A stretch of DNA of 64,000 bases. Origin: Gimesia chilikensis (GTDB lineage: Bacteria; Planctomycetota; Planctomycetia; Planctomycetales; Planctomycetaceae). Both the position numbers and the translations under genes were made by a program. The DNA lies in NCBI RefSeq assembly GCF_007744075.1, contig NZ_CP036266.1:8150564-8214563 (forward strand), given 5' to 3'. Each line of letters starts with the position of its first letter. Position 1 is the first letter of the stretch. Shown here one piece after another: positions 1 through 64,000 of the stretch. Under the pieces are notes generated by a model. It was not told the DNA's origin and ran no database searches. It saw only the letters and a program-made list of their open reading frames with translations.

Positions 1-291
1 AACAAAACAGCGCGGCAGAAGGTCACCATTCAAAACACCTCCAGCCTGCCAATCCAGTTACTCGGAGCTATGGTTCCCTGCACGCCCAGTGGATGCGCGT
101 ACGCCGAAGGGCTCCCCTTGCGCATTCCTGCAGGCCAGCAAGGCAGTTTTACCATCCTGTTCAAAGCCACTACTCCGGGAAAATTCAACACCGAAATCGA
201 GCTCTATACCGACCAACCAGGGCAGACAAAAATTAGAATGCCACTCTACGGTACTGTAAAAGAGAACGCAAAAGTGCAACAGAAGAAGTGA
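1..291 (+). CDS. DUF1573-like secreted protein, C-terminal part (5' truncated by window edge)
   Basis: Frame 1 is open from the first base to the TGA at 289-291, giving 96 residues without a start, so the gene begins upstream of the window. The visible part is a beta-rich Ig/ASH-like segment: 'VTIQNTSSLPIQLLG', a 'PCTPSGC' cysteine pair, then 'GSFTILFKATTPGKFNTEIELYTDQPG'. This pattern (restored 'N' after a turn, Cys-rich hinge, final strand with 'YTD') is typical of DUF1573 proteins, which planctomycetes export in large numbers. Function is unknown; the fold suggests an extracytoplasmic adhesive or binding role. It faces the 422-1384 gene tail to tail. Confidence 0.7.
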   Translation, partial: NKTARQKVTIQNTSSLPIQLLGAMVPCTPSGCAYAEGLPLRIPAGQQGSFTILFKATTPGKFNTEIELYTDQPGQTKIRMPLYGTVKENAKVQQKK

Positions 292-323
292 CCGATCTCA
301 GTTCCGACATCTGCAGTTGTGTG

Positions 324-373
324 GGCCCGAATGCAATTCGAGCCGAGCGCCGGTGCAGGAAACTGGCGGAGAG
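324..373. repeat. Dispersed palindromic repeat, copy 1
   Basis: A roughly 50-base element contains the near-palindrome CCCGAATGCAATTCGAG followed by CCGAGCGC and GCAGGAAACTGGCGG. A second copy lies at 2061-2110 with the same order of blocks. It sits between two convergent genes. It looks like a REP-like dispersed element rather than part of a gene. Confidence 0.6.
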
Positions 374-421
374 ACCTCACGTGTTCAGAGTATGCTTTAG
401 CTACTGAAATCATACCAGGTC

Positions 422-1384
422 CTATTCTCCCGCCTGGTACAGATCAGCTAATTCAAGAGCCTCGAGATAAACCTGATCAACGAATGTATTCATAAAGTTG
501 TCTGACCCAAACACCAGCGCGCCCCCATTTTCAGTACGGGATACCTGCAATCCGTCCTGACGAGGCTCAAGACGCCACACCTCCGCGATCATTGCTGATG
601 TCAGAGCGGGAAGCCGGGGTAACAAATCGCGAAATGAGGTCCACAGTCGCTCCCGTTCCTCGCTGGTCCGCCTGCTATTCAATGCGAAACTCATTTTTGG
701 TCCGTCATACTCCGCAAAGGACGGAGCATCCTTGTTCCAAACCGTTTCCCCTGTAAAGATAGCCCGGATTTGCTCAAGGTCTTCTAACAACACTTCCGGG
801 TTCGCAAAGTACGTGCAATGGGAATTGAATGGTACCTGCCAACCAGTATCAGAAAAAACCTTGATGGATTTGGGATCGAGCTGTTCGATCACCTCAGTGA
901 TGAGCGTTCGCAGATACTGCAGTCTCTGATAAACGGCTTCATTCTCTGGATCGGGGTCACCATTGGGTAAATGACGAGTCGTCCAGTATGTATAATAGCG
1001 AAAGAAGCCGATTTGAGCGTAACCATCATGGTATTTGTACTGATAGTCTGAATCCCAGGCACCAACATCGACGGCAATGGCATCAGGGAATTCCTCTGAC
1101 GCAAGATCCGAAGGGTTGCTCCACAAGCCTGTTTCAACAGAATACTTTTGCGGCTGCTTGCGTCTGGGCCGAGAGAAATACTTCCGTATTTCTTCAGTAG
1201 TATTGATTTTGGAAGATTCGAATACATACCGGTTCAGTTCGTTTCCATGAATTTTAAAACTGCCCCAGTCATGCGTGAGTGGAATCGACGTGTTCTCAAA
1301 CAACTCAATGAGCTGTAGAAACGTTTTTTCCCCTTCAAATTCCTGTTTACGGGGGAAAATATGAACGTCGAAACAGATCGGCAT
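422..1384 (-). CDS. Uncharacterised protein, about 320 aa
   Basis: I do not recognise this family. The protein is soluble, acidic and rich in aromatic residues, with no signal peptide or membrane segment. Visible features are a basic patch 'RPRRKQPQK' near residue 76, a Trp/Tyr-rich segment ('YYTYWTTRHLPNGDPDPENEAVYQRL') and a C-terminal helix 'VDQVYLEALELADLYQAGE'. An in-frame TTG lies four codons upstream at 1396; I prefer the ATG at 1384, though neither has a clear Shine-Dalgarno. It follows the 1436-1849 gene by about 50 bases on the same strand, so the two are probably co-transcribed. Confidence 0.6.
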   Translation of the reverse strand: MPICFDVHIFPRKQEFEGEKTFLQLIELFENTSIPLTHDWGSFKIHGNELNRYVFESSKINTTEEIRKYFSRPRRKQPQKYSVETGLWSNPSDLASEEFPDAIAVDVGAWDSDYQYKYHDGYAQIGFFRYYTYWTTRHLPNGDPDPENEAVYQRLQYLRTLITEVIEQLDPKSIKVFSDTGWQVPFNSHCTYFANPEVLLEDLEQIRAIFTGETVWNKDAPSFAEYDGPKMSFALNSRRTSEERERLWTSFRDLLPRLPALTSAMIAEVWRLEPRQDGLQVSRTENGGALVFGSDNFMNTFVDQVYLEALELADLYQAGE

Positions 1385-1435
1385 GAGGATTTTCAATTCA
1401 CTGGATTAAACTGACATTAATAACTCTGGTGAACC

Positions 1436-1849
1436 CTACTCCCAATCAAACCATTTAGGTGATGTGGGATCATACCAGTCGCGTTTCCGCAACCACTTCT
1501 CATAGTTCAGATAGATAATTCGCAGCCCCTTTTCGTTCCGCTCATCCCAGAACTCTTTCAACATTTGATGCAGAAAAGCAATGAGAGGTTTATGGTCGGA
1601 CAGCTGTGCCAGTTCATCTCGGGGTGATGCGCTGTTCGGTAAGGCGAAATGCAGAACCAGTTCTGACCACATCAGGTTTGTACTGATATCAATCTTGATC
1701 ATTAACCACTCTTGAAATCCATGCAGGATTCCACCGTGGCAATTCATATTCGCGCCCATCAGATAGGCGACTGCAGAATCGTAACTGACTTCCGAAAGAC
1801 ACATTCCGGGGCGCGTCAGCATCACTTCGATTTCATAGGGTAAGTCCAT
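1436..1849 (-). CDS. Uncharacterised protein, 137 aa
   Basis: A small soluble protein of unrecognised family. The ATG at 1849 is preceded by AGGAG with a 6-base spacer, which fixes the start. The sequence has 'GANMNCHGGILHGFQEWLMIKI' in the middle and a Trp-rich C-terminus ('EKWLRKRDWYDPTSPKWFDWE'). Size and composition resemble the many small immunity-like proteins of planctomycetes, but no family can be named. It is the upstream partner of the 422-1384 gene. Confidence 0.6.
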   Translation of the reverse strand: MDLPYEIEVMLTRPGMCLSEVSYDSAVAYLMGANMNCHGGILHGFQEWLMIKIDISTNLMWSELVLHFALPNSASPRDELAQLSDHKPLIAFLHQMLKEFWDERNEKGLRIIYLNYEKWLRKRDWYDPTSPKWFDWE

Positions 1850-1975
1850 GGCTCTCTCCTGAAGCTACGACGTCGATCATAGCATCATTGAGATGAGTGA
1901 ACCATAGGGATAAGAAAGCGCTCCGGGTGCCACTGTCGGCTTGGCCTGACGAACGGTTCTTCCTGTCCCCCTGAC

Positions 1976-2110
1976 TTGCACCCAAAGGTTGAGCGCCACC
2001 CGGCGGGCGGACACACAGGTGCTGCCCCTACGGTTCAAACTCACCATGAAAGAATGGGTGAGCCCGAATGCAATTCGGGCCGAGCGCAGCGAGCAGGAAA
2101 CTGTCGGTGG
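1976..2110. repeat. Dispersed repeat block, including copy 2 of the 324-373 element
   Basis: This lies in the 330-base gene-free stretch between 1850 and 2180. It starts with a GC-rich block containing GGCGGGCGGACACACAGGTG and GCCCCTACGG. It then carries the palindrome CCCGAATGCAATTCGGG, CCGAGCGCAGCGAGC and GCAGGAAACTG (2061-2110), matching 324-373 almost base for base. The palindrome is perfect here (CCCGAATtgcATTCGGG-like) but imperfect in copy 1. No gene is convincing in this stretch. Confidence 0.55.
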
Positions 2111-2180
2111 GATCATGCAAGATCAGAACACAACTGCGCTGCTGACGCCAACACGTCTCGGGCAGGATTTTCTGCAAACC

Positions 2181-3884
2181 TTACTTCTTCTTAATCGTCA
2201 GCCACAGGTAAGGCAGTTCGAGGTCGGGTTTCGGGCGGTCGGTGTTGCGTTTGGGGCTGATCCCTTTGATGACCGCGGTCGCAGTGTGCTGCCTGGCTTT
2301 GTCTTTGACGCTCGTACCCTGGATTACCAGCGGGCCCTGAAACGTGACGTCCTTCTTCGCTTCCAGCTTCAGCTTGACCGACTTGCCCCCCTTGTCCTTG
2401 ACCTGGGAGACGACCGGTTCGCAGGTCACTCCTTCAGGCAGCCCCGCGATGCTGACTTCGATGTCGTCGCTGAAACGGGGACTCTGACGGTCGATGGTCA
2501 CGTCGATCTCCAGCGGCTTGTCGCCTGCGGTCAGCGTGTACTGTTCGTTGGCAGCCTGCAGGGAGAAGTCTGCTTCGGTTGGCAGAATCGAAAGCAGGTA
2601 CACATAGCGGAAACCACCATGCTCGAAACGGTCGGTCACCTGCAGCCGGTATTCGCCGTCCGCGGGAATCGTATAGTCCAGCGCAGCGTCGTAGAAATTC
2701 CGCCGGGGATCGTCGATCTCTTTGAGCAGCTTGCCCTTCGCATCGAACAGCTTTATATACGGATCAAGCGGGTAACCCAGTTTGTGAGAATCAACTTTGA
2801 AGGTGAGCTTCTCGCCCTTTTTCGCAGTGAAACGATAAACGTCAATCTCCTGTGCAGCGGCCACTTTCCCCGTCACCGTGGCAGGTACCGTCAGTTGCTG
2901 ACCTGCCTCAGACTGCGTCTCTTTCGTCTCCAGCACCACGGGTGTCGTGCTGAGGGGAATCGTCAGGTTGTTTCCCAGTTCCGGAGCGCTCAGCAGCGCA
3001 TCCTGGCTCAAATCGGAAACCGCAGGCATCAATGTCTTGAGCTTGTCAGACAGATTCCAGCCATCCAACCTAACCGGCTGTGCCCTTGAGGGATGCCAGG
3101 CCAGGGGCAGACTGTGATCGACGAACGGCCCCGTAGTCAGCGTCAGTCTATAAATGTAAGAGGCGGCGCCTGCAAAGCGGATCGTACTGTTCGGATCAGC
3201 GGGAAACGCGAACGTGCGGATATAATACGTGCCCTCTTCGGGAGCGGTATAAACAATCCGCGGATCGAACCACAGGGTATCGTCCATCTGCTTCAGCACC
3301 GTTCCCCGATGATTCAGCAGCTGCAGCACGCTATCCATGGGAGAACCCAGTTGTTCGTTGGCGACCTGTGAGGCGACCAGCGTCTGTCCCTGCTTCAGCT
3401 TGACCTGATAGATGTCGACATCACCCGCCTTAGCCAGTACACCGTTAACCGTCACCGCTGGCTGTTCAATTTTCTGCGCGTGTTCCAGATCTTCATTCGG
3501 TTCCGCGCCTGTCACTTCGGGCAGCGTCCCGACCAGGAACGGTCGAATCTCAGAGGCCCCTTCGGCATTATGAAAGCGGAGCCAGTACAGACCCGGTTTG
3601 GCTTCAGTAGTGATTTCGACCGTGAACTGTTTCTCTTTTCCCTTGGCGGGCTTCTCGGGGATCTCGATTTTGAGACCCGGCTGCGACGTCCAGACCGAAA
3701 CCGGCTGTGTCCCCAGGGTCTTGTCGACGCTGACTTCGACCTTCTGTCCGACCTGGCCTCCCGCGGGAGTCAGGTAGTTCACGCTGGGTGGAGCCGCAAT
3801 GACGCTCGTCCCCAGACTGAATACCAACGAACAAGAGAGAACGGCGGACAGAATCGGGGCGTGGCAGGACATTGGTAAACTCAT
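2181..3884 (-). CDS. Secreted PPC-domain protein (bacterial pre-peptidase C-terminal domains)
   Basis: This 567-residue protein has an N-terminal signal peptide (hydrophobic core 'ILSAVLSCSLVFSLGTSVIAA', cleavage near residue 31). An Ig-like region follows ('VNYLTPAGGQVGQKVEVSV'). Two PPC-type beta-sandwich modules lie at about 128-232 ('DVDIYQVKLKQGQTL', 'GTYYIRTFAFPA') and about 335-425 ('EIDVYRFTAKKGEKL', 'DGEYRLQVTDRF'), then an Ig-like tail. No protease domain is present, so the role is probably binding or assembly outside the cytoplasm. It is the third gene of an operon with DUF1549/DUF1553 and DUF1501 proteins, starting 24 bases after the DUF1501 stop, a grouping common in planctomycetes. 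Confidence 0.88.
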   Translation of the reverse strand: MSLPMSCHAPILSAVLSCSLVFSLGTSVIAAPPSVNYLTPAGGQVGQKVEVSVDKTLGTQPVSVWTSQPGLKIEIPEKPAKGKEKQFTVEITTEAKPGLYWLRFHNAEGASEIRPFLVGTLPEVTGAEPNEDLEHAQKIEQPAVTVNGVLAKAGDVDIYQVKLKQGQTLVASQVANEQLGSPMDSVLQLLNHRGTVLKQMDDTLWFDPRIVYTAPEEGTYYIRTFAFPADPNSTIRFAGAASYIYRLTLTTGPFVDHSLPLAWHPSRAQPVRLDGWNLSDKLKTLMPAVSDLSQDALLSAPELGNNLTIPLSTTPVVLETKETQSEAGQQLTVPATVTGKVAAAQEIDVYRFTAKKGEKLTFKVDSHKLGYPLDPYIKLFDAKGKLLKEIDDPRRNFYDAALDYTIPADGEYRLQVTDRFEHGGFRYVYLLSILPTEADFSLQAANEQYTLTAGDKPLEIDVTIDRQSPRFSDDIEVSIAGLPEGVTCEPVVSQVKDKGGKSVKLKLEAKKDVTFQGPLVIQGTSVKDKARQHTATAVIKGISPKRNTDRPKPDLELPYLWLTIKKK

Positions 3885-3908
3885 TCTCAGTCGAAGTGCG
3901 GGCTCGGA

Positions 3909-5246
3909 TTAAGCGAACAGTTCCGGAATCGGTGTCGGATCGCTGACGAGGTGCGACGGACGACCTTCCGGCGTGTAGAGCACCTTGTCGGGATCGATAC
4001 CCATCTTGGTGTAAACGGTGGAGACAAAGTTTTCCGGAGAGAGCACACGTTCGACTGCGGAGTAGCCGGCCTTGTCGGTAGCCCCCAGTGCCAGTCCGCC
4101 CGGTGTTCCACCGCCGGCCATCAGCACCGACATCGCGTTCGACCAGTGGTCGCGACCGGCGCCCGGATTGATTTTCGGCGTACGGCCGAATTCACCCAGG
4201 GCCAGTACCATGGTCGTATCCAGCAGACCCCGCTCATCGAGGTCTTCGATCAGCGTGGCGATCGTGTTTTCAAAGGAAGGCATCCGGCCATTGAACGTCT
4301 TGAACAGACTGCCGTGATTGTCCCAGCCCCCTTCATACAGCGTAATGAAAGGCACGCCGGCTTCCGTCAGACGACGGGCCAGCAGGGCACGTTGACCGAA
4401 CGAGGTTCGACCATATTTATCACGCAGTTCGGCAGGCTCGCGATCGATCTCAAACGCGGTCTGCGCTTCGGTGGAAGCCACCAGGTTGTAACCCTGTTCG
4501 TAGTATTCATCCAGGTTCAATACCGGATCGCCGGCGACTTCGTCCCGGATCCGCTTCAACTGGTCGACCTGCTCTCGCAGATCGCGGCGGGTTTTGTAGC
4601 GGGCATCGGTCAGACCGCTGGGCAGTGCCAGGTCGCGTACGCGGAAGTTGGACGAATTCGGGTTGTCCGACATCACGAACGGAGCGTACTTGGCTCCCAG
4701 GAAGTTAGGTCCGCCTGAACGTGACATGCTGGGCATGGTGAAGTAAGCGGGAAGATTGTTGGTGGTCGGCTTTTCGTGTGCGACGACCGAACCCATGCTG
4801 GGATGGAAGCTCACGAAGGCACCACAGCCTACAGGAATTCGTGGTGGAGCACCGGTCATCATGTAGTGGTTGCCGGCACCGTGGTTCCCCTGGTTGTGAC
4901 GGATCGAGCGGATCACCGAGCATTTATCGAAGATCGACGCCAGCCGCTTCATGTGCTGTGAGAACTGGACCCCGGGCACCTTGGTGGGAATCGGGTTGAA
5001 TTCACCCCGGATTTCAACCGGTGCTTCCGGTTTGGGGTCAAACGTTTCGTAATGCGAAGGACCACCGTCCATCCAGATCAGGATCACGCTTTTAGCGGTC
5101 GCCTTGCGCTGGGGAGCATCGGTTCCTTTGGCCTGCGCCTGCAGACGCAGCAGATCCGTCAGCCCGAGGCCAGTCATGGCACCCAGACCCAGCTGCAGGC
5201 AATTTCGTCGTGTGATTCCATTGCAGTTTTTTGAAACGTTCATCAT
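3909..5246 (-). CDS. DUF1501 domain-containing protein with twin-arginine leader
   Basis: About 445 residues. The N-terminus carries a TAT-type leader ('GITRRNCLQLGLGAMTGLGL'). The body has the alkaline-phosphatase-like DUF1501 signatures: 'KSVILIWMDGGPSHYETFDPKPEAP', 'QHMKRLASIFDKCSVIRSI', 'HNQGNHGAGNHYMMTG', 'GWDNHG' and 'TMVLALGEFGRTPKIN..GRDHW'. DUF1501 proteins are sulfatase/phosphatase-fold proteins of unproven activity. They are almost always encoded beside a haem-c DUF1549/DUF1553 protein, as here. The start is taken at the ATGATG (5246/5243) behind AGGATC, rather than at an in-frame codon nine residues upstream. Confidence 0.93.
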   Translation of the reverse strand: MMNVSKNCNGITRRNCLQLGLGAMTGLGLTDLLRLQAQAKGTDAPQRKATAKSVILIWMDGGPSHYETFDPKPEAPVEIRGEFNPIPTKVPGVQFSQHMKRLASIFDKCSVIRSIRHNQGNHGAGNHYMMTGAPPRIPVGCGAFVSFHPSMGSVVAHEKPTTNNLPAYFTMPSMSRSGGPNFLGAKYAPFVMSDNPNSSNFRVRDLALPSGLTDARYKTRRDLREQVDQLKRIRDEVAGDPVLNLDEYYEQGYNLVASTEAQTAFEIDREPAELRDKYGRTSFGQRALLARRLTEAGVPFITLYEGGWDNHGSLFKTFNGRMPSFENTIATLIEDLDERGLLDTTMVLALGEFGRTPKINPGAGRDHWSNAMSVLMAGGGTPGGLALGATDKAGYSAVERVLSPENFVSTVYTKMGIDPDKVLYTPEGRPSHLVSDPTPIPELFA

Positions 5247-5301
5247 TTCTGATCCTGTTCGAATAGATGTCAAACAATGTTTCCTGGTGGAGCAGGGGAC
5301 G

Positions 5302-7758
5302 TCAGTTTTTGAAGAGGTATTCCGGCGTATTGAGCAGGGCCCACATCAGGTCTTCAATCACCTGCTGTCGGCTGGCGCCTTCCTCTTCAAACAGGGAGCG
5401 CCCCAGTCGTTTTTCTTCGATGGTTGGATATCTTGAATAAGCCGTCAGATACAGTTCTTCCATAATCTGATCGGGTGTCATTTTACTTTCGGCCCACTTC
5501 GCACTGTTCGCATTCTTGGACTGAATGCGGGAATACAGATCACGAGAGTTCATCATGTGCAGCACCTGCACCACTGTGGTATCGGTCGTCCGTTCGCACG
5601 GCGGATCCTGGTTCGGGTCGGGTCGACCAAACGAATCGAGGAAGACCGAGCTCACACGATGCGTCCAGATCTGTTTGGCCGTTGAATCCTTGGGCATCGC
5701 TGAAAATGTATCGGGCACGCCGATCATTTCACTCACGCTGTCCAGCAGAACTTCAGCCCGCAGACGCTGACGGTAATGCCGCGAGTAGTTGCGGGTGTCG
5801 CCCACATTGGTTTCATTGGGGATCGCACTCAGACTGTAAACGTGCGACAGCACGATTGTCTTGATGTATTGTTTCAGATCAAATTTCTGCTCCCGGAACT
5901 TCTGACCCAGGGCTTTGATCAGCGGCTTGTTCGAAGGAGGATTACTTTCGCGAAAATCGTCAATCGGCTCGACAATCCCCCGTCCCATCAGGTCGGCCCA
6001 GACGCGGTTGGCATTCACTTCGGCGAAGAAATGATTCTGAGGCGAGATAATCCAGTCTGCCAGAATTTCGCGTGGATCCTGGTTTTCTTTGAGCTCAGGC
6101 ACTTCGCCAAACAGGGGGCGTGGCGGCAGGACTTCGTTGGTCAACGGGTGCCGTACGCTACCGGAGTTGGAAGTGAAAACCATTTCCTCAGATCCCGAAA
6201 TCGGGGCCGAGATCCCGCGGCCTTTACGGCCGATTTTGGCGAAGTAGGCTGCAAAGCTGTAGAAATCGTCCTGACCCCAGACTTCGTTGGGGTGGTGATG
6301 ACACTGGGCACAGCTCAGTCGAATTCCCAGAAAGAGCTGACTGACAATCGTAGTGAGCTCTTCAGGTTTGCGGCGATCGCGGAACATGGTTACCGCGCCG
6401 TTGTGCCACGTTCCTCCCTTGGCGGTCAGCAATTCGTGTGTGAACTGATCGAGGGGTTTGTTCTGGTGAAACGACTCGCGAATCCAGGCATCATAATTCA
6501 AGACGGTCTTGATACCCACATGGTACGGATTGGGACGCAATAAATCGGCCCATTTGTTGGCCCAGTGATCGCCGTACTCGGGCTGTTCCAGCAGATAATC
6601 GACCAGTCGTTCCCGCTTGTTGGGAGAGGGATCCTGCAGGAAGGCCCGTGCTTCTTCTGCGGTCGGCGTACGACCAATGATGTCCAGGGAAACCCGACGC
6701 AGATAGGTCGCGTCATCAATGGGATCAGACGGTTTCAGACCGTATTTCTGCAGCTTGTCCCAGACCAGCCCGTCAATAAAGTTATTGCGGGGCAGCTTGG
6801 CATAGTATTCGTCGGCAACTTTGTGGTTGGAAGGAATCGTCACACTCAGGGAAGCAAATTTCCCCATGTAGCGGGCAATGATCGAGGCTTCGCCCATCAG
6901 AGAGCCGGCGGTGACCAGACCGTGTTCATCTACGGAAACGTAAACGCTTTCGCTGGACATGAACTCGGCCAGATCGGTGATGTCCCGGGTCGAGCCATCG
7001 CTGTAATGAGCGGTGACGACCATCTGCTGCTTTGTTTTCGGCAGCATGATCCGTTCGGTCGGTTCTGCGGAAATCTTGACGAGCTCGGGAGTCCCTTTGA
7101 CTTCGCGGGTCGCCCCTTCGGAAATCCAGCGTTCGAGCAATGCATAATACTGACCGTCGGCGGGCAGTTTTTTACCACCGCCGTGAGGAACCTTACCGGC
7201 GCCTTTCAGCAGCACCAGGCTTTGTTCGGGTGCCAGCGGCGAAGCACGTCGTCCTCGCGATTCCTTAACCAGGGCGTTGTAATCGTAATCGGGATCGAAG
7301 GCGAACATCGACAACTGGAATCCCCCCTGACCACGCTGCTTCCCGTGACAGGAACCGCCATTACAGCCGAAGCGGGAAAACAGGGGATGGATGTCCCGCT
7401 CGAAATCGAGCAGGGCCTGCCGGTCGAAGTCTTTCACCTGAACCGGAATGTTAATCTTCTGCCCACCATCAATGACGGTGACTGTTGCGGTTCCATTCGC
7501 CAGGGGCTTGATTACGCCCTGGGCGTCAACCTGCACAACGGCGGGTTGCTGAGATTGAAACTGCACATCGCGGGTCAGGTCGACAAAACTCTTGTCCTGC
7601 TGACGGGTCACGATCAGTTGCTGACGGGAACGGGGTCCATTCAGTTCAACTTTATCCGGATAGACGCTGACCTTTGATTCTGCCGGGGGCGCTGCTTGCG
7701 CGGAAAGAGCGGAGAGCAGAATCAGGCAGCCGAGAACATGATAGAGTAGAGATTTCAT
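5302..7758 (-). CDS. Big2 / haem-c / DUF1549-DUF1553 secreted protein
   Basis: 818 residues with a signal peptide (about 1-22). Order of parts: a Big2-type Ig domain (about 30-105), a cytochrome-like segment with a widened haem motif CNGGSCH (about 132-138), a second Big2 domain (about 235-310), DUF1549 (about 325-530, containing CAQCH at about 483-487), then DUF1553 (about 565-790). This is the 'planctomycete cytochrome' architecture, probably periplasmic or cell-surface and possibly redox-active. The first motif has four residues between the cysteines, so canonical haem attachment there is uncertain. It is the first gene of the operon with DUF1501 (55-base gap) and PPC genes. Confidence 0.92.
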   Translation of the reverse strand: MKSLLYHVLGCLILLSALSAQAAPPAESKVSVYPDKVELNGPRSRQQLIVTRQQDKSFVDLTRDVQFQSQQPAVVQVDAQGVIKPLANGTATVTVIDGGQKINIPVQVKDFDRQALLDFERDIHPLFSRFGCNGGSCHGKQRGQGGFQLSMFAFDPDYDYNALVKESRGRRASPLAPEQSLVLLKGAGKVPHGGGKKLPADGQYYALLERWISEGATREVKGTPELVKISAEPTERIMLPKTKQQMVVTAHYSDGSTRDITDLAEFMSSESVYVSVDEHGLVTAGSLMGEASIIARYMGKFASLSVTIPSNHKVADEYYAKLPRNNFIDGLVWDKLQKYGLKPSDPIDDATYLRRVSLDIIGRTPTAEEARAFLQDPSPNKRERLVDYLLEQPEYGDHWANKWADLLRPNPYHVGIKTVLNYDAWIRESFHQNKPLDQFTHELLTAKGGTWHNGAVTMFRDRRKPEELTTIVSQLFLGIRLSCAQCHHHPNEVWGQDDFYSFAAYFAKIGRKGRGISAPISGSEEMVFTSNSGSVRHPLTNEVLPPRPLFGEVPELKENQDPREILADWIISPQNHFFAEVNANRVWADLMGRGIVEPIDDFRESNPPSNKPLIKALGQKFREQKFDLKQYIKTIVLSHVYSLSAIPNETNVGDTRNYSRHYRQRLRAEVLLDSVSEMIGVPDTFSAMPKDSTAKQIWTHRVSSVFLDSFGRPDPNQDPPCERTTDTTVVQVLHMMNSRDLYSRIQSKNANSAKWAESKMTPDQIMEELYLTAYSRYPTIEEKRLGRSLFEEEGASRQQVIEDLMWALLNTPEYLFKN

Positions 7759-8077
7759 CTCGTCTTTCTATCCCAAATCAAAGGAAGGATACGCTGTGAG
7801 GTTTGGCGGTAGTAGCGCTGCGGGGGAAAGTCGGGCAGGTCGTCTTTGAGACGTCAGATAAATATTCAGCAACCCGGCAAGCACTGCGGTATCGATAGTT
7901 TGGGCGCCAACTAATATATATTGTCTCTTATATTTCCTATTCGTCAACTTTCATTTAACAACTTTATTTATGAAACACCGCTTAGGATACCTTCCCTGAG
8001 CTGCAAAAACTACCCCTTATCCCAAAAAATGAACCGTATGTATACCTGCCTGGCGGCAAAAATGGCTGTTGTACTGC
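7759..8077. other. Gene-free intergenic stretch
   Basis: About 320 bases upstream of the DUF1549 operon and downstream of the HAD gene. The middle (about 7915-7990) is AT-rich and may hold the operon promoter. I see no convincing -35/-10 pair, hairpin or gene. Confidence 0.5.
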
Positions 8078-8620
8078 TTAAACCAGCTTTTCCAGCTCCG
8101 ATCTGACGTATCCGATCCGATCTGTGATCGCAAAATTCGAATTCCAGGGCTGCGGAAACAGAATCGCCTGTCCGCCATGCTCCCGGAATTGATCGATGTT
8201 TTTGTGCTGGTCATCAATCAACACGACATCTGGTTTCGCGAGCAGGTACTTTTGAGTCCCGATCATGAAGTCCATATACAGCGGTTCCTGGAAGTGCTCT
8301 CTGAGCCATTCCACCTTGGCTGAAGCACAGGCAGCGCTGCGACTGGGAGAGGTGCTGATAGTAAATGGCGCGGTCTCTCTAAGCAGTGTCAGCAATTCAT
8401 TCAGCCAGGGATAAGGTGGGAACTCGGCCCAGAAGCGGCCCCCCAGTCCGTCGACCGGTTTCCAGAATTCGTCTTTGGTCATGCCCAGCACACCCGCGTA
8501 GTCGGCTTCCCCGTCCGGCCACTTATCAGCCAGTTCGCGTTGACCGTGCAGTTCGAGGATCGCGCCCATGAAGTCGGCAATCACGCCATCCATGTCCAGT
8601 AAGATATGTCGTACAGCCAT
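8078..8620 (-). CDS. HAD-superfamily 5'-nucleotidase, NT5C-like
   Basis: 180 residues. The N-terminal 'RHILLDMDGVIADF' is the HAD motif I DxDG(V/T), here with the nucleophile and acid aspartates. 'TISTSPS' fits motif II and 'LIDDQHKNIDQF' fits motif IV. The overall length and 'GRFWAEFPPYPWLNELLTLL' match the 5'(3')-deoxyribonucleotidase (NT5C) family, which dephosphorylates (d)NMPs. The ATG at 8620 is used; an in-frame GTG at 8638 is the alternative. It is divergent from the Rieske gene at 8743. Confidence 0.85.
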   Translation of the reverse strand: MAVRHILLDMDGVIADFMGAILELHGQRELADKWPDGEADYAGVLGMTKDEFWKPVDGLGGRFWAEFPPYPWLNELLTLLRETAPFTISTSPSRSAACASAKVEWLREHFQEPLYMDFMIGTQKYLLAKPDVVLIDDQHKNIDQFREHGGQAILFPQPWNSNFAITDRIGYVRSELEKLV

Positions 8621-8742
8621 GCTGTTTTTTCGCTCCACTCAGTAACTTTGATTATAAAACAGTAGGATTACCCATCGAGCATATAATAAACTGGAACTGA
8701 CAACCATTGTGGAAGTCTTTTTTAACCAGGATTGAAATACTG

Positions 8743-9576
8743 ATGACCAACTGGATTCCGCTGGGCGATGTTTCCGAGATCAAACCCGGCAGCCGAAAAC
8801 TATATACCCTCCACGGCACCGAGATCGCCGTCTTTCATGTCACCGAACCGGAACAGCCGGGAACCTTTTACGCGATTGACAATGCCTGTCCGCATCAGGG
8901 TGCCACGCTGATTGAAGGCGAAGGCTGCGGCACCGAAGTCAACTGCCCCCTGCATGACTGGACGTTCGATGTGGCCAGCGGCGAGTGTCTGGATTTCCCC
9001 GAGTTTCCGCTCACCCGCTTTGAACTGAAACAGGAATCCGATCTGCTGCTGATCAATGGAGACGCGTTCGCTGAAGCAGAAGCTCTTAACCTGTTCCTGG
9101 TCCGCTACAGCGTCATGGGCTGGGTCGATCACTTCGCCACTGACGCGGAGACGAACTATCACCACCGCGATCGCGTCATCCTGCAGACCAGTCGCGGTGA
9201 GGAAGTCGGCGAGATTCTTTCGTCCTTCACTCAACCAGACAAAAACAAAACCCCCGCGGGAACGATCCTGCGCGAGTTCACTCCCCTCGATCAGGAACAA
9301 CTGCCCGGACAGGGAGACGTCAACACCCAGGTCTTCCGCGACTGTCAGCAGTTGATTCAGGAACGGGGCATGCCTGCGGAAATCATCGATTGCGAACAAC
9401 TGTTTGATCAGCAGACAGTCGTCCTGTATTATCTGGGCAGCCGCCTGCCGGCCCTGGAAATTCTGGCACAGGAGCTGAATGCCCGCTATCCCTGGCGGAT
9501 TGTTTTTCACCCCGTAGACGAAGCACCTGCTGCTTCGGGCTGTTCCAGCGGCGGTTGTGGCTGCGATCAGAAATAA
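8743..9576 (+). CDS. Rieske [2Fe-2S] protein fused to a PSP1 C-terminal domain
   Basis: 277 residues from the ATG at 8743. The N-terminal half is a Rieske ferredoxin: 'NACPHQG' and 'NCPLHDW' supply the Cys-His/Cys-His cluster ligands. The second half, from about residue 105, matches the PSP1/YaaT-type domain: 'HRDRVILQTSRGEEVGEIL', then 'DCQQLIQERGMPAEIIDCEQLFD', then a strand and helix ending 'PWRIVFHP'. The extreme C-terminus is cysteine-rich ('GCSSGGCGCDQK'). Rieske domains mediate electron transfer; PSP1 proteins in other bacteria assist signalling and RNA-processing complexes. The fusion suggests a redox-sensing role, which is inference. An upstream in-frame ATG at 8707 is judged less likely. 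Confidence 0.85.
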   Translation: MTNWIPLGDVSEIKPGSRKLYTLHGTEIAVFHVTEPEQPGTFYAIDNACPHQGATLIEGEGCGTEVNCPLHDWTFDVASGECLDFPEFPLTRFELKQESDLLLINGDAFAEAEALNLFLVRYSVMGWVDHFATDAETNYHHRDRVILQTSRGEEVGEILSSFTQPDKNKTPAGTILREFTPLDQEQLPGQGDVNTQVFRDCQQLIQERGMPAEIIDCEQLFDQQTVVLYYLGSRLPALEILAQELNARYPWRIVFHPVDEAPAASGCSSGGCGCDQK

Positions 9577-9634
9577 GAAGCACACTCATTTAGACCTCAC
9601 CCCAACCTGCCAACCTCACACCACGGACATCATC

Positions 9635-10969
9635 ATGAGCAATCCCATCAACCGCCGTTCGTTCCTGGGTTCTTCACTGGCTGCCACCGGCCTCAGCGCT
9701 GCAGCTGCCTCCCTCTCCGCCGCAGAACAGACCGCCGCTAAAACCGGTAAAACACAACAGCCCATCCGCAACGAAAAGATTCTGCACGCCCGCCAGGTCG
9801 CCCTCGATATTCTCAAGCCGACCCAGAAAGAACTCGAACACGGTCTCGAACTGCACGCGAACTCGCTCGTCTTCGATTCCTACGGCTTCGCTCCCCGGGC
9901 CGCCATCGATGGTGATAAACTCGCCGCAGCCATTAACGATCACGCTTCGACCGCGGAACTGCAGGACCTCCGCGAGGACATGTCGATGACCCGCTGCGTC
10001 ACCGATCCCGCCGAACAGCGCGAATTCAAAGAAGCCTTCGATGCCGCCGGCGTGACCTGTGTCTTTCAGAACGCCGGCGAGGAAGGGCAGGACCCCATGC
10101 GACTCATCAAGCGACTCGCACGGTTCACCTACACGACTGACATGCTCGCCGATTTCGTTCCCAAGGCCGTCACTCCCGATGACATCGAACAGGCTCAGAA
10201 AGAGGGACGGCACTGCCTGTACCTCACAGGCAACGGCGTTCCCCTCACACAGCAGTGGGAAACGACGACCGACGAAATGAAATACATGCGGATCTTCTTC
10301 CAGTTAGGCATCCGCATGATGCACATGACCTACAACCGCAGAAACATGCTCGGTGATGGCTGTGCCGAACCGGCCAACGCGGGACTCAGCGACTTCGGTC
10401 GCGAAGTTGTGCGGGAAATGAACCAGCTCGGCATCATCCCCGACGTCGCCCACTCCGGCTGGCAGACCAGCCTGGAGACAGCCCAGGTTTCCGAAAAACC
10501 AATGGTGGCCAGCCACTCCACCTGTGCCAGCCTGCATCACCACATCCGCAGCAAACCGGATAACGTGATCAAGGCCATCGTCGAAACCAACGGTCTGATC
10601 GGCATCTGCTGTATCCCCCGTTACCTGGGAGGCAGCGGCGATATCAGCCGACTGATCGACCACATTGATTACGTGGTGAAGAAATTCGGCATCGATCATG
10701 TCGCCATCGGCACTGATGTCGCTTACACATCTCGTAACAGTACCCTGGAAAACAAAAAGGTTCCCCGGGCACCCCGTTCGCGGACACCCTGGCGCAGCCT
10801 GTGGCCGCCCGACAGCTTCCGCACGACTTCTGAAATGAGTACCAGCGTCTCCTGGACCAACTGGCCTCTGTTTACCGTCGGTCTGGTCCAGCGGGGTTAC
10901 TCCGATGAAGACATTCAGAAGATCATCGGCGGTAACATGCTGCGGGTCTGTCGCGAATCACTTTCCTGA
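9635..10969 (+). CDS. M19 membrane-dipeptidase-family protein, TAT exported, altered metal site
   Basis: 444 residues. The TAT leader is 'NRRSFLGSSLAATGLSAAAASLSA'. The M19 (renal dipeptidase) fold is recognisable from 'FQLGIRMMHMTYNRRN', 'LGIIPDVAHSGWQTSLE', 'PMVASHSTCASLHHHIRSKPDN', 'GLIGICCIPRYLGG' and 'HVAIGTDVAY'. The two histidines of the beta-metal site are kept (DVAHSG and ASHST). The usual N-terminal HxD pair is replaced by 'LVFDSYGF', and the bridging Glu of 'iEG' by 'LTGNG'. It may therefore be inactive or act on a different substrate. The ATG at 9635 precedes the leader. Confidence 0.85.
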   Translation: MSNPINRRSFLGSSLAATGLSAAAASLSAAEQTAAKTGKTQQPIRNEKILHARQVALDILKPTQKELEHGLELHANSLVFDSYGFAPRAAIDGDKLAAAINDHASTAELQDLREDMSMTRCVTDPAEQREFKEAFDAAGVTCVFQNAGEEGQDPMRLIKRLARFTYTTDMLADFVPKAVTPDDIEQAQKEGRHCLYLTGNGVPLTQQWETTTDEMKYMRIFFQLGIRMMHMTYNRRNMLGDGCAEPANAGLSDFGREVVREMNQLGIIPDVAHSGWQTSLETAQVSEKPMVASHSTCASLHHHIRSKPDNVIKAIVETNGLIGICCIPRYLGGSGDISRLIDHIDYVVKKFGIDHVAIGTDVAYTSRNSTLENKKVPRAPRSRTPWRSLWPPDSFRTTSEMSTSVSWTNWPLFTVGLVQRGYSDEDIQKIIGGNMLRVCRESLS

Positions 10970-11006
10970 AATGAACGACGCTCCTCTCTGAAACAAAGAA
11001 GACGCC

Positions 11007-11774
11007 ATGCGCATTTTAATCACCGGCGCTGCCGGCTACGTGGGACGCTATTTCAGCCAGCACTGGCAGACGGATGACGAACTGGTCCTGGGTGACATCC
11101 ACCCGAATCCGGACGACGCCCGCTGCATCCCACTGGACATCACCGATCCTGCGCAGACCCGGGCCGCCATGCAGGGAATCGACGCCGTCGTGCATCTGGC
11201 CAAACAGGCGGACGAAGGCCCCATGGAAGGGGATGAATTGAACAACCGGCGCTTTGATGTGAATCTCAAAGGGTCCTTCAACCTGCTTGAAGCGGCCCGC
11301 GATGCGGGTGTCAAACGCTTCATCTTTACCAGCACCATCATGACGGTACTCGGCTATCAGGCACCGGAGTGGGTTGCCTCGGATGCAGTGCCCCGGCCCG
11401 TCGGTTCGTATGCCCTGACGAAGCAACTGGGTGAAGTGATGTGCGCGCACTACGCACAGCAACACGGCATGTCCATCGTCTGTCTGCGGATTCCCAAGCC
11501 GATCGACCTGGATCATCCGCTCTGGAAAACACATCCGCTGCGGCCCCAATGGGTGCCGTTTCCGGATCTCCTGCAGGCATATCAGAAAGCGGTAACCGCT
11601 TCGATCGCAGGCTGTGAAGTCATCACCATTGTCGGTGAAAGCAAACAGCGCCGCTGGGATCTCAGCAAAGCCGAACAACTGCTCGGCTATCGACCGACGC
11701 TGATCCCGGAAGAGCTCGGTTACCAGATGGGCAGCGAAGACCAGCCGATTCCGGAAGAATCAAATTACGCGTGA
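11007..11774 (+). CDS. NAD(P)-dependent epimerase/dehydratase (extended SDR)
   Basis: 255 residues. The N-terminal Rossmann motif is 'RILITGAAGYVGRYF' (GxxGxxG). 'IDAVVHLAKQAD', 'FIFTSTIM' (catalytic Ser/Thr region) and 'SYALTKQLGE' (YxxxK) complete the extended short-chain dehydrogenase active site. Such enzymes act on nucleotide sugars or sugar acids in the cytoplasm; the substrate cannot be told. It is slightly short for the family, with a reduced C-terminal substrate domain. It lies 37 bases after the dipeptidase-like gene on the same strand, so co-transcription is plausible. Confidence 0.88.
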   Translation: MRILITGAAGYVGRYFSQHWQTDDELVLGDIHPNPDDARCIPLDITDPAQTRAAMQGIDAVVHLAKQADEGPMEGDELNNRRFDVNLKGSFNLLEAARDAGVKRFIFTSTIMTVLGYQAPEWVASDAVPRPVGSYALTKQLGEVMCAHYAQQHGMSIVCLRIPKPIDLDHPLWKTHPLRPQWVPFPDLLQAYQKAVTASIAGCEVITIVGESKQRRWDLSKAEQLLGYRPTLIPEELGYQMGSEDQPIPEESNYA

Positions 11775-11790
11775 GCAGGTTTACTGCTCA
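11772..11790. terminator. Small symmetric hairpin between convergent genes
   Basis: TGAGCAG (11772-11778) pairs with CTGCTCA (11784-11790) around a 5-base loop. It overlaps both stop regions of the convergent epimerase and LRR genes. There is no U-tract, so it is at best a weak bidirectional terminator. Confidence 0.3.
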
Positions 11791-12710
11791 ACGCGACAAT
11801 AAGGAAGTGCCTTCTCGAGCTTGGCGATGCCCTCTTCGGTGATCTCGGTACCATCGATGTAGAGAGTGCCCAGATCTTTCATCTTCTTCAGCGAGGTAAT
11901 ACATTTATCGGTCACGCTGGTGTTCCGCAGATTCATATCAATAATGTTTTCCAGCACTTTAATTTCTGCAATTCCCGCGTTGCCGATTTCGGTATCGTTG
12001 AGCTCCAGCCATTCCATGTCTTTCATCTTGGCCAGATACTTCATTCCCTCATCGGTGATCTGCGTGTTGCGCAGCCAGAGTCGCTGCAGACGGGTGAGGC
12101 TCTTAATCTGCTTCAGACCTTCATCGGAAATCTGTGTATCCCGCAGTAACAGTACGCGGAGCTTTTTCAGCCCTTTGATGTGAGCCAGTCCCTCGTCGGT
12201 AATCTGGGTTTCGGAAAGTCCCAGTGTCTCCAGGCTCTTCAAATCAGACAGATGTGTCAGCCCATCGCCCGTAATTTCCAGGCCGGTCAGGAAGAGTTCC
12301 TTCAGACTGTCCAGACCTTTGAGGTGCTTGAGACCCGCATCGGTCACCTTGGTGCGCGACAGGTTGAGCACTTCCAGGTTGGTCAGCTTTTTGAATTCCG
12401 CCAGCCCGGTATCCGAAACGGGAATACCGTGCAGAGAGATTTCCCGCAGACTCTTGAGCGACTTGAGATGCGACATCCCATCATCGGTCACCTTCGATCC
12501 CGAGAGATCCAGCTTTCGCAGTTTATTCAGCCGACCGAGGTAAACCAGCCCGTTGTCGACGAGTTTGGAACCGGAAAAGGAGACCTGGGAAATATTCCCG
12601 TTGTAGTCCATCTTCAAGTTCGCACTGATTTCCTTCAGGGCTTTGATATCTGTTTCCAGAGTTGATTCCTGGGGAACTTCTTCCTCTGAACCAGTGGCAG
12701 CTTTGCTCAT
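11781..12710 (-). CDS. Leucine-rich-repeat protein, cytoplasmic
   Basis: 309 residues without a signal peptide or transmembrane segment. After an acidic N-terminus the protein is built of about ten 24-residue LRRs of the form 'L..L..L..L.L..T.ITDEGL'. Clear copies include 'NKLRKLDLSGSKVTDDGM', 'TNLEVLNLSRTKVTDAGL', 'KSLETLGLSETQITDEGL' and 'TRLQRLWLRNTQITDEGM'. These resemble the cysteine-less F-box-like/RNI-type LRRs abundant in planctomycetes. The role is probably protein binding; no enzymatic domain is present. It is convergent with the epimerase gene, 6 bases apart. Confidence 0.9.
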   Translation of the reverse strand: MSKAATGSEEEVPQESTLETDIKALKEISANLKMDYNGNISQVSFSGSKLVDNGLVYLGRLNKLRKLDLSGSKVTDDGMSHLKSLKSLREISLHGIPVSDTGLAEFKKLTNLEVLNLSRTKVTDAGLKHLKGLDSLKELFLTGLEITGDGLTHLSDLKSLETLGLSETQITDEGLAHIKGLKKLRVLLLRDTQISDEGLKQIKSLTRLQRLWLRNTQITDEGMKYLAKMKDMEWLELNDTEIGNAGIAEIKVLENIIDMNLRNTSVTDKCITSLKKMKDLGTLYIDGTEITEEGIAKLEKALPYCRVEQ

Positions 12711-12947
12711 TGTTTAGGCCTGTTTGGAATTGAAAAGTCTGACTCTGATCAACGTGAAGCGGCTGGGGATCGACTCAGTTTTGTGCTCAAACCGGGGAGA
12801 TTATATACACCCGAACACGTCCCATCCGTACACATCGTTTCATTCACCCGGATCTGGTGCCGAGCATAATATACACATAATTCTGCAATTTCGCATGTGA
12901 ACGAACGATTTTTTTCCTGTGGAATCCCCCCGTATCAGGCGACAAAA

Positions 12948-15236
12948 TCACTTTGTGGGCGTCGGTTTCCAGTTCAGATGGCGGAAAATGAAATCAAATG
13001 TACCCTGACCATTGATTGTATGCGGGCCATCGAAGTATTCAATCTCCGTTTGATCGCCGATCCCCATCTGCGTATAGAACCGCCTGACCTTTGCGTATTC
13101 GGCCGCCACCCATTCATCGGGGGCGACTCCATCATTGTGTCCCCGCTCCACCATGAACGGACGCGGCGCCATCAGGTATGAGAGCTCAGCGTAATTCGCG
13201 ACGTGACCCATATTCCACTCGAAGATTTCATACTCGCCGTGAAACACGTAACTATAGCGATGCGCGCTGTCGGCATTTTTGCGGACCCATTCATTGAAGT
13301 CTCCCGAACAGATCGAAAAGACGTACTGCTTCACAAAGGGAGGCACACGCACTGCGGTCTTGCCGCCGTATGAGAGGCCGTAAAATCCGATCCGCTGCTC
13401 ATCCACAAACGGCAACCCACTGAGCCACTCCAGCGTTCGTTCGTGCTGGGGAATGATGTAGCTGTAAAGCGACCGCTGCATCGGGTTCGATTTCCGCTGC
13501 AGTGTGCGAAACCGATCGCGGCCTTTATACGGGTTCTGCGGCGCATAGACAATCAGCCCCCGTTTCACTAACTGCGCGCTGAAATTTTTGTACGCGGCAT
13601 ACGCCCGGTCTTCCGCCTGGATGGTATCCATGGGCGTCCCCTCCAGTCCGTGCTGACAGACGACCACAGGCCGTCGTTCACCCGACTTGAGATCGCGGGG
13701 AATCAACAGAATCCCGCCAGCCACGATGTCAGGCTGCACATCCAGCATCACCTCGTAACCCACATACTGGTCCTCTTCCAGTACCTTGCGGGTTTTCACA
13801 TTCATAGGAACCGCCTGCTCAGACGCCGGCAGGCGACCGATCAGTTCGTCATAGACTTTGTTTCGCAGCCGGTCAGCATCCTTTTCCCACAACGCGACCG
13901 ACGTGTATTTGCCCGGCTGCCACTCTGTGTCCCGGTAGCGGGCCGAGCGATTAAGTAACTCCTGTGTGAATTCATTCATTTCATCGAACTGCTGCTCCTG
14001 CCGGTCTGCGGGATCGACCTGAATCCCGTCAGCTGTCGGCTGCAATACGACGGGAGGAATCATCTTTCTGTTCTGCCGGATGCGTAAGCCGAACAGAAAT
14101 TCAGCTAGCGCCTTCCCCGAGCCGGCTGGTCCGGTTCCACCATCCGAGAAGACCAGCGAGAGGTTCCGTTGCAGGCCCAGCTGTTCGAACACGGGAAGTG
14201 CCCGCTCAAATTCCGCTTTCACAGACTCCGGTTTCGCAATCTCAATCACGCAGGACCGGGGCGCAATCATCGCCGCGATTTCCGCATCACCGAATTCGGT
14301 GAGTTGGCTCCAGACATTACGATAAATGGGCTCTTGCCAGACCTGTTCCCGCTGCTGAAAATAGCCGGCGACCCACGTCGCTTGAATTCGATAGTCGGCA
14401 GCCCCGCTGAACAACGCCAGCAATCCGCCTTCACCCACTCCCACCACGCCGACAGGTAAGATGCGGCCTTCCTGTTTATCGAGTCGTTCAAACTGATCGA
14501 CGGCCGCCAGCACCTTCTGTACTTCATAACCGATCACATGCCGTCCCATCTCGAACGCCATGCGATAAATAAACTCGCGGTGCGGTTGATTGGTAAAGAA
14601 GACCTCAGGGTGACCGGAATGTCTGGCATCACGACTGATTAAAGTTGGAATTACGACCTGAATGCCGCGCGCCGCCAGTTGCAGTGGAATCAGACTTAAC
14701 TCGGGGGCGCCCGATTTCAGGTGAGTAAACATCTCCGGCGTCCAGTCCGCATCGGGGAGTGCGACCACACGGGCTTTGATCTCTCCCGTGGGCTGCAGCA
14801 ACAGTCCCGTCGCCGTCATCCCGTCCAGAACCTGCCAGCGGACGGCATGGATCTTAAAATTTAAGTCACCATCGACTGCGAGCACAGAAGACTTTTCGGT
14901 CGTCGTCAGCAGTTCAAAACCGGGACCACTCACACGCGGATCAACGACACCGATGATCGTCTTAAACCGCGCACGATTGTCTTTGATGCTTTCGATGAAC
15001 GCTGCATGACTTGCAAAATTGTAGTTCCATTTTTGTGGTCGCAGCTGAGGCGACTCCGCCAGTGCCCGCAGTGCATAGGCATCGATGCCCGCCACCATGT
15101 GCTCGTCGAGGGGGACGCTCAGTTTCAGCGGCGCGGTTCCCGGCAGGGGATCGGGCAGGTTCAGTGTCTGCGCAGTCACGAAGGACGGAAATGGAACGAG
15201 CAATAACAGAGCCAGCAGGAGGGACGGGAATCGCAT
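12948..15236 (-). CDS. Secreted double alpha/beta-hydrolase (acetyl-xylan-esterase-like)
   Basis: 762 residues. The start at 15236 sits behind AGGTG and is followed by a signal peptide ('FPSLLLALLLLVPFPSFVTAQ'). Two alpha/beta-hydrolase domains lie in tandem. In the first, the nucleophile elbow reads 'GVVGVGEGGLLALF' with Glu where Ser is expected. The second has an intact 'GFYGLSYGGKTAV' elbow, 'RGHNDG' (acid) and 'GPHTING' (His). The C-terminal domain is probably the active esterase of the acetyl-xylan-esterase/Abhydrolase_7-like group, acting on polysaccharide acyl groups outside the cytoplasm. It is followed 27 bases downstream on the transcript by nothing co-directional until the LRR gene; upstream lies the lectin-like gene. 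Confidence 0.85.
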   Translation of the reverse strand: MRFPSLLLALLLLVPFPSFVTAQTLNLPDPLPGTAPLKLSVPLDEHMVAGIDAYALRALAESPQLRPQKWNYNFASHAAFIESIKDNRARFKTIIGVVDPRVSGPGFELLTTTEKSSVLAVDGDLNFKIHAVRWQVLDGMTATGLLLQPTGEIKARVVALPDADWTPEMFTHLKSGAPELSLIPLQLAARGIQVVIPTLISRDARHSGHPEVFFTNQPHREFIYRMAFEMGRHVIGYEVQKVLAAVDQFERLDKQEGRILPVGVVGVGEGGLLALFSGAADYRIQATWVAGYFQQREQVWQEPIYRNVWSQLTEFGDAEIAAMIAPRSCVIEIAKPESVKAEFERALPVFEQLGLQRNLSLVFSDGGTGPAGSGKALAEFLFGLRIRQNRKMIPPVVLQPTADGIQVDPADRQEQQFDEMNEFTQELLNRSARYRDTEWQPGKYTSVALWEKDADRLRNKVYDELIGRLPASEQAVPMNVKTRKVLEEDQYVGYEVMLDVQPDIVAGGILLIPRDLKSGERRPVVVCQHGLEGTPMDTIQAEDRAYAAYKNFSAQLVKRGLIVYAPQNPYKGRDRFRTLQRKSNPMQRSLYSYIIPQHERTLEWLSGLPFVDEQRIGFYGLSYGGKTAVRVPPFVKQYVFSICSGDFNEWVRKNADSAHRYSYVFHGEYEIFEWNMGHVANYAELSYLMAPRPFMVERGHNDGVAPDEWVAAEYAKVRRFYTQMGIGDQTEIEYFDGPHTINGQGTFDFIFRHLNWKPTPTK

Positions 15237-15310
15237 CGGGACACCTGATCGAAAAAAGGAAAAGCAGCGTCCGCCCGCTTTCACGAACCGTCGCTGCCTG
15301 GAATGAGTGC

Positions 15311-16045
15311 CTACTTCGCTTTGTTGCCGAACAGCAGGATTTCATCGAAGTTGCCGGTATCGTCGAACGAACCGATGCCCACCTGTCCGGTCAGGAAGGT
15401 CTTGTCGGTTGCTGTCATCACCGGTTCTTCCATGTTGTCGAAATAGACTTTGATCGAACCCGTTTTAGAATCGCGGACGATGCGGGCGTGATGCCATTCG
15501 TCGTCCCAGTCGGTCCCCGGAGTTGTTTTAGTTGAGATCTTGGTGCGGGGTTTGTCGTTGACGATGAAGATCTGGTTGGCGTGGTCGTCGGTCTTCTTAC
15601 CGAGATGCACGTAATAGAAATGGGCATCGTCCTGGTAATCGAAAAACAGGCAGAGGTCCCGGTGTCCGTAATCGGGAATAGTCGACTGCAGCTTGACATC
15701 AAAGACGAAATCGCTGACCTTGATGCCCTTCAGCAGGGCCCGGTTGTAAGGCGAACGGACCGGCGGCTCGAACTTGCTGCGTTTCTTGAACAGGCTGAAG
15801 ACATGGTTGTCCCCCTGCTTGATCATCTTCCAGGCTTTGTCGTCTGTAGGCAGCCAGTGATCGGAACTGCCCGACTGGAAGTTCTCATGAAACAGTAAAG
15901 GCAGCCCCTGCATGCTTTGCGGGATCTGATCTTTCTCAAATGTCTTCAGTGGAGCCGGCTCTTTCGCCTCGACCGCAGTCAGGCATGCGCCGGAAATCGG
16001 CAGCAGTCCACAAGCCAGGCTGGTGATAAGGAGGGAACGCAACAT
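15311..16045 (-). CDS. Secreted concanavalin-like protein (3-keto-disaccharide hydrolase / LamG-type fold)
   Basis: 244 residues with a signal peptide ('LLITSLACGLLPISGACLTAVEA'). The beta-sandwich signatures are 'HENFQSGSSDHWLP', 'DFVFDVKLQS', 'FFDYQDDAHFYYVHLGKK', 'DWDDEWHHARIVRDSKTGSIKVYFDN' and 'GQVGIGSFDDTGNFDEILL'. This matches the DUF1080/3-keto-disaccharide-hydrolase-like concanavalin fold seen many times in planctomycete genomes. It probably binds or cleaves carbohydrate outside the cytoplasm. It lies upstream of the double hydrolase gene (75-base gap, same strand), which fits a polysaccharide role. Confidence 0.8.
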   Translation of the reverse strand: MLRSLLITSLACGLLPISGACLTAVEAKEPAPLKTFEKDQIPQSMQGLPLLFHENFQSGSSDHWLPTDDKAWKMIKQGDNHVFSLFKKRSKFEPPVRSPYNRALLKGIKVSDFVFDVKLQSTIPDYGHRDLCLFFDYQDDAHFYYVHLGKKTDDHANQIFIVNDKPRTKISTKTTPGTDWDDEWHHARIVRDSKTGSIKVYFDNMEEPVMTATDKTFLTGQVGIGSFDDTGNFDEILLFGNKAK

Positions 16046-16174
16046 GAAAATACTCCTGTCTCTGTGAAAGTCTCCGGCAGGCGGTCAGCACCAGAAATGC
16101 ACCAGACGTACCGGATGAGTTCGAAAATCCTGATTCAGTTTCAGAATCTATCAGACAGGATCAGCAGACGTTTT

Positions 16175-17503
16175 TCAAGCATCAGGCTGGCGATCGCGGG
16201 GACGTGGACGCTCAGCTCCCGGTTTCCGGTCCCCCGGCTCATCCTCCCGGCTGCGCTCTCCCCGCCCGCCGGGACCATTTGGTCGGCGACCATTGGGATT
16301 CAGAAAGCGACCGCCGCGTACACCACCATTGCGTTGACGCCCCGAACCATCCAAAGCACTTTTGTCACCACCACGCGCCAGGTCGATGGCCACCTGCTGT
16401 GCTTCCCGGGCGCGCTCTGTCAGCTCTCGACGGACCTCTTTGGGCAGGTTGTCTCTCAGATACATGAATTTCAACCGTTCCTGCAGTTCTTCCGGTGGAT
16501 GTTTCAACAGATCCTCTTTGTCCTTACGATCCAGTCCTTCAAAGAACGTCTGCAGTTGACTTTCGGAAACGGACATCTGGTCCAATTGATCCCGAACCGA
16601 CAAAATTAACTGATTCATCAGCCCTTTCGCCAGAAACAGTATGAGCCGTCCGCGCTTTTGGTCGTCCCTGAGATTCGGTAAGCGAGCAGGCCCACCGCGA
16701 AGTTCATCAGAACCTCCCTCGCGGAAGAAGTGATAGTTATCCTTTTCAATCAGCTCGAACGCGCTGTTGACAACTTCCGGCTGAGGCCAGTCCGAACCTT
16801 TCTTTCCGTCCTGCTGCTTGACCTGTGCAGCTGCCCGTAACACGGCCAGCGACTTCTGAAAATCGGTCAATTCTGATTTGGGTTTCGGATACTTCACCGG
16901 TTCAGGCAGGCTCTTTTCGATCACTCCGACCACCTGCTGATACAGCTCGGGGGAAACGGGCTGAGTCCGAGTCATAAACCACATACCGGGAGTTCGGCTG
17001 TCGATTTTCAAGATCCGCATGACTTCGAAATAATTGCGATAACGTTGCCAGCGCGAACTGTTCTGTCGCTCTGCGCGGAACTTGCGGATGAGGGCCATGC
17101 GCTCTTCCGGGGTCTCCGCTTTCCGCAGGTCTTCCTGTTCCCAGGGAGAGAGCGTGCGGACCCAGTCCTCGTAACACCGCATCACGCGATTGAGCTCGGG
17201 GCGATCCTGAATGGCTTCATGAATTTTGCGGTAGCGGGCTTTTTCCTCGGGAGACAGCTTCTGGAACTTCTCGTAGTTGCGTTTGAGCTGCGCGCGTTCT
17301 GCAGGAGTCATCGACTCGATTTTTTTGCGATTGTCCTGCTCAGTCTCTTCTGATCCCGCCGCCCCCAGCAGCAGCATCCCTGCACAGAGCAGGGCCAGCG
17401 CCAGTCCGCCGGCGCGCAACGTCAGCAGACCTGTTCCCGAGTCAACTCCGGAACGGGTGGTGACAGTGCGGCCTGACTGCGGTTTACTGCTGCGCGGTTT
17501 CAT
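16175..17503 (-). CDS. DUF3106-like membrane-anchored protein with RG-rich tail
   Basis: 442 residues. One hydrophobic segment near the N-terminus ('GGLALALLCAGMLLLGAAG') acts as signal or anchor. The following helical region has the repeats 'MTPAERAQLKRNYEKFQKLSPEEKARYRKIHEAI' and 'LSPWEQEDLRKAETPEERMALIRKF', typical of DUF3106 proteins. The C-terminal about 60 residues are Arg/Gly/Pro-rich and of low complexity. The ATG at 17503 overlaps the end of the anti-sigma gene by 20 bases, so it is probably translationally coupled. It is the third gene of the ECF operon and may be part of a periplasmic sensing unit; that is inference. Confidence 0.75.
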   Translation of the reverse strand: MKPRSSKPQSGRTVTTRSGVDSGTGLLTLRAGGLALALLCAGMLLLGAAGSEETEQDNRKKIESMTPAERAQLKRNYEKFQKLSPEEKARYRKIHEAIQDRPELNRVMRCYEDWVRTLSPWEQEDLRKAETPEERMALIRKFRAERQNSSRWQRYRNYFEVMRILKIDSRTPGMWFMTRTQPVSPELYQQVVGVIEKSLPEPVKYPKPKSELTDFQKSLAVLRAAAQVKQQDGKKGSDWPQPEVVNSAFELIEKDNYHFFREGGSDELRGGPARLPNLRDDQKRGRLILFLAKGLMNQLILSVRDQLDQMSVSESQLQTFFEGLDRKDKEDLLKHPPEELQERLKFMYLRDNLPKEVRRELTERAREAQQVAIDLARGGDKSALDGSGRQRNGGVRGGRFLNPNGRRPNGPGGRGERSREDEPGDRKPGAERPRPRDRQPDA

Positions 17504-18005
17504 CGAAGGTCCCCGACTTTGTGAGTTCTTCCAGGAATTCCAGACTCTGCACTTCCGAGTAAGTGTCCAGATTCTCAATAAACGAGAGCTCCCTGATCAG
17601 CGGATCGGATTCGTCCGGCACCCACTGATTGGTAATCAGATATCCCAGGAAAATCGAACAGGCCAGCCCCGCGATCCAGCCGGCCGAGATCGCGACTTTG
17701 CGGAGTTGCGCCCGTGTCTTTTTCGTCATGCCGAAACCGGATGGCTGCTGATCTTCAGCGGCCTGGGCTTCCAGTTGAACGGTGCGAATGCTCGAGAGGG
17801 TTTTGTCGGTGAATTCCTCAGACGCCCTGGAGATCGGCAGACGATCCAGCATTTCCCAGGCGCGCTCCAGCCCATCGACGCGTTCACGCGTGGACTCGTC
17901 GTTCGAGAGCGCCTGCTCGACTTCGATCGCTTCCTGCTCGCTGACCTCGCCATCGAGGTAAGCCACCAGTTTCTCGAGTTCCTGTTCTGTGATGTCTTTG
18001 CTCAT
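17484..18005 (-). CDS. Membrane anti-sigma factor
   Basis: 173 residues. The N-terminal segment 'EQELEKLVAYLDGEVSEQEAIEVEQALSNDESTRERVDGLERAWEMLDRLP' is the zinc-finger-less anti-sigma (ASD-like) pattern. A single transmembrane helix follows ('AISAGWIAGLACSIFLGYLI', about 110-130), then a short periplasmic tail. It sits immediately downstream of the ECF sigma gene (8-base gap) and overlaps the DUF3106-like gene. The expected role is to hold the sigma factor at the inner membrane until a periplasmic signal arrives. No HxxxCxxC zinc motif is present. Confidence 0.8.
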   Translation of the reverse strand: MSKDITEQELEKLVAYLDGEVSEQEAIEVEQALSNDESTRERVDGLERAWEMLDRLPISRASEEFTDKTLSSIRTVQLEAQAAEDQQPSGFGMTKKTRAQLRKVAISAGWIAGLACSIFLGYLITNQWVPDESDPLIRELSFIENLDTYSEVQSLEFLEELTKSGTFDETAQQ

Positions 18006-18013
18006 CGCACGTC

Positions 18014-18613
18014 TCAACCGTTGATATGTTTTTCCAGTTGCACCCGTAAGTTTTCCCGGGCACGTGACAGTAATGATTTCACCGCCGCCTCGGACAGCTT
18101 CATCGCGGTCCCGATGTCGGCGTAACTCATCCCTTCAAATTTGTGTAACAGCACTGCCATCTGTTGTCGTTCGTTCAAAGTTTCCAGTGCCTGGCGGACC
18201 ACCGCCTGGGTCTCTTTCAGTCCGACCTGACGCGAGGGCATCATCCCGGATTTTTCCATTAACAGCTGCTCTTCCGGACGCATTCCCAGCGGGCCGGAAT
18301 CGTGGGGATTGAGGGCCACCTCTCTGCGGCGTCCCTTGTTGCGGCGGGAGTTGCTGGCCAGGTTGTTGGCGATGCGAAACAGCCAGGTCGAAAATTTCGC
18401 CTTCGGCTCATACTTGTCGCGTGATCGATAAATCCGCAGAAACACTTCCTGCGCCAGATCTTCTGCTGCCTCCTGATTGCCCAGCAAATGGCAAAAGATG
18501 CCGACGATGCGGTCCTGGTACGCTGCTACCAGCTCAGTGAACGCACCTTCATCGCCGCCCTTGGCGCGCAGCATCAGCTGTACGTCAGGGTCCCGTAAGT
18601 ATGGTGAATTCAT
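18014..18613 (-). CDS. ECF-family RNA polymerase sigma factor
   Basis: 199 residues from the ATG at 18613. Region 2 is 'FTELVAAYQDRIVGIFCHLLGNQEAAEDLAQEVFLRIYRS' followed by 'FSTWLFRIANNLASNSRRNK'. Region 4 is 'LETLNERQQMAVLLHKFEGMSYADIGTAMKLSEAAVKSLLSRARENLR', a canonical helix-turn-helix for the -35 element. The linker between the two is unusually long. The downstream anti-sigma and DUF3106-like genes form a signalling operon. The 350-base region upstream (18614-18961) should contain its promoter. Confidence 0.93.
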   Translation of the reverse strand: MNSPYLRDPDVQLMLRAKGGDEGAFTELVAAYQDRIVGIFCHLLGNQEAAEDLAQEVFLRIYRSRDKYEPKAKFSTWLFRIANNLASNSRRNKGRRREVALNPHDSGPLGMRPEEQLLMEKSGMMPSRQVGLKETQAVVRQALETLNERQQMAVLLHKFEGMSYADIGTAMKLSEAAVKSLLSRARENLRVQLEKHING

Positions 18614-18961
18614 GATCTCAGTAGTAACCACAGCTGACTTCAGGCTCCCCTCTATGAGGCCAGTTGCCCCACGTGTATTAAACACACAGCGTAACACAAA
18701 GTTTCTCTCAGAGTTTGGGAGAAACCCGCTTTTTAACTGTTTCGCTGCACGATTCTAACGGTTATCGTCGCTAAACCCGGCAGTGAACACAAGCTGTTCC
18801 CGAATGAAAATTGCATTTCGGATCCGCATTCCCTGCCGTATTTTATTTTAGCAGGTAGTCGCCCACAGTGGCCTGGTTATGATAACATAGTGTCTTCCGA
18901 CTGATTTTCTGACCTGGTTTCTCGCCTCCTGCCAGTCCCCTGAACCCGCCGAGGACGGTCC
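18614..18961. promoter_or_regulatory. Divergent intergenic region between the ECF sigma and eboE genes
   Basis: About 350 bases without a gene. It is AT-rich in the middle and should carry divergent promoters for the sigma operon and eboE. A GTTATGATAAC near-palindrome lies near 18874 and could be an operator or autoregulatory element. I cannot assign a specific -35/-10 pair. Confidence 0.35.
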
Positions 18962-20128
18962 ATGACGTTAAATTCGCTCCCTTTGAGTTATTGCACGAAC
19001 GTGCATCCCGGCCTGACAACCGCGGAGATTCTGCAGAAACTCGATGAATTTACCCTGCCGATTCAAGAGCAGCTGGGATCCCCGCTGGCCGCCGGTCTCT
19101 GGCTGGCGCAACCGGTGATCGAGGAAATCCTCTCAGAGCCAGAAGGCATCGCCCGCTTCGCCGAACAGCTGCAGCAGCGCAACCTGACCTGCTACACGCT
19201 CAACGCGTTCCCCTACGGCAATTTTCACAGCGAACGCGTCAAAGAGAATGTCTACCTCCCCGACTGGACAGAGCCCGAACGGCTGGAATACACCAAAGGC
19301 TGCGCCCGCGTCCTGGCGGCACTGTTGCCCGAGGGAGTCGAAGGCAGCATCTCCACGGTCCCCCTGGGCTTCAAAGGCTTCGAGCATCCCCGCGACTTCA
19401 GTCAACAATGCGTCGACCAGCTGATTGAGCTGGCCGTCTTTCTGAAACAGCTTCAGGACGAAACCGGACGCACCATTCGCCTGGCCATCGAACCCGAACC
19501 GTTCTGCGTGATTGAATTCACCCACGAACTGATCGTCTATTTCGAACGGCTCTACGAACGGGCCGCCGACAAACAGCTGCTGGGCGTGGTCCGCGAATTT
19601 ATCGGGGCCTGCTACGATATCTGTCACCAGGCCGTCGAATTCGAAGACATTCCCGGCTCGATCCGGCAGATCACTCACGCGGAAATCCGCATCAACAAAA
19701 TTCATATTTCCAACGCCATCGAACTCAACGATCCCTGGAATAACAAAGCAGGCCGCACGCAGCTCGCAGACTACGCCGAGCCCCGCTACCTGCACCAGAC
19801 CATCATCAACCTCAAGAACGGCGACCTGCTCCGCATCCCCGACCTCGACCGCGACTTCCTGCTCGATCCGCATCCCCGTCTGCAGGAAACCGAACGCCTG
19901 CGAGTGCACTTCCACGTGCCCGTCGACGCGCAGACCCTGGGGTCGCTGGGAACCACACACCGCGAACTGAAACAGGCACTGGCCACGGTCAAGGAACTCG
20001 ACTACGCGCCGCACCTCGAAGTGGAAACCTATACCTGGGAAGTCCTGCCCGGCGATCAGAAACCATCGCTGGTCGACGGATTGACGCGCGAACTGCAGGC
20101 CGCCCGCAAACTGATTGATTCGCTTTAA
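18962..20128 (+). CDS. eboE: EboE, metabolite traffic protein (TIM-barrel)
   Basis: 388 residues. The protein matches EboE: 'SYCTNVHPGLTTAEILQKL', 'LGLWLAQP'-like 'GLWLAQPVIEEIL', 'NLTCYTLNAFPYGNFHSERVKENVYLPDW', 'STVPLGFKGF', 'IRLAIEPEPFCVIE' and 'GACYDICHQAVEFED'. The fold is xylose-isomerase-like and probably metal-binding. In other bacteria EboE is one of six Ebo proteins thought to move a prenylated or polyketide precursor to the periplasm. Here eboA-D and eboF are not adjacent. Its stop lies 19 bases before the XdhC-family start. Confidence 0.88.
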   Translation: MTLNSLPLSYCTNVHPGLTTAEILQKLDEFTLPIQEQLGSPLAAGLWLAQPVIEEILSEPEGIARFAEQLQQRNLTCYTLNAFPYGNFHSERVKENVYLPDWTEPERLEYTKGCARVLAALLPEGVEGSISTVPLGFKGFEHPRDFSQQCVDQLIELAVFLKQLQDETGRTIRLAIEPEPFCVIEFTHELIVYFERLYERAADKQLLGVVREFIGACYDICHQAVEFEDIPGSIRQITHAEIRINKIHISNAIELNDPWNNKAGRTQLADYAEPRYLHQTIINLKNGDLLRIPDLDRDFLLDPHPRLQETERLRVHFHVPVDAQTLGSLGTTHRELKQALATVKELDYAPHLEVETYTWEVLPGDQKPSLVDGLTRELQAARKLIDSL

Positions 20129-20147
20129 TCAACTGAAGTCAACTATC

Positions 20148-21245
20148 ATGCGTGAGCTATTACTCGAACTCGAACAGGCCGTCCAGCAGCAGAAACCCGT
20201 CTGCTACACCTGCCTGGTAGAAACCCGGGGCTCGACCCCGCAAAAGCCCGGGGCTGCCATGCTGATTTTCAGTGATGGTTCCCAGGTAGGAACACTCGGC
20301 GGCGGTTGTGTGGAAGCCGAGGTCAAACGCCGCGCACTCCGTGTGCTCGATTCGGATGCCCCGGAAATCATGACCTTCCAGCTCGACAACGATTACGGCT
20401 GGGATGACGGCCTGATCTGTGGCGGACGCATGAAAGTGCTCGTCGATCCGGTACGCAATGCTGATGACTTACAATACTTCCGCACGATGCTGCAGCAACT
20501 CGCCGCAGACCAGGGTTGTACTGAAGCCATCGTCCTCAACCCTGAATCGGCCGAAGGCATCGCCGAAACCGATCGCTTTCTGATCAACGCGGATGCCGAG
20601 ATCGTCGCTTCGCGAGGCAATCCCCAGCCCCCCGCACAACTACAGGCCGGTCTCAAACCGATCCAGAATCGACCCCGACCTTATGTCAACGCGGGCATCG
20701 CCTATCTGACCTTTCACCAGACCTGCCAGCTCATCGTTATCGGCTGTGGTCATGTGGGACAGAAGGTCGCCGAGCTGGCCAGCGATGTCGATTTCGAAAT
20801 CATCGCCGTCGATGATCGCCAGGAATACTGCAACGCCGAACGCTTCCCCTCCGCGAAACAGCTGATCGTCGGCACCTTCGATACCACGCTGGCCGACCTC
20901 CCCATCAATCGGGATACCTTCATCATCATCGTCACCCGAGGTCACAACCACGATGAAGAGGCCCTGGGTTACGTGGCGCAATCACCCGCCCGCTATATCG
21001 GTATGATCGGAAGCCGCCGCAAAGTCAAACTGATCTTCGAGGACCTGATCCGCATGGGCACACCCCGCGATGCCCTCGCCCGCGTTCACGCACCGCTCGG
21101 TTTTGAGATCGGCTCACAGACGGTCCCGGAAATTGCGCTCAGTATCGTCGCGGAACTGGTTGCCTGGCGCAACCTGGATGAAGTACCCGCCGGCTATCAG
21201 CGGACCAGCCTGGTGGAAGAATTGAAAACTCCCGATCCGGCCTGA
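20148..21245 (+). CDS. XdhC/CoxI family protein (molybdenum-cofactor insertion)
   Basis: 365 residues. The N-terminal XdhC domain has 'VETRGSTPQKPGAAMLIFSDGSQVGTLGGGCVEAEV' and 'GLICGGRMKVLVDP'. The C-terminal Rossmann-like part has 'LIVIGCGHVGQKVAELA', 'IIAVDDRQEYCNAERFP' and 'IGMIGSRRKVKLIFEDL'. XdhC proteins bind molybdenum cofactor and help insert it, with its terminal sulfur, into xanthine dehydrogenase-type enzymes. No molybdo-enzyme is encoded nearby. The ATG at 20148 is 19 bases after the eboE stop, so the two are probably one transcript. Confidence 0.9.
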   Translation: MRELLLELEQAVQQQKPVCYTCLVETRGSTPQKPGAAMLIFSDGSQVGTLGGGCVEAEVKRRALRVLDSDAPEIMTFQLDNDYGWDDGLICGGRMKVLVDPVRNADDLQYFRTMLQQLAADQGCTEAIVLNPESAEGIAETDRFLINADAEIVASRGNPQPPAQLQAGLKPIQNRPRPYVNAGIAYLTFHQTCQLIVIGCGHVGQKVAELASDVDFEIIAVDDRQEYCNAERFPSAKQLIVGTFDTTLADLPINRDTFIIIVTRGHNHDEEALGYVAQSPARYIGMIGSRRKVKLIFEDLIRMGTPRDALARVHAPLGFEIGSQTVPEIALSIVAELVAWRNLDEVPAGYQRTSLVEELKTPDPA

Positions 21246-21276
21246 AGCTTCAGGTCGGCATCATCATGACAGCCGG

Positions 21277-21636
21277 TTACTCTTCCCAGTCGTCGGGATC
21301 TTCGAATTCCTGCTCTTCGGCCTCGAGGATTTCGTTGGTTTTGGCATCGCCGCGACGGAAGACAGCCACCACATCTTCGATGGGCACCACGTAGAGCACG
21401 TTGTCCGGTTCGAAATCGACGGGGATCGCTTCGCTGGGGTTAAACAGGACCTTGTCGTACTTCTTGATCGGGAAATCATCGTCCCGCGCAATCTGCACGC
21501 TGATCTCCACCACCCGGCCGGTGATGTTTGGAATCTCCGCTTTGTCGGGGAGCACAATCCCCCCTTTGGTCGTCTGACGACTTTCATCTTTGCGGATGAG
21601 AATTCGCATTCCCAGTGGTTCAACCCAGTCTGACAC
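21277..21636 (-). CDS. Co-chaperone GroES family, with acidic C-terminal tail
   Basis: 119 residues. The fold signatures are 'PLGMRILIRKDE', the mobile loop 'SRQTTKGGIVLPD', and 'DKVLFNPSEAIPVDF' and 'YVVPIEDVVAVF'. The mobile loop keeps the GroEL-contact tripeptide (GIV). It is about 20 residues longer than classical GroES because of an acidic tail ('EILEAEEQEFEDPDDWEE'). The start is a GTG at 21636 behind GGGAG with a 6-base gap. No groEL is adjacent, so this is a stand-alone paralogue that probably works with a GroEL encoded elsewhere. Confidence 0.88.
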   Translation of the reverse strand: MSDWVEPLGMRILIRKDESRQTTKGGIVLPDKAEIPNITGRVVEISVQIARDDDFPIKKYDKVLFNPSEAIPVDFEPDNVLYVVPIEDVVAVFRRGDAKTNEILEAEEQEFEDPDDWEE

Positions 21637-21940
21637 TCATATCTCCCAGTCTAAAATCAATAATTCATAAACGCCTGTGGCGCTGAAGTTTTACGAAAAT
21701 AAGCAGTTTTGCCCCAGATCGCAACACAGACAGCCCTCTAATCATAGGCCATCTGCACCCCGAAAAGAACCCCGAAAATCAGGTGTCCGCCCCGGGATAC
21801 GCACGATTTGCCTGTAAGCGGGAAAGAATTCCGCGTCCGAACTCCATTCCTCACACGCACATCCCCCAATATTTATGATAGAGACCCGCCACCAGTGCGA
21901 ACTGACCACTCGAATTTCCGAGTCCCTGTTGCATCGCCGG

Positions 21941-21968
21941 TTGATAATGTAAAATGTACATCTATAAA
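21941..21968 (+). promoter_or_regulatory. Sigma70-type promoter for the ferritin-like gene
   Basis: TTGATA (21941-21946) is separated by 16 bases from TATAAA (21963-21968), each matching five of six consensus bases. The ATG of the downstream gene is 76 bases away. It lies in the 408-base gene-free stretch 21637-22044, which shows nothing else. Confidence 0.6.
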
Positions 21969-22044
21969 GAAAGTAACATACGCTCTGATTCACACTCTGG
22001 GAGCTGTATTCACAATTTCCCGTACTAATATTCAGGAGACCGAC

Positions 22045-22470
22045 ATGGATAAGCAGACAATGATTGAGAAACTGAATGAAGATCTGGCGAGCGAACTGGC
22101 CGCCATCATCCAATACACCACCTATGCCGCCAAGGCCACCGGACCTTACCGTCCGCAACTGACTCAATTCTACCTGGCCGAAGTCCCCGATGAACTGGGA
22201 CATGCACAGTACCTGGCGAATAAAATCGTCGCCCTGGGTGGCGAACCGACCACCGTTGCCGGCAAGGTCAAAGCAGCACACAGCAACCGCGAAATGCTCG
22301 AAGCAGTCCTCGCTGCCGAAAAAGAAGCGACCGCCGGCTACACCCAACGGGCAAAAGAAGCCGAAGAACTGGGCGACAAAGGCATGGCCGTTCAGCTGGA
22401 AGACATGGTCCGCGATGAAAGCGGTCACGCGGAAGAAGTCGAACGCATTCTCATGGACTGGCCACTCTAA
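22045..22470 (+). CDS. Ferritin-like / bacterioferritin-type protein
   Basis: 141 residues from the ATG at 22045, which has AGGAG (22034-22038) upstream. A four-helix ferritin-like domain is visible: 'KLNEDLASELAAIIQYTTYAAK', 'LAEVPDELGHAQYLANKI', 'LEAVLAAEKEATAGYTQRAKEAEE' and 'LEDMVRDESGHAEEVERIL'. The paired E..H (ELGH) and E..H (ESGH) motifs supply di-iron ligands. The role is iron storage or a related di-iron function in the cytoplasm. It has its own promoter and a strong terminator, so it is monocistronic. Confidence 0.9.
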   Translation: MDKQTMIEKLNEDLASELAAIIQYTTYAAKATGPYRPQLTQFYLAEVPDELGHAQYLANKIVALGGEPTTVAGKVKAAHSNREMLEAVLAAEKEATAGYTQRAKEAEELGDKGMAVQLEDMVRDESGHAEEVERILMDWPL

Positions 22471-22496
22471 GCCAGCCCCTGACAGAGTCTCAAATC

Positions 22497-22535
22497 CAGA
22501 CCCGTCCGCGTTACTGCGGGCGGGTCTGTTTTTTT
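22497..22535 (+). terminator. Rho-independent terminator after the ferritin-like gene
   Basis: A 13-base stem (CAGACCCGTCCGC with GCGGGCGGGTCTG, one G-U pair) closes a 6-base loop and is followed by seven Ts. It lies 27 bases after the stop codon and also faces the end of the convergent apgM gene, which it could serve in reverse only weakly. Confidence 0.9.
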
Positions 22536-22545
22536 GTGTCGACTC

Positions 22546-23760
22546 TCAGTTGGTCAGGGTGCCGAAGAAAAAGGGCATCAGCTGATGACCTTTAGGCAGC
22601 AGCAGGTTGCTGGCCCCGGCGCTGACTTCATCATACTTGTTGGACTGATCGGGACGCACTTTGGTTCCACAAATGCCGAAGGGCACATACCCGTGGCTGT
22701 GCGTTTTCGTTCTGAGGAACGTCGGATGATCGGGGCAGACCAGGATGCGATAGTCGCCCTGTTCCCGCAGATATTCGTGCACCGGCCCGACAATGTGCTG
22801 GTCGATATTTTCCAGCGCCTTGATCTTCTCGTGCACTTCCCCTTCGTGCGAGGCTTCGTCGGTCGCTTCCACATGCACCACAACGAAGTCCGTATTCTGC
22901 AGGGTCTCAATCGCGGCACGTCCCTTGGCGGCGTAATCGGTGTCGGTGTAGCCGGTGGCCCCTTCGACTTCAATCACATCCCAGCCCAGCAGGCGTCCCA
23001 GACCACGTAACAGGTCGACGGCGGTAATCACCGCGCCGCTCTTGCCGAACTGTTCCTGGAACGGCGTCAAAGCCGGGCGGCTCCCCTGGCCCCAGAGCCA
23101 GATCTGCGTCGCCGGCGGATTGCCGTCAGACCGCTTCTGATTCAACTTCGATTTGCTGAACAGCTTCTTGCTGCGTTCCATCAGATCATTCAGCAACTCG
23201 CCCCCTTTGCCTGACGGCAGGTCCTGCGCGATCGGCTGATCGGTCAGGTCGTGGGGTGGAGTCGTCGATGTTCCCCCATCGAACGGTTGATCGTCGGCGT
23301 CTTTGGCCCGGTAGACGAGCAGGTTCCGGTAGCTCACCCCCTGGTGAAACTCCCACTGCGGATCGTCGGCGGTCGCTTCCTGTAACAGGCTGATCAGTTC
23401 CGCACCGACCTCGTTGGGCAGCTGAGATGCGGTGAAGCTGGCCATGTTCCCTTTGTCGATCGTCACGAAATTGCAGCGGATGGCCCAGTCGTGCGGACCC
23501 AGCTCGATTCCCTGGGCGGCCGCTTCCAGCGGAGCCCGTCCCGTGTGAAAGACCAGTGGATCGTAGCCGAACAGGCTCATCGTCCCCACATCGCTGCCCG
23601 ACGGCATCGACGCCGGCACCGTGTCGGTCCGGCCCAGAATACCTGCGGACACAACTTCATCCATATGCGGCAGAAAGGCAGCCTGCAACGGGGTCTTGCC
23701 CCCTAATGCGTCCTGCGGTTCATCCGCACAGCCATCGGGAATTACGAGCACATATTTCAT
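22546..23760 (-). CDS. apgM: Cofactor-independent phosphoglycerate mutase, ApgM type
   Basis: 404 residues from the ATG at 23760 (an in-frame GTG at 23772 is the alternative). The alkaline-phosphatase-superfamily motifs are clear: 'KYVLVIPDGCADEPQDALGG', the catalytic 'PSGSDVGTMSLFGYDP', 'GRAPLEAAAQGIEL', 'DFVVVHVEATDEASHEG' and 'RILVCPDHPTFLRTKTHSHG'. It interconverts 2- and 3-phosphoglycerate in glycolysis, using a phosphoserine intermediate and two divalent metals. The archaeal-type ApgM is frequent in planctomycetes. It is convergent with the ferritin-like gene. Confidence 0.93.
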   Translation of the reverse strand: MKYVLVIPDGCADEPQDALGGKTPLQAAFLPHMDEVVSAGILGRTDTVPASMPSGSDVGTMSLFGYDPLVFHTGRAPLEAAAQGIELGPHDWAIRCNFVTIDKGNMASFTASQLPNEVGAELISLLQEATADDPQWEFHQGVSYRNLLVYRAKDADDQPFDGGTSTTPPHDLTDQPIAQDLPSGKGGELLNDLMERSKKLFSKSKLNQKRSDGNPPATQIWLWGQGSRPALTPFQEQFGKSGAVITAVDLLRGLGRLLGWDVIEVEGATGYTDTDYAAKGRAAIETLQNTDFVVVHVEATDEASHEGEVHEKIKALENIDQHIVGPVHEYLREQGDYRILVCPDHPTFLRTKTHSHGYVPFGICGTKVRPDQSNKYDEVSAGASNLLLPKGHQLMPFFFGTLTN

Positions 23761-23929
23761 GTTTTGGGACACTTACTCTCAGGCGGGATAGAAAAAGGAG
23801 TCAAAATAGACCTGTCTGGTCCTCAATATCCTGAATTTCCAGCCCGCCCGCAAGGTACCCACGCCACGAATTTTTGAACCCACTCTTATCAGACGTGCCT
23901 GTGACAGAATGACGATTTTCTTAAGCTTC

Positions 23930-25297
23930 TTACTCCTTCGGAGCAGGGTCCGAAACGACGAAATCCTTGTAAGGTTCCATCTCCGCCGTGATGACCTCCC
24001 ACGATTTCCCCATTTCGCGGAACTGGTTGAAATCCTTCGGCTTATAGGAAAATTCGAGTTCCGGCGTTTTGATCTTCGCGTACCCCTTTTCAAAGCAGGA
24101 ATGCATGGCGGCATCCAGGGCACCCGTCATCAGCAGGGTCCGCTCACAGGGATAAGGTTCCTCCTTGTTCACGAACAGATATTGAATCGCGTGCGAGAAG
24201 GCGCGGAACAGATTGCGGTTGCCCCAGGGACCGGGGAAGAAGGTCGTCGCTTTCGGCGCCGGCTCCCCTTTGATCGAACAGGCGAAGTTCCAGCGAACCC
24301 CGTTAGAGCCAATCCGCAGCATCGTGGCCCGGAAGCCGTCTTTATACTCCAGCAGAATCCCGTGCGGTTCGCGCGTCCCTTCACTGCCGATCGGATCGAA
24401 CAGCCCCCGCTTCGTATCGCCCAGCTCGGCCTGCATCGCGGCTTCGGCCAGCTTCATCGACCAGCGGCCTTCCTTACCCGCTTTGATCAGGTCGTCCCCC
24501 TTGAGGAACTGCACGCTTGAAATGCCGGTCTCACCCCCTTTGCGGAACTCGACCATCGACTGCAGCACTTCCAGGCCGTGGATGTCGTACTTCTCGATCG
24601 GCCCGCCGTGAATGGAGACGGCGTCTTCGATCTCGGTGCCGTAAGGCAGCTCCAGCGGAATCGTGCGCTCCGCGAGGGGCACCGAACTGCCGACCATCAT
24701 CGGGAAGCCGTACTTCCGCGAGGTGTCATACATTTCGCGGGCCCAGTCCCAGCGGTAGGAAAAATGCTTGTCACTGAAGACCGGCACAAAGCGGTCGGAC
24801 TGCTCCATGACCTTGACGATCGCATCGAAGAACCGCTTGCGGGGATACTTGGTCTGCCCGTACTTCGTATCGGGATAGTCGCCGTGCTCGCCAATCGACA
24901 GCACGGCGTCGACCGCCAGTTCATCGCCGCCGTTACAGAGCGCTTCAGGGATCGTTTTGTAAATGGGAATGTCGAACTGCTTCGCGATGCCGCGGGAGAG
25001 ATCGCGGTCGGTAAACTGATCGCCGTAGAAGGAAATCACATCGCACTGCGGCTCAAGCAGTTTTCCATTAAACAGGTAAGGTCCCAGGAACGGATGCAGA
25101 ATGTGATAGGCGTGCGACAGATAAAAGCACTGCGTATAAATGGCAGCGACCTGCGGTCGTTTCGTTCCGGCGGCAGCCTGCCCCGGATTCAACCAGTTGA
25201 GTCCCGCGGTCCCCGCCAGGGCGGCGGCTCCCAGTTTCAACAGATCACGGCGGGAGAGCGATTCAGACAAAGGGTGCGGCAGGTTCGCAACGGACAT
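23930..25297 (-). CDS. TAT-exported uncharacterised protein
   Basis: 455 residues. The leader 'LSRRDLLKLGAAALAGTAGL' is a twin-arginine signal, and the ATG at 25297 has AGGAG 8 bases upstream. The body has no domain I can name with confidence. It has an oxidoreductase-like layout: 'KRPQVAAIYTQCFYLSHAYHIL', 'CDVISFYGDQFTDRDLSRGIA', 'GGDELAVDAVLSIGEHGDYP' and 'VFSDKHFSYRWDWAREMYD'. The pattern is shared by a planctomycete-specific group of TAT proteins and is distantly like Gfo/Idh-type proteins. It is probably periplasmic. Confidence 0.65.
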   Translation of the reverse strand: MSVANLPHPLSESLSRRDLLKLGAAALAGTAGLNWLNPGQAAAGTKRPQVAAIYTQCFYLSHAYHILHPFLGPYLFNGKLLEPQCDVISFYGDQFTDRDLSRGIAKQFDIPIYKTIPEALCNGGDELAVDAVLSIGEHGDYPDTKYGQTKYPRKRFFDAIVKVMEQSDRFVPVFSDKHFSYRWDWAREMYDTSRKYGFPMMVGSSVPLAERTIPLELPYGTEIEDAVSIHGGPIEKYDIHGLEVLQSMVEFRKGGETGISSVQFLKGDDLIKAGKEGRWSMKLAEAAMQAELGDTKRGLFDPIGSEGTREPHGILLEYKDGFRATMLRIGSNGVRWNFACSIKGEPAPKATTFFPGPWGNRNLFRAFSHAIQYLFVNKEEPYPCERTLLMTGALDAAMHSCFEKGYAKIKTPELEFSYKPKDFNQFREMGKSWEVITAEMEPYKDFVVSDPAPKE

Positions 25298-25482
25298 AGG
25301 GAAGACTCCTGTGGTGGGAACAAGCGAGGCGAGAATCAGTCCCTCTATCGTATCAGATCATCTAGATCTCTCCACCTGTTTTTGGGGAGGGTGGGAATTT
25401 TTGTGCGGGAATTATTTGGGAGGTGGGCTCAACAGGTGAGGTTCGGATTGAACCAGACTTCCTTAAATTGGCCGAAATATTT

Positions 25483-26871
25483 TTAAGATTCGTTCCTCTT
25501 CCATGGTACATCTTTTATTGCTGATTGAATGAATTCTACATCAAGACTGCGACAGATTATCTTTCCTTGATAGCCAGCAGTTGCAAGAATAGCTTGAGCC
25601 AGTAAACCATTAATCTGGTACCACAAATCGATTCGCTCATTTGAGCCTGTAGGCCGAGAAAGCAGTTTCTCTACTTTTTTAGGCATTCCATGAACTAGAG
25701 CATTTCGAACATCCACAAGCACACAAATTAAATCATCCAAGTTAAATTCTTTAGCATATGCGTTTAGCTCAATACTCTTTGCCGGCAGACTTGTTGGGAT
25801 TGAATAGAGTGACAACAATAGTCGAATCTTGTCCGATGCTGGCAATGCCTTAAAGCCATTTACACTACATAATCCGCGTTGTTCAACCACCTCAAACCAC
25901 GCTAGTGTCTCTAAAGCTGCTTGCTGTAACACTATCGACCCATCGATCAGACCAGCACTCTGCTCAGCTTCAATGTACCAACCGATTCCAGTAGTTAATA
26001 CTTCATATCTCTTTGGGTCGTTGTACGCGTGGTACAAACAGCGAAACAGCTCCTCAAAAGTTCCTTTTACCATAGAATAGTACCAGGATAATCCTGGTGG
26101 ATTCATACTGGCCATAGTCACTCGAGGGAAAACTCGATTTAAATTTCCTGTTTCTGAATAGCCCCACGGACCAACCAAGCCCACCCAACGTCCGCACATA
26201 AAAGAAAGAGTTTTATGTAAGATTGAATCAATCAGATCAATGTCAGGATTCGAACCAATATTCTTAAATTTAACTTCGATAACATGTGTAAAAACAAATG
26301 GAGATCTAACATTTTTCTTCTTATCACTGAGTTGATCAATCACTATTTCAAAGCCATCAATTTTTGTTTCAGTCCTTCCTTTGTAGATAGAGTTACTGCC
26401 TTGAATAAATTTCCCATGTAAGCCTGGGCCATTGATTACCAAATACTTTATTGAATCGAAGAGCGAATCAGATTCGATATGATCAACAACATGTCCCGAA
26501 AAAAATGTTCTCGTCTTATTTTTATTGATTGCTGTTACATTCACAGACATAGCACCAACAGGGTCACCACAGGACATTTCATAAATCCCCGCTTCCTCGG
26601 TGTTATTAAATACGTTATGTATCTCAGCTTGATTTGGTTTCTCATTAATTTCAAATTCAAAAATCACACCTGGCTTTGGAGCTATTTCAAATAATATTTT
26701 CCCAATTCCAGATATCGATATTTCATCTCTAGAAAGAGTCGTCGCTCCAGACCAGAACTCTATCAGCCCTGTCAATAGATCATACTCACAAGGTGGAGTG
26801 AGCCTCTCTTCAAATTTTGTGGTTCTTTCAACTGACGATGGTTTATCCACAATTAAAGCTTTCTTCGTCAA
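25483..26871 (-). CDS. HEPN-motif protein, ApeA-like (candidate defence gene)
   Basis: 462 residues in AT-rich DNA unlike its neighbours. The N-terminal part is beta-rich ('YDLLTGLIEFWSGATTLSRDEISISGIGKILFEI'). The C-terminal helical part contains 'LICVLVDVRNALVHGMPKKVEKLL', a canonical HEPN R-x4-H ribonuclease motif (RNALVH). This arrangement fits ApeA-type proteins, where a beta domain is followed by an HEPN RNase used in abortive infection. The start is a TTG at 26871, with no ATG in the open frame upstream. A related-function family cannot be excluded, and activity is inferred from the motif only. Confidence 0.65.
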   Translation of the reverse strand: MTKKALIVDKPSSVERTTKFEERLTPPCEYDLLTGLIEFWSGATTLSRDEISISGIGKILFEIAPKPGVIFEFEINEKPNQAEIHNVFNNTEEAGIYEMSCGDPVGAMSVNVTAINKNKTRTFFSGHVVDHIESDSLFDSIKYLVINGPGLHGKFIQGSNSIYKGRTETKIDGFEIVIDQLSDKKKNVRSPFVFTHVIEVKFKNIGSNPDIDLIDSILHKTLSFMCGRWVGLVGPWGYSETGNLNRVFPRVTMASMNPPGLSWYYSMVKGTFEELFRCLYHAYNDPKRYEVLTTGIGWYIEAEQSAGLIDGSIVLQQAALETLAWFEVVEQRGLCSVNGFKALPASDKIRLLLSLYSIPTSLPAKSIELNAYAKEFNLDDLICVLVDVRNALVHGMPKKVEKLLSRPTGSNERIDLWYQINGLLAQAILATAGYQGKIICRSLDVEFIQSAIKDVPWKRNES

Positions 26872-27012
26872 AACACGATAAGTTAAACGTTGAATTCAAC
26901 CGCTTTAAGAAAACAGAGGATACTATTACGTGACTTTCATCTTATGCTTTCTTTTAACTCAATAAGTACCATTCCCAAATAAATCACTAGTTTGAGTTTA
27001 GGATTATTCTCG

Positions 27013-27561
27013 ATGGGTTTGATTTCAAAAAATATTTATCGGACCTTACAAGGCTATAATCTTACGAAGTTCGATGGACCAATTCACCGAGATCGCGGTT
27101 TCGATAAAAATAACGCACAACTATCTGAAGCTAAAAATACTCTTTATCAATTAATCGGTGATGATCAAGTAGTGTGGTTGGAGCAGTATCATCCAAAACT
27201 CTTTGACATTCATATCGATTGCTATATACATGAAATTCTTGTAGATCAGCGTGATATCATAGCTATCATTGATACATTCATCTGGAATCATTTGATTGGA
27301 AATTCACGTTATATTCCAGAAAAAGCACATGAAGTACTGAGGGATACGCTTGCGTTCAGTGAAGTTGAAGATGATTTTGATATTGTTCAATTAGAGGATA
27401 GATACTTAGCAGAAAATCTTCCTCCTAAAAATCAATTGTGGTCTAAGGTAGTTAAACCAGATATTTCTGATGATACGGACCAAATTCTTACTCAATTCCC
27501 ACTTAGGTATTCTCAATTTCTCAGTATTACGAGAGTTACTAAAAAGATGGTGACCAAATAG
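27013..27561 (+). CDS. Uncharacterised protein of the AT-rich island
   Basis: 182 residues, AT-rich codons, no signal peptide or membrane segment. The ATG at 27013 has AGGA 9 bases upstream. It contains 'WLEQYHPKLFDIHIDCYIHEILVDQRDIIAIIDTFIWNHLIGNSRYIP' and an acidic 'EVEDDFDIVQLEDRYLAENLPP'. I do not recognise the family. It is divergent from the HEPN gene (about 140 bases between starts) and may share a bidirectional promoter with it. A half copy of the island repeat begins 14 bases after its stop. Confidence 0.55.
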   Translation: MGLISKNIYRTLQGYNLTKFDGPIHRDRGFDKNNAQLSEAKNTLYQLIGDDQVVWLEQYHPKLFDIHIDCYIHEILVDQRDIIAIIDTFIWNHLIGNSRYIPEKAHEVLRDTLAFSEVEDDFDIVQLEDRYLAENLPPKNQLWSKVVKPDISDDTDQILTQFPLRYSQFLSITRVTKKMVTK

Positions 27562-27574
27562 AAAACTAGAGCAC

Positions 27575-27597
27575 ATAAAAGGTGTCAGGAACCGTTT
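27575..27597 (+). repeat. Half-copy of the island hairpin repeat
   Basis: ATAAAAGGTGTCAGGAACC followed by GTTT matches one arm of the inverted repeat at 30524-30595. It follows the stop of the 27013-27561 gene. Confidence 0.55.
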
Positions 27598-27619
27598 TCA
27601 GACGCTCCCTGTTCTATCT

Positions 27620-28012
27620 CTAATCTTCCGGCCATAAATCGTCTACCAGCGTGCCTTTCATTTTTTCTACCATTGTCTGAGTCAACGCCAGCCAATCGCC
27701 TGAAATATCATCAACTGATTCAAAGGGCGTTCTCACACCGTACTCATGATACAAGTACCCATCAGTTAGGTTTTTACCATAATCGGTCATTACTTCTGAA
27801 ATGACTTCAGCTGCATGTCTTCTGGTAATTGCCATCAAAACACACACCTTCCCTGCCTGGCCCTGTTCGCCAGCATCATCAACGGCAATGCTGTGTTTTT
27901 TCTGAAAGCAATAGGTGTGCAAGATAATCATACAAGCCAGCGCATCGGTTTCGCTGGATTTCTTATCAAGTACGGACTTGCATAACTCAACGTACAATTC
28001 GTGCTTCGTCAT
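27620..28012 (-). CDS. Small uncharacterised protein, 130 aa
   Basis: 130 residues from the ATG at 28012. It is soluble and acidic with 'ETDALACMIILHTYCFQKKHSIAV', 'QAGKVCVLMAITRRHAAEVISEVM' and 'DISGDWLALTQTMVEKMKGTLVDDLWPED'. I do not recognise it. Size, acidity and tandem placement with other unrelated small proteins resemble polymorphic-toxin immunity genes, but no toxin is identified here. Confidence 0.5.
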   Translation of the reverse strand: MTKHELYVELCKSVLDKKSSETDALACMIILHTYCFQKKHSIAVDDAGEQGQAGKVCVLMAITRRHAAEVISEVMTDYGKNLTDGYLYHEYGVRTPFESVDDISGDWLALTQTMVEKMKGTLVDDLWPED

Positions 28013-28078
28013 GGTACACCATTCATTATCACCCAGCCTGCAGGGAATAAGAAGTAAAGTCAAAATCAGCCAGTTGAA

Positions 28079-28888
28079 TTAGATTTCTTTCCACATCCCT
28101 TCTTCTGCAATGTATGGCGTAATCATCTCATTCGTGATTTCAAACAGTTCCTGACGATCCTTGCGTTTAAAGTATTTCTTGTACCTGGTATCGATCAACA
28201 TGAGAGCTTTGAGGCGCCCTTTAGCAACCATCGGCACTTTGATTGCCTGCTTCTCTATAATCGGTACCTCTGGCAGTTCTACGGACAGTGGGGAAATCGA
28301 TGTACTCAAACGCCAGGATTCCAGAATCGCATCAGGAGTACTAACCAGTGCTCCATAGTCCCCATTCGGGAACCCAAAATTTGACAGTTGTTTATACCAG
28401 TCTTCATTGTATTTGAGAGGGAAGCGATTCTTTTTCCAATCGAAGTTCTCATTCACAAAGAACAAACTCAATCGATTGATTTCTATAAATTCTGTTTTTC
28501 TATCAAGTGGATGATCGGCGACAGTATTAGGAGATCTCCCCCAGACCTCTAACTGAAGTGGTACCAGGTTATGTCGAATGCTGTAGTATGCAGCTTTGAT
28601 TTTCTTTGCCAGGTTTCGATTTTGTTTTCCTAAAGAAAGGGAATAGTACCCCGCGTGCTGGCGTTGCCAGTTGATGCGTCCATATTCAAAAGGATGGTCA
28701 GGGTCATCACTTAATTGTTTCAACACCTTCTCAGAAATGGCTGTGTGAAAATATGCATCTCCTGGTAGAAAATAGGGTGCAGCCAGTACATGCCTGTCAG
28801 CGGCCATCCCCCTCTGACAGAAGCAAAACAGCATCAGCATCAAACTTGTAAAATATTTGTATCGAGCGTGCATGTAATTCTTCCCCAT
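28079..28888 (-). CDS. Secreted uncharacterised protein
   Basis: About 269 residues with a short basic-hydrophobic signal peptide ('RYKYFTSLMLMLFCFCQRGMAA'). The body is rich in aromatic and basic residues ('FEYGRINWQRQHAGYYSLSLGKQNRNLAKKIKAAYY', 'FFVNENFDWKKNRFPLKYNEDWYKQL'). No family is recognised. The start may also be the ATG at 28873, which has GGGGAAG upstream. It is on the same strand as the 27620 gene, 66 bases before it. Confidence 0.55.
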   Translation of the reverse strand: MGKNYMHARYKYFTSLMLMLFCFCQRGMAADRHVLAAPYFLPGDAYFHTAISEKVLKQLSDDPDHPFEYGRINWQRQHAGYYSLSLGKQNRNLAKKIKAAYYSIRHNLVPLQLEVWGRSPNTVADHPLDRKTEFIEINRLSLFFVNENFDWKKNRFPLKYNEDWYKQLSNFGFPNGDYGALVSTPDAILESWRLSTSISPLSVELPEVPIIEKQAIKVPMVAKGRLKALMLIDTRYKKYFKRKDRQELFEITNEMITPYIAEEGMWKEI

Positions 28889-28899
28889 ATTACTCATCA

Positions 28900-28922
28900 G
28901 TCGCATTAAAGGAGTCAGGAAC
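28900..28922 (+). repeat. Degenerate half-copy of the island repeat
   Basis: ATTAAAGGAGTCAGGAACG resembles the GGTGTCAGGAACC arm of the repeat with two changes. It lies just upstream of the 28079-28888 gene. Confidence 0.35.
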
Positions 28923-28937
28923 GAATGGCACTGTCAT

Positions 28938-29405
28938 CTAATCCCAGCCTTCAAATGGATACTGAGTTCTTGAGACGATACCCTCATACTCAAGTGTGTC
29001 CTTGATCTCAGAGAGTGCTGCATCTCGAACCGCGTCACCATGATAAGTTTCTCCAGCCTGGGGATCGTGGTATTCGCCATCAGTATGGATGGCAAGTTCT
29101 GCGGCACAAAGACATAACAGAGCGAACTCGGTAGCAGTTCGTCCCATGGCTGAGCGAAAAAAAATGTGCTGCCCTTCAATATCAACTTCAAAGCCAGAAA
29201 TGGCAGGTGACAACAAAGCCGCATCAATCAATTCAGCAGGTATCGAAATCACCTTGAATGGCAGGAAACCGCCGCTCCAGCCTTCTGGGGAGAAGTCAGG
29301 ATATATTTCGCAATCGATGCCATGTGGTATCAGGAGCGCTGGCCATAGTTCCCGCAGGTTGTCCGGAACTGTTCGACCGCAACAAACGCTTAATTCAAAG
29401 GCCAT
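28938..29405 (-). CDS. Small uncharacterised protein, 155 aa (immunity-like)
   Basis: 155 residues from the ATG at 29405, which has AAGGG 8 bases upstream. An open frame continues 28 codons further upstream but only through the adjacent repeat, so that extension is discarded. The sequence is acidic, without signal or membrane segments: 'LRELWPALLIPHGIDCEIYPDFSPEGWSGGFLPFKV', 'AMGRTATEFALLCLCAAELAIHTDGEYHDPQAG' and 'SEIKDTLEYEGIVSRTQYPFEGWD'. It is similar in style to bacterial immunity proteins; the family is not identified. Confidence 0.5.
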   Translation of the reverse strand: MAFELSVCCGRTVPDNLRELWPALLIPHGIDCEIYPDFSPEGWSGGFLPFKVISIPAELIDAALLSPAISGFEVDIEGQHIFFRSAMGRTATEFALLCLCAAELAIHTDGEYHDPQAGETYHGDAVRDAALSEIKDTLEYEGIVSRTQYPFEGWD

Positions 29406-29436
29406 CGCGGAGCCCTTCAGAGAAAAAAGGGGCCAT

Positions 29437-29495
29437 AAAAGATGGAAGGAACCTTTTGTAGACACAAATCTATAAACGGTTCCTGACACCTTTTT
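29437..29495 (+). repeat. Island hairpin repeat, copy A
   Basis: About 59 bases. The right part (CTATAAACGGTTCCTGACAC then CTTTTT) is identical to copy B at 30532-30588. The left arm is degraded (AAAAGATGGAAGGAACC), so the hairpin is weakened. It lies 91 bases beyond the stop of the SUMF1-like gene. Confidence 0.7.
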
Positions 29496-29585
29496 CTACC
29501 CTTTTTAATCTCCCAATCGCATCCGCTGTAGCTCCCTCTGGGTGAAGAGAAGTCACCTAGAGAAAATGCATGCGAAAGGGGGGAG

Positions 29586-30497
29586 CTATCCATGGACTTC
29601 AATGGTCCGACAAAAACGAAAGTTACGTGATTCAGCCGCTCCTGCGATTGCCATACTTCTATGAAAACTATCATACCCGCGAGCAACACGTTCGTTATCG
29701 ATATTGATCAGGTCGACGGGATCGATCAGTCGTCCTTGAACCTCCTCATCATAAGAATAAGCATCAAATACCCACTCGTTGCTAAACATATCCAAGTCAT
29801 AGACCCCGAAATTGTTTGGTAGCTCAGAACCAACCGGCCAGGGCCGTCCAATATTGATCTTCCAGTCGGGGCGGCGCCTCTCATTTCCGTAAAAATAAAC
29901 TGTTGTCGTTCCCGCCCGGGCAACCCATTCCCATTCTGCACTGGTCAATAAACGGTAGCCTGGACCTCCGATAATTTCGGCATCGGCTTCGTAAATGCTC
30001 CCATTTGATTCCCTGAATAAATATTCACCAAATCGATAATAAGCAGGCAGCCCCTCGCGTTCGCTCATGTTGTTGCAGGCCTCGATGCAATCGTACCAGC
30101 TAACACCTTCGACTGGAAACGATCTCGTATCAAATCCCTCGATGTGTGAAGCAAGACATCCTGACTCTGCATAATGGCTTGGATTCACTCCCATGAGTTT
30201 CCAATACTGCTCCTGTGTTACTCGGTGAATCCCAACATACATTGGTTTCGTCAAAATACAATCGAACCTCGGCTCCTCGATTTTTGACAGCCCCTGACGT
30301 TCTAATTCCTGGTTGATCTCATCAGAACCACCACAGAGAAATTCGCCCGGCGGAATTAGTATGAACTCTATGCCCAGTGAATTCGTCGCGTGCAGCGGAA
30401 CATGACATCCCTGCGCCCATTCTTCCTGTGCGGAAAAAGCCACTCCGTGGTCAAATGGGATCTTCAGACGCGCGAATTCCAGATTTTCAGAAGTCAT
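29586..30497 (-). CDS. SUMF1 / formylglycine-generating-enzyme-like domain protein
   Basis: 303 residues. The C-type-lectin-like SUMF1 fold is shown by 'FILIPPGEFLCGG', 'FDCILTKPMYVGIHRVTQEQYWKLMGVNPSHY', 'FPVEGVSWYDCIEACNNMSEREGLPAYYRF', 'YRLLTSAEWEWVARAGTTTVYFYGN' and 'NFGVYDLDMFSNEWVFD'. The C-terminal region 'AAESRNFRFCRTIE' does not keep the paired cysteines and sequence of true formylglycine-generating enzymes. It is therefore probably a binding or effector domain, not a sulfatase-maturing enzyme. It has no signal peptide and is flanked by direct copies of the island repeat. Confidence 0.85.
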   Translation of the reverse strand: MTSENLEFARLKIPFDHGVAFSAQEEWAQGCHVPLHATNSLGIEFILIPPGEFLCGGSDEINQELERQGLSKIEEPRFDCILTKPMYVGIHRVTQEQYWKLMGVNPSHYAESGCLASHIEGFDTRSFPVEGVSWYDCIEACNNMSEREGLPAYYRFGEYLFRESNGSIYEADAEIIGGPGYRLLTSAEWEWVARAGTTTVYFYGNERRRPDWKINIGRPWPVGSELPNNFGVYDLDMFSNEWVFDAYSYDEEVQGRLIDPVDLINIDNERVARGYDSFHRSMAIAGAAESRNFRFCRTIEVHG

Positions 30498-30523
30498 GAT
30501 GCATCCCGGTATTTAAAATGATA

Positions 30524-30595
30524 AGGACCATAAAAGGTGTCAGGAACCTTTATAGACACAAATCTATAAACGGTTCCTGACACCTTTTTCTACCC
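30524..30595 (+). repeat. Island hairpin repeat, copy B
   Basis: Arms of 17 bases (AAAAGGTGTCAGGAACC, 30532-30548, and GGTTCCTGACACCTTTT, 30572-30588) are perfectly complementary. An inner TTTATAG/CTATAAA pair extends the stem to about 24 pairs with one bulged C. It ends in TTTTTC, so it could also terminate transcription. It lies 27 bases upstream of the SUMF1-like start. Confidence 0.8.
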
Positions 30596-30711
30596 GATTT
30601 ATCTAATGAATATCCTACATAGATTTTCATCTTTTAATCTCGTTCTATAAGAAGGAAACAACTCACTGACACATCCTGCTGTCCCTGTAAGTGCCTCTGT
30701 CCGAAACCTGA

Positions 30712-31542
30712 TTACGATTCTGATGTGAAGCCGGATTGCCAGATTTTTTTATATGCCTTTGATTGAAGCACCTTCTCTAAGTACTTCAAATGATTCTGAC
30801 AGCCCTTTTCGACCAAAAGTGACCTTGCCATTTCGATATGCCCGCGAATCAGCTGTTCGTCGGTTGCTGCACACCACGACTTTCCATTGTAATAGATGCC
30901 TGTTCTCTTTAATTCGTCAGAGTGTCTCGCAAATAAGACACGTATCAGGAATTCGATTACATTCGCACTTTGTTCAGGGCTTACAATGCGGTAGAGCCAA
31001 TTATTTGCGAGGTAATGGAAACATGTCAGGATTGCCAGCTCTCCTCCGATCGCCTCTTGCATACAGTAGAGGATGACGTCAGGCAAGAGCTCTGGAAAGG
31101 TTGCATTGAGCTTGATTTCTCCCTCTTCAGGAATCGAAAGTCCAGGAGAATATTGGGAGACTGCATTCCAAAACAAATCACAATAAATAGACAGTGTCCG
31201 GCTAACAATCTCACTGTCCTTGCATTTTTCTTCTTCCTCAATTTCATCATTGATATAAAAAAACTGGAAGAGATCTCGCCAGATCTCATAACGTATCGCT
31301 GCCTGCTCCATTCCAGCTTCAATCGCGTCCGGGATTACTGAAATTGCAGCATAAAACGATTCCTCGAAAATAACGCTGAATGAAGATGCAACATTTGCTT
31401 CGAATGGTTTTATCTGATCAACCTCACCCGGGCTTCGCACCTGTAGTACATACTCATGCATATCTTCCTCGATGGGAAGCTGCATTTGCTCAATGTACTC
31501 TCTGAGGTCAGAAATTCGATTTTTAATATTTGTAGCAGACAT
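30712..31542 (-). CDS. Uncharacterised alpha-helical protein, 276 aa
   Basis: A soluble acidic helical protein of unrecognised family. Visible parts are an N-terminal coiled-coil-like stretch ('KNRISDLREYIEQMQLPIEEDM'), a long helical middle ('YEIWRDLFQFFYINDEIEEEEKCKDSEIVSRTLSIYCDLFWNAV') and 'GHIEMARSLLVEKGCQNHLKYLEKVL'. No signal peptide is present. It lies in the accessory island on the minus strand, with a 214-base gap to the SUMF1-like gene and the repeat in between. Confidence 0.5.
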   Translation of the reverse strand: MSATNIKNRISDLREYIEQMQLPIEEDMHEYVLQVRSPGEVDQIKPFEANVASSFSVIFEESFYAAISVIPDAIEAGMEQAAIRYEIWRDLFQFFYINDEIEEEEKCKDSEIVSRTLSIYCDLFWNAVSQYSPGLSIPEEGEIKLNATFPELLPDVILYCMQEAIGGELAILTCFHYLANNWLYRIVSPEQSANVIEFLIRVLFARHSDELKRTGIYYNGKSWCAATDEQLIRGHIEMARSLLVEKGCQNHLKYLEKVLQSKAYKKIWQSGFTSES

Positions 31543-31559
31543 TTAAGAATGGTTCTTTT

Positions 31560-31691
31560 TTACTGTCTATGGACAGAAAAGGGGGCAGTAATTTCTCCGA
31601 GGGGAATCTCTGCTGGAAAATCTAACAGTCTAAGATACGCGGATCCCTCACATCCCTCATGTTGTATAAGCTGAATCTTTTTTTCAGACAT
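31560..31691 (-). pseudogene. Possible truncated small protein remnant (DUF2283-like N-terminus)
   Basis: A 43-residue open frame from the ATG at 31691. It contains 'EGCEGSAYLRLLDFPAEIPLGEITA', resembling the start of DUF2283-type small proteins ('aYlrLpd.P') common in planctomycetes. The usual C-terminal 'DLYLDFD' part is missing. No ribosome-binding site is visible. It may be a decayed gene of the island; the assignment is from memory and weak. Confidence 0.3.
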
Positions 31692-32090
31692 AATTAACCC
31701 GGCTTTTCTTGGACATTTTGTAGCAGGTGGACGCTTAAAACCGCAGACAGAAACAGAACACAATCCCCATTTTTAGATCCTGATAGAGAGCTAAACAGGG
31801 AGATTTAAAAATGCCGCAAATCATGAAATCAGGATAAATCGAAGACACTTTGAATTTTGTTGATCAGAGCCAATTCAATTTTACGGTATACAGATTGGAA
31901 GCACAGGTATCTACCTGGAAATTGAAATTCGATACCCCAAAAGACCTCTCGCAGTACTGGTATTCACAGAAGCCGAACCCTCTGGAGTTTCCAGCTGCGT
32001 TTAATTTCTTTCTTCTGAGTAGGGTTGACGTTCCTCAAATATATGCCTGTTTTCCAAGCCTGAATCCCCTAATTCTATTTTCCAATTCAA

Positions 32091-32095
32091 AGGAG
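32091..32095 (+). promoter_or_regulatory. Ribosome binding site AGGAG
   Basis: AGGAG sits 8 bases before the ATG at 32104 and fixes the start of the two-repeat protein. Confidence 0.7.
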
Positions 32096-32103
32096 ATGCG
32101 CTG

Positions 32104-32478
32104 ATGCCTGACGTACGTAATGATTTGAATGGCTTGCGAGTCCAACTGCCGGGAAATCCTGCAATTTATCTGATCGACGAGGGCTGTAAACGACACATCC
32201 CTAACCCATCTACCTTTGACAATCTGTTTCGTGACTGGTCTTTTACACAAGACCTGGATATCGATGAGATTCAGACCGGATCACCGATTTCTGATGGTGC
32301 AATCCTCGCGCAGGGAAAAGGACGTGCCGAGGTCTATCTGATTGATGGCGGCATGAAACGACATGTCCCCTCACCTCAATTAATGGATCGGTACAACTTT
32401 CGCTGGCCAACTGATCGCATTGATGTTGCTCTGATTGATGCGATTCCCACGGGACGCCCGATTGAAGCTCCTCACTAG
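32104..32478 (+). CDS. Small two-repeat protein with YLIDxGxKRHxP motifs
   Basis: 124 residues, no signal peptide. It consists of two tandem repeats of about 50 residues. Each has 'Y-L-I-D-x-G-x-K-R-H-(I/V)-P' ('AIYLIDEGCKRHIPNPSTFDNL' and 'EVYLIDGGMKRHVPSPQLMDRY') followed by a Trp-bearing strand and 'DIDEIQTGSPI' / 'DVALIDAIPTGRPI'. The repeat is known from uncharacterised bacterial proteins; I cannot give a function. It ends 12 bases before a clear hairpin. Confidence 0.75.
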   Translation: MPDVRNDLNGLRVQLPGNPAIYLIDEGCKRHIPNPSTFDNLFRDWSFTQDLDIDEIQTGSPISDGAILAQGKGRAEVYLIDGGMKRHVPSPQLMDRYNFRWPTDRIDVALIDAIPTGRPIEAPH

Positions 32479-32489
32479 AAGAATCAACC

Positions 32490-32528
32490 AGAAACAGGCA
32501 GCGAGAGAATAGATCACTGCCTGTTTCT
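32490..32528 (+). terminator. Hairpin terminator-like structure after the two-repeat gene
   Basis: AGAAACAGGCAG (32490-32501) pairs perfectly with CTGCCTGTTTCT (32517-32528) around a 15-base loop, 12 bases beyond the stop. It has no long T-run outside the stem, so terminator strength is uncertain. It could also act for the convergent transporter gene. Confidence 0.5.
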
Positions 32529-32601
32529 ATACCTTCATGAATTAAAAAGAGGTCCGCCTGCAGTTCGCCAGCCGCAGGATGTTGCGCCACGCAACGGAGA
32601 T

Positions 32602-33702
32602 CTAATGCGTTTCCGTTGCAGGGACGGCCGCCGGTGTTGCTGCGGCAGCAGCGGGGGCGGGGGGATTGGGCTTGAAGCGGGTCACCAGAACCACGCCGCA
32701 GGCTCCGATCAGAATCGTCGTGATCAGCTGACCGAGTGGGAAACCTTCCGGGGCCGACCAGTTGTTGGCGGAGAAAATCGGCATCAGAAAGACGAGCGTG
32801 TTGACAGCGGGCGTTCCTGAGAAGACCAGCGGAGGCACGGTCAGCGGTCCGGTGGGCCCCAGGCGGTTGATCGCCAGGATGATACACAGGTTACCGCCGA
32901 CGCCGAACAGCCCCGCGATAAGGGCTTTCACACATCCGTCCACAGAAAACTGCTCGCTGACCGGCGCACCGCTCAGAAACAGCACATAGATTCCCAGCGC
33001 CACCACGGCAACCAGGAAGTAGCCTTCGCCGACATGCGTGAGCGCTCGCAGGCTCTTGCACAACTTGTTCTGGCCTTTCATCGCCACGCTGCCGGAATGG
33101 ATCAGCGCGACGTAAAGCCCCCAGCTGAGGACCGTCCAGGCAGTTGCGATTTTCCAGGCCTGGTTCGGCGCCGCGGACCCGTGATGTCCCGTGGCGGCGA
33201 TTTCTTTAAGACCGATCATGTGCCAGCCGAAGACCAGCAGCAGAATGAAACCGATCGCGAAGAGCGCCTTGTATTTCACCGGCCAGCTCTCCCTGGTCGG
33301 AGGCTTCGTGATGAGCGCGTAGAGGATACTCACCAGGGGAACCCCGCAGAACACAAGCGGCATCACCTGGCCGTGTCCGCTGGGACAGTACTTCAAAGCA
33401 TAGGAAAGTGTCACCGCGCCACTGGCAACGAACAGACCGGCGATCCGTCCGATCCGGTTCCCTTTCGGCGTGAAATCTCCGTCGTCGATGCCTTTCTGTT
33501 TCAAGATTGGCAATACGACGTACCGCACCAGCAGCCAGGCCACCAGCAGGTAGGAGATGCCGACTCCGATGGCGGCCATCCAGTTGTTGCCCTGCAACGC
33601 CCCGGTGGCTCTGCCGAACCGGGAGCCGTACAGCCCCCAGCAAATCCAGACGCCGACGACATAGGTGAACCAGAAGCCAAAAATCGCGTGAGCTATATTC
33701 AC
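32602..33702 (-). CDS. 10-TM membrane protein, DMT-like transporter
   Basis: 366 residues. About ten transmembrane helices are visible, in two halves of five. 'PLVFCGVPLVSILYALIT' (TM4) and 'PLVFSGTPAVNTLVFLMPI' (TM9) are clearly homologous, showing an internal duplication as in the drug/metabolite transporter (EamA-type) superfamily. The C-terminus is a low-complexity Ala/Pro tail. It probably transports a metabolite across the inner membrane, substrate unknown. Such 'hypothetical membrane proteins' are conserved in planctomycetes. It is a single gene, convergent with the 32104 gene. Confidence 0.75.
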   Translation of the reverse strand: MNIAHAIFGFWFTYVVGVWICWGLYGSRFGRATGALQGNNWMAAIGVGISYLLVAWLLVRYVVLPILKQKGIDDGDFTPKGNRIGRIAGLFVASGAVTLSYALKYCPSGHGQVMPLVFCGVPLVSILYALITKPPTRESWPVKYKALFAIGFILLLVFGWHMIGLKEIAATGHHGSAAPNQAWKIATAWTVLSWGLYVALIHSGSVAMKGQNKLCKSLRALTHVGEGYFLVAVVALGIYVLFLSGAPVSEQFSVDGCVKALIAGLFGVGGNLCIILAINRLGPTGPLTVPPLVFSGTPAVNTLVFLMPIFSANNWSAPEGFPLGQLITTILIGACGVVLVTRFKPNPPAPAAAAATPAAVPATETH

Positions 33703-33950
33703 CGCTCGTACTTTCCTGTTGATATGATAAAGACCCGACGGATAGCGCTATTCATTTCGCACGTGGCCCGGATTTTATCAGAGACGGCGAATGTTTTCTA
33801 CTTGCCCGGCCAGATTTTGCATGGTGTGAAACAGAGCGCCACTGGAAATCCATTTTCAGCTGAACAGGCGCGGTGCATTCACGTCAATGGAACGAGAATC
33901 GGACACTACACGATTTTACCCAAGATTAAAGCGGGCGACCTGCCCCCCAT

Positions 33951-35318
33951 TCACCGCCCCGCATCAATCCGATACAGGTTGTCGACCGTGCGGATAAAGA
34001 TGCTGCCGTCGGCGATCGCGGGCGTACCCCAGGCTTGCTGGTCGAGCTTATTCACGGCCACCACCTGCAGTTCGTCACCAGCCGCGATGACATGCGTGTT
34101 GCCATTGGAATCCAGCGCGAACAGGTGTTTGCCATCGGTCCAGGGCGACGACCAGAACGCGCGGGCACCCGGGACGCGGCTCTCGTATTCCAGTCGCCCC
34201 GTTTCCATATCGACACAACGAATGATGCCCCGGCGGCGTTCGAAGAAATACAGGTTGCCAGCCAAATAAGTCGGCGACGCCATTTGAATGCCCGAGCCGT
34301 CCATCCGCCACTCCACGAACGCGCCCTGTTTGCCGTCGCCCGGCGGAGTGATATCGCCCGTGCCACCCGGTTTGACAGAGTAGAGCCGTCCGCCGCCGTC
34401 ATCATCGCCGCCCCGATTGCGCAGTTCGTTCCCGATGATCAGTCGATCGCCCACCGCAACGGGGGTCGCCGACGAACGCCCTTTATTCATATCCAGCGTC
34501 CAGAGCAACTTTCCGGTCGCCGGATCGTAGGAGCGATAGACCGTGCCTCCCACAATCAGTTCATTCCGCAATGAATTCTTCCAGATCATGGGGCTGCTGT
34601 ATTGCGACTTTTCCTCGCGGTTGACCTTCCAGATTTCGTCTCCGGTTTTCGTATCCAGGGCGACGAGGAACGACTGCTCCTGGTTATCAACCTGAATAAA
34701 CAGCCGATCTTCGAAGAGCACCGGTGAGCTCGATGTGCCCCAGCCGGCCCGCATCTCATACACACCCAGATCTTTCTGCCACAACACGTCGCCTTTCAGG
34801 TCGAGACAATACACGCCGTTCATGCCGAAGTACGCGTAAATCCGTTTCCCGTCTGTCACCGGCGTTTCCGTGGCATAGGTATTGGTGCTGTGCCGCGGCA
34901 TCGGCGGCTTGCCTTCTTTCACCGTCTTCTTCCAGATCTGCTCACCAGTGGCAGCATCCAGACAGACCACCTGGTATTGAAACAGCACGTTGACCAGATC
35001 GTTACGATCGCGGCCGTAGCCACCTCTGTTGGATTCCGGCCGGGCAATGTTCTTCTTAGCAGGATTCGCAGGCACCGCAGCCGTCATGTAAACGCGGTTC
35101 TCCCAGACAATCGGCTGCGACCAGCCTTCACCCTCAAGCGGCTTCTTCCAGCGGATATTGGTTTGTTCTCCCGCAGCATCCGACCAGTTGACGGGCAGCG
35201 GTTTCGCGGACACCGCATTGGAATTCGCACCGCGGAACTGAGGGTAGTTTTCAGCCAGGCACGTTTGACCCACGGCCAGCACGACGAACAGCACGGTAAG
35301 TTGATAAGTGAAATGCAT
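33951..35318 (-). CDS. Secreted PQQ-type beta-propeller protein (BamB-like)
   Basis: 455 residues. The ATG at 35318 has AGGAAGAG 5 bases upstream and is followed by a signal peptide ('TYQLTVLFVVLAVGQTCLA'). Beta-propeller blades repeat through the protein: 'VVCLDAATGEQIWKKTV', 'VYCLDLKGDVLWQKDLG', 'LVALDTKTGDEIWKVNRE' and 'YRSYDPATGKLLWTLDM'. No pyrroloquinoline-quinone ligands can be confirmed. The closest description is an 'outer membrane protein assembly factor BamB'-like PQQ protein, widely duplicated in planctomycetes. It is probably periplasmic, with a binding or structural role. Confidence 0.9.
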   Translation of the reverse strand: MHFTYQLTVLFVVLAVGQTCLAENYPQFRGANSNAVSAKPLPVNWSDAAGEQTNIRWKKPLEGEGWSQPIVWENRVYMTAAVPANPAKKNIARPESNRGGYGRDRNDLVNVLFQYQVVCLDAATGEQIWKKTVKEGKPPMPRHSTNTYATETPVTDGKRIYAYFGMNGVYCLDLKGDVLWQKDLGVYEMRAGWGTSSSPVLFEDRLFIQVDNQEQSFLVALDTKTGDEIWKVNREEKSQYSSPMIWKNSLRNELIVGGTVYRSYDPATGKLLWTLDMNKGRSSATPVAVGDRLIIGNELRNRGGDDDGGGRLYSVKPGGTGDITPPGDGKQGAFVEWRMDGSGIQMASPTYLAGNLYFFERRRGIIRCVDMETGRLEYESRVPGARAFWSSPWTDGKHLFALDSNGNTHVIAAGDELQVVAVNKLDQQAWGTPAIADGSIFIRTVDNLYRIDAGR

Positions 35319-35626
35319 AAAACTCTTCCTGACATCCATAACACAAACAGCTGCTATGAATCATTGAGAACCATACGAGAAATTATCTGACTTACAGATA
35401 GTGTAGAGGCTACCAACGAGAAAGAAATAGCAATTCTGCATGAAGGAAAACAGGAGTGACAGGTCTGGTTCCAGATCGCGTTTATTGCAACCTGCTTAGA
35501 GTATTTCGACCGCAGAACAGACCCATTAGCCGCAGGGCATTAGCCCCGGTTGAAACGTCTTTGTCAGGTAACGTTCACATTAAAAAACGCGACCTGGCGG
35601 AATTCATCCAGATGTCGCGCGAACGG
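35319..35626. repeat. Gene-free stretch with a possible dispersed repeat
   Basis: About 308 bases without a gene. The block near 35521-35556 (ATTAGCCGCAGGGCATTAGC then CCCGGTTGAAA) looks like a dispersed planctomycete intergenic repeat, from memory. Only one copy is in this window. Confidence 0.35.
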
Positions 35627-35908
35627 TTATTTCCACTCCATCAGAAATAAGAAAGGCAGCGAGCCGCCCAGGATCGCCCCTCCCAGCATGCCTGCGGGAA
35701 CGGTGAAAATAATGAGCACCCAGTCAGCCTCCCCGAGACCGCCTCCCAGGAAGTGGCAGAAATAGATGAGACCATAAAACCCCACAAAGGCACCAACGAT
35801 AAGACCAATGCCTGCTGTGGTAATGGCTGCTATAATCGTCAAAATAGATGTCAGGGCGGTGTCGATTTCGTCGTCAATTCCACCCTGGATTTCGTTAACG
35901 TCTGACAT
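35627..35908 (-). CDS. Small two-TM membrane protein
   Basis: 93 residues. An acidic N-terminus is followed by two or three hydrophobic helices ('ILTIIAAITTAGIGLIVGAFVGFYGLIYF' and 'WVLIIFTVPAGMLGGAILGGSLPFLFLM'), both Gly-rich. The ATG at 35908 has GAGG 7 bases upstream. No family recognised; probably a small inner-membrane protein. Confidence 0.6.
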   Translation of the reverse strand: MSDVNEIQGGIDDEIDTALTSILTIIAAITTAGIGLIVGAFVGFYGLIYFCHFLGGGLGEADWVLIIFTVPAGMLGGAILGGSLPFLFLMEWK

Positions 35909-36123
35909 GGGAAAGCCTCGGGATTAATCTGGTAAAATAGAGCGGTTTCATTTTCTCGTACAGTTAACAGGCGTAGAAGCAGATCAGATATCACGCATGG
36001 AATGAAAATTATTCCGGATTAAAGAAAAAAGATGTCTACAGCCACCAGGTGATCGATTACAGTACGGGGAACCACGCTGAGACTCAAAAATCCTCTTTCA
36101 TCCCCACCCGGAAAGTCACTTCC

Positions 36124-36897
36124 ATGTCCATTGCTTCGCTACAATTCGAAGCTGCCTGTTCGATCAAAAACAAAGCACTCGGACTCCGCGAACCATCGGG
36201 GCTCACCATCGATCCGGAAGGGAAGCTCTGGACCGTCTGTGATCAATCGAGGAAACTCTTTCAGCTCGACACCAACGGTCAGATCCTCTCGACACGGGAG
36301 GTGGACAACAAAGGTCTCGAGGGCATCACCTTCGATTCCCGGGGGCATTTCCTGGTCGTCGATGAAGATGCCGGCAAGATCCTGAAGTACGATCCCGCCA
36401 CGGGAAAGGAAATCGCAGACCGCCGGCTGAAGGACATGCAGGGCTTCGCTGCCGTCTCCCTCTGTTTCGAAGAGGCCGACAACAATGGACTGGAAGGCAT
36501 TACCCATGACTCTACGCGTTCCGAAATCCTGCTGCTCAAGGAAGCCGATCCGGGGCTGCTGATCGCCGTCAGCGACGATCTGGAACGCATCGTCACCGTC
36601 GATCACCTGGACGAGAGTCGGGGATTCGTCGACGAGGAACTGGATGCTGAAGCCATCGATTTCTCGGGCATCTGCTATGACCGCGTCCGCGATCTCTGCT
36701 GGATTGTCAGCGACCAGGCCGGACAGGTCTTCATTTACGATCGGCACAACGGCAGAGTCACCCAGCGTTTCTCCTTCGAGGCTGCAGGAAAAACGATACG
36801 CAAAGCCGAGGGAGTCACACTGGATCGCGAGTCAAAGTATCTCTACATCGTCTGCGATCAAGACGCAGAACTGGTACGGTTTCGGATTGTGGATTGA
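36124..36897 (+). CDS. SdiA-regulated-like protein (six-bladed propeller)
   Basis: 257 residues. The repeated 'EPSGLTIDPEGKLWTVCDQSRKLFQLDTNG', 'GLEGITFDSRGHFLVVDEDAGKILKYDP', 'GLEGITHD' and 'AEGVTLDRESKYLYIVCDQDAELVRF' pattern is that of the SdiA-regulated domain. This is a beta-propeller with NHL-like strands and probable calcium or ligand sites. It has no signal peptide from the ATG at 36124; an extension to 36049 is open but unlikely. Role unknown. Confidence 0.85.
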   Translation: MSIASLQFEAACSIKNKALGLREPSGLTIDPEGKLWTVCDQSRKLFQLDTNGQILSTREVDNKGLEGITFDSRGHFLVVDEDAGKILKYDPATGKEIADRRLKDMQGFAAVSLCFEEADNNGLEGITHDSTRSEILLLKEADPGLLIAVSDDLERIVTVDHLDESRGFVDEELDAEAIDFSGICYDRVRDLCWIVSDQAGQVFIYDRHNGRVTQRFSFEAAGKTIRKAEGVTLDRESKYLYIVCDQDAELVRFRIVD

Positions 36898-37299
36898 AGT
36901 CGCGCAAGTCAGATCCTGTTTACTTCGAGCCTGAATCAAGCCTGACAAAAACCAGGGCGATATGAGAGATCCCAACCCGAGCATTTCATGGGCCTTGTAA
37001 CCTGTTTTATATGTTGAAGTTATAGAAATCATTCTGGTGAGATACTTAAAGTGGCTCAAACCGGCTCTCCTCCGGATAAAGCTTGAAGTCGCACGAAAAT
37101 CAGTTAAAATATCGTTGATGCGTAAGGCGTTTCCGATTCAACACGTCTGATGCTACCAGCCGATACTATTCCAGACTACCTGCCACGACCTACTGATCCA
37201 TAAAAACGCGTTTCGCTGCTCGAAGAGATGGAGAGCCTCACTCCCGCGACGCGTCGAGATCACAGCTGAACCACCGGATTGTTTTCTGAAAGATCGACT
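36898..37299. other. Gene-free intergenic stretch
   Basis: About 400 bases upstream of the DUF1552 operon. It probably contains that operon's promoter. No clear -35/-10 pair, repeat or terminator stands out. Confidence 0.45.
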
Positions 37300-38615
37300 A
37301 TGCTCAATCGTAGACAAATGATGCAAACCCTGGCCGCCGGTGCCGGTGCCGCCTTTGGACTTCCCCTCCTGCCCGAACGTCTGCTCGCCATGCCGACCAG
37401 TAAAGACACTCCCAAGCGGATTGTCTTCTTCATGCAGAACCAGGGATTCGATCCGGCGACCTGTATTCCCGAAGGCATGAAACGGAGCGGCTCACTGGCG
37501 AAGGTCAAACTCCCCGAACCGATCAGCCCGCTGGAACCTTACAAAGATCGTCTGCACATCATCAACGGTCTGCACGGCATTCACACCAGTCCTTCGCACA
37601 GCGCCTTCTTCGGCGCGCTGGGTGGCTACCGCGGAAGTGACGGCGTCCCGCCGAGTGCATCGACCATTGATTACGAGTTGAGCAAAATCCTGCCGCAGAC
37701 ACTGCTGCCGCATCTCTGCATCGGCATGGACTCCATCGAGAACATGCGGACCAAGCCGACCATCGCGACGCTGTCAGCCAGTGGCGCCGGTCAGCCGATC
37801 TTCATGCACTCCAATCCGAACCACCTGTATCAGATGCTGTATGGCGGCATCTCTACCGGCGATATTCGACGTCAGCATGAAGCCCGTTCCAATATCTTTA
37901 ATCAGATCGAACAGCTGGCCGCCGCGAAAGGCAATGCACTGCCCACCGCCGACCAGCAGCGGTACGGTCAATTCGTCGACGGCTTCAAAGAAGTCAACGG
38001 TCTGCGCGATCGTCTCGATTCGGTTGCCGGTCACTTGAGCAAATTCGCACCCAAAGTGGACAGTCGCTATACCAGCCCTGAGCACGAAACCGACTGGCAC
38101 GATGTGCTGCTGGACCTCGGTATCTCCTCGCTCACTTCAGGTATCACGAACACGCTGACCATCGGTTCGGGACGCGGTGAAATCTTTGGTGCCTGGAAAG
38201 GGCTGGGCATTGAACAGCAGGGCCACAACCTGGGCCACATGGAACAGCCGGGCAATCCGATCTGGATTAAGATTCGTCAATACAACAGCCGCATGCTGGT
38301 GCGGATCATCGAAGCCCTCGAATCGATCCCCGAAGGGAGCGGCACGATGATGGATCACACACTCATCGTTTACACCAGCAACAACGCCGACAAACAGCAC
38401 ACCAGCGGTGCCAACTGGCCGGTGATGCTGCTGGGCAATTTCGACGGTGCTTTCAAGACCGGCTGCTTCACCCAACTGGACGGCAAACGGCCGATCAACT
38501 CGTTGTACGCGACGCTGCTGGAAGCTGCCGGCGTTCCCTGTGAGCACTTCAACATGAATGAGAAGCTGGCCCGCAAGTTCGATTCCGGTTCCGGCCCGCT
38601 GCAGGAACTGCTGGC

Positions 38616-38619
<4 letters not shown>
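37300..38619 (+). CDS. DUF1552 domain-containing protein
   Basis: 439 residues. It begins with a TAT-like leader ('[22 protein letters not shown]'). The DUF1552 features are '[17 protein letters not shown]', '[28 protein letters not shown]', '[22 protein letters not shown]' and '[30 protein letters not shown]'. This is an alkaline-phosphatase-superfamily-like protein related to DUF1501, of unknown activity. The downstream haem-c DUF1588-type gene overlaps its stop (ATGA), so the two are translationally coupled. Confidence 0.92.
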
Positions 38620-41087
<2,468 letters not shown>

Positions 41088-41192
41088 GCCGATGATGAGA
41101 GTCGCGGTATAAACCGTGATGGACACTGCGATCTATGAACGTGCACTGTGTGTCTCGACTCATCCCGTTGTTTTAACGCTCTGAAATGAAGG

Positions 41193-41636
41193 ATGAATTT
41201 TATTTTTCAGATAGCGAAAAAGACGGTCGCGATTTTGGGGTTCACGATGTTTGTGAATACGCTCACTGTGATTCTGTTTTTCAATATCTCGTTTCGTCGA
41301 GATGACCCCTATATAATTGGTTTTCTTCCGGCAATGCTCATCTTGCCGGGGTGGATTTTGTATTTCATTTTTGAACGCTATCCAAAACGATTTCTGAATC
41401 AAAATTCTGCTTTTCTCTGCTATTCTCCTTTTCCACTCCTGTTCTTCATTATTCCTGGTGTGCTAGTGAGAGGCGAAGGTTCCGGGTATATGTTCCTTTT
41501 TGGAGTCTACTTTGTGGCGGGTGTGTTATTGTCCCTGCCAGTATTAAAGCAAATGGAAAAGCAGTCTGTCGTTTATGTATTGATCGCTTTCGGATTGATC
41601 TATCTTTTGGGGTTCGTGTTATCTATTTGGTTATAA
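41193..41636 (+). CDS. Small membrane protein, 4 TM
   Basis: 147 residues with about four transmembrane helices ('VAILGFTMFVNTLTVILFFNI', 'PYIIGFLPAMLILPGWILYFIF', 'FPLLFFIIPGVLV', 'MFLFGVYFVAGVLLSLPVL', 'VLIAFGLIYLLGFVLSIWL'). AT-richer than neighbours. Start at the ATG 41193 is uncertain, since the upstream AAGG is too close. No family recognised. Confidence 0.55.
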   Translation: MNFIFQIAKKTVAILGFTMFVNTLTVILFFNISFRRDDPYIIGFLPAMLILPGWILYFIFERYPKRFLNQNSAFLCYSPFPLLFFIIPGVLVRGEGSGYMFLFGVYFVAGVLLSLPVLKQMEKQSVVYVLIAFGLIYLLGFVLSIWL

Positions 41637-41750
41637 TGTCATTCTTGATATGATCGAATTGAAATCAACGCAGCATTCGTGATCTGTCTGTTGTGTTGAG
41701 CGGATCAAAAGAAATCCTTCAATCAAGAATGAAATAACCAGCAGCAAATT

Positions 41751-42500
41751 ATGGGTGAATCCACCAAAGCCGTGTGTGCGTTACTGATGATCGTGAGCGG
41801 TATCGCTGCTGCTTTCGCCTGGATGGCCGATCGCCCTGATGCTGTGACATGGGGAATTCGTATCGGCGGCTTTGTCAGTGCAATGCTGATGCTGGGGGTG
41901 ATTCTCAAGCTGCACTTTCGTGCGGACCTGGAACACGATTATTTGCGTCAACTGACGGGAACGTATTTCAATCGTGATGACTTCTGTTTTGCGTTTCTCG
42001 TAACTCCCCATGACGGCCTCGCGTTCATGGATGCGTATTTTCAAACGCAGAGGGACCAACCATGTATGGGGCAAATTGCCTTGCGGCCCGCGCGAGGTTT
42101 CTTTCTGACTCGTGCCAATTTTGATGCCATTACATTTGAGGTCGAATGTCCGCCTGCCGGATTTGGCTTCGCTCGAATTGCCATTCCGATTCCCGAAAAA
42201 CTTCAGGGAAAACGGCTCTCGTTCGAGGTAGGTGCATGTGTACGTTATCCGGAGGGCAAAGGGCGTCGCGTCCGTTTTCATGACGGCATTTTCCTGAGAT
42301 CCAATTCGAATTTTGGGAATTCGTTTGGGACCGCCCTGACCGCTGCAGGGGCGGCTACCGGATCCCTCGTTCTCTCCAGCCCCGCAACAGCAAACATTGA
42401 ATTGCCCGCTGACGTTGCCGAAGAGATTCCCAATGACCTCGCTCCAGAAATAAAAATACTTTGGCAACTGGGGGAACCGCCACTGGAAAATGTTGGCTGA
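41751..42500 (+). CDS. Membrane-anchored uncharacterised protein
   Basis: 249 residues. Two N-terminal transmembrane helices ('ALLMIVSGIAAAFAWMA', 'WGIRIGGFVSAMLMLGVIL') are followed by a soluble beta-rich domain ('FAFLVTPHDGLAFMDAYFQ', 'NFDAITFEVECPPAGFGFARIAIPIPEKLQGKRLSFEVGACVRYP'). An alanine/serine-rich turn region follows. I do not recognise the family. It faces the sulfatase genes tail to tail. Confidence 0.55.
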   Translation: MGESTKAVCALLMIVSGIAAAFAWMADRPDAVTWGIRIGGFVSAMLMLGVILKLHFRADLEHDYLRQLTGTYFNRDDFCFAFLVTPHDGLAFMDAYFQTQRDQPCMGQIALRPARGFFLTRANFDAITFEVECPPAGFGFARIAIPIPEKLQGKRLSFEVGACVRYPEGKGRRVRFHDGIFLRSNSNFGNSFGTALTAAGAATGSLVLSSPATANIELPADVAEEIPNDLAPEIKILWQLGEPPLENVG

Positions 42501-42548
42501 CAACGCGGACTTAAGTTTACCTGCTGTCACTCTTTTGTATGCTTGCGT

Positions 42549-43982
42549 TTACGGCTGCCACAGCGCTTTGCCGCGATAGCGGGTGCCGATGGGATACCGC
42601 TCGCTGGGGACCGCAGCGGTCTCCATGATCTGTGCGATCCGCTGCACGACTTCGGGATGTTGTTTCGCGACGTCCGTGGTCTCTCCCAGATCCTGTTTCA
42701 AATCATAGAGCGCAATCGCTGCCTGCTGGCCGTGGCGAATTCCTTTCCAGTCTTTCCAGCGCACCGCCTGATCGTAGCGGGCTCGGCAGTGGCCGTAGTC
42801 CCAGTACAGAAAGTCATGTTTCTCAGGCAGCGGTTTTCCCTGAAGCGTCTGCACGAGGGAGACGCCGTCGAGTTCTTTAGGAACCGGGGCAACCGCCAGT
42901 TCCGTAAATGTGGGCAGCATATCCTGGAAGGCGATGACTTCCTCATTAACTGTGTCTGCAGGAATCACGCCGGGCCAGCGGGCAATCAGAGGCACGCGGA
43001 TGCCTCCTTCGGTGAGATCCCGTTTAAAACCCCGTAAGGGTCCGTTCGTCTGGAATCGTTTGGGAACTCCTTTATGTCCGCCATTATCGCTGGTGAAGAT
43101 GATCAGCGTTCGCTCGCGTAGCTGGAGCTCATCCACCAGACGCATGATTCGTCCCACATCGCGATCCAGCCGATGGATCATCGCGGCATATTTTTTCGAT
43201 TTGGCATCCCAGTCCCGGTCGGAGTAAGGTTCGGTCGAAGGGACTGCCAGCCCGTGCGGATCTTCCTCCTTCGCGGAGAAGTGGGGTACGGTATAAGCGG
43301 CATACAGGAAGAAGGGATCCGCAGTCGAAGTGCGAATGAATTTCAAAGCGCGATCGGTCAGCAGATCGTGACTGTATTGCTGACGCGATTCCCGGTTCCC
43401 CGTCAGCTCCAGGCGGCCTTCGTTATCGTCCAGGTACTCGGTGAAATAATAATGCGCGTGATCCTGGTTCAGATAGCCGAACCACATATCGAATCCCTGG
43501 TTCGTAGCTTGACCGACCGTGCCTGCATCGCCGAGCGACCATTTCCCCACGCCGCCACAGCGATAACCTGACTTCTTCAACACCTCAGCGATCGTTACAT
43601 CGTCCGCCTGCAGGTAGGTCGGATAGTGGGGGATATTGTCCCGCGCAGGCGTATGCCCGTTATGCAGCCCGGTCATCAAGACGGCCCGTGAAGCCGTGCA
43701 AACCGAGGCCCCCGCGTAAGCCTGCGTGAACCGCATTCCCTGGGCGGCCAGCTGATCGATGTGCGGTGTCTGGATCAGTTTCTGTCCGTAGCAACCCAGA
43801 TCACCATACCCCAGATCATCGGCCATGATGAAAATGATATTCGGACGCTGCTGCTCTGCGGCCTGTACCGCAGTCGGCACACTGAGCAGACAGATCATCA
43901 GCCAGAACACTACGGAGGCAAACGGAAATCGCAGTCCGCCGCTGATATTAGTGTTTAAGTTTCTGAGCGCTCGTATCGACAT
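42549..43982 (-). CDS. Secreted type I sulfatase
   Basis: 477 residues with a signal peptide ('FASVVFWLMICLLSVPTAVQA'). Sulfatase signatures are 'RPNIIFIMADDLGYGDLGCYG', the formylglycine site CTASR in 'GASVCTASRAVLMTG' (C-x-A-x-R), 'GYRCGGVGKWSLGD', 'TLIIFTSDNGGHKG' and 'REQ'-like 'GFKRDLTEGGIRVPLIARWPG'. The substrate is probably a sulfated polysaccharide or ester. Its start lies inside the upstream sulfatase gene, overlapping it by 35 bases, so the two form an operon. The catalytic Cys needs a maturing enzyme; none of the SUMF1-like genes here looks competent. Confidence 0.93.
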   Translation of the reverse strand: MSIRALRNLNTNISGGLRFPFASVVFWLMICLLSVPTAVQAAEQQRPNIIFIMADDLGYGDLGCYGQKLIQTPHIDQLAAQGMRFTQAYAGASVCTASRAVLMTGLHNGHTPARDNIPHYPTYLQADDVTIAEVLKKSGYRCGGVGKWSLGDAGTVGQATNQGFDMWFGYLNQDHAHYYFTEYLDDNEGRLELTGNRESRQQYSHDLLTDRALKFIRTSTADPFFLYAAYTVPHFSAKEEDPHGLAVPSTEPYSDRDWDAKSKKYAAMIHRLDRDVGRIMRLVDELQLRERTLIIFTSDNGGHKGVPKRFQTNGPLRGFKRDLTEGGIRVPLIARWPGVIPADTVNEEVIAFQDMLPTFTELAVAPVPKELDGVSLVQTLQGKPLPEKHDFLYWDYGHCRARYDQAVRWKDWKGIRHGQQAAIALYDLKQDLGETTDVAKQHPEVVQRIAQIMETAAVPSERYPIGTRYRGKALWQP

Positions 43983-45309
43983 CCGCTTCCCATCCCTTCA
44001 AAGCCTGGTTCAGTTTGTTAACGATTTCCGGATGCGCCACTGCCTGGTTCTGCTGTTCGCCGAGATCGGTTTCCAGATTGAACAGTTCGCGGCGCTGATT
44101 GGTGACGCACAGTTTCCACTTCCCACTGCGCACCGCGCTGCGATTTCCCATCCGCCAGAACAGACTACGGTCGGCCAGCTTCTGTTTGCCCTGCCAGAGC
44201 GGTGCCAGATCGACGCCGTCAGTCTGGTAATCCACATCGGGAATCCCTGCGATGCTGGCGAAGGTCGGGAGCAGATCAATGGAATGCGCGGTCTGATCTG
44301 TGACGCCGGGACGAATGGTGCCCGGCCAGGACATCAGACAGGGCACGCGATGCCCGCCTTCGTACAACGTCCCCTTTTGACCGCGGAGGGGGCCATTGCT
44401 GGAGATGTGCTGAAACTGTTTTCCATAGTTGAGATAGCCGCCATTATCCGAAGAGAAAATGACGAGCGTGTTCTTTTCCAGTTGCAGGCGCTGGAGCGCG
44501 GCCATAATTTGTCCCACACTCTGGTCCAGCGATTCAATCATCGCCCGCGTATGCGGACTGACATTTCCCGGCTCGGGAATGATGCCCCATTTGTCCGCAT
44601 GGTATGACTGTCCCGCTTGCCGATGAGGCGGATCGTTCGGTCCCTGCCAGGGAAAGTGTATCGCCAGATGAGGCACATAAAGAAAGAAGGGCCGCTCGCG
44701 ATTGGCTTCGATAAACTCTACGCTATACCTGCTCAACAGGTCGGCGGTGTAACCTTTTTCCATCTGGATCGCATTGTTGTGCCACCAGTCCTCATTGCCC
44801 GAACGATCGACGTGCGTGTGATGATCGCCGTCTCCCGAGGCCAGACCTCGAAACACATCAAAACCCTGACTGGTGGGCAGCCAGGGGGGCTGGTAACCCA
44901 GATGCCACTTCCCGAAACAGGCTGTCGCGTAACCCCGCTGCTTCAGCAACTCGGCCATCGTCAGTGCCTGATGGGGGAGACCGATGTCGCGATCTGCTTT
45001 GCCTGAGAGGGCGCCTTCAAACTCGGTACCAAATCGCTGTTGATACTGCCCCGTCAACATCGCGGCCCGGGTCGGCGTGCACATGGCGCCGGCAGAATGG
45101 AAGTCCGTAAATTTCAAGCCACCCGCGGCCAGGCGATCGATGTGAGGCGTCTGGACCTGTTTGTTTCCATAACAGGCCAGGTCACCGTAGCCGAGATCAT
45201 CGGCCAGGATCAACACAATATTCGGCGGTTGTTGCTCGGCAGCCTGAGAAACCAGGCCAGTCAACACATAACATACCGCGATCAGCAGAAACATAAGAGG
45301 AGAGCGCAT
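43948..45309 (-). CDS. Secreted type I sulfatase, operon partner
   Basis: 453 residues with a signal peptide ('SPLMFLLIAVCYVLTGLVSQAAEQ'). The sulfatase motifs are 'PPNIVLILADDLGYGDLACYG', the catalytic CTPTR in 'SAGAMCTPTRAAMLTGQYQQR', 'GYATACFGKWHLGYQ', 'NTLVIFSSDNGGYL' and 'GQKGTLYEGGHRVPCLMSWPG'. It is homologous to the downstream sulfatase at 42549-43982, with which it overlaps by 35 bases, so translation is probably coupled. Both likely act together on a sulfated glycan outside the cytoplasm. Confidence 0.93.
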   Translation of the reverse strand: MRSPLMFLLIAVCYVLTGLVSQAAEQQPPNIVLILADDLGYGDLACYGNKQVQTPHIDRLAAGGLKFTDFHSAGAMCTPTRAAMLTGQYQQRFGTEFEGALSGKADRDIGLPHQALTMAELLKQRGYATACFGKWHLGYQPPWLPTSQGFDVFRGLASGDGDHHTHVDRSGNEDWWHNNAIQMEKGYTADLLSRYSVEFIEANRERPFFLYVPHLAIHFPWQGPNDPPHRQAGQSYHADKWGIIPEPGNVSPHTRAMIESLDQSVGQIMAALQRLQLEKNTLVIFSSDNGGYLNYGKQFQHISSNGPLRGQKGTLYEGGHRVPCLMSWPGTIRPGVTDQTAHSIDLLPTFASIAGIPDVDYQTDGVDLAPLWQGKQKLADRSLFWRMGNRSAVRSGKWKLCVTNQRRELFNLETDLGEQQNQAVAHPEIVNKLNQALKGWEADVDTSAQKLKH

Positions 45310-45448
45310 GACGTCTTAGATTCCAACGAAACAGCAGGGAGTGAATTCAATATCCGTGCTCTTCACTATAGCGGCAGTCCCTCATCAATCACAACTTAAA
45401 ACCGTGACAGAGAGGCAGGGCTGCATCTGACATGGTTTACTGCCACTC

Positions 45449-46316
45449 TCAGGGTAGAATCGCAAACACGCGTGCCGGGAAGCCTGAGCCTCCTTTGGGT
45501 TTGGGAAACGTGACCACCGCCAGGGCTCCCGATTCGGGCAGTTGATCCAGGTTCGTTAACAGCTCAATCTGATAATGATTCTGGCTCAGAATGTAGGTCT
45601 CCAGGGAATAGTCGTCCTGCGATGTGGCAACACCCGGATCCGTGTCGGTGGTTTCATGCCCCGAAGCGGTGATGCCACGCTCTTCGTAGAGGTACTGCAA
45701 CACCTCCCGGCTCCAACCCGGATAGTGGGCGATGCCGGCCTGGTCTCTGTTGTGCATGGCAGCATCATCGGGCCAGCGTTTTGACCAGTCGGTCCGCATC
45801 ACGGCAAATGCGTTTGGGGGGAACCGGTCCATACTTCGCCTCCCACTGGCGGATATCGTCCATCGTAATCGTGTAATCGGGATTCTGTTCTACCGCGGCA
45901 TGCACGTCAAATAACACCAGCGGCATGATCATTTCTTTGACATCGATCTGATCCAGCGTGCGGCCCCCTTTGACAAAGTGCGCGGGAGGATCGGCGTGCG
46001 TCCCCCACTGACCAACGTGACAATACAGCTGCGCGAAGAATCCGCTGCCCAGCGTGTCGGGCTGTTTGTCATACCAGTAGATGGTCTTCACCGTTTCATT
46101 GGGAAAGCCGGGCCAGTGTGGAATCCCCGGCTCAAAAGCATGCGTCAGATCGACGAACTTCTTCTGCTGCAGCACCTCATACGCCTGCGTCAGAGTGATC
46201 TCTGCCACCGCGTCCGCCTCTGGAGCGACAGCCTTCTCTCCGCAACCAGAGAGACACAGGGTCAGATAAAACAAGATCACCAGCGGATAGAGACAACCAG
46301 GGCAGGAGATTCTCAT
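45449..46316 (-). pseudogene. Cyclase-family lipoprotein (kynurenine-formamidase-like), broken by a frameshift
   Basis: A lipoprotein signal ('LVILFYLTLCLSGCGEK', lipobox LSGC) and the cyclase metal motif 'HVGQWGTHADPPAHFV' (HxGTHxDxPxH) lie in one frame (46316 to about 45820). The rest of the family ('PPNAFAVMRTDWSKRW ... GWSREVLQYLYEERGI') lies in the next frame down to 45449. The switch falls in six consecutive Gs (45816-45821, C6 in the coding strand). Removing one base joins 'YGPVPP' to 'NAFAVMRTDW'. It may be a real frameshift, a sequencing error, or phase variation. Confidence 0.8.
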
Positions 46317-46577
46317 GAGATTGGTTCCCGTTTCAGATCAGAAGGGATTCGACTCCCCGATTGTCCGGAATGACCCCGCACCGCACAAGCACTTTTATCA
46401 AATCAAGTCACCCGGATGCTCAAACAGCCCTTTAGTGATTTAGACAGCATATCGGATTCTTCGGTACGGACTCCGATTCCCCTAAGGGGTTTCTTTCCAG
46501 CGATTAAAACCAGTACACTGAATAAAACTTGAATCCAGACTACCATTCATCTTTCTGGCTACAACAGGGGATCTCGC

Positions 46578-47924
46578 ATGCTCATCAACCTGAATGTCTC
46601 CCGGTATTTCGCTGCCATCTGTTTCTTCATCTGCTGCCTGTTCCTTCTCTACTGCGAACAAACAGTCCAGGCAGCCGACCAGAGTGCCAACATTACGCGA
46701 CTGTCCGAAATCCTACCTGATAAGCCATGGCTCGAACGACGTAAAGAGATCCAGCGACGCTGGCTGGAACTTCTGGGACCTTTTCCCGATAAAGTACTCC
46801 CGCTTGAAAGCAAGCTGGAAGAGGTAGAACAGAAAGATGGTCTGACTCGTTATCATGTCAGTTTTCAGACCGAAGCAGATGACCGGGTCACCGGCTGGCT
46901 GCTGGTTCCGGATGAGGCAAAGAATAAACCGACTCCCGCGATCATCTGTATTCACAGCACAACCTGGGGCTCGGGAAAAGATGCCACCATCGGGCTTTCG
47001 GGGCGCCGTCCCGTCGATCCGCCACGCGACCCGCAGGTGGGAGCCGCCTATGGATTGACTCTGGCCCAGCATGGCTTTGTCACACTGAGCATCGATCTGC
47101 TGACCGATGGCGAACGCATCGATCCCCGGCATCGAGTGATGGATACCCGACCGTTTTATCAAAAGCACCCGGAATGGTCGATCGTGGGCAAGAATACATG
47201 GGATATTATGCGCAGCGTCGATTTTCTGCAAACGCTGGACTTTGTCGACCACGGCCAGATCGGTTGTACGGGCTGGTCGCTGGGAGGACACACGGCCCTC
47301 TTTGCGGCGGCCTTTGACGAGCGGATCACTGCCACCGTCAGTAACGGCGGTGTTCTGGACTGGTGGCGACAGACGGCGGCGTGGTCCCGCAAACCATCCA
47401 GTTGGACTCCCTGGCGCAAGGGCATCGATGCGCCTACCAGCAGTAAAAAACTGGAACGCCGATTTGGTTTCAAAACCAATAGTGGCCCTTATGTCTATAT
47501 CAAAAGTTTTCGCCCGTATATCGACGATCCCACCAGGCAGATTCCGATCGACTTTGACAGCCTGATGGCCCTGGTCGCGCCGCGTCCCCTGCTGATCATC
47601 TCGACGGAACACGAATTCTATCGGCACCGGTTCTTCCCCAAAGCACAACAGACACTGGAAATCTACGCCAACTGGAAAGATGCAGACGGTCTGCCCAGCG
47701 TCCTCAAAGCCAGACAGGAGCGACGGGGCTATGCAGAGACACTCGAATACTATGGAACGCAACACCTGATGAAGCCGGAAAAAATTGAGCGGCAGCTGGG
47801 AGAATTCGGAGCAGGGGACTGCTTCAGCTGGTTTTCATTTCCGGGTGGTCACAGCTTTCCGGGTGTTGCCCGCAGGATGACCTTCGCCTGGTTTGATCGC
47901 TGGCTGGGTCGGACCCTGTATTGA
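46578..47924 (+). CDS. Secreted alpha/beta-hydrolase (acetyl-xylan-esterase / DLH-like)
   Basis: 448 residues with a signal peptide ('FAAICFFICCLFLLYCEQTVQAA'). The hydrolase elbow is 'GQIGCTGWSLGGHTALFAA' (GxSxG with Ser), the acid is in 'PLLIISTEHEFYRH', and the base in 'FPGGHSFPG'. It probably removes acyl groups from polysaccharides or processes small esters in the periplasm. The ATG at 46578 is used. No adjacent co-directional partner is clear; upstream 260 bases hold no gene. Confidence 0.88.
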   Translation: MLINLNVSRYFAAICFFICCLFLLYCEQTVQAADQSANITRLSEILPDKPWLERRKEIQRRWLELLGPFPDKVLPLESKLEEVEQKDGLTRYHVSFQTEADDRVTGWLLVPDEAKNKPTPAIICIHSTTWGSGKDATIGLSGRRPVDPPRDPQVGAAYGLTLAQHGFVTLSIDLLTDGERIDPRHRVMDTRPFYQKHPEWSIVGKNTWDIMRSVDFLQTLDFVDHGQIGCTGWSLGGHTALFAAAFDERITATVSNGGVLDWWRQTAAWSRKPSSWTPWRKGIDAPTSSKKLERRFGFKTNSGPYVYIKSFRPYIDDPTRQIPIDFDSLMALVAPRPLLIISTEHEFYRHRFFPKAQQTLEIYANWKDADGLPSVLKARQERRGYAETLEYYGTQHLMKPEKIERQLGEFGAGDCFSWFSFPGGHSFPGVARRMTFAWFDRWLGRTLY

Positions 47925-47961
47925 AACAGGGAGAGACAGATCAGGTTGGTGAAATGGTATC

Positions 47962-48078
47962 TCAATCCTTCGCAGGTCTTACTTTGTCCCACAATTCCAG
48001 CAGCAGAAAGTACGGAACTGCCATGATCATAGAGAACAACAGCAGCTGGATCATTTCTTTGACTTCGATCTGAATCAT
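47962..48078 (-). CDS. 38-residue single-TM mini-protein, paralogue of an SMI1 protein tail
   Basis: An open frame from the ATG at 48078 to the TGA at 47962, too short for routine calling. It encodes one hydrophobic helix ('LLLFSMIMAVPYFLLLELWDKVRP'), nearly identical to the C-terminus of the 49717-50316 SMI1/KNR4 protein ('LLLFSMIIAVPYFLLLELWDKLRP'). No good ribosome-binding site precedes it. It may be a duplicated fragment or a free-standing membrane peptide. It lies in a 300-base gap that shows nothing else. Confidence 0.4.
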   Translation of the reverse strand: MIQIEVKEMIQLLLFSMIMAVPYFLLLELWDKVRPAKD

Positions 48079-48228
48079 CTCTGGTCTCGGACTTTAGAAG
48101 TTATATTGCAGCCAGCTGAAAATAAATTTGCTCTCCGTTGATTTTCCTGCAATGATGCGCTCTCTACAAGTATTTATTGCTCCCGGAAGCAGTACCGACT
48201 TCAGGAAAGAAAAGTGAAAGGTAATCTG

Positions 48229-48955
48229 ATGAGTTGCAGAACCAGCCTGGGTAACTTTTGTTTGCTGACAGCATTTGCTTTCTCCCTGTCATGCGGAGCT
48301 CGTTTGTTCGCTCAATCAGAGCCGACCGCGCCTGTGGTGATCGAATTGAATGACGAGTACTTTGATCCGGAAACGGGGATCCTGAAAGTCCATGTGACTC
48401 TGCAAAATCAACAGAACATTCCCATCTATCTGGTGGCAAACCAGTGGACTTTTCTCAAAGGAGCCCCCGGCAGTAATACTCATCATTTGACGGTGCAGAG
48501 ACAGAAAGACCTGCTCATTTTCGATTTATCACACCTGCCAGTCACCGAACGTTTCTGGAATGCCATCCACGAGGTCGGCCTGATCTTGATGGTATTACAG
48601 TCAAACCATCAAGATCAGGCCGCACAGAAGCCATCATTTTGTGCTGGCATTTCAACTTCCGCTCCAGCTGAGTTGGGAATTATCCGATGTCGACATAGTC
48701 AACGTGCCTGAGCATCCTGTGAAAGTGCAATTCCGATTTGGCTGGGCGCGGGAAGACATGGAGGATTTTGTTCAAAGAGAACTATTGCCGAAAACATCCC
48801 CTGCTAAAATTGAGTCGCCCAAGTTCACGGCCAGACAGGCGCATCAACAAAACCAGAAACGGCTGAAGCTTGAGGAAAAACGAATTTTGACAGAGTGGCA
48901 GCACACCGTATTGAGTGATCCAATGACGGTCGACTTGACTCCTGCAAACGACTGA
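48229..48955 (+). pseudogene. Secreted uncharacterised protein, interrupted by a frame change at an inverted repeat
   Basis: The ATG at 48229 has AAGG 8 bases upstream and is followed by a signal peptide ('FCLLTAFAFSLSCGARLFAQ'). The mature part begins 'VVIELNDEYFDPETGILKVHVTLQN'. Frame 1 loses sense after about 48570. A plausible continuation in frame 2 ('HHFVLAFQLPLQLSWELSDVDIVNVPEHPVKVQFRFGW') runs to 48955. The total length is 727, consistent with one net frameshift. The change coincides with a perfect 16-base inverted repeat. Function unknown. Confidence 0.55.
48577..48621. repeat. Perfect 16-base inverted repeat within a gene
   Basis: GGCCTGATCTTGATGG (48577-48592) and CCATCAAGATCAGGCC (48606-48621) are perfectly complementary around a 13-base loop. 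It lies where the reading frame of the 48229-48955 gene changes. Confidence 0.8.
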
Positions 48956-48995
48956 ATGGGCAAACGCGCTTCCCGATTCCGCAGAAGGCTCCCTG

Positions 48996-49688
48996 ATGAC
49001 GAACTCACCACTTCGCAAGAAAATCGGTTACACAGTGCTGATTCTCCTGGTTCTGGTTGTGGCATTTGATCAGTTCCTGCGCTATTGTCAGAGTCGCCTT
49101 GAACCTTATAACGGCGATCCCCCGCTCAAAAACACGATGAAAATGTTGGGGCTGGCATTCCATAATTTTCAAGAGCAACATGGTTCACTGCCAGGCAACA
49201 TCAGGGACGCATCGACGGGCCAGAACCTGCTCAGTTGGCGAGTGCTTCTGCCTGAAGAAGTGGGCGAGACGCTGCCTGGTTATCAAAATTCCGAACCGTG
49301 GGACGCCCCCGACAATCGCGAGCTGACGGGCTTTCTTCCCGATCTGTATCAACATGCGGGCAATGGCTGGCCGGTCACTCTGAGTGACCAGCGTGTGGCA
49401 GGCCTGACGAGTGCCTTGGGGGTGAAAAATCCAAGCGGCAATTGGAACGGCACAGACCCGGACAGCGAGCCGGTGCTTTATATTAACAACAAAGCGGTCC
49501 TTTGCATCGGCGTCGCTGCAGCGGAACGCGTCCCCTGGACAAAACCCGTCGATTATTCGATCTCCGAGGTAATCGAACAGCTGCAGCAGGACCAGGGCAG
49601 TACCTCACCCACGATCCTATTCGCCCTCTTCGCAGACGGCTACGTCATCCCGCCCCCGTTCACCTGGAAGCTGAACGAGCCTGAATAA
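48996..49688 (+). CDS. DUF1559-related membrane protein without pilin leader
   Basis: 230 residues. One N-terminal helix ('IGYTVLILLVLVVAFDQFL') is followed by the DUF1559-like core ('LKNTMKMLGLAFHNFQEQHGSLPGNI', 'LLSWRVLLPEE', 'EPWDAPDNREL'). Unlike classical DUF1559 proteins it has no prepilin-type cleavage motif. It may be an anchored periplasmic protein. It starts 41 bases after the interrupted gene. Confidence 0.75.
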   Translation: MTNSPLRKKIGYTVLILLVLVVAFDQFLRYCQSRLEPYNGDPPLKNTMKMLGLAFHNFQEQHGSLPGNIRDASTGQNLLSWRVLLPEEVGETLPGYQNSEPWDAPDNRELTGFLPDLYQHAGNGWPVTLSDQRVAGLTSALGVKNPSGNWNGTDPDSEPVLYINNKAVLCIGVAAAERVPWTKPVDYSISEVIEQLQQDQGSTSPTILFALFADGYVIPPPFTWKLNEPE

Positions 49689-49716
49689 TCATAGGCAACA
49701 TGCTGAAAGTGACATT

Positions 49717-50316
49717 TCATTTCCGGACAGGTCTCAGTTTGTCCCATAATTCCAGCAGTAGAAAGTATGGGACTGCGATGATCATGGAGAACAACAGCAA
49801 CAGCAGCATGACCGGTGCGAGCAAAAGACTCAGGCAGATACTAAGTGTCTCCATCAGCTTTCCCGGGGGTTGATAGACCCTTGTGTCATCCAGCTCACGC
49901 TCGTACTGAATTGCTTCCTCGTAGAGAAAGACGACGTACTCAATGTACTCCTGCAGGCTGTCAGCATCGGGCAGGGGGTTCCCTGCTGCATCCTCCGGGT
50001 ACTCACCAGGATGTGGGCCGCCCATATAGACGGGAACAGCAGAGGACTGAGTGTCGATCGCGTACACGTCTCCATTCCCATTTTCGCCAATGACAAAATA
50101 GTGGGGTGGAAAAAACATGCGCACGTACTCCGCCTGGTCTACATTCATCCGGACCAGCGATTCCTGGTTATGAGTAAGCAGCTCCAGTTCTTCGACGCCG
50201 AGTGTCGCCGCCAGTTCCTTTAACCGTTGCGGATAATTTAGCAACAGCTCCCGATAAGTGGTCGGCAATATACAGCCGGTCTCGGTTTCCAGTTCCTGGA
50301 TTTCGGTTTCGGTCAT
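49717..50316 (-). CDS. SMI1/KNR4 family protein with C-terminal membrane segment
   Basis: 199 residues from the ATG at 50316. The SMI1/KNR4 fold is shown by 'EIQELETETGCILPTTYRELLLNYPQRL' and 'YFVIGENGNGDVYAID'. It ends in one or two hydrophobic helices ('MLLLLLFSMIIAVPYFLLLELW'). SMI1 proteins often act as immunity proteins to toxins or as binding modules. The same C-terminal helix occurs alone at 47962-48078. Confidence 0.8.
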   Translation of the reverse strand: MTETEIQELETETGCILPTTYRELLLNYPQRLKELAATLGVEELELLTHNQESLVRMNVDQAEYVRMFFPPHYFVIGENGNGDVYAIDTQSSAVPVYMGGPHPGEYPEDAAGNPLPDADSLQEYIEYVVFLYEEAIQYERELDDTRVYQPPGKLMETLSICLSLLLAPVMLLLLLFSMIIAVPYFLLLELWDKLRPVRK

Positions 50317-50674
50317 GCGGTGAGCTCGAAGAACGTAATGCGATTTCGCATGTCTCAGGTAAAGAAAACCAGTGGCATGCACGTGAGGGAGCGGGTATAA
50401 ACAATTTGCTGCTCCGCCTATTCTAACATTCACTCCAGCGGGATCGAAATTATCGGCATGGATATTTCTTTGGGTGACATTTTATTTCGCACAATGAATC
50501 CGCCGACTATGGAGGCGCAGATTTTTGCTTTTGAATGATGGCTTTCGAAATACGACCAGCGAATTTCGCTGAGGTTCCCGTCAAAGTGATTGAAGGCAAT
50601 GCTCACCTTGAGGTTACGAGCCCCCCTGATACGTTACAATGAAGTACTCAAGGTCTGCAGACAGGAACACTGAG
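50317..50674. other. Gene-free intergenic stretch
   Basis: About 358 bases between the divergent SMI1 and 50675 genes. Presumably contains both promoters. No clear motif. Confidence 0.4.
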
Positions 50675-51160
50675 ATGTCAACAGAGACTCCCCCCGTCAA
50701 ACCCAGCCGTCTTCGCCAGCTCTCAGGCGTGGTGAGCCTGGGTGTTCTGTTTGCCCTCTCATACTGGGTGATGGGCTACATCATGGTGTCGCCTTACAAC
50801 GCCCATGACTACCTGCTACGAATCGTCTTTTCAGCACTTCCGCTGGGAGTGCCGGTCCTGCTCTATCAATGGGTTACCATCCGCCGCGCCGAACCGGCGG
50901 TCATGCTCTGGGGCGCTTACGCGGGAGTCTGGCTGCTGTTACTCTTACAGGGACAGTACGGGAGCAATTATGTCACCGTTCTACTTTTGTTGTTATTTGT
51001 CGGCTGTTCTTTCGTGGTCTTTCTCGTTGCGACATTTCTGTTGAGCGCAGACATCCGGGACCGCCGCTTCCAGGGTACCACGCTGCTGGCGAACCTGGTA
51101 ATCCTGTTCGCCAGCGGACAGGTCCTGGTAGAGATTGTGTTTAACCCCATCGTGATCTGA
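50675..51160 (+). CDS. Small membrane protein, about 4 TM
   Basis: 161 residues from the ATG at 50675, which has AGGA 8 bases upstream. It has about four transmembrane helices ('GVVSLGVLFALSYWVMGYIMV', 'IVFSALPLGVPVLLYQWV', 'AYAGVWLLLLLQG', 'VTVLLLLLFVGCSFVVFLVATFLLS', 'LLANLVILFASGQVLVEIVF'). No family recognised. Confidence 0.6.
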   Translation: MSTETPPVKPSRLRQLSGVVSLGVLFALSYWVMGYIMVSPYNAHDYLLRIVFSALPLGVPVLLYQWVTIRRAEPAVMLWGAYAGVWLLLLLQGQYGSNYVTVLLLLLFVGCSFVVFLVATFLLSADIRDRRFQGTTLLANLVILFASGQVLVEIVFNPIVI

Positions 51161-51380
51161 AGAACTCAAAGCGACTGCCACAACAGTCGGCTGCTCATCC
51201 GCATTCCGCTCGGCTACACACTCACACAGCTCCGCATCTGTACTTTTTCACACAACCTACTCTTTTGCAATTAATTTGTATTTAATATTGACTTTCACAA
51301 TTGTTTTGCAACAATATTTCTATTGTCTAAATGAGACGCTCTGTTTTAACTGATCACCCTTTGCCCCTGGAGTCCTGACG

Positions 51381-52313
51381 ATGTACAGAGAGAACTCCAC
51401 CCGCCAAACAACACTTACCCGCCACGGATTTACTTTAATCGAACTACTGGTCGTGATTGCGATCATCGCGATCCTGATTGCCCTGCTTCTGCCTGCAGTC
51501 CAACAGGCACGGGAAGCCGCTCGACGTAGCCAGTGCAAAAACAACCTGAAGCAGATCGGAATTGCGCTGCACAACTATCATGATGTGCATTCGGTCTTTC
51601 CTCCTGGATGGGTCGGCGTTGTGAGTCGTCAGCCGAACGTCGGAGGCGAGAGTGGCTTTTCCTGGGGCACGATGATTCTTCCCTACATCGATCAGGCAAA
51701 TCTCTACAATCAGTTCAATTTCAGTCTGGCTATGGACGTCGCCCCCAATCGAGCTTTGCTCAGCCAGCGATTGACCGTTTTCCAGTGCCCCAGCGATCCC
51801 AAACCTGATACCTTCATGGCGGAAGACCGCAACGCCGCACAGGTTCAGATGGCAACCGCCAACTATGCAGCTGTGTTCGGTTCGGTCGAACTGGATGACT
51901 GTTACACGGTCTCGCCGGGAACGCCTCCGCTATCCGCGCAGGGACAATGTGTGAGTAACGGCATTTTCTATCACAACAGCAAAGTCCGCATGCGGGACAT
52001 TACCGACGGTACGAGTAACACACTGATGGTGGGGGAGCGAACCACCTACAACGATCCCGTAGAGGGTCCCTGGTACGGCACCTGGTCTGGAGCACTCCCG
52101 CTGACAGACGATGCCCCGGCCCGCGTGATCGGTCACGCAGAGCACCTGCCCAATGGTGGTGACGATCCCGAAGACTTTGGCAGCTTCCATGTCGGCGGTG
52201 CCCACTTTATCCTGGGAGATGGACACGTCAGATTTCTGAGCGAAAATATGAATCAGGAAATCTTCGAAGCCCTGGGGACACGGGCAGGAGGCGAAGTCAT
52301 CGGCGAGTTCTGA
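51381..52313 (+). CDS. DUF1559 prepilin-like protein
   Basis: 310 residues. The N-terminus '[55 protein letters not shown]' is the type IV prepilin/pseudopilin leader (GFTLIE) fused to the DUF1559 core, the commonest planctomycete family. The C-terminus has '[24 protein letters not shown]'. It is probably processed by prepilin peptidase and assembled outside the inner membrane. The upstream 220 bases are AT-rich, with TTGACT at 51288-51293 but no good -10. Confidence 0.93.
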
Positions 52314-52324
52314 TCACTTCTGTG

Positions 52325-52361
52325 GCTGGTGGGGCGCCTTGCATGAAATAGTCCCGCCAGC
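52325..52361. terminator. Hairpin between convergent genes
   Basis: GCTGGTGGG (52325-52333) pairs with CCCGCCAGC (52353-52361), one G-U pair, 19-base loop. No T-run, so bidirectional terminator function is uncertain. Confidence 0.3.
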
Positions 52362-52379
52362 ACATCTGGAACTCTGATT

Positions 52380-53204
52380 CTACAGTTCTACCGTCAGCGC
52401 CCGACGTACGTCATCACCCAGAACCGGACGGTCAAAGTCATCCTTGTAGATGTATGCTGTCGCCAGCATCAGCCACCCGAGCATATAGGGCATTCCGCCT
52501 CCACAGCTCATCCCGCCACCATCGCCGCCTCTGCGGAAGCCAGGCTCGTGAATCGCTTCCCACTGCCAGGGATTATTCGCGATGGTGAGACCAAAGGCAT
52601 TGGGTCCGCTTTGCAGCCAGCCCCGGTCTTCTGAAGGGCTCCAGTCCATCGGGGCATCCTCTCCCCAGCGATAGAGAGTTCTCACGCCCGCGCCGCAGGC
52701 ATATTCCCATTCATCCGAGGTCGGCAATCTGAAGCCCTGGGATGCCAGTTGGGCGCGCGCTCTGGCATGATGTGGAAATGGTGCAGACTCATCAACAGCA
52801 GCGCCTTTGAGCTTCTGATCTACCAGTCGTTTTATTTTTGTTTCCAGCAGAAACGCATCCAGGGAAACGTCGCGAGGCGGCGTCATGATTTCTTCGAGAT
52901 AGTCATCGAACGACATCGGCGTCTCGAATTCTTCCAGTGCTATTTCCCACAGTTCTACCTGTTCCGAAGTGAGCGGAAAGGGGCGTTCCCACTCATAGCC
53001 GAGCTGAACCGTGTCTCCCGGAATGAGTACGAATTCGGAGTTGTCATAATTGAAAACCGCCAGCGAATTTTCCTGACCCTGGTATTGAAAGGTTCTGATG
53101 CCCGAAAAAGCAAAGGGAACAGGCAGTGATCTGCGCACCTCGAGAGCCAGATCAACCCGCTCTGAGTTGGTGAGTCTGTTCCATGTTTCGCGATGAATGG
53201 TCAT
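52380..53204 (-). CDS. SUMF1-like domain protein, truncated
   Basis: 274 residues, no signal peptide. The second half has the SUMF1 motif 'QLASQGFRLPTSDEWEYACGAGVRTLYRWGEDAP' but the usual C-terminal 'GG.W' and 'GFR' part is replaced by a Gly-rich end ('RRGGDGGGMSCGGGMPYML'). It cannot be an active formylglycine-generating enzyme. It is the last gene of a three-gene minus-strand operon: its ATG overlaps the stop of the 53201 gene (ATGA). Confidence 0.75.
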   Translation of the reverse strand: MTIHRETWNRLTNSERVDLALEVRRSLPVPFAFSGIRTFQYQGQENSLAVFNYDNSEFVLIPGDTVQLGYEWERPFPLTSEQVELWEIALEEFETPMSFDDYLEEIMTPPRDVSLDAFLLETKIKRLVDQKLKGAAVDESAPFPHHARARAQLASQGFRLPTSDEWEYACGAGVRTLYRWGEDAPMDWSPSEDRGWLQSGPNAFGLTIANNPWQWEAIHEPGFRRGGDGGGMSCGGGMPYMLGWLMLATAYIYKDDFDRPVLGDDVRRALTVEL

Positions 53205-53950
53205 GAAGTTCCGCCGTTGCTCACCGTGTCTGCATTCTGATTTTCACCTGTCCGTCGACGAAGCGGGTATTCCAGAAACAGACCGACTACAGCCAGGCAC
53301 AGAAGTAACGGATAGGTCCAGCCCAGGTGCACACCGAGCAGGATCCGAAAGAAAGAAAGTCCATCGACATACAGATACGAACAATATAATACCGCAGCGA
53401 AGATCAGAAAGGAAAACCAGACCACGGACTGCCTGATTTTACCGGGAGAGCAGCAGATCAGCCCCAAAGCAATCAGGGCGGCACACAGATTCGAAAACGC
53501 AAAGATCCGCAGGTCGGCAATCAGTGCCGCCAGCGTCTGATCGTAATACGTCCGGATCCTCTCCTTGGTCTCGCTGACTTTTCGGAGCAGGGGATTCAAT
53601 CGCTGCGGAGCCGGTGGCAGTTTTTTCTGACGCGTCAGATTGGCAATATAAGCAGCAGGATCGTTGCGGTATTCCTGGATCTGCTGATTGATGGCGGCTT
53701 CCTGATCGTCGTTCAACAGTTTTTTGATCAGCGGCGAACGCATGCCCTCTTCCACCGCATCAACCAGAGGCAGGGAGTAGGCAATCGTCTTTTCCGTCAC
53801 GAACTGACGCGCCAGCCCCTCCAGGTGCTGCTGCCCCACAAAAGTGTAGATCAGGAACCCCACAAAGAACACCGCCACGAAGACATTGAGACCCAGTGTG
53901 AGCTGTCGCATGAGGTTGCCTGCCTCTTTGGTTTCTTTGAGCGCTACCAT
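53201..53950 (-). CDS. Membrane protein of a three-gene operon
   Basis: 249 residues. TM1 ('LGLNVFVAVFFVGFLIYTF') precedes a helical extracytoplasmic region (about 45-150, 'LARQFVTEKTIAYSLPLVDAVEEGM'). Three more helices follow ('FAFSNLCAALIALGLICC', 'VVWFSFLIFAAVLYCSYLYV', 'WTYPLLLCLAVVGLFLEY'). No family recognised. An alternative start at 53911 has a better ribosome-binding site. It follows the 53956 gene by 5 bases and overlaps 52380 by 4. Confidence 0.65.
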   Translation of the reverse strand: MVALKETKEAGNLMRQLTLGLNVFVAVFFVGFLIYTFVGQQHLEGLARQFVTEKTIAYSLPLVDAVEEGMRSPLIKKLLNDDQEAAINQQIQEYRNDPAAYIANLTRQKKLPPAPQRLNPLLRKVSETKERIRTYYDQTLAALIADLRIFAFSNLCAALIALGLICCSPGKIRQSVVWFSFLIFAAVLYCSYLYVDGLSFFRILLGVHLGWTYPLLLCLAVVGLFLEYPLRRRTGENQNADTVSNGGTS

Positions 53951-53955
53951 TCTGA

Positions 53956-54300
53956 TTATTGCGGCGGAGCGTTGTCCGGCACCAGTTCCAGGTTGATAAT
54001 CCGTTCGCGGGGAATCAGCAGTGGTGCATCCAGGCTGTCAATTCGTTTGAATTCCACCCAGTCCTCGAACACGACCACCCGTCCGATCGGTTTAAGCGGT
54101 TTTGATGGATCCCGTTTCCTGGCACTAGAAAACCCTGTGACATTATCCAGGCCTTTCTGCCACTGAATCGAGCTGACGCCACCCCGATAAATGACCGTAT
54201 GTTCTGACGACGCTCGATCAGAATAGTACGCAGCTCCTGCACCGACCAGCAAAATCATCAAGCCAGCCAGAACGGATAGATACTCCAGTTTTTTAATCAT
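53956..54300 (-). CDS. Small membrane-anchored protein
   Basis: 114 residues, one N-terminal helix ('YLSVLAGLMILLVGAGAAYY') and a soluble domain ('RVVVFEDWVEFKRIDSLDAPLLIPRERIINLEL'). No family recognised. First gene of the operon with 53201 and 52380. Confidence 0.6.
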   Translation of the reverse strand: MIKKLEYLSVLAGLMILLVGAGAAYYSDRASSEHTVIYRGGVSSIQWQKGLDNVTGFSSARKRDPSKPLKPIGRVVVFEDWVEFKRIDSLDAPLLIPRERIINLELVPDNAPPQ

Positions 54301-54369
54301 GGCAGCGCTCCTTTCAATACGGAATCGTTAGCTTTCTCAGACCGGGTTAGCAGCGACAACATTAACGAA

Positions 54370-55437
54370 TTACTCGCCGTGATATCCTTGCCACATCCAG
54401 AGCAGGGTGTCGGCCAGCGTCTGTTCGAAGACCTTGCGGTCGCAGTGCCGGGTCCCCTTGCTGAAGACGTAGCGATAATCGTAACCCTTGGCCTTGAGGG
54501 CCTCAGCCGTCCGTTCGTTGGCCATCACCCAGTTGTGGTACGTCTCTTCCGGATCGTCGGCCCGGTTGTCGTTTTCCGCCACGTGGGTGAAGATCCGTAG
54601 CGGCTTGGGGTCGCTGTTATCAATCAGCTTCATGCTCGAATGATATTCCCACGCACCCAGGGGATACTCTGCTTCCTGGGGTGCGTCGTCGTCCTGCTGA
54701 TCGACGAAGGTACCGGAATAGGTAATCAGGCGGCGGAACAGATCGGGTCGGAACCAGCCCATCGTCAACGCAGCCGCACCGCCGGAACTGCAGCCCATCG
54801 TGGCCTTCCCCCAGGGATTATTGGTGAACGCGATGTGCGGATACGCGGCGCGGATCTGTTTGTTATTCAGCACGGCCGACAGGACTTCGTCATTGATAAA
54901 CCGGGCGTAACGATCGGACATCGTATCGTACTCCAGGCCGCGTTCGCTCCCTTTACCGTCGTTACCGCCATTCTGGACTGCAATCACAATAAACGCCGGC
55001 AGCCGCTGTGCTGGATCTTTCGATATCGTCAGATTGTCCAGGGCATTACAGACCAGGTCCATCCGGCTCGGTCCGTCCTGCATGACCAGAATCGGCGCCT
55101 TGGTTCCATCTTTATAGGCTGCGGGAACATAGACAAAGATCTTGCGGGTTTTTCGCACCTCTTTTTTCGGGTCGAGCGTCTCGTCGGTGCCGGGAAAAAT
55201 TTTACTCTCCGCCAAAGGCATCTTAAACTCGAAGCGCTTCCCCTTGGGATTACCCTTATCAGTGAGTCGGGGATCGATCTTGTAGTTGGGCCCGACAACA
55301 TAGCTGCCGTTCCCTTTCGTACCCGGCTGCTCAGTATATTTTTCAGCTGCAGCCAAAAATGAAGTCGTCAGCCCACTGACAACAAAGGCGAAAGCAAAAC
55401 AGATGAGACGCGCGGACAGCCTGGATTGATTGAGCAT
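54370..55437 (-). CDS. Secreted esterase (enterochelin-esterase-like)
   Basis: 355 residues from the ATG at 55437. The signal peptide is 'LICFAFAFVVSGLTTSFLAAA'. The esterase-D/IroE-like fold has 'RKIFVYVPAAYKDGTKAPILVMQDGP', the nucleophile elbow 'KATMGCSSGGAAALTMGW' (GxSxG), 'PLRIFTHVAENDNRAD' (acid) and 'FSKGTRHCDRKVF' (His). It probably hydrolyses carbohydrate or siderophore esters outside the cytoplasm. Confidence 0.88.
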   Translation of the reverse strand: MLNQSRLSARLICFAFAFVVSGLTTSFLAAAEKYTEQPGTKGNGSYVVGPNYKIDPRLTDKGNPKGKRFEFKMPLAESKIFPGTDETLDPKKEVRKTRKIFVYVPAAYKDGTKAPILVMQDGPSRMDLVCNALDNLTISKDPAQRLPAFIVIAVQNGGNDGKGSERGLEYDTMSDRYARFINDEVLSAVLNNKQIRAAYPHIAFTNNPWGKATMGCSSGGAAALTMGWFRPDLFRRLITYSGTFVDQQDDDAPQEAEYPLGAWEYHSSMKLIDNSDPKPLRIFTHVAENDNRADDPEETYHNWVMANERTAEALKAKGYDYRYVFSKGTRHCDRKVFEQTLADTLLWMWQGYHGE

Positions 55438-55586
55438 TATTGATTCCAAGGTTTACAGGGGGAATAGTTTAAATTGAAAGCGATGACTCAAACATGAGCC
55501 TACTCGATCTATTGCTGACTTTCAATTTTCGCGCTGGAAATGGCAGGCAGGCCCCTGAAACGTGTATCATTGAAAAGGAATTACGG

Positions 55587-55832
55587 ATGAGGAATCTGAC
55601 TGACATGTACTATCGAATTTTAACTGCACCGCCGGGATATCCTCCCGATCAGAATTTCATGCTCGTTCAATATCGAAGTCTCGAATATGCTTCCAATTGC
55701 GGGGGTGTCAAGAACAGAAACGGCACAGAGTTTTTTGAGACCATCGAGGAAGCGCGACAATATTTACCATTGACTGCCAGGAAGCTGCCTTTCGAACCCG
55801 AACACCAGTTCCTGGAACTCTGGGAGGGATGA
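55587..55832 (+). CDS. Small uncharacterised protein, 81 aa
   Basis: 81 residues from the ATG at 55587, with AAGGA 7 bases upstream; the frame opens earlier (55494) but without a ribosome-binding site. 'VQYRSLEYASNCGGVKNRNGTEFFETIEEARQYLP' suggests a small binding domain. No family recognised. It is followed 6 bases later by the 55839 gene and is probably co-transcribed with it. Confidence 0.5.
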   Translation: MRNLTDMYYRILTAPPGYPPDQNFMLVQYRSLEYASNCGGVKNRNGTEFFETIEEARQYLPLTARKLPFEPEHQFLELWEG

Positions 55833-55838
55833 ACGATC

Positions 55839-56291
55839 ATGGGCTTCTTTAGCAGGTTACGCAAATGGTTTCAGCCTGAAGAGTATCACGACCCAGACTT
55901 AGGTCGACTGATATCAGTCGGCAGCGGGGACTGGAACGGCTCATGGACGCTGGAACCAGGCGGAAAAGTGGTTCCTTTTTCGATCACAGTCCGACCTGAA
56001 TCCATTCCCGGCGATCAGCGCACTTTCATGCTGCAAGTAAAAGACCGCTTCATCGAAATCGAACAGGAACTGGCGCGAACCATGTTCCGGGGGATTGATC
56101 CCCGCAACGATGGTTCCACCCCCGAGGAAGTCTTCTCCCACATGCAACTCGATACGATCTATTTTGTCCACCTGGAACGATCACCGCGGGAATGGCAAAT
56201 CTGGTATGTGAACGATCTGGATCCCGCCGGTCATGCCATTTGTGTGGAAATGAAGGACTGGCAGTATGACGGTTTCTCGGTGAACGGCTGA
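55839..56291 (+). CDS. Uncharacterised protein, 150 aa
   Basis: 150 residues, soluble, no signal peptide. 'DWNGSWTLEPGGKVVPFSITVRPESIPG', 'MQLDTIYFVHLERSPREWQIWYVNDLDPAGHAICVEMKDWQYDGFSVNG' looks like a beta-rich DUF2004-like domain. It is a common small planctomycete protein of unknown function. It starts 6 bases after the 55587 gene. Confidence 0.55.
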   Translation: MGFFSRLRKWFQPEEYHDPDLGRLISVGSGDWNGSWTLEPGGKVVPFSITVRPESIPGDQRTFMLQVKDRFIEIEQELARTMFRGIDPRNDGSTPEEVFSHMQLDTIYFVHLERSPREWQIWYVNDLDPAGHAICVEMKDWQYDGFSVNG

Positions 56292-56420
56292 CCGTTCCAG
56301 ACATCTGCCTGCGGACAACAGACTAATTTTCCAGTTGAGTCTTCCGAAGCCTGATACAGCCTGCTCTAATGCAGTCACTCTCATGATTTGAATTCAGCCC
56401 TTTTTTACAGGTCGATCAAT

Positions 56421-58100
56421 ATGAAGCTTCTATCTCAGTTCCTCTGCCCAACGGTCATGCTGCTCACAAGCTTTGTCCCGTTCTCTCCGGTGTGGGGTGA
56501 TTCGGGCACCCAGGCGGCACGTCCGTCCGTAAAAACGGTTCGTCCCGAAATCCGCTCGCAGACGAAAACCGGGCAGGTTCGCGAACTGATTACGCCCGCC
56601 GCGATCACACATGAGATCGGCGTCGGCTACGTGGCCCGCCTCAAACTTCCGCATGAAGCTGACAGTAAATCGCGGTCCACCTGCATCCTGCTGGAAGATG
56701 GCCAACCGCTGCCGCATCCTCACGCGCTGCATAAGCTGATCCGCGAAACAGGGAAAGGGCACTATAGTCACTGGACGCCGACGACACTCTATTTTTCCGC
56801 CAGCGATTCTTCCGATCCCCGCACTAATGGACACAAGTATGAACTGGTCTGCCCGGAAACCTATACCGAACAGTCCGCGCAATTCGTGCTGACCGACGCC
56901 GACTCGCTGATCTCATTTCCCGACATCTCCGGCAAACGCGTGCAACCCGTCAAGCTGGTCTGGGAAAACCGGGATCCACAGCAACGCATCCAGCTGAACT
57001 GGAAACGCCAGGGGGCCCCCGATCTCTCCAGCCAGCAGGCCATGCTCACCAGCATTCTCAAACCGGGGATGACGGACGAAGAGAAATCGCTGGCGATCTG
57101 GAAATTCCTGGTCGACTGGCGGTATCACTTCTATCCGGCAGAACCGGGAGATGAAGTACACGACCCCGTGAAGTTTCTCAATGTTTACGGCTACGGCTTC
57201 TGTGATGACTGTGCCTCGAACTTCGCGGTTCTGGCCCGCAAAGCAGGTGTGCGAAGTCGAATATGGGGACTCTCAGGACACGTTGTTGCGGAAGCCTTCT
57301 ATGACGGTAAGTGGCACATGTTCGATCCCGATCATGAGGTCTTTTATCGCAATGACCAGGGAGTGATCGCGAGCGTTGAGGAACTGGCACAGCACCCCGA
57401 ACTGATTACAAAAACGCCCCTGGATCCGATCGGCAGTCCCTCGCAGGCAATCGCCGGCCTCTACACAACGACCGCCGACAATCGGCCCTCCGAGCGCAAA
57501 CCGGCGATTCGGGATTCGAATCTGGCTCCCACTCTGGAACCCGGTGACCGCCTCGAGTTTGACTATACCACTGCACAAGACGTGCATCGACGCAACATGC
57601 CAGACGAAGGTTTCCCCCCCGTCGCCGGGAACGGCACTCTGAAACGCAGCATCACAAAGCTGGAGTCGTTGAAACAACCGCATCCCCACCAGCGGGACTG
57701 GCACTTCACCTGGCCCTATGTGCTGCTGAAGGGTGCACTGGAACTCAAGCTCGCACCAGGTCAGTCAGCTCCCACAATCTCCGTCTCCTCGAACGGGACT
57801 TCCTGGACACCTCTGGAGACGACCCTCAATGCGGAGAAACTCACGGCTTCCCTCGATGCCTGGATCAAGCAACAACCCACTGCCGTCTATGGATTCTATC
57901 TCCGTTGTGAAAACACGAACGGCGACGACCCTGCAGCGTCAGTCGCGCAGTTGAATTCCGAATTCCTGTTCCAGTTCGCACCCCGCGCACTGGCACACAT
58001 GCAAAACAAGAACAATCACTTCGAGATGAAATTATCTCCTCCACTACCAGCCAGCAGTCAAGGCTTGGCTGTGCAGCTGGAGTGGAAAGTAGTTGAGTGA
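56421..58100 (+). CDS. Secreted transglutaminase-like protein
   Basis: 559 residues from the ATG at 56421. The signal peptide is 'FLCPTVMLLTSFVPFSPVWG'. The transglutaminase core gives the catalytic triad: Cys in 'NVYGYGFCDDCASNFAVLARKAGVRSRIWG', His in 'LSGHVVAEAFYDGKW', Asp in 'HMFDPDHEVFY'. Flanking beta-rich regions contain Ig-like and coat-like parts. It is probably a periplasmic peptidase or amidase of the transglutaminase superfamily. Confidence 0.88.
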   Translation: MKLLSQFLCPTVMLLTSFVPFSPVWGDSGTQAARPSVKTVRPEIRSQTKTGQVRELITPAAITHEIGVGYVARLKLPHEADSKSRSTCILLEDGQPLPHPHALHKLIRETGKGHYSHWTPTTLYFSASDSSDPRTNGHKYELVCPETYTEQSAQFVLTDADSLISFPDISGKRVQPVKLVWENRDPQQRIQLNWKRQGAPDLSSQQAMLTSILKPGMTDEEKSLAIWKFLVDWRYHFYPAEPGDEVHDPVKFLNVYGYGFCDDCASNFAVLARKAGVRSRIWGLSGHVVAEAFYDGKWHMFDPDHEVFYRNDQGVIASVEELAQHPELITKTPLDPIGSPSQAIAGLYTTTADNRPSERKPAIRDSNLAPTLEPGDRLEFDYTTAQDVHRRNMPDEGFPPVAGNGTLKRSITKLESLKQPHPHQRDWHFTWPYVLLKGALELKLAPGQSAPTISVSSNGTSWTPLETTLNAEKLTASLDAWIKQQPTAVYGFYLRCENTNGDDPAASVAQLNSEFLFQFAPRALAHMQNKNNHFEMKLSPPLPASSQGLAVQLEWKVVE

Positions 58101-58115
58101 GTATTTTAATTAAGA

Positions 58116-58247
58116 ACCACGAAAGGCACTGAATATACAAAATACTTCTATGTCGTCAGGACTGAATCTGTTGGAAGAAAGAGCTGCCCCTAAAACTGCA
58201 GGGTTTCAGGGCTCTCCCCCTTTTCGTGACTTTCGTGCTTTTCGTGG
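58116..58247. repeat. Short element with CCACGAAA / TTTCGTGG ends
   Basis: The left end is ACCACGAAAGGCACTGAATA (58116-58135). The right end has TTTTCGTGACTTTCGTGCTT and TTCGTGGT (to 58247), an inverted match of the left end with two extra TTTCGTG units. The 130-base interior is non-coding. It separates the convergent transglutaminase-like and sulfatase genes. It looks like a MITE-type or REP-like element. Confidence 0.6.
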
Positions 58248-58275
58248 TAGTCAAATCAAACCCCTGTTTCGCGGT

Positions 58276-59691
58276 TCAATTCGTATAAGGTACCGTCCCG
58301 GTTTTCGGGTCCACCTGGTAACCGAATTTTTCAATGTACTGACTCCCCTGCAGAAACTCGTCCTTCTGGGCGGCCAGTTTTTTGTTGAGCAGCGCATCGA
58401 GTTTTGCCTGGATCGGGGCAGCTTCCGGATCGTTGCAGAGATTTTTCAGCTGATACGGGTCTGTCTCATTATCGTACAATAGCCAGGGTCCACTGAGATC
58501 GCGGACGTACGTGTAGCGGGTCGTTCTCAAGCCGCGGTATTCCTTTCCGCCCCGGCTCCGCTGCCATTCACCAAAGGGAGAAGGGCAGGTGATGACCGTC
58601 GCCCCGTCTGAAGGATTTTTCCCGCCTCGCAGGTAGCCGCTATAATCCAGCCCTTCCACGGTGTCGGGAATCGAAACTTGACAGAGTCCCAGCAGTGTGG
58701 GCATCAGGTCTTCGGAATTGATGGGGGAATCGACGGTGCGACCTTGCGCGTGCTCCGCGCCATTCAACCGGAACAGCATCGGTACCCGCAGCGATTCGTC
58801 CCACGGTTTCTGCTTGCGGATCTGCCCGTGCGAACGCAGCATGTCGCCGTGGTCAGAGGTGAAGACGACGATCGTGTTTTCATCGATGCCGGTCTCTTTG
58901 AGTGTCGCTAATAAATCGCTGACACAATCATCCAGTGCCGAACAATGAGCAAAGTAGCCGGCGAGTTCTTTTTGCGCAGTTGCCCGCTGATCTTTGGGCA
59001 CATTGGGACGCACTTTGATCTTCTCCGGCTCATACATGCTCTGATATTCGGGCGGCGCGGTGTGATACGGGTTATGTGGAGAGCCGTACGACATCACCAG
59101 CAGAAACGGTTGCCCCTTCTGGGACTGGTCCCGAATGAACTGCCGGGCCACGCGCGTCTGGGCAAACGCGTCGTAACCTTCCCAGGTCTGTCGCTGAGGA
59201 GAATCGCCGTAGTAAAACGAACGGTTGTAATTGTGCGTGCATTCCAGGGCCCGCCAGAACTCAAAGCCCTGTCGACGTTCCGGCGGCGTAAACGCTGAGC
59301 GCCCCCGACCATCCAGATGCCATTTCCCGATGAAACCGGTCTCATAACCGGCGTTATCCAGCACTTCAGCAATCGTCACCGCCTTCGCGGGCAGTTGCAC
59401 ATCGTTCAGAAACACGCCGTGCGTCAACGGACGCTGGCCGGTCATCAACGAGCCCCGGAAGGGACAGCAGACCGGACAGCCGGAAACCGCGTTCTGAAAA
59501 TTTACACTCTGTCGGGCCAACGCATCAATATTCGGCGTCTTCACCTGTTCGTTACCCGCGTAACCCAGGGACTGTGCCCGCCACTGATCGGTCAGAATAA
59601 ACAAAATGTTCGGCTGCTTAGTTTCAGCCTGAACCCGACCGGGGATCATCACAAAACAGAGTAACAGAAAAACGGAAATACGAGCCAGCAT
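58276..59691 (-). CDS. Secreted type I sulfatase (third copy)
   Basis: 471 residues from the ATG at 59691 with AAGGA 8 bases upstream. The signal peptide is 'RISVFLLLCFVMIPGRVQAE'. Motifs: 'QPNILFILTDQWRAQSLGYAG', the catalytic CCPFR in 'VSGCPVCCPFRGSLMTGQRP' (C-x-P-x-R), 'GYETGFIGKWHLDGRG', 'NTIVVFTSDHGDMLRSHG' and 'TRYTYVRDLSGPWLLYDNETDPYQLKNL'. It is more like the choline-sulfatase/arylsulfatase group than the pair at 42.5-45.3 kb. Confidence 0.93.
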   Translation of the reverse strand: MLARISVFLLLCFVMIPGRVQAETKQPNILFILTDQWRAQSLGYAGNEQVKTPNIDALARQSVNFQNAVSGCPVCCPFRGSLMTGQRPLTHGVFLNDVQLPAKAVTIAEVLDNAGYETGFIGKWHLDGRGRSAFTPPERRQGFEFWRALECTHNYNRSFYYGDSPQRQTWEGYDAFAQTRVARQFIRDQSQKGQPFLLVMSYGSPHNPYHTAPPEYQSMYEPEKIKVRPNVPKDQRATAQKELAGYFAHCSALDDCVSDLLATLKETGIDENTIVVFTSDHGDMLRSHGQIRKQKPWDESLRVPMLFRLNGAEHAQGRTVDSPINSEDLMPTLLGLCQVSIPDTVEGLDYSGYLRGGKNPSDGATVITCPSPFGEWQRSRGGKEYRGLRTTRYTYVRDLSGPWLLYDNETDPYQLKNLCNDPEAAPIQAKLDALLNKKLAAQKDEFLQGSQYIEKFGYQVDPKTGTVPYTN

Positions 59692-59990
59692 GGTGAGCGT
59701 CCTTAGCAATATTGTCGTGTTCGAATTCCCGACACGACCGGTCTTATGGTATAGGAATGGAAGTCTTCAATTATCTGTCAGAGCCGACGCTGATTGCAAC
59801 GCAAATGATGCGAATGGCACTGGAAAAGAACCAGTGAAGAATATTAAACGTTGTTAAGAGCTGCTTTTCCAGTTGGCTTTCCGCGCCTCTTCCTGTTCTC
59901 TAAATCAGTCTCTCGTTATTCTTATATCATCAGGCGCCGGGTGGAGTTGCGGTGCTGCAATACTGATCAGACAAGCTGCAGGATACAAAC

Positions 59991-60329
59991 ATGAGCGAAT
60001 TACCGAATTGCCCGGAATGTGATGGGGAATATACCTACGAAGACAGAGGCCTGCTGGTTTGTCCGTCATGCGGTCACGAATGGAATCCGGAGAGTGCAAC
60101 CGAAACTCCCACCGGCCCCGTCGTGCGGGACGCCAACGGCAACATCCTGCAAAATGGCGATTCCGTCACCGTCATCAAAGACCTTAAAGTGAAGGGCTCT
60201 TCGTCGGTCGTCAAGGTGGGAACGAAGGTCAAGAACATCCGCCTGGTCGAAGGGGATCATGACATCGACTGCAAAATTCCAGGGATTGGTTCAATGGGAC
60301 TGAAATCCGAATTCGTGAAGAAAGCCTGA
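59991..60329 (+). CDS. yjdM: Zinc-ribbon protein YjdM (PhnA-like)
   Basis: 112 residues. The N-terminal zinc ribbon '[30 protein letters not shown]' (CxxC..CxxC) is followed by the YjdM beta domain ('[68 protein letters not shown]'). Formerly called PhnA; the historic link to alkylphosphonate use is not established. It precedes the TRIC-type gene by 20 bases and is likely co-transcribed. Confidence 0.93.
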
Positions 60330-60349
60330 CCCGCATCGCGAGGTTCACT

Positions 60350-61033
60350 ATGAGCGTTGCAGACTTACAATACCTCCTCGGAATGATTGGCACAGTTGCC
60401 TTTGCGGTGACGGGTGTGCTGGCAGTCTCGCCGCGCGGTGTCGATTTCTTCGGTGCCTGTGTGCTGGGGCTGATCACTGCGATCGGCGGCGGCACCATTC
60501 GTGATGTGATCCTGGGGGTACCGGTCTTCTGGGCCGCGGATCTGAATTACATCTGGGTTGCGCTGGGGGCCAGCTTTCTGGCGTTTCTCATGAACCGGCA
60601 CATGACGCGCAGAGAGATCTTCAAAACCATGCTTTATCTCGACGCACTGGGGGTCTCGATGTTTGCGATCCAGGCAGCGCAAAAAGTCATCTGGATCGAC
60701 TTCGGTATGCCGGTCGCGCCGGTCCTGCTGGGTGTGTTGACGGCAATCGGTGGCGGCCTGCTGCGTGACGTTCTCGCGGGACAGCCCACGCTGTTAATGC
60801 GGCGGGAGATCTATGCCATCCCGGTCACCCTGGGTTGCATCCTGTTTGTCGCGCTGGTCACCTGGCTGCCCCAACATGCTGTCCTGATTGGCGTCGGCTG
60901 CTCTGCTTTGATCATGAGTCTGCGGAGCGCCGTGATCCACTGGGACCTGCACGTCCCACTCTGGCTGACCATTCAATCGAAAGAGAATGCCATGCATTCG
61001 AAGCAGGATTCTGACAGCCCGCCTGCCAATTAA
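60350..61033 (+). CDS. TRIC-family (YadS/YicG-like) cation channel protein
   Basis: 227 residues. Two homologous three-helix halves, each with the 'GGGxxRD' signature: 'ITAIGGGTIRDVILG' and 'LTAIGGGLLRDVLAG'. 'FAVTGVLAVSPRG' is the N-terminal helix motif. This is the bacterial relative of eukaryotic trimeric intracellular cation channels (UPF0126). A short soluble tail follows. Convergent with the phosphotransferase gene, with no spacer. Confidence 0.9.
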   Translation: MSVADLQYLLGMIGTVAFAVTGVLAVSPRGVDFFGACVLGLITAIGGGTIRDVILGVPVFWAADLNYIWVALGASFLAFLMNRHMTRREIFKTMLYLDALGVSMFAIQAAQKVIWIDFGMPVAPVLLGVLTAIGGGLLRDVLAGQPTLLMRREIYAIPVTLGCILFVALVTWLPQHAVLIGVGCSALIMSLRSAVIHWDLHVPLWLTIQSKENAMHSKQDSDSPPAN

Positions 61034-62107
61034 TCACAGCTCGAGTTCGATCTGAAGTTTCCGGTTGTCCAGCCAGAGTTGCTCGATCCAGGTCAGGCTC
61101 TCCATGACTGTGATGCGCGGGTTGCCCATCGCGGCCTGCCAGTGTTCCGGGTCGGGTAGCATGAGAAAATAGTTGTTGATCGTATTCAACATCATCATGT
61201 CGGCGACCGTTGCCAGCTGATCGCGGTCGAGCGTAAATTCCTCGCGATAGCCCTCTACCAGCTTGGCCAGCACATGGCCGGCCAGCTCTGGCGTCGCGCC
61301 AGGCACGCGGAGGCTGGGATAATAATAGTAAATGAACAGCAGGACGGCTAAATCCATCGTCCGCCAGCCGTAACAGCCCAGATCGAAATCGATGATCTGT
61401 ACGTCCTCGTTCTCGACCAGAAAATTTCCCGCATGCAGATCCCGGTGCACCAGTCCATAGTGTCCTGCAGGGGTAGAACGGCTCCGCCAGTCATCGTAAT
61501 ACCCGCGCATCGCTTCGACGACCTCGGGGTGAAAATAGTCGGGCAGCGGATCCGGAAACTGTCCGAGCCTGATTTCATGCCACGAGAGACGATCGTGATC
61601 GGTCGGGAGCTGTAATTCATCCGAAGCCCGATGGATGCGACCAATCTCCCGTCCTAGTTTCAGAAAGAGTTCCTCATTCCACTGGGCGTCGGTCGCCGGG
61701 TCGAGTTGTCGCCCCCCGAAACGCTCAAAACAACAGACATGCATCGTACCTGCGTCGACTTCAATCGATTCCAGCAGTTCACCGCCACGCGAAGGGATCG
61801 GCGTCGTAACCGTGCATCCATGAGAGATCAGATGCTCCAGCCAGAGCAGTTCGCCCAGCACTTCGCCTCGCTCACGGAGATTGCCGTCACTGATCCGGAT
61901 AATGACCGGTGCACCATTAACGAACTCGGTGGCAAAGACGTGGTTCACACCATCGCGGACTAATTCTGTCTTCTCAGGCACCAGTCCCCAGTGATCAATA
62001 CACTGAGTCAGCGCGTTATAATAAGGCAACGAATCGTCTACCAGCAAATGATTGGGATCCACGAACGGCTCCTGAAATAAACCCCGGAAAGTTTCCAAAC
62101 GCAGCAC
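61034..62107 (-). CDS. Phosphotransferase, RdoA/SrkA-like kinase fold
   Basis: 357 residues. The aminoglycoside-phosphotransferase/SrkA-type kinase core: 'GLVHRDLHAGNFLVENEDVQIIDFDLGCYGWRTMDLAV' supplies the HRDLHAGN catalytic loop and the metal-binding DFD. 'VNHVFATEFVNGAPVIIRIS' is the nucleotide-binding strand. It is probably a small-molecule or Ser/Thr kinase; substrate unknown. The end is immediately adjacent to the TRIC gene. Confidence 0.85.
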   Translation of the reverse strand: MLRLETFRGLFQEPFVDPNHLLVDDSLPYYNALTQCIDHWGLVPEKTELVRDGVNHVFATEFVNGAPVIIRISDGNLRERGEVLGELLWLEHLISHGCTVTTPIPSRGGELLESIEVDAGTMHVCCFERFGGRQLDPATDAQWNEELFLKLGREIGRIHRASDELQLPTDHDRLSWHEIRLGQFPDPLPDYFHPEVVEAMRGYYDDWRSRSTPAGHYGLVHRDLHAGNFLVENEDVQIIDFDLGCYGWRTMDLAVLLFIYYYYPSLRVPGATPELAGHVLAKLVEGYREEFTLDRDQLATVADMMMLNTINNYFLMLPDPEHWQAAMGNPRITVMESLTWIEQLWLDNRKLQIELEL

Positions 62108-62152
62108 GACTATACGGGCCTGCCTCGGGTTCTGGAAGAGTGGATCAGAAAT

Positions 62153-62650
62153 TCAACGGTCCATCTGCTTCGTCCACAGCCATTTCCCATCCGGATGTTG
62201 CTCGTCGACGGGATGATTCAGCGTCATCGTTCGGCCGTCCTCCAGGAAATCAATCTGCCAGGAGTATTGCTCCTCCTCAAAATGACGCTGCAGACTGTTC
62301 CACGATAACCGGATGCTGGAAAGGCTGAGCGAACGCGGCAGTTCAAACAGTTCCCAGGCAACAACTTTTAACTTCCCCTCTTCAATGTGCCAGCGTCCGG
62401 CGTACTGACTATTCGACGTGGAGATGGTCCGATCTGCATGGAAACTGCGCGTCATCGTGGAAGTGCCATCGCTCCATTCTCCCACCAGCTGTTGCTCCTC
62501 GGCTGTCAGGGGACGAGGTTCCTCACCGGTAAAACAATACGCGCACACCCCCAGTAAGAGACCTGCCAGACAAACCAGCAGGGCGCGTCTGCGCTTCGGT
62601 TGGAGCGATTCCGTTTTCATAAAATTCTTTTGCCTTGCGTGCGCAGTCAT
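62153..62650 (-). CDS. Membrane-anchored uncharacterised protein
   Basis: 165 residues from the ATG at 62650, which overlaps the stop of the upstream gene (ATGA) and has GGAAGG 8 bases upstream. A single N-terminal helix ('ALLVCLAGLLLGVCAYCF') precedes a beta-rich domain ('LVGEWSDGTSTMTRSFHADRTISTSNSQYAGRWHIEEGKLKVVAWE'), lipocalin-like in look. No family is certain. An alternative start is 62620. Confidence 0.6.
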   Translation of the reverse strand: MTAHARQKNFMKTESLQPKRRRALLVCLAGLLLGVCAYCFTGEEPRPLTAEEQQLVGEWSDGTSTMTRSFHADRTISTSNSQYAGRWHIEEGKLKVVAWELFELPRSLSLSSIRLSWNSLQRHFEEEQYSWQIDFLEDGRTMTLNHPVDEQHPDGKWLWTKQMDR

Positions 62651-63591
62651 TCTGTCTGCCTTCCTGGCTCGGGACTGCTCCTCCGATATGATGCAGCTAA
62701 TTCTACATCCCAGGGGCGTTGCCGATATTCGTAGACGTTTTCTTTTATGGCCGTTCCTTTGGAATCGAAACTGCGAACGCACACAACTCTCAGATCTGAA
62801 GCACGACTGATGAGAAAACAACCCACCAGCTTTGACTTTGAAAGAGGAGCGCTTTTCACTTGTGCCAGACCAGATTGAAGAAACGAATTCAGCGGAGGAG
62901 ACTCCAGATCAATATCAAGTCTGTCTGGCAGCTGGTACGTCTCATAAGGATTGTCAGATTCGGGAAACCGTTGAGGATGATAGAAGCCTCCATTACGTCG
63001 TGTACGATGTGCAATCTGAATGAGAGTCCCGTCTGCTCCATAAGCTGCGTAAAGTAAATCAGAGGAAGCGTATAAATAAACGAGATACGTTGCGACCGTC
63101 TTCACTTCACTCACAGATAATTGAGAGATGACAGGCGTCTCACCTGTTGACGCTGATATCGTAAATTCAGGCCAGTTGCCTGGTGAAGGTTTCGGAAAGA
63201 ATCGATCATGAAGAACCAGCCTCTGATTGAGGAATCGTTCACTGTCGGGAAGAGAAATCGGGATCGCTTTATATTCATTCCAGTCGATCAGTCTTCCCCC
63301 ACTGAATAAGAATTTCCGTTCGAAACAGAGATTATCGGTCAGCCGATTATTGGAATCATAGATATTAAAAACTCTGAACCGGTGGGGCTGCTCTTTTGTA
63401 TTTAACTCAGATGTATTCTGGTGATCCACATTGATTAGCGAATAGTCTTTGAAGTTAAGCGTAAGCGCTCCATACCGGGCTTGAGGGGCAGAAAATAATT
63501 CCAACAGGAATAAACAGACAACCGTGATAGAACTAATGGCCAGCACCGCAATTGCCAGCGGGACAAACTGACGTTCGAATAAATTCTTCAT
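62647..63591 (-). CDS. Membrane-anchored uncharacterised protein
   Basis: 314 residues from the ATG at 63591. One N-terminal helix ('FVPLAIAVLAISSITVVCLFLLELF') and a large soluble part ('YGALTLNFKDYSLINVDHQN', 'VSEVKTVATYLVYLYASSDLLYAAYGADGTLIQIAHR'). No family recognised. Operon with 62153 (4-base overlap). Confidence 0.6.
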   Translation of the reverse strand: MKNLFERQFVPLAIAVLAISSITVVCLFLLELFSAPQARYGALTLNFKDYSLINVDHQNTSELNTKEQPHRFRVFNIYDSNNRLTDNLCFERKFLFSGGRLIDWNEYKAIPISLPDSERFLNQRLVLHDRFFPKPSPGNWPEFTISASTGETPVISQLSVSEVKTVATYLVYLYASSDLLYAAYGADGTLIQIAHRTRRNGGFYHPQRFPESDNPYETYQLPDRLDIDLESPPLNSFLQSGLAQVKSAPLSKSKLVGCFLISRASDLRVVCVRSFDSKGTAIKENVYEYRQRPWDVELAASYRRSSPEPGRQTE

Positions 63592-63761
63592 CAGCAATAT
63601 ACCCTGGAAAGCTTAGATGCCTCTTAAATGTCCTGACGCAATTCGCCCGCATGAGCACTGTCAGACAGCTCAGCGGGACACTCCAGCATTTCCGTTGGAA
63701 TGCATGCCTTCTCATCACAAGAGCTCGGCAGTATCCCGCACTTAGGCTCCAGCTCGTGTTT

Positions 63762-63986
63762 TTAACTTCTAATCAAAATCGCCAGCACTACCAGTGCCAG
63801 CAGAAACAGAACGACATTAATCCCGAGCGTTGCAATAAAGAAATCGTTAGAAATGCGATTTCGATATAAGCGCACAATCAAGATCGTATTATCAATCATC
63901 ACTGCAGGCATACTCAAAAGTGTTACCCAAAGACAAATCAAAGTCAGCCCCCAACCGCCACTGCCAAAAGGTTCCACACTGCTCAT
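63762..63986 (-). CDS. Small membrane protein, possibly 5' truncated
   Basis: 74 residues from the ATG at 63986, with two hydrophobic helices ('WGLTLICLWVTLLSMPAVMI' and 'FFIATLGINVVLFLLALVVLAILI'). The frame stays open to the window edge ('VPYV' precedes the Met), so the gene may begin beyond 64000. No family recognised. The 170-base gap to 63591 holds nothing evident. Confidence 0.5.
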   Translation of the reverse strand: MSSVEPFGSGGWGLTLICLWVTLLSMPAVMIDNTILIVRLYRNRISNDFFIATLGINVVLFLLALVVLAILIRS

Positions 63987-64000
63987 GACATAAGGAACCA

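Follow-up and report, generated by a model that had tools for sequence, protein, structure and literature searches.

A low-GC hotspot of accessory-gene turnover in Gimesia chilikensis with a YopA-family HEPN protein and REP-like palindromes

The window analyzed here is a 64,000-nt stretch of the Gimesia chilikensis contig NZ_CP036266.1 (positions 8,150,564 to 8,214,563), and the island described below occupies its positions 25,483–32,528. The island lies between two chromosomal genes of the minus strand, namely a conserved left flank which we named A_ox (23930..25297), present in 17/17 genus genomes including the own one, and the right border gene K (32602..33702), transporter-like by eye and found at E ≤ 1e-60 in four of the 17, own genome included. 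The island has a GC content of 0.426, as opposed to 0.548 in the remainder of the window, and falls below all 429 sliding 7-kb windows (step 100) not overlapping the island, for which the minimum is 0.527 and the mean 0.549 (SD 0.011). The GC3 values of eight island genes are 0.28–0.47, with those of four flanking genes being 0.71–0.77. Only one of the nine scanned island ORFs passed the Pfam cut-off, every NCBIfam match remained below it, and the PADLOC search, a check suggested in the original prediction, gave no strong match (best E 0.043). The base-composition drop and the unrecognizable gene families read from the sequence at the outset are therefore borne out.

The leftmost island gene (25483..26850, minus strand) codes for a YopA-family protein of 455 aa starting from the GTG at 26850, which alignment to homologues makes the likelier start and which corrects an earlier ORF start; the ORF is open to 26871, and the residue numbers used here are those of its 462-aa form. 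The protein aligns with SPbeta YopA at 24% identity, with 94% of the length covered (E 2e-16). The own-genome protein P0002 carries PF26308 and PF27216, the precomputed Pfam labels of the family known in RefSeq as “YopA family protein”, although neither was listed by the Pfam scans run here. The window protein contains the motif RNALVH, and R389-N390-x3-H394 is invariant in a diverse 20-row alignment including SPbeta and E. coli YopA members, the same three residues being invariant in a separate 24-row alignment. The Rx4-6H motif of the HEPN superfamily with a polar residue after the arginine is thus present, and so is a second conserved acidic residue upstream, E321, invariant in the 20 rows, though not in the usual Ex3[KR] form, as W occupies position 325. 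The HEPN model PF05168 was not detected in the protein, nor did Pfam or PADLOC profiles match it at E ≤ 1; the ApeA model is presumably among those libraries. Although missed by PF05168 and Pfam, the HEPN assignment made beforehand proved right, given the invariant RN-x3-H of this YopA-family protein. According to its sequence and structure prediction, the protein is composed of a beta-rich N-terminal part and a helical C-terminal part with the HEPN RNase motif, and the family looks like an RNA-cutting enzyme; the protein is a candidate RNase.

The remaining genes are small. On the plus strand are C (26992..27561; 189 aa, or 182 from the ATG; GC 0.346), found in 2/297 genomes including the own one and having a relative at 40% elsewhere in the own genome, and J (32104..32478; 124 aa), which belongs to no family above the cut-off and shows by eye two copies of a YLIDxGxKRHxP-like motif. 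Genes D to H share the minus strand with the HEPN gene. D (27620..28012, with the ORF reaching 28063) encodes a small acidic protein of 130 aa from the ATG. E (28079..28906) encodes a 275-aa protein with a start resembling, by eye, that of a secreted one; it belongs to an accessory planctomycete family present in 33/297 genomes, own included. F (28938..29405; 155 aa, the start being set by alignment to homologues) is acidic and immunity-like in size and charge, has 23 homologues, occurs in 6/397 class genomes, own included, and yields a structure model with a pLDDT of 94.0. G (29586..30497; 303 aa) is a stand-alone FGE/SUMF1-like domain protein and the only one above the Pfam cut-off (PF03781, E 9.9e-18). 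H (30712..31542; 276 aa) is an acidic ORFan: of 620 scored candidates, the protein itself was the sole match at E ≤ 0.001. I (31560..31763, minus strand) is probably what remains of a gene that in G009 encodes 77 aa, to which it is similar over 170 bp at 95% and, at the protein level, over residues 5–64 of 67 at 87%.

The original prediction had also noticed repeats, and REP-like ones are located between these genes: a 19-nt direct repeat occurs in four copies at least 74% alike, together with matching inverted arms. One copy (27574..27602, plus strand) lies at the left end of a block comprising D and E, and another with two core mismatches (28904..28923, plus strand) separates this block from F. 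An inverted pair with one degenerate arm (29434..29494) closes block F on the right, and a second pair, with arms 95% complementary (30529..30588), lies between G and H. The palindrome GGTGTCAGGAACC has five exact copies in the 8.29-Mb genome, four of them within 3.0 kb at the island, and a 16-base form of it turned up across many phyla, in no fewer than 119 stretches.

A comparison with the genus relatives showed the site to be highly variable. Island genes are present there in only 4/16 relatives and in differing combinations, the counts including the own genome being four for the HEPN gene, two for F and two for D with E. G009 and G010 have the HEPN gene but none of D, E, G and H, while G005 has D and E without it. 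The G001 site is nearly empty, its roughly 1.08 kb containing two copies of the repeat and one ORF of 178 aa, and in six of the 16 relatives (L029, L030, L035, L039, L041 and L042) A_ox is directly followed by a gene read as isocitrate dehydrogenase. Positions 27582–28897 match G005 at 96.9% and start no more than 1 nt from the first base of the repeat in both genomes; D is 94% and E 97% identical there, and no copy of D was found in the other 15 relatives’ loci. Positions 28934–29439 match G009 at 97.0%, with F being 96% identical at the same site. Between G000 and G009, dS is 0.50 for the HEPN gene compared to 0.06 for the adjacent A_ox; between G000 and G005 it is 0.09 for D and 0.06 for E, compared to 0.18 for A_ox and 0.11 for K. 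The palindrome marks the ends of some of the shared blocks: in G000, three of the eight internal ends of four cargo blocks lie no more than 14 nt from a repeat, for which uniform placement gives a chance of about 0.0008.

In a group of closely related Gimesia species, the interval between the two chromosomal genes is hence a hotspot where accessory genes are swapped in and out, and not one machine. The presence/absence check in close relatives supports the accessory island with a HEPN candidate RNase, as do the GC content and the invariant motif, and universal conservation with matching composition, the outcome named in advance as contradicting it, was not found in Gimesia relatives. As the contents are a mosaic whose parts do not co-occur at the site, the suggestion of an undescribed system of co-inherited parts is not supported. 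Recombination would bring single genes or small blocks in and out, and REP-type palindromes of a RAYT-like transposase element, which appear to mark some block borders, probably act there as sites of short homology or of nicking. The stretch is best read as a recombining hotspot that houses a stand-alone candidate defence RNase and orphan genes of an immunity-like kind, and we consider this explanation as a whole, from the hotspot and its REP-marked borders to the HEPN RNase cargo and the orphan small genes, probable. Hotspots of gene turnover are common, but here very close relatives allow the turnover to be dissected, and some of the block ends fall at a palindrome.

The nature of the small genes is what the strongest alternative turns on, namely a heterogeneous polyimmunity locus with orphan immunity genes against polymorphic toxins and the HEPN protein as a passenger. 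It is consistent with the strong differences between close relatives and with the small acidic proteins, a part of the original prediction which holds for F (pI 4.3), H and the FGE-like protein (4.7 each), D (4.9), J (5.0) and C (5.3), but not for the basic E (9.3). No toxin family was recognized by Pfam between the genes, and the same site in G009 codes for one SUKH protein, with PF09346 passing the cut-off at E 4e-6, and for a DUF4241-like protein that stays below the cut-off. The immunity-like character that had been proposed is plausible, and nothing was seen that speaks for or against the antidefence role also mentioned there, but Pfam assigned not one of the nine window proteins to a known immunity family, the FGE-like and HEPN proteins are not of immunity families, E has a signal-like start, and C and J lie on the opposite strand. 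The polyimmunity locus is accordingly a possible but rather doubtful explanation. In our main reading the other small genes would be orphans with immunity or conflict roles, each acquired on its own, and not subunits of one system.

Foreign DNA without selected function, either decaying or neutral and left behind as a graveyard for mobile DNA, would account for the remnant I, the repeats, the ORFan H and the low GC, yet the comparable genes are open and look constrained, with dN/dS values of 0.19–0.27 for HEPN, 0.23 for E, 0.19 for F and 0.35 for D, making this explanation unlikely. A single multi-gene defence or conflict system, in which the HEPN and FGE-like proteins would act together with D, E, F and H, fits the shared strand and the uniformly low GC, but is very improbable given the separate occurrence of HEPN and D with E among relatives, the rarity of F and C in the class genomes and the ORFan status of H. 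An integron-like cassette array with the repeats as recombination sites is highly unlikely despite the palindromes between genes and at some block ends, as in the relatives L052, L059 and L065 this palindrome bounds a PF01797 (RAYT-like) transposase element on both sides in inverted orientation, a 16-base form of it is widespread across phyla, and no integrase family was found by Pfam among the nine island ORFs.

As for the candidate RNase of the hotspot, its family has been named YopA and given Pfam labels, but the literature searched states no function for it. The YopA-family protein would most likely act as a metal-independent RNase, silent until triggered: the N-terminal part, or a neighboring restriction-modification (R-M) complex where present, would sense infection, and the activated enzyme would then cut RNA, halting growth. 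This action is proposed because of HEPN biochemistry and the R-M neighbors of some relatives. In E. coli, on two cyanobacterial plasmids, in islands of planctomycetes and in an hsd operon of Gimesia, YopA relatives adjoin R-M genes. The E. coli YopA protein WP_001565355.1 has type I R-M genes as neighbors, in G008 the YopA gene lies between hsdS and hsdR, and the plasmids of Nostoc and Planktothrix combine it with adjacent methylase and helicase genes. Among planctomycetes the enrichment is weak, with an R-M match near YopA in 3/15 loci compared to 0/40 control loci (p 0.017), three of the controls containing YopA copies themselves, and the majority of planctomycete copies have no adjacent R-M genes; none were found by Pfam or PADLOC among the nine island proteins. 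YopA proteins might conceivably make up a class of their own among HEPN RNase effectors, as backup suicide enzymes for R-M which also occur alone, as in the window, with a beta-barrel N-terminal domain for sensing; our confidence in this was slightly lowered because of the YopA copies in the three control loci. The loci concerned include type I ones (the E. coli ssb-site island and hsdMS-YopA-hsdR of G008), planctomycete type IIG/MmeI islands and the methylase-YopA-SNF2 arrangement of cyanobacterial plasmids. The R-M neighborhood of the family predicts a testable R-M-coupled RNase of the abortive-infection type.

Among known proteins, SPbeta YopA, termed “uncharacterized” in a 2019 genome paper (PMC6435635), is homologous to the window protein over its full length and has RN-x3-H in common with it. 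Its context is different, being a phage genome with HTH and RES-domain neighbors. The gene prrC sits inside its R-M locus, and the position of YopA between hsdS and hsdR in G008 resembles this placement. R-M-linked HEPN RNases of the PrrC/RloC type (PMC3710099) share the HEPN motif with the window protein, but no NTPase domain was recognized in the latter (no Pfam match at E ≤ 1), its N-terminal part is predicted to be beta-rich, and R-M genes are absent from the scanned island ORFs and present only near some relatives. In BREX and BREX-related systems, HEPN effectors serve as a backup (PMC12839542), and the idea of an RNase beside a methylase and a helicase is comparable to the Nostoc and Planktothrix plasmids, while Pfam found no methylase, helicase or ATPase family in the island ORFs; the word YopA is absent from the main text of that paper. 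Polyimmunity loci, as outlined in PMC3482391, resemble the island in small acidic proteins, in the lack of a recognized toxin between genes and in content varying between close relatives, which was found at the site, and differ from it in that the window has no recognized immunity domain and a mixed cargo. No transposase family was detected among the island ORFs in the Pfam scan, and the closest parallel for the repeats is with RAYT/REP elements, since in relatives a PF01797 ORF is enclosed by two inverted palindrome copies; REPs usually exceed 100 per genome according to PMC2817692, compared to the five exact copies here and a genus maximum of 29, reached in G014.

The ~7-kb interval between the two border genes (names are ours), the conserved A_ox on the left (23930-25297) and the transporter-like K on the right (32602-33702), has a GC content of 0.43. 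The source genome, which belongs to the genus Gimesia going by its named close hits, is a single 8.29-Mb contig; the window outside the island (25483-32528) has a GC content of 0.548, and 429 sliding 7-kb windows placed off the island all had at least 0.527. Among nine scanned ORFs only the FGE/SUMF1-like gene passed a Pfam cut-off, and PADLOC and NCBIfam scans of the nine added no firm assignment. ORF H matched nothing except itself among 620 candidates scored, and ORF J (32104-32478) carries a YLIDxGxKRHxP-like motif twice, with no family match above the cut-off.

The site next to A_ox is, with high confidence, a variable gene hotspot. A_ox is present in all 17 genomes of the genus and K in four, the source genome counted in both. 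The A_ox neighbourhoods of all 16 relatives were searched with 12 window proteins over 13 to 15 kb past A_ox, with the exception of L038 (10.2 kb), L033 (8.4 kb), L034 (6.5 kb) and L042 (3.9 kb). The HEPN gene, coding for the YopA-family candidate RNase of the island, occupies this site in three relatives (G009, G010 and G011), the first of which also harbors F and a counterpart of the probable gene remnant I, while D and E are found in G005; the search revealed no island gene at the site in the remaining 12. A gene read as isocitrate dehydrogenase directly follows A_ox in six of the 16 relatives (L029, L030, L035, L039, L041, L042), and others carry unrelated inserts, some of them transposase-like by eye. 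The G009 insert codes for a SUKH protein above the cut-off and a DUF4241-like protein below it, and that of G010 for a YCII-like protein below it. In G001 only ~1.08 kb separates A_ox from K, holding an ORF of 178 aa along with two copies of the repeat. The variable position of the island genes is directly observed.

In G005 (oriented region of L032), a stretch of ~110 bp upstream of A_ox (~372-486) recurs at ~1136-1247, beyond a 197-aa gene, which resembles a duplication around an insert. A_ox of G001 is split in two pieces (L028:14615-15978), and only G004 among the other 16 genus genomes has a flagged stop in A_ox, a single TGA.

The D+E block (27582-28897) is shared with G005 at 96.9% identity and the F block (28934-29439) with G009 at 97.0%. 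The synonymous distance to G009 is 0.50 for HEPN versus 0.06 for the adjoining A_ox, and that to G005 is 0.09 for D and 0.06 for E versus 0.18 and 0.11 for the flanks; these unequal distances point to exchange. The distance of F, 0.06, is consistent with vertical descent, and the compared genes have low dN/dS. The D+E block starts within 1 nt of the first base of a repeat in both genomes, and in the source genome the four cargo blocks (HEPN, D+E, F and I) have eight internal ends, three of which fall no more than 14 nt from a repeat, an outcome with a chance of ~0.0008 if uniform placement is assumed. The far end of the F block is 39 nt from a repeat here and 1 nt in G009; the ends of the HEPN and I blocks are not at repeats. 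Recombination may have taken place at the palindromes.

The repeat itself, GGTGTCAGGAACC, has five exact copies in the genome, four of them in the island, and occurs in 14 of the 17 genus genomes, with a maximum of 29 copies in G014. In three loci of relatives (L052, L059, L065) two inverted copies ~730 bp apart flank an ORF of 227-232 aa with a PF01797 match, and PMC2817692 describes RAYT genes as invariably lying between two inverted REPs. A 16-base form was found in at least 119 stretches of genome contigs, belonging to many phyla among the matches listed. The island copies are therefore read as REP-type repeats; integron-like cassette sites are very unlikely given the inverted ends of the PF01797 transposase element and the wide phyletic spread. 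The RAYT element of G016 (L065:351-2229) adjoins what, by eye, resemble an immunity gene of the SMI1 type and the tail of a deaminase-like toxin.

In the open-licence literature searched, YopA turned up in one paper, PMC6435635, which lists the SPbeta phage member of the family as uncharacterized; PMC3710099, PMC12839542 and PMC13092281 do not use the word YopA in their main text. At least 17 of 397 planctomycete class genomes possess YopA, as do at least six of the 392 genomes drawn from the phylum in an overlapping sample. Restriction-modification (R-M) matches were obtained in three of 15 planctomycete YopA loci away from the window site: in G008 (L234:5431-13468) the YopA-HEPN gene has hsdS on one side and hsdR on the other, within a type I locus, and the L222 and L229 loci contain MmeI. 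Control loci gave 0/40 (p 0.017), some R-M queries being taken from the test loci themselves and the test loci being 10.7-20 kb long versus 15 kb for displaced controls. Three controls (L036-L038) themselves carry YopA copies of the window site; with these moved to the test side the result is 3/18 vs 0/37 (p 0.031), with L222 and L229 merged to one count p is 0.095, and with the 20 displaced controls alone 0.07. The same MmeI recurs in the viral contigs L242 and L243 (92% and 75%), as does the recombinase, 98% identical to the PF00239-bearing one of L229; a search of 12 kb of L222 did not reveal this recombinase. In L231 (6224-12220) a YopA-HEPN gene is flanked by two genes judged by eye to be gyrA and gyrB.

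A YopA piece was detected in 19 of 5,426 E. coli genomes, nine with at least 80%. Of the chromosomal copies, three were examined; each sits in a recombinase island that follows ssb and also holds an HTH gene, the M, S and R genes of a type I system, two DUF262/GmrSD-type genes and M48. Two IncY plasmid copies were examined: one, P1-like by eye and again located behind an ssb gene, carries HTH, M, S, two DUF262 genes and R; in the other, an HTH-like gene, M, S and a pair of DUF262 genes precede IS30. The cyanobacterial plasmid loci of Nostoc and Planktothrix (L256:2893-13730 and L255:3301-13174) share the order methylase, small gene and YopA, continued in the former by an SNF2-type helicase, EVE and viperin, and in the latter by SNF2 preceded by a sigma-70-annotated protein that scores with MzaA. 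Both methylases give top scores with type IIG and also with DrmMI profiles, and both helicases score best with DrmD and a candidate HKD+Snf2 profile. No R-M gene is annotated in the stretches from SPbeta, Oscillatoria, Crinalium and Methylophaga.

With its conserved RN-x3-H motif and R-M neighbours in some lineages, HEPN has about an even chance of a role in defence, in which it would act as an RNase triggered by infection. The small proteins may have an immunity role. Gene hotspots are already a known kind, and so are HEPN RNases and REP repeats.
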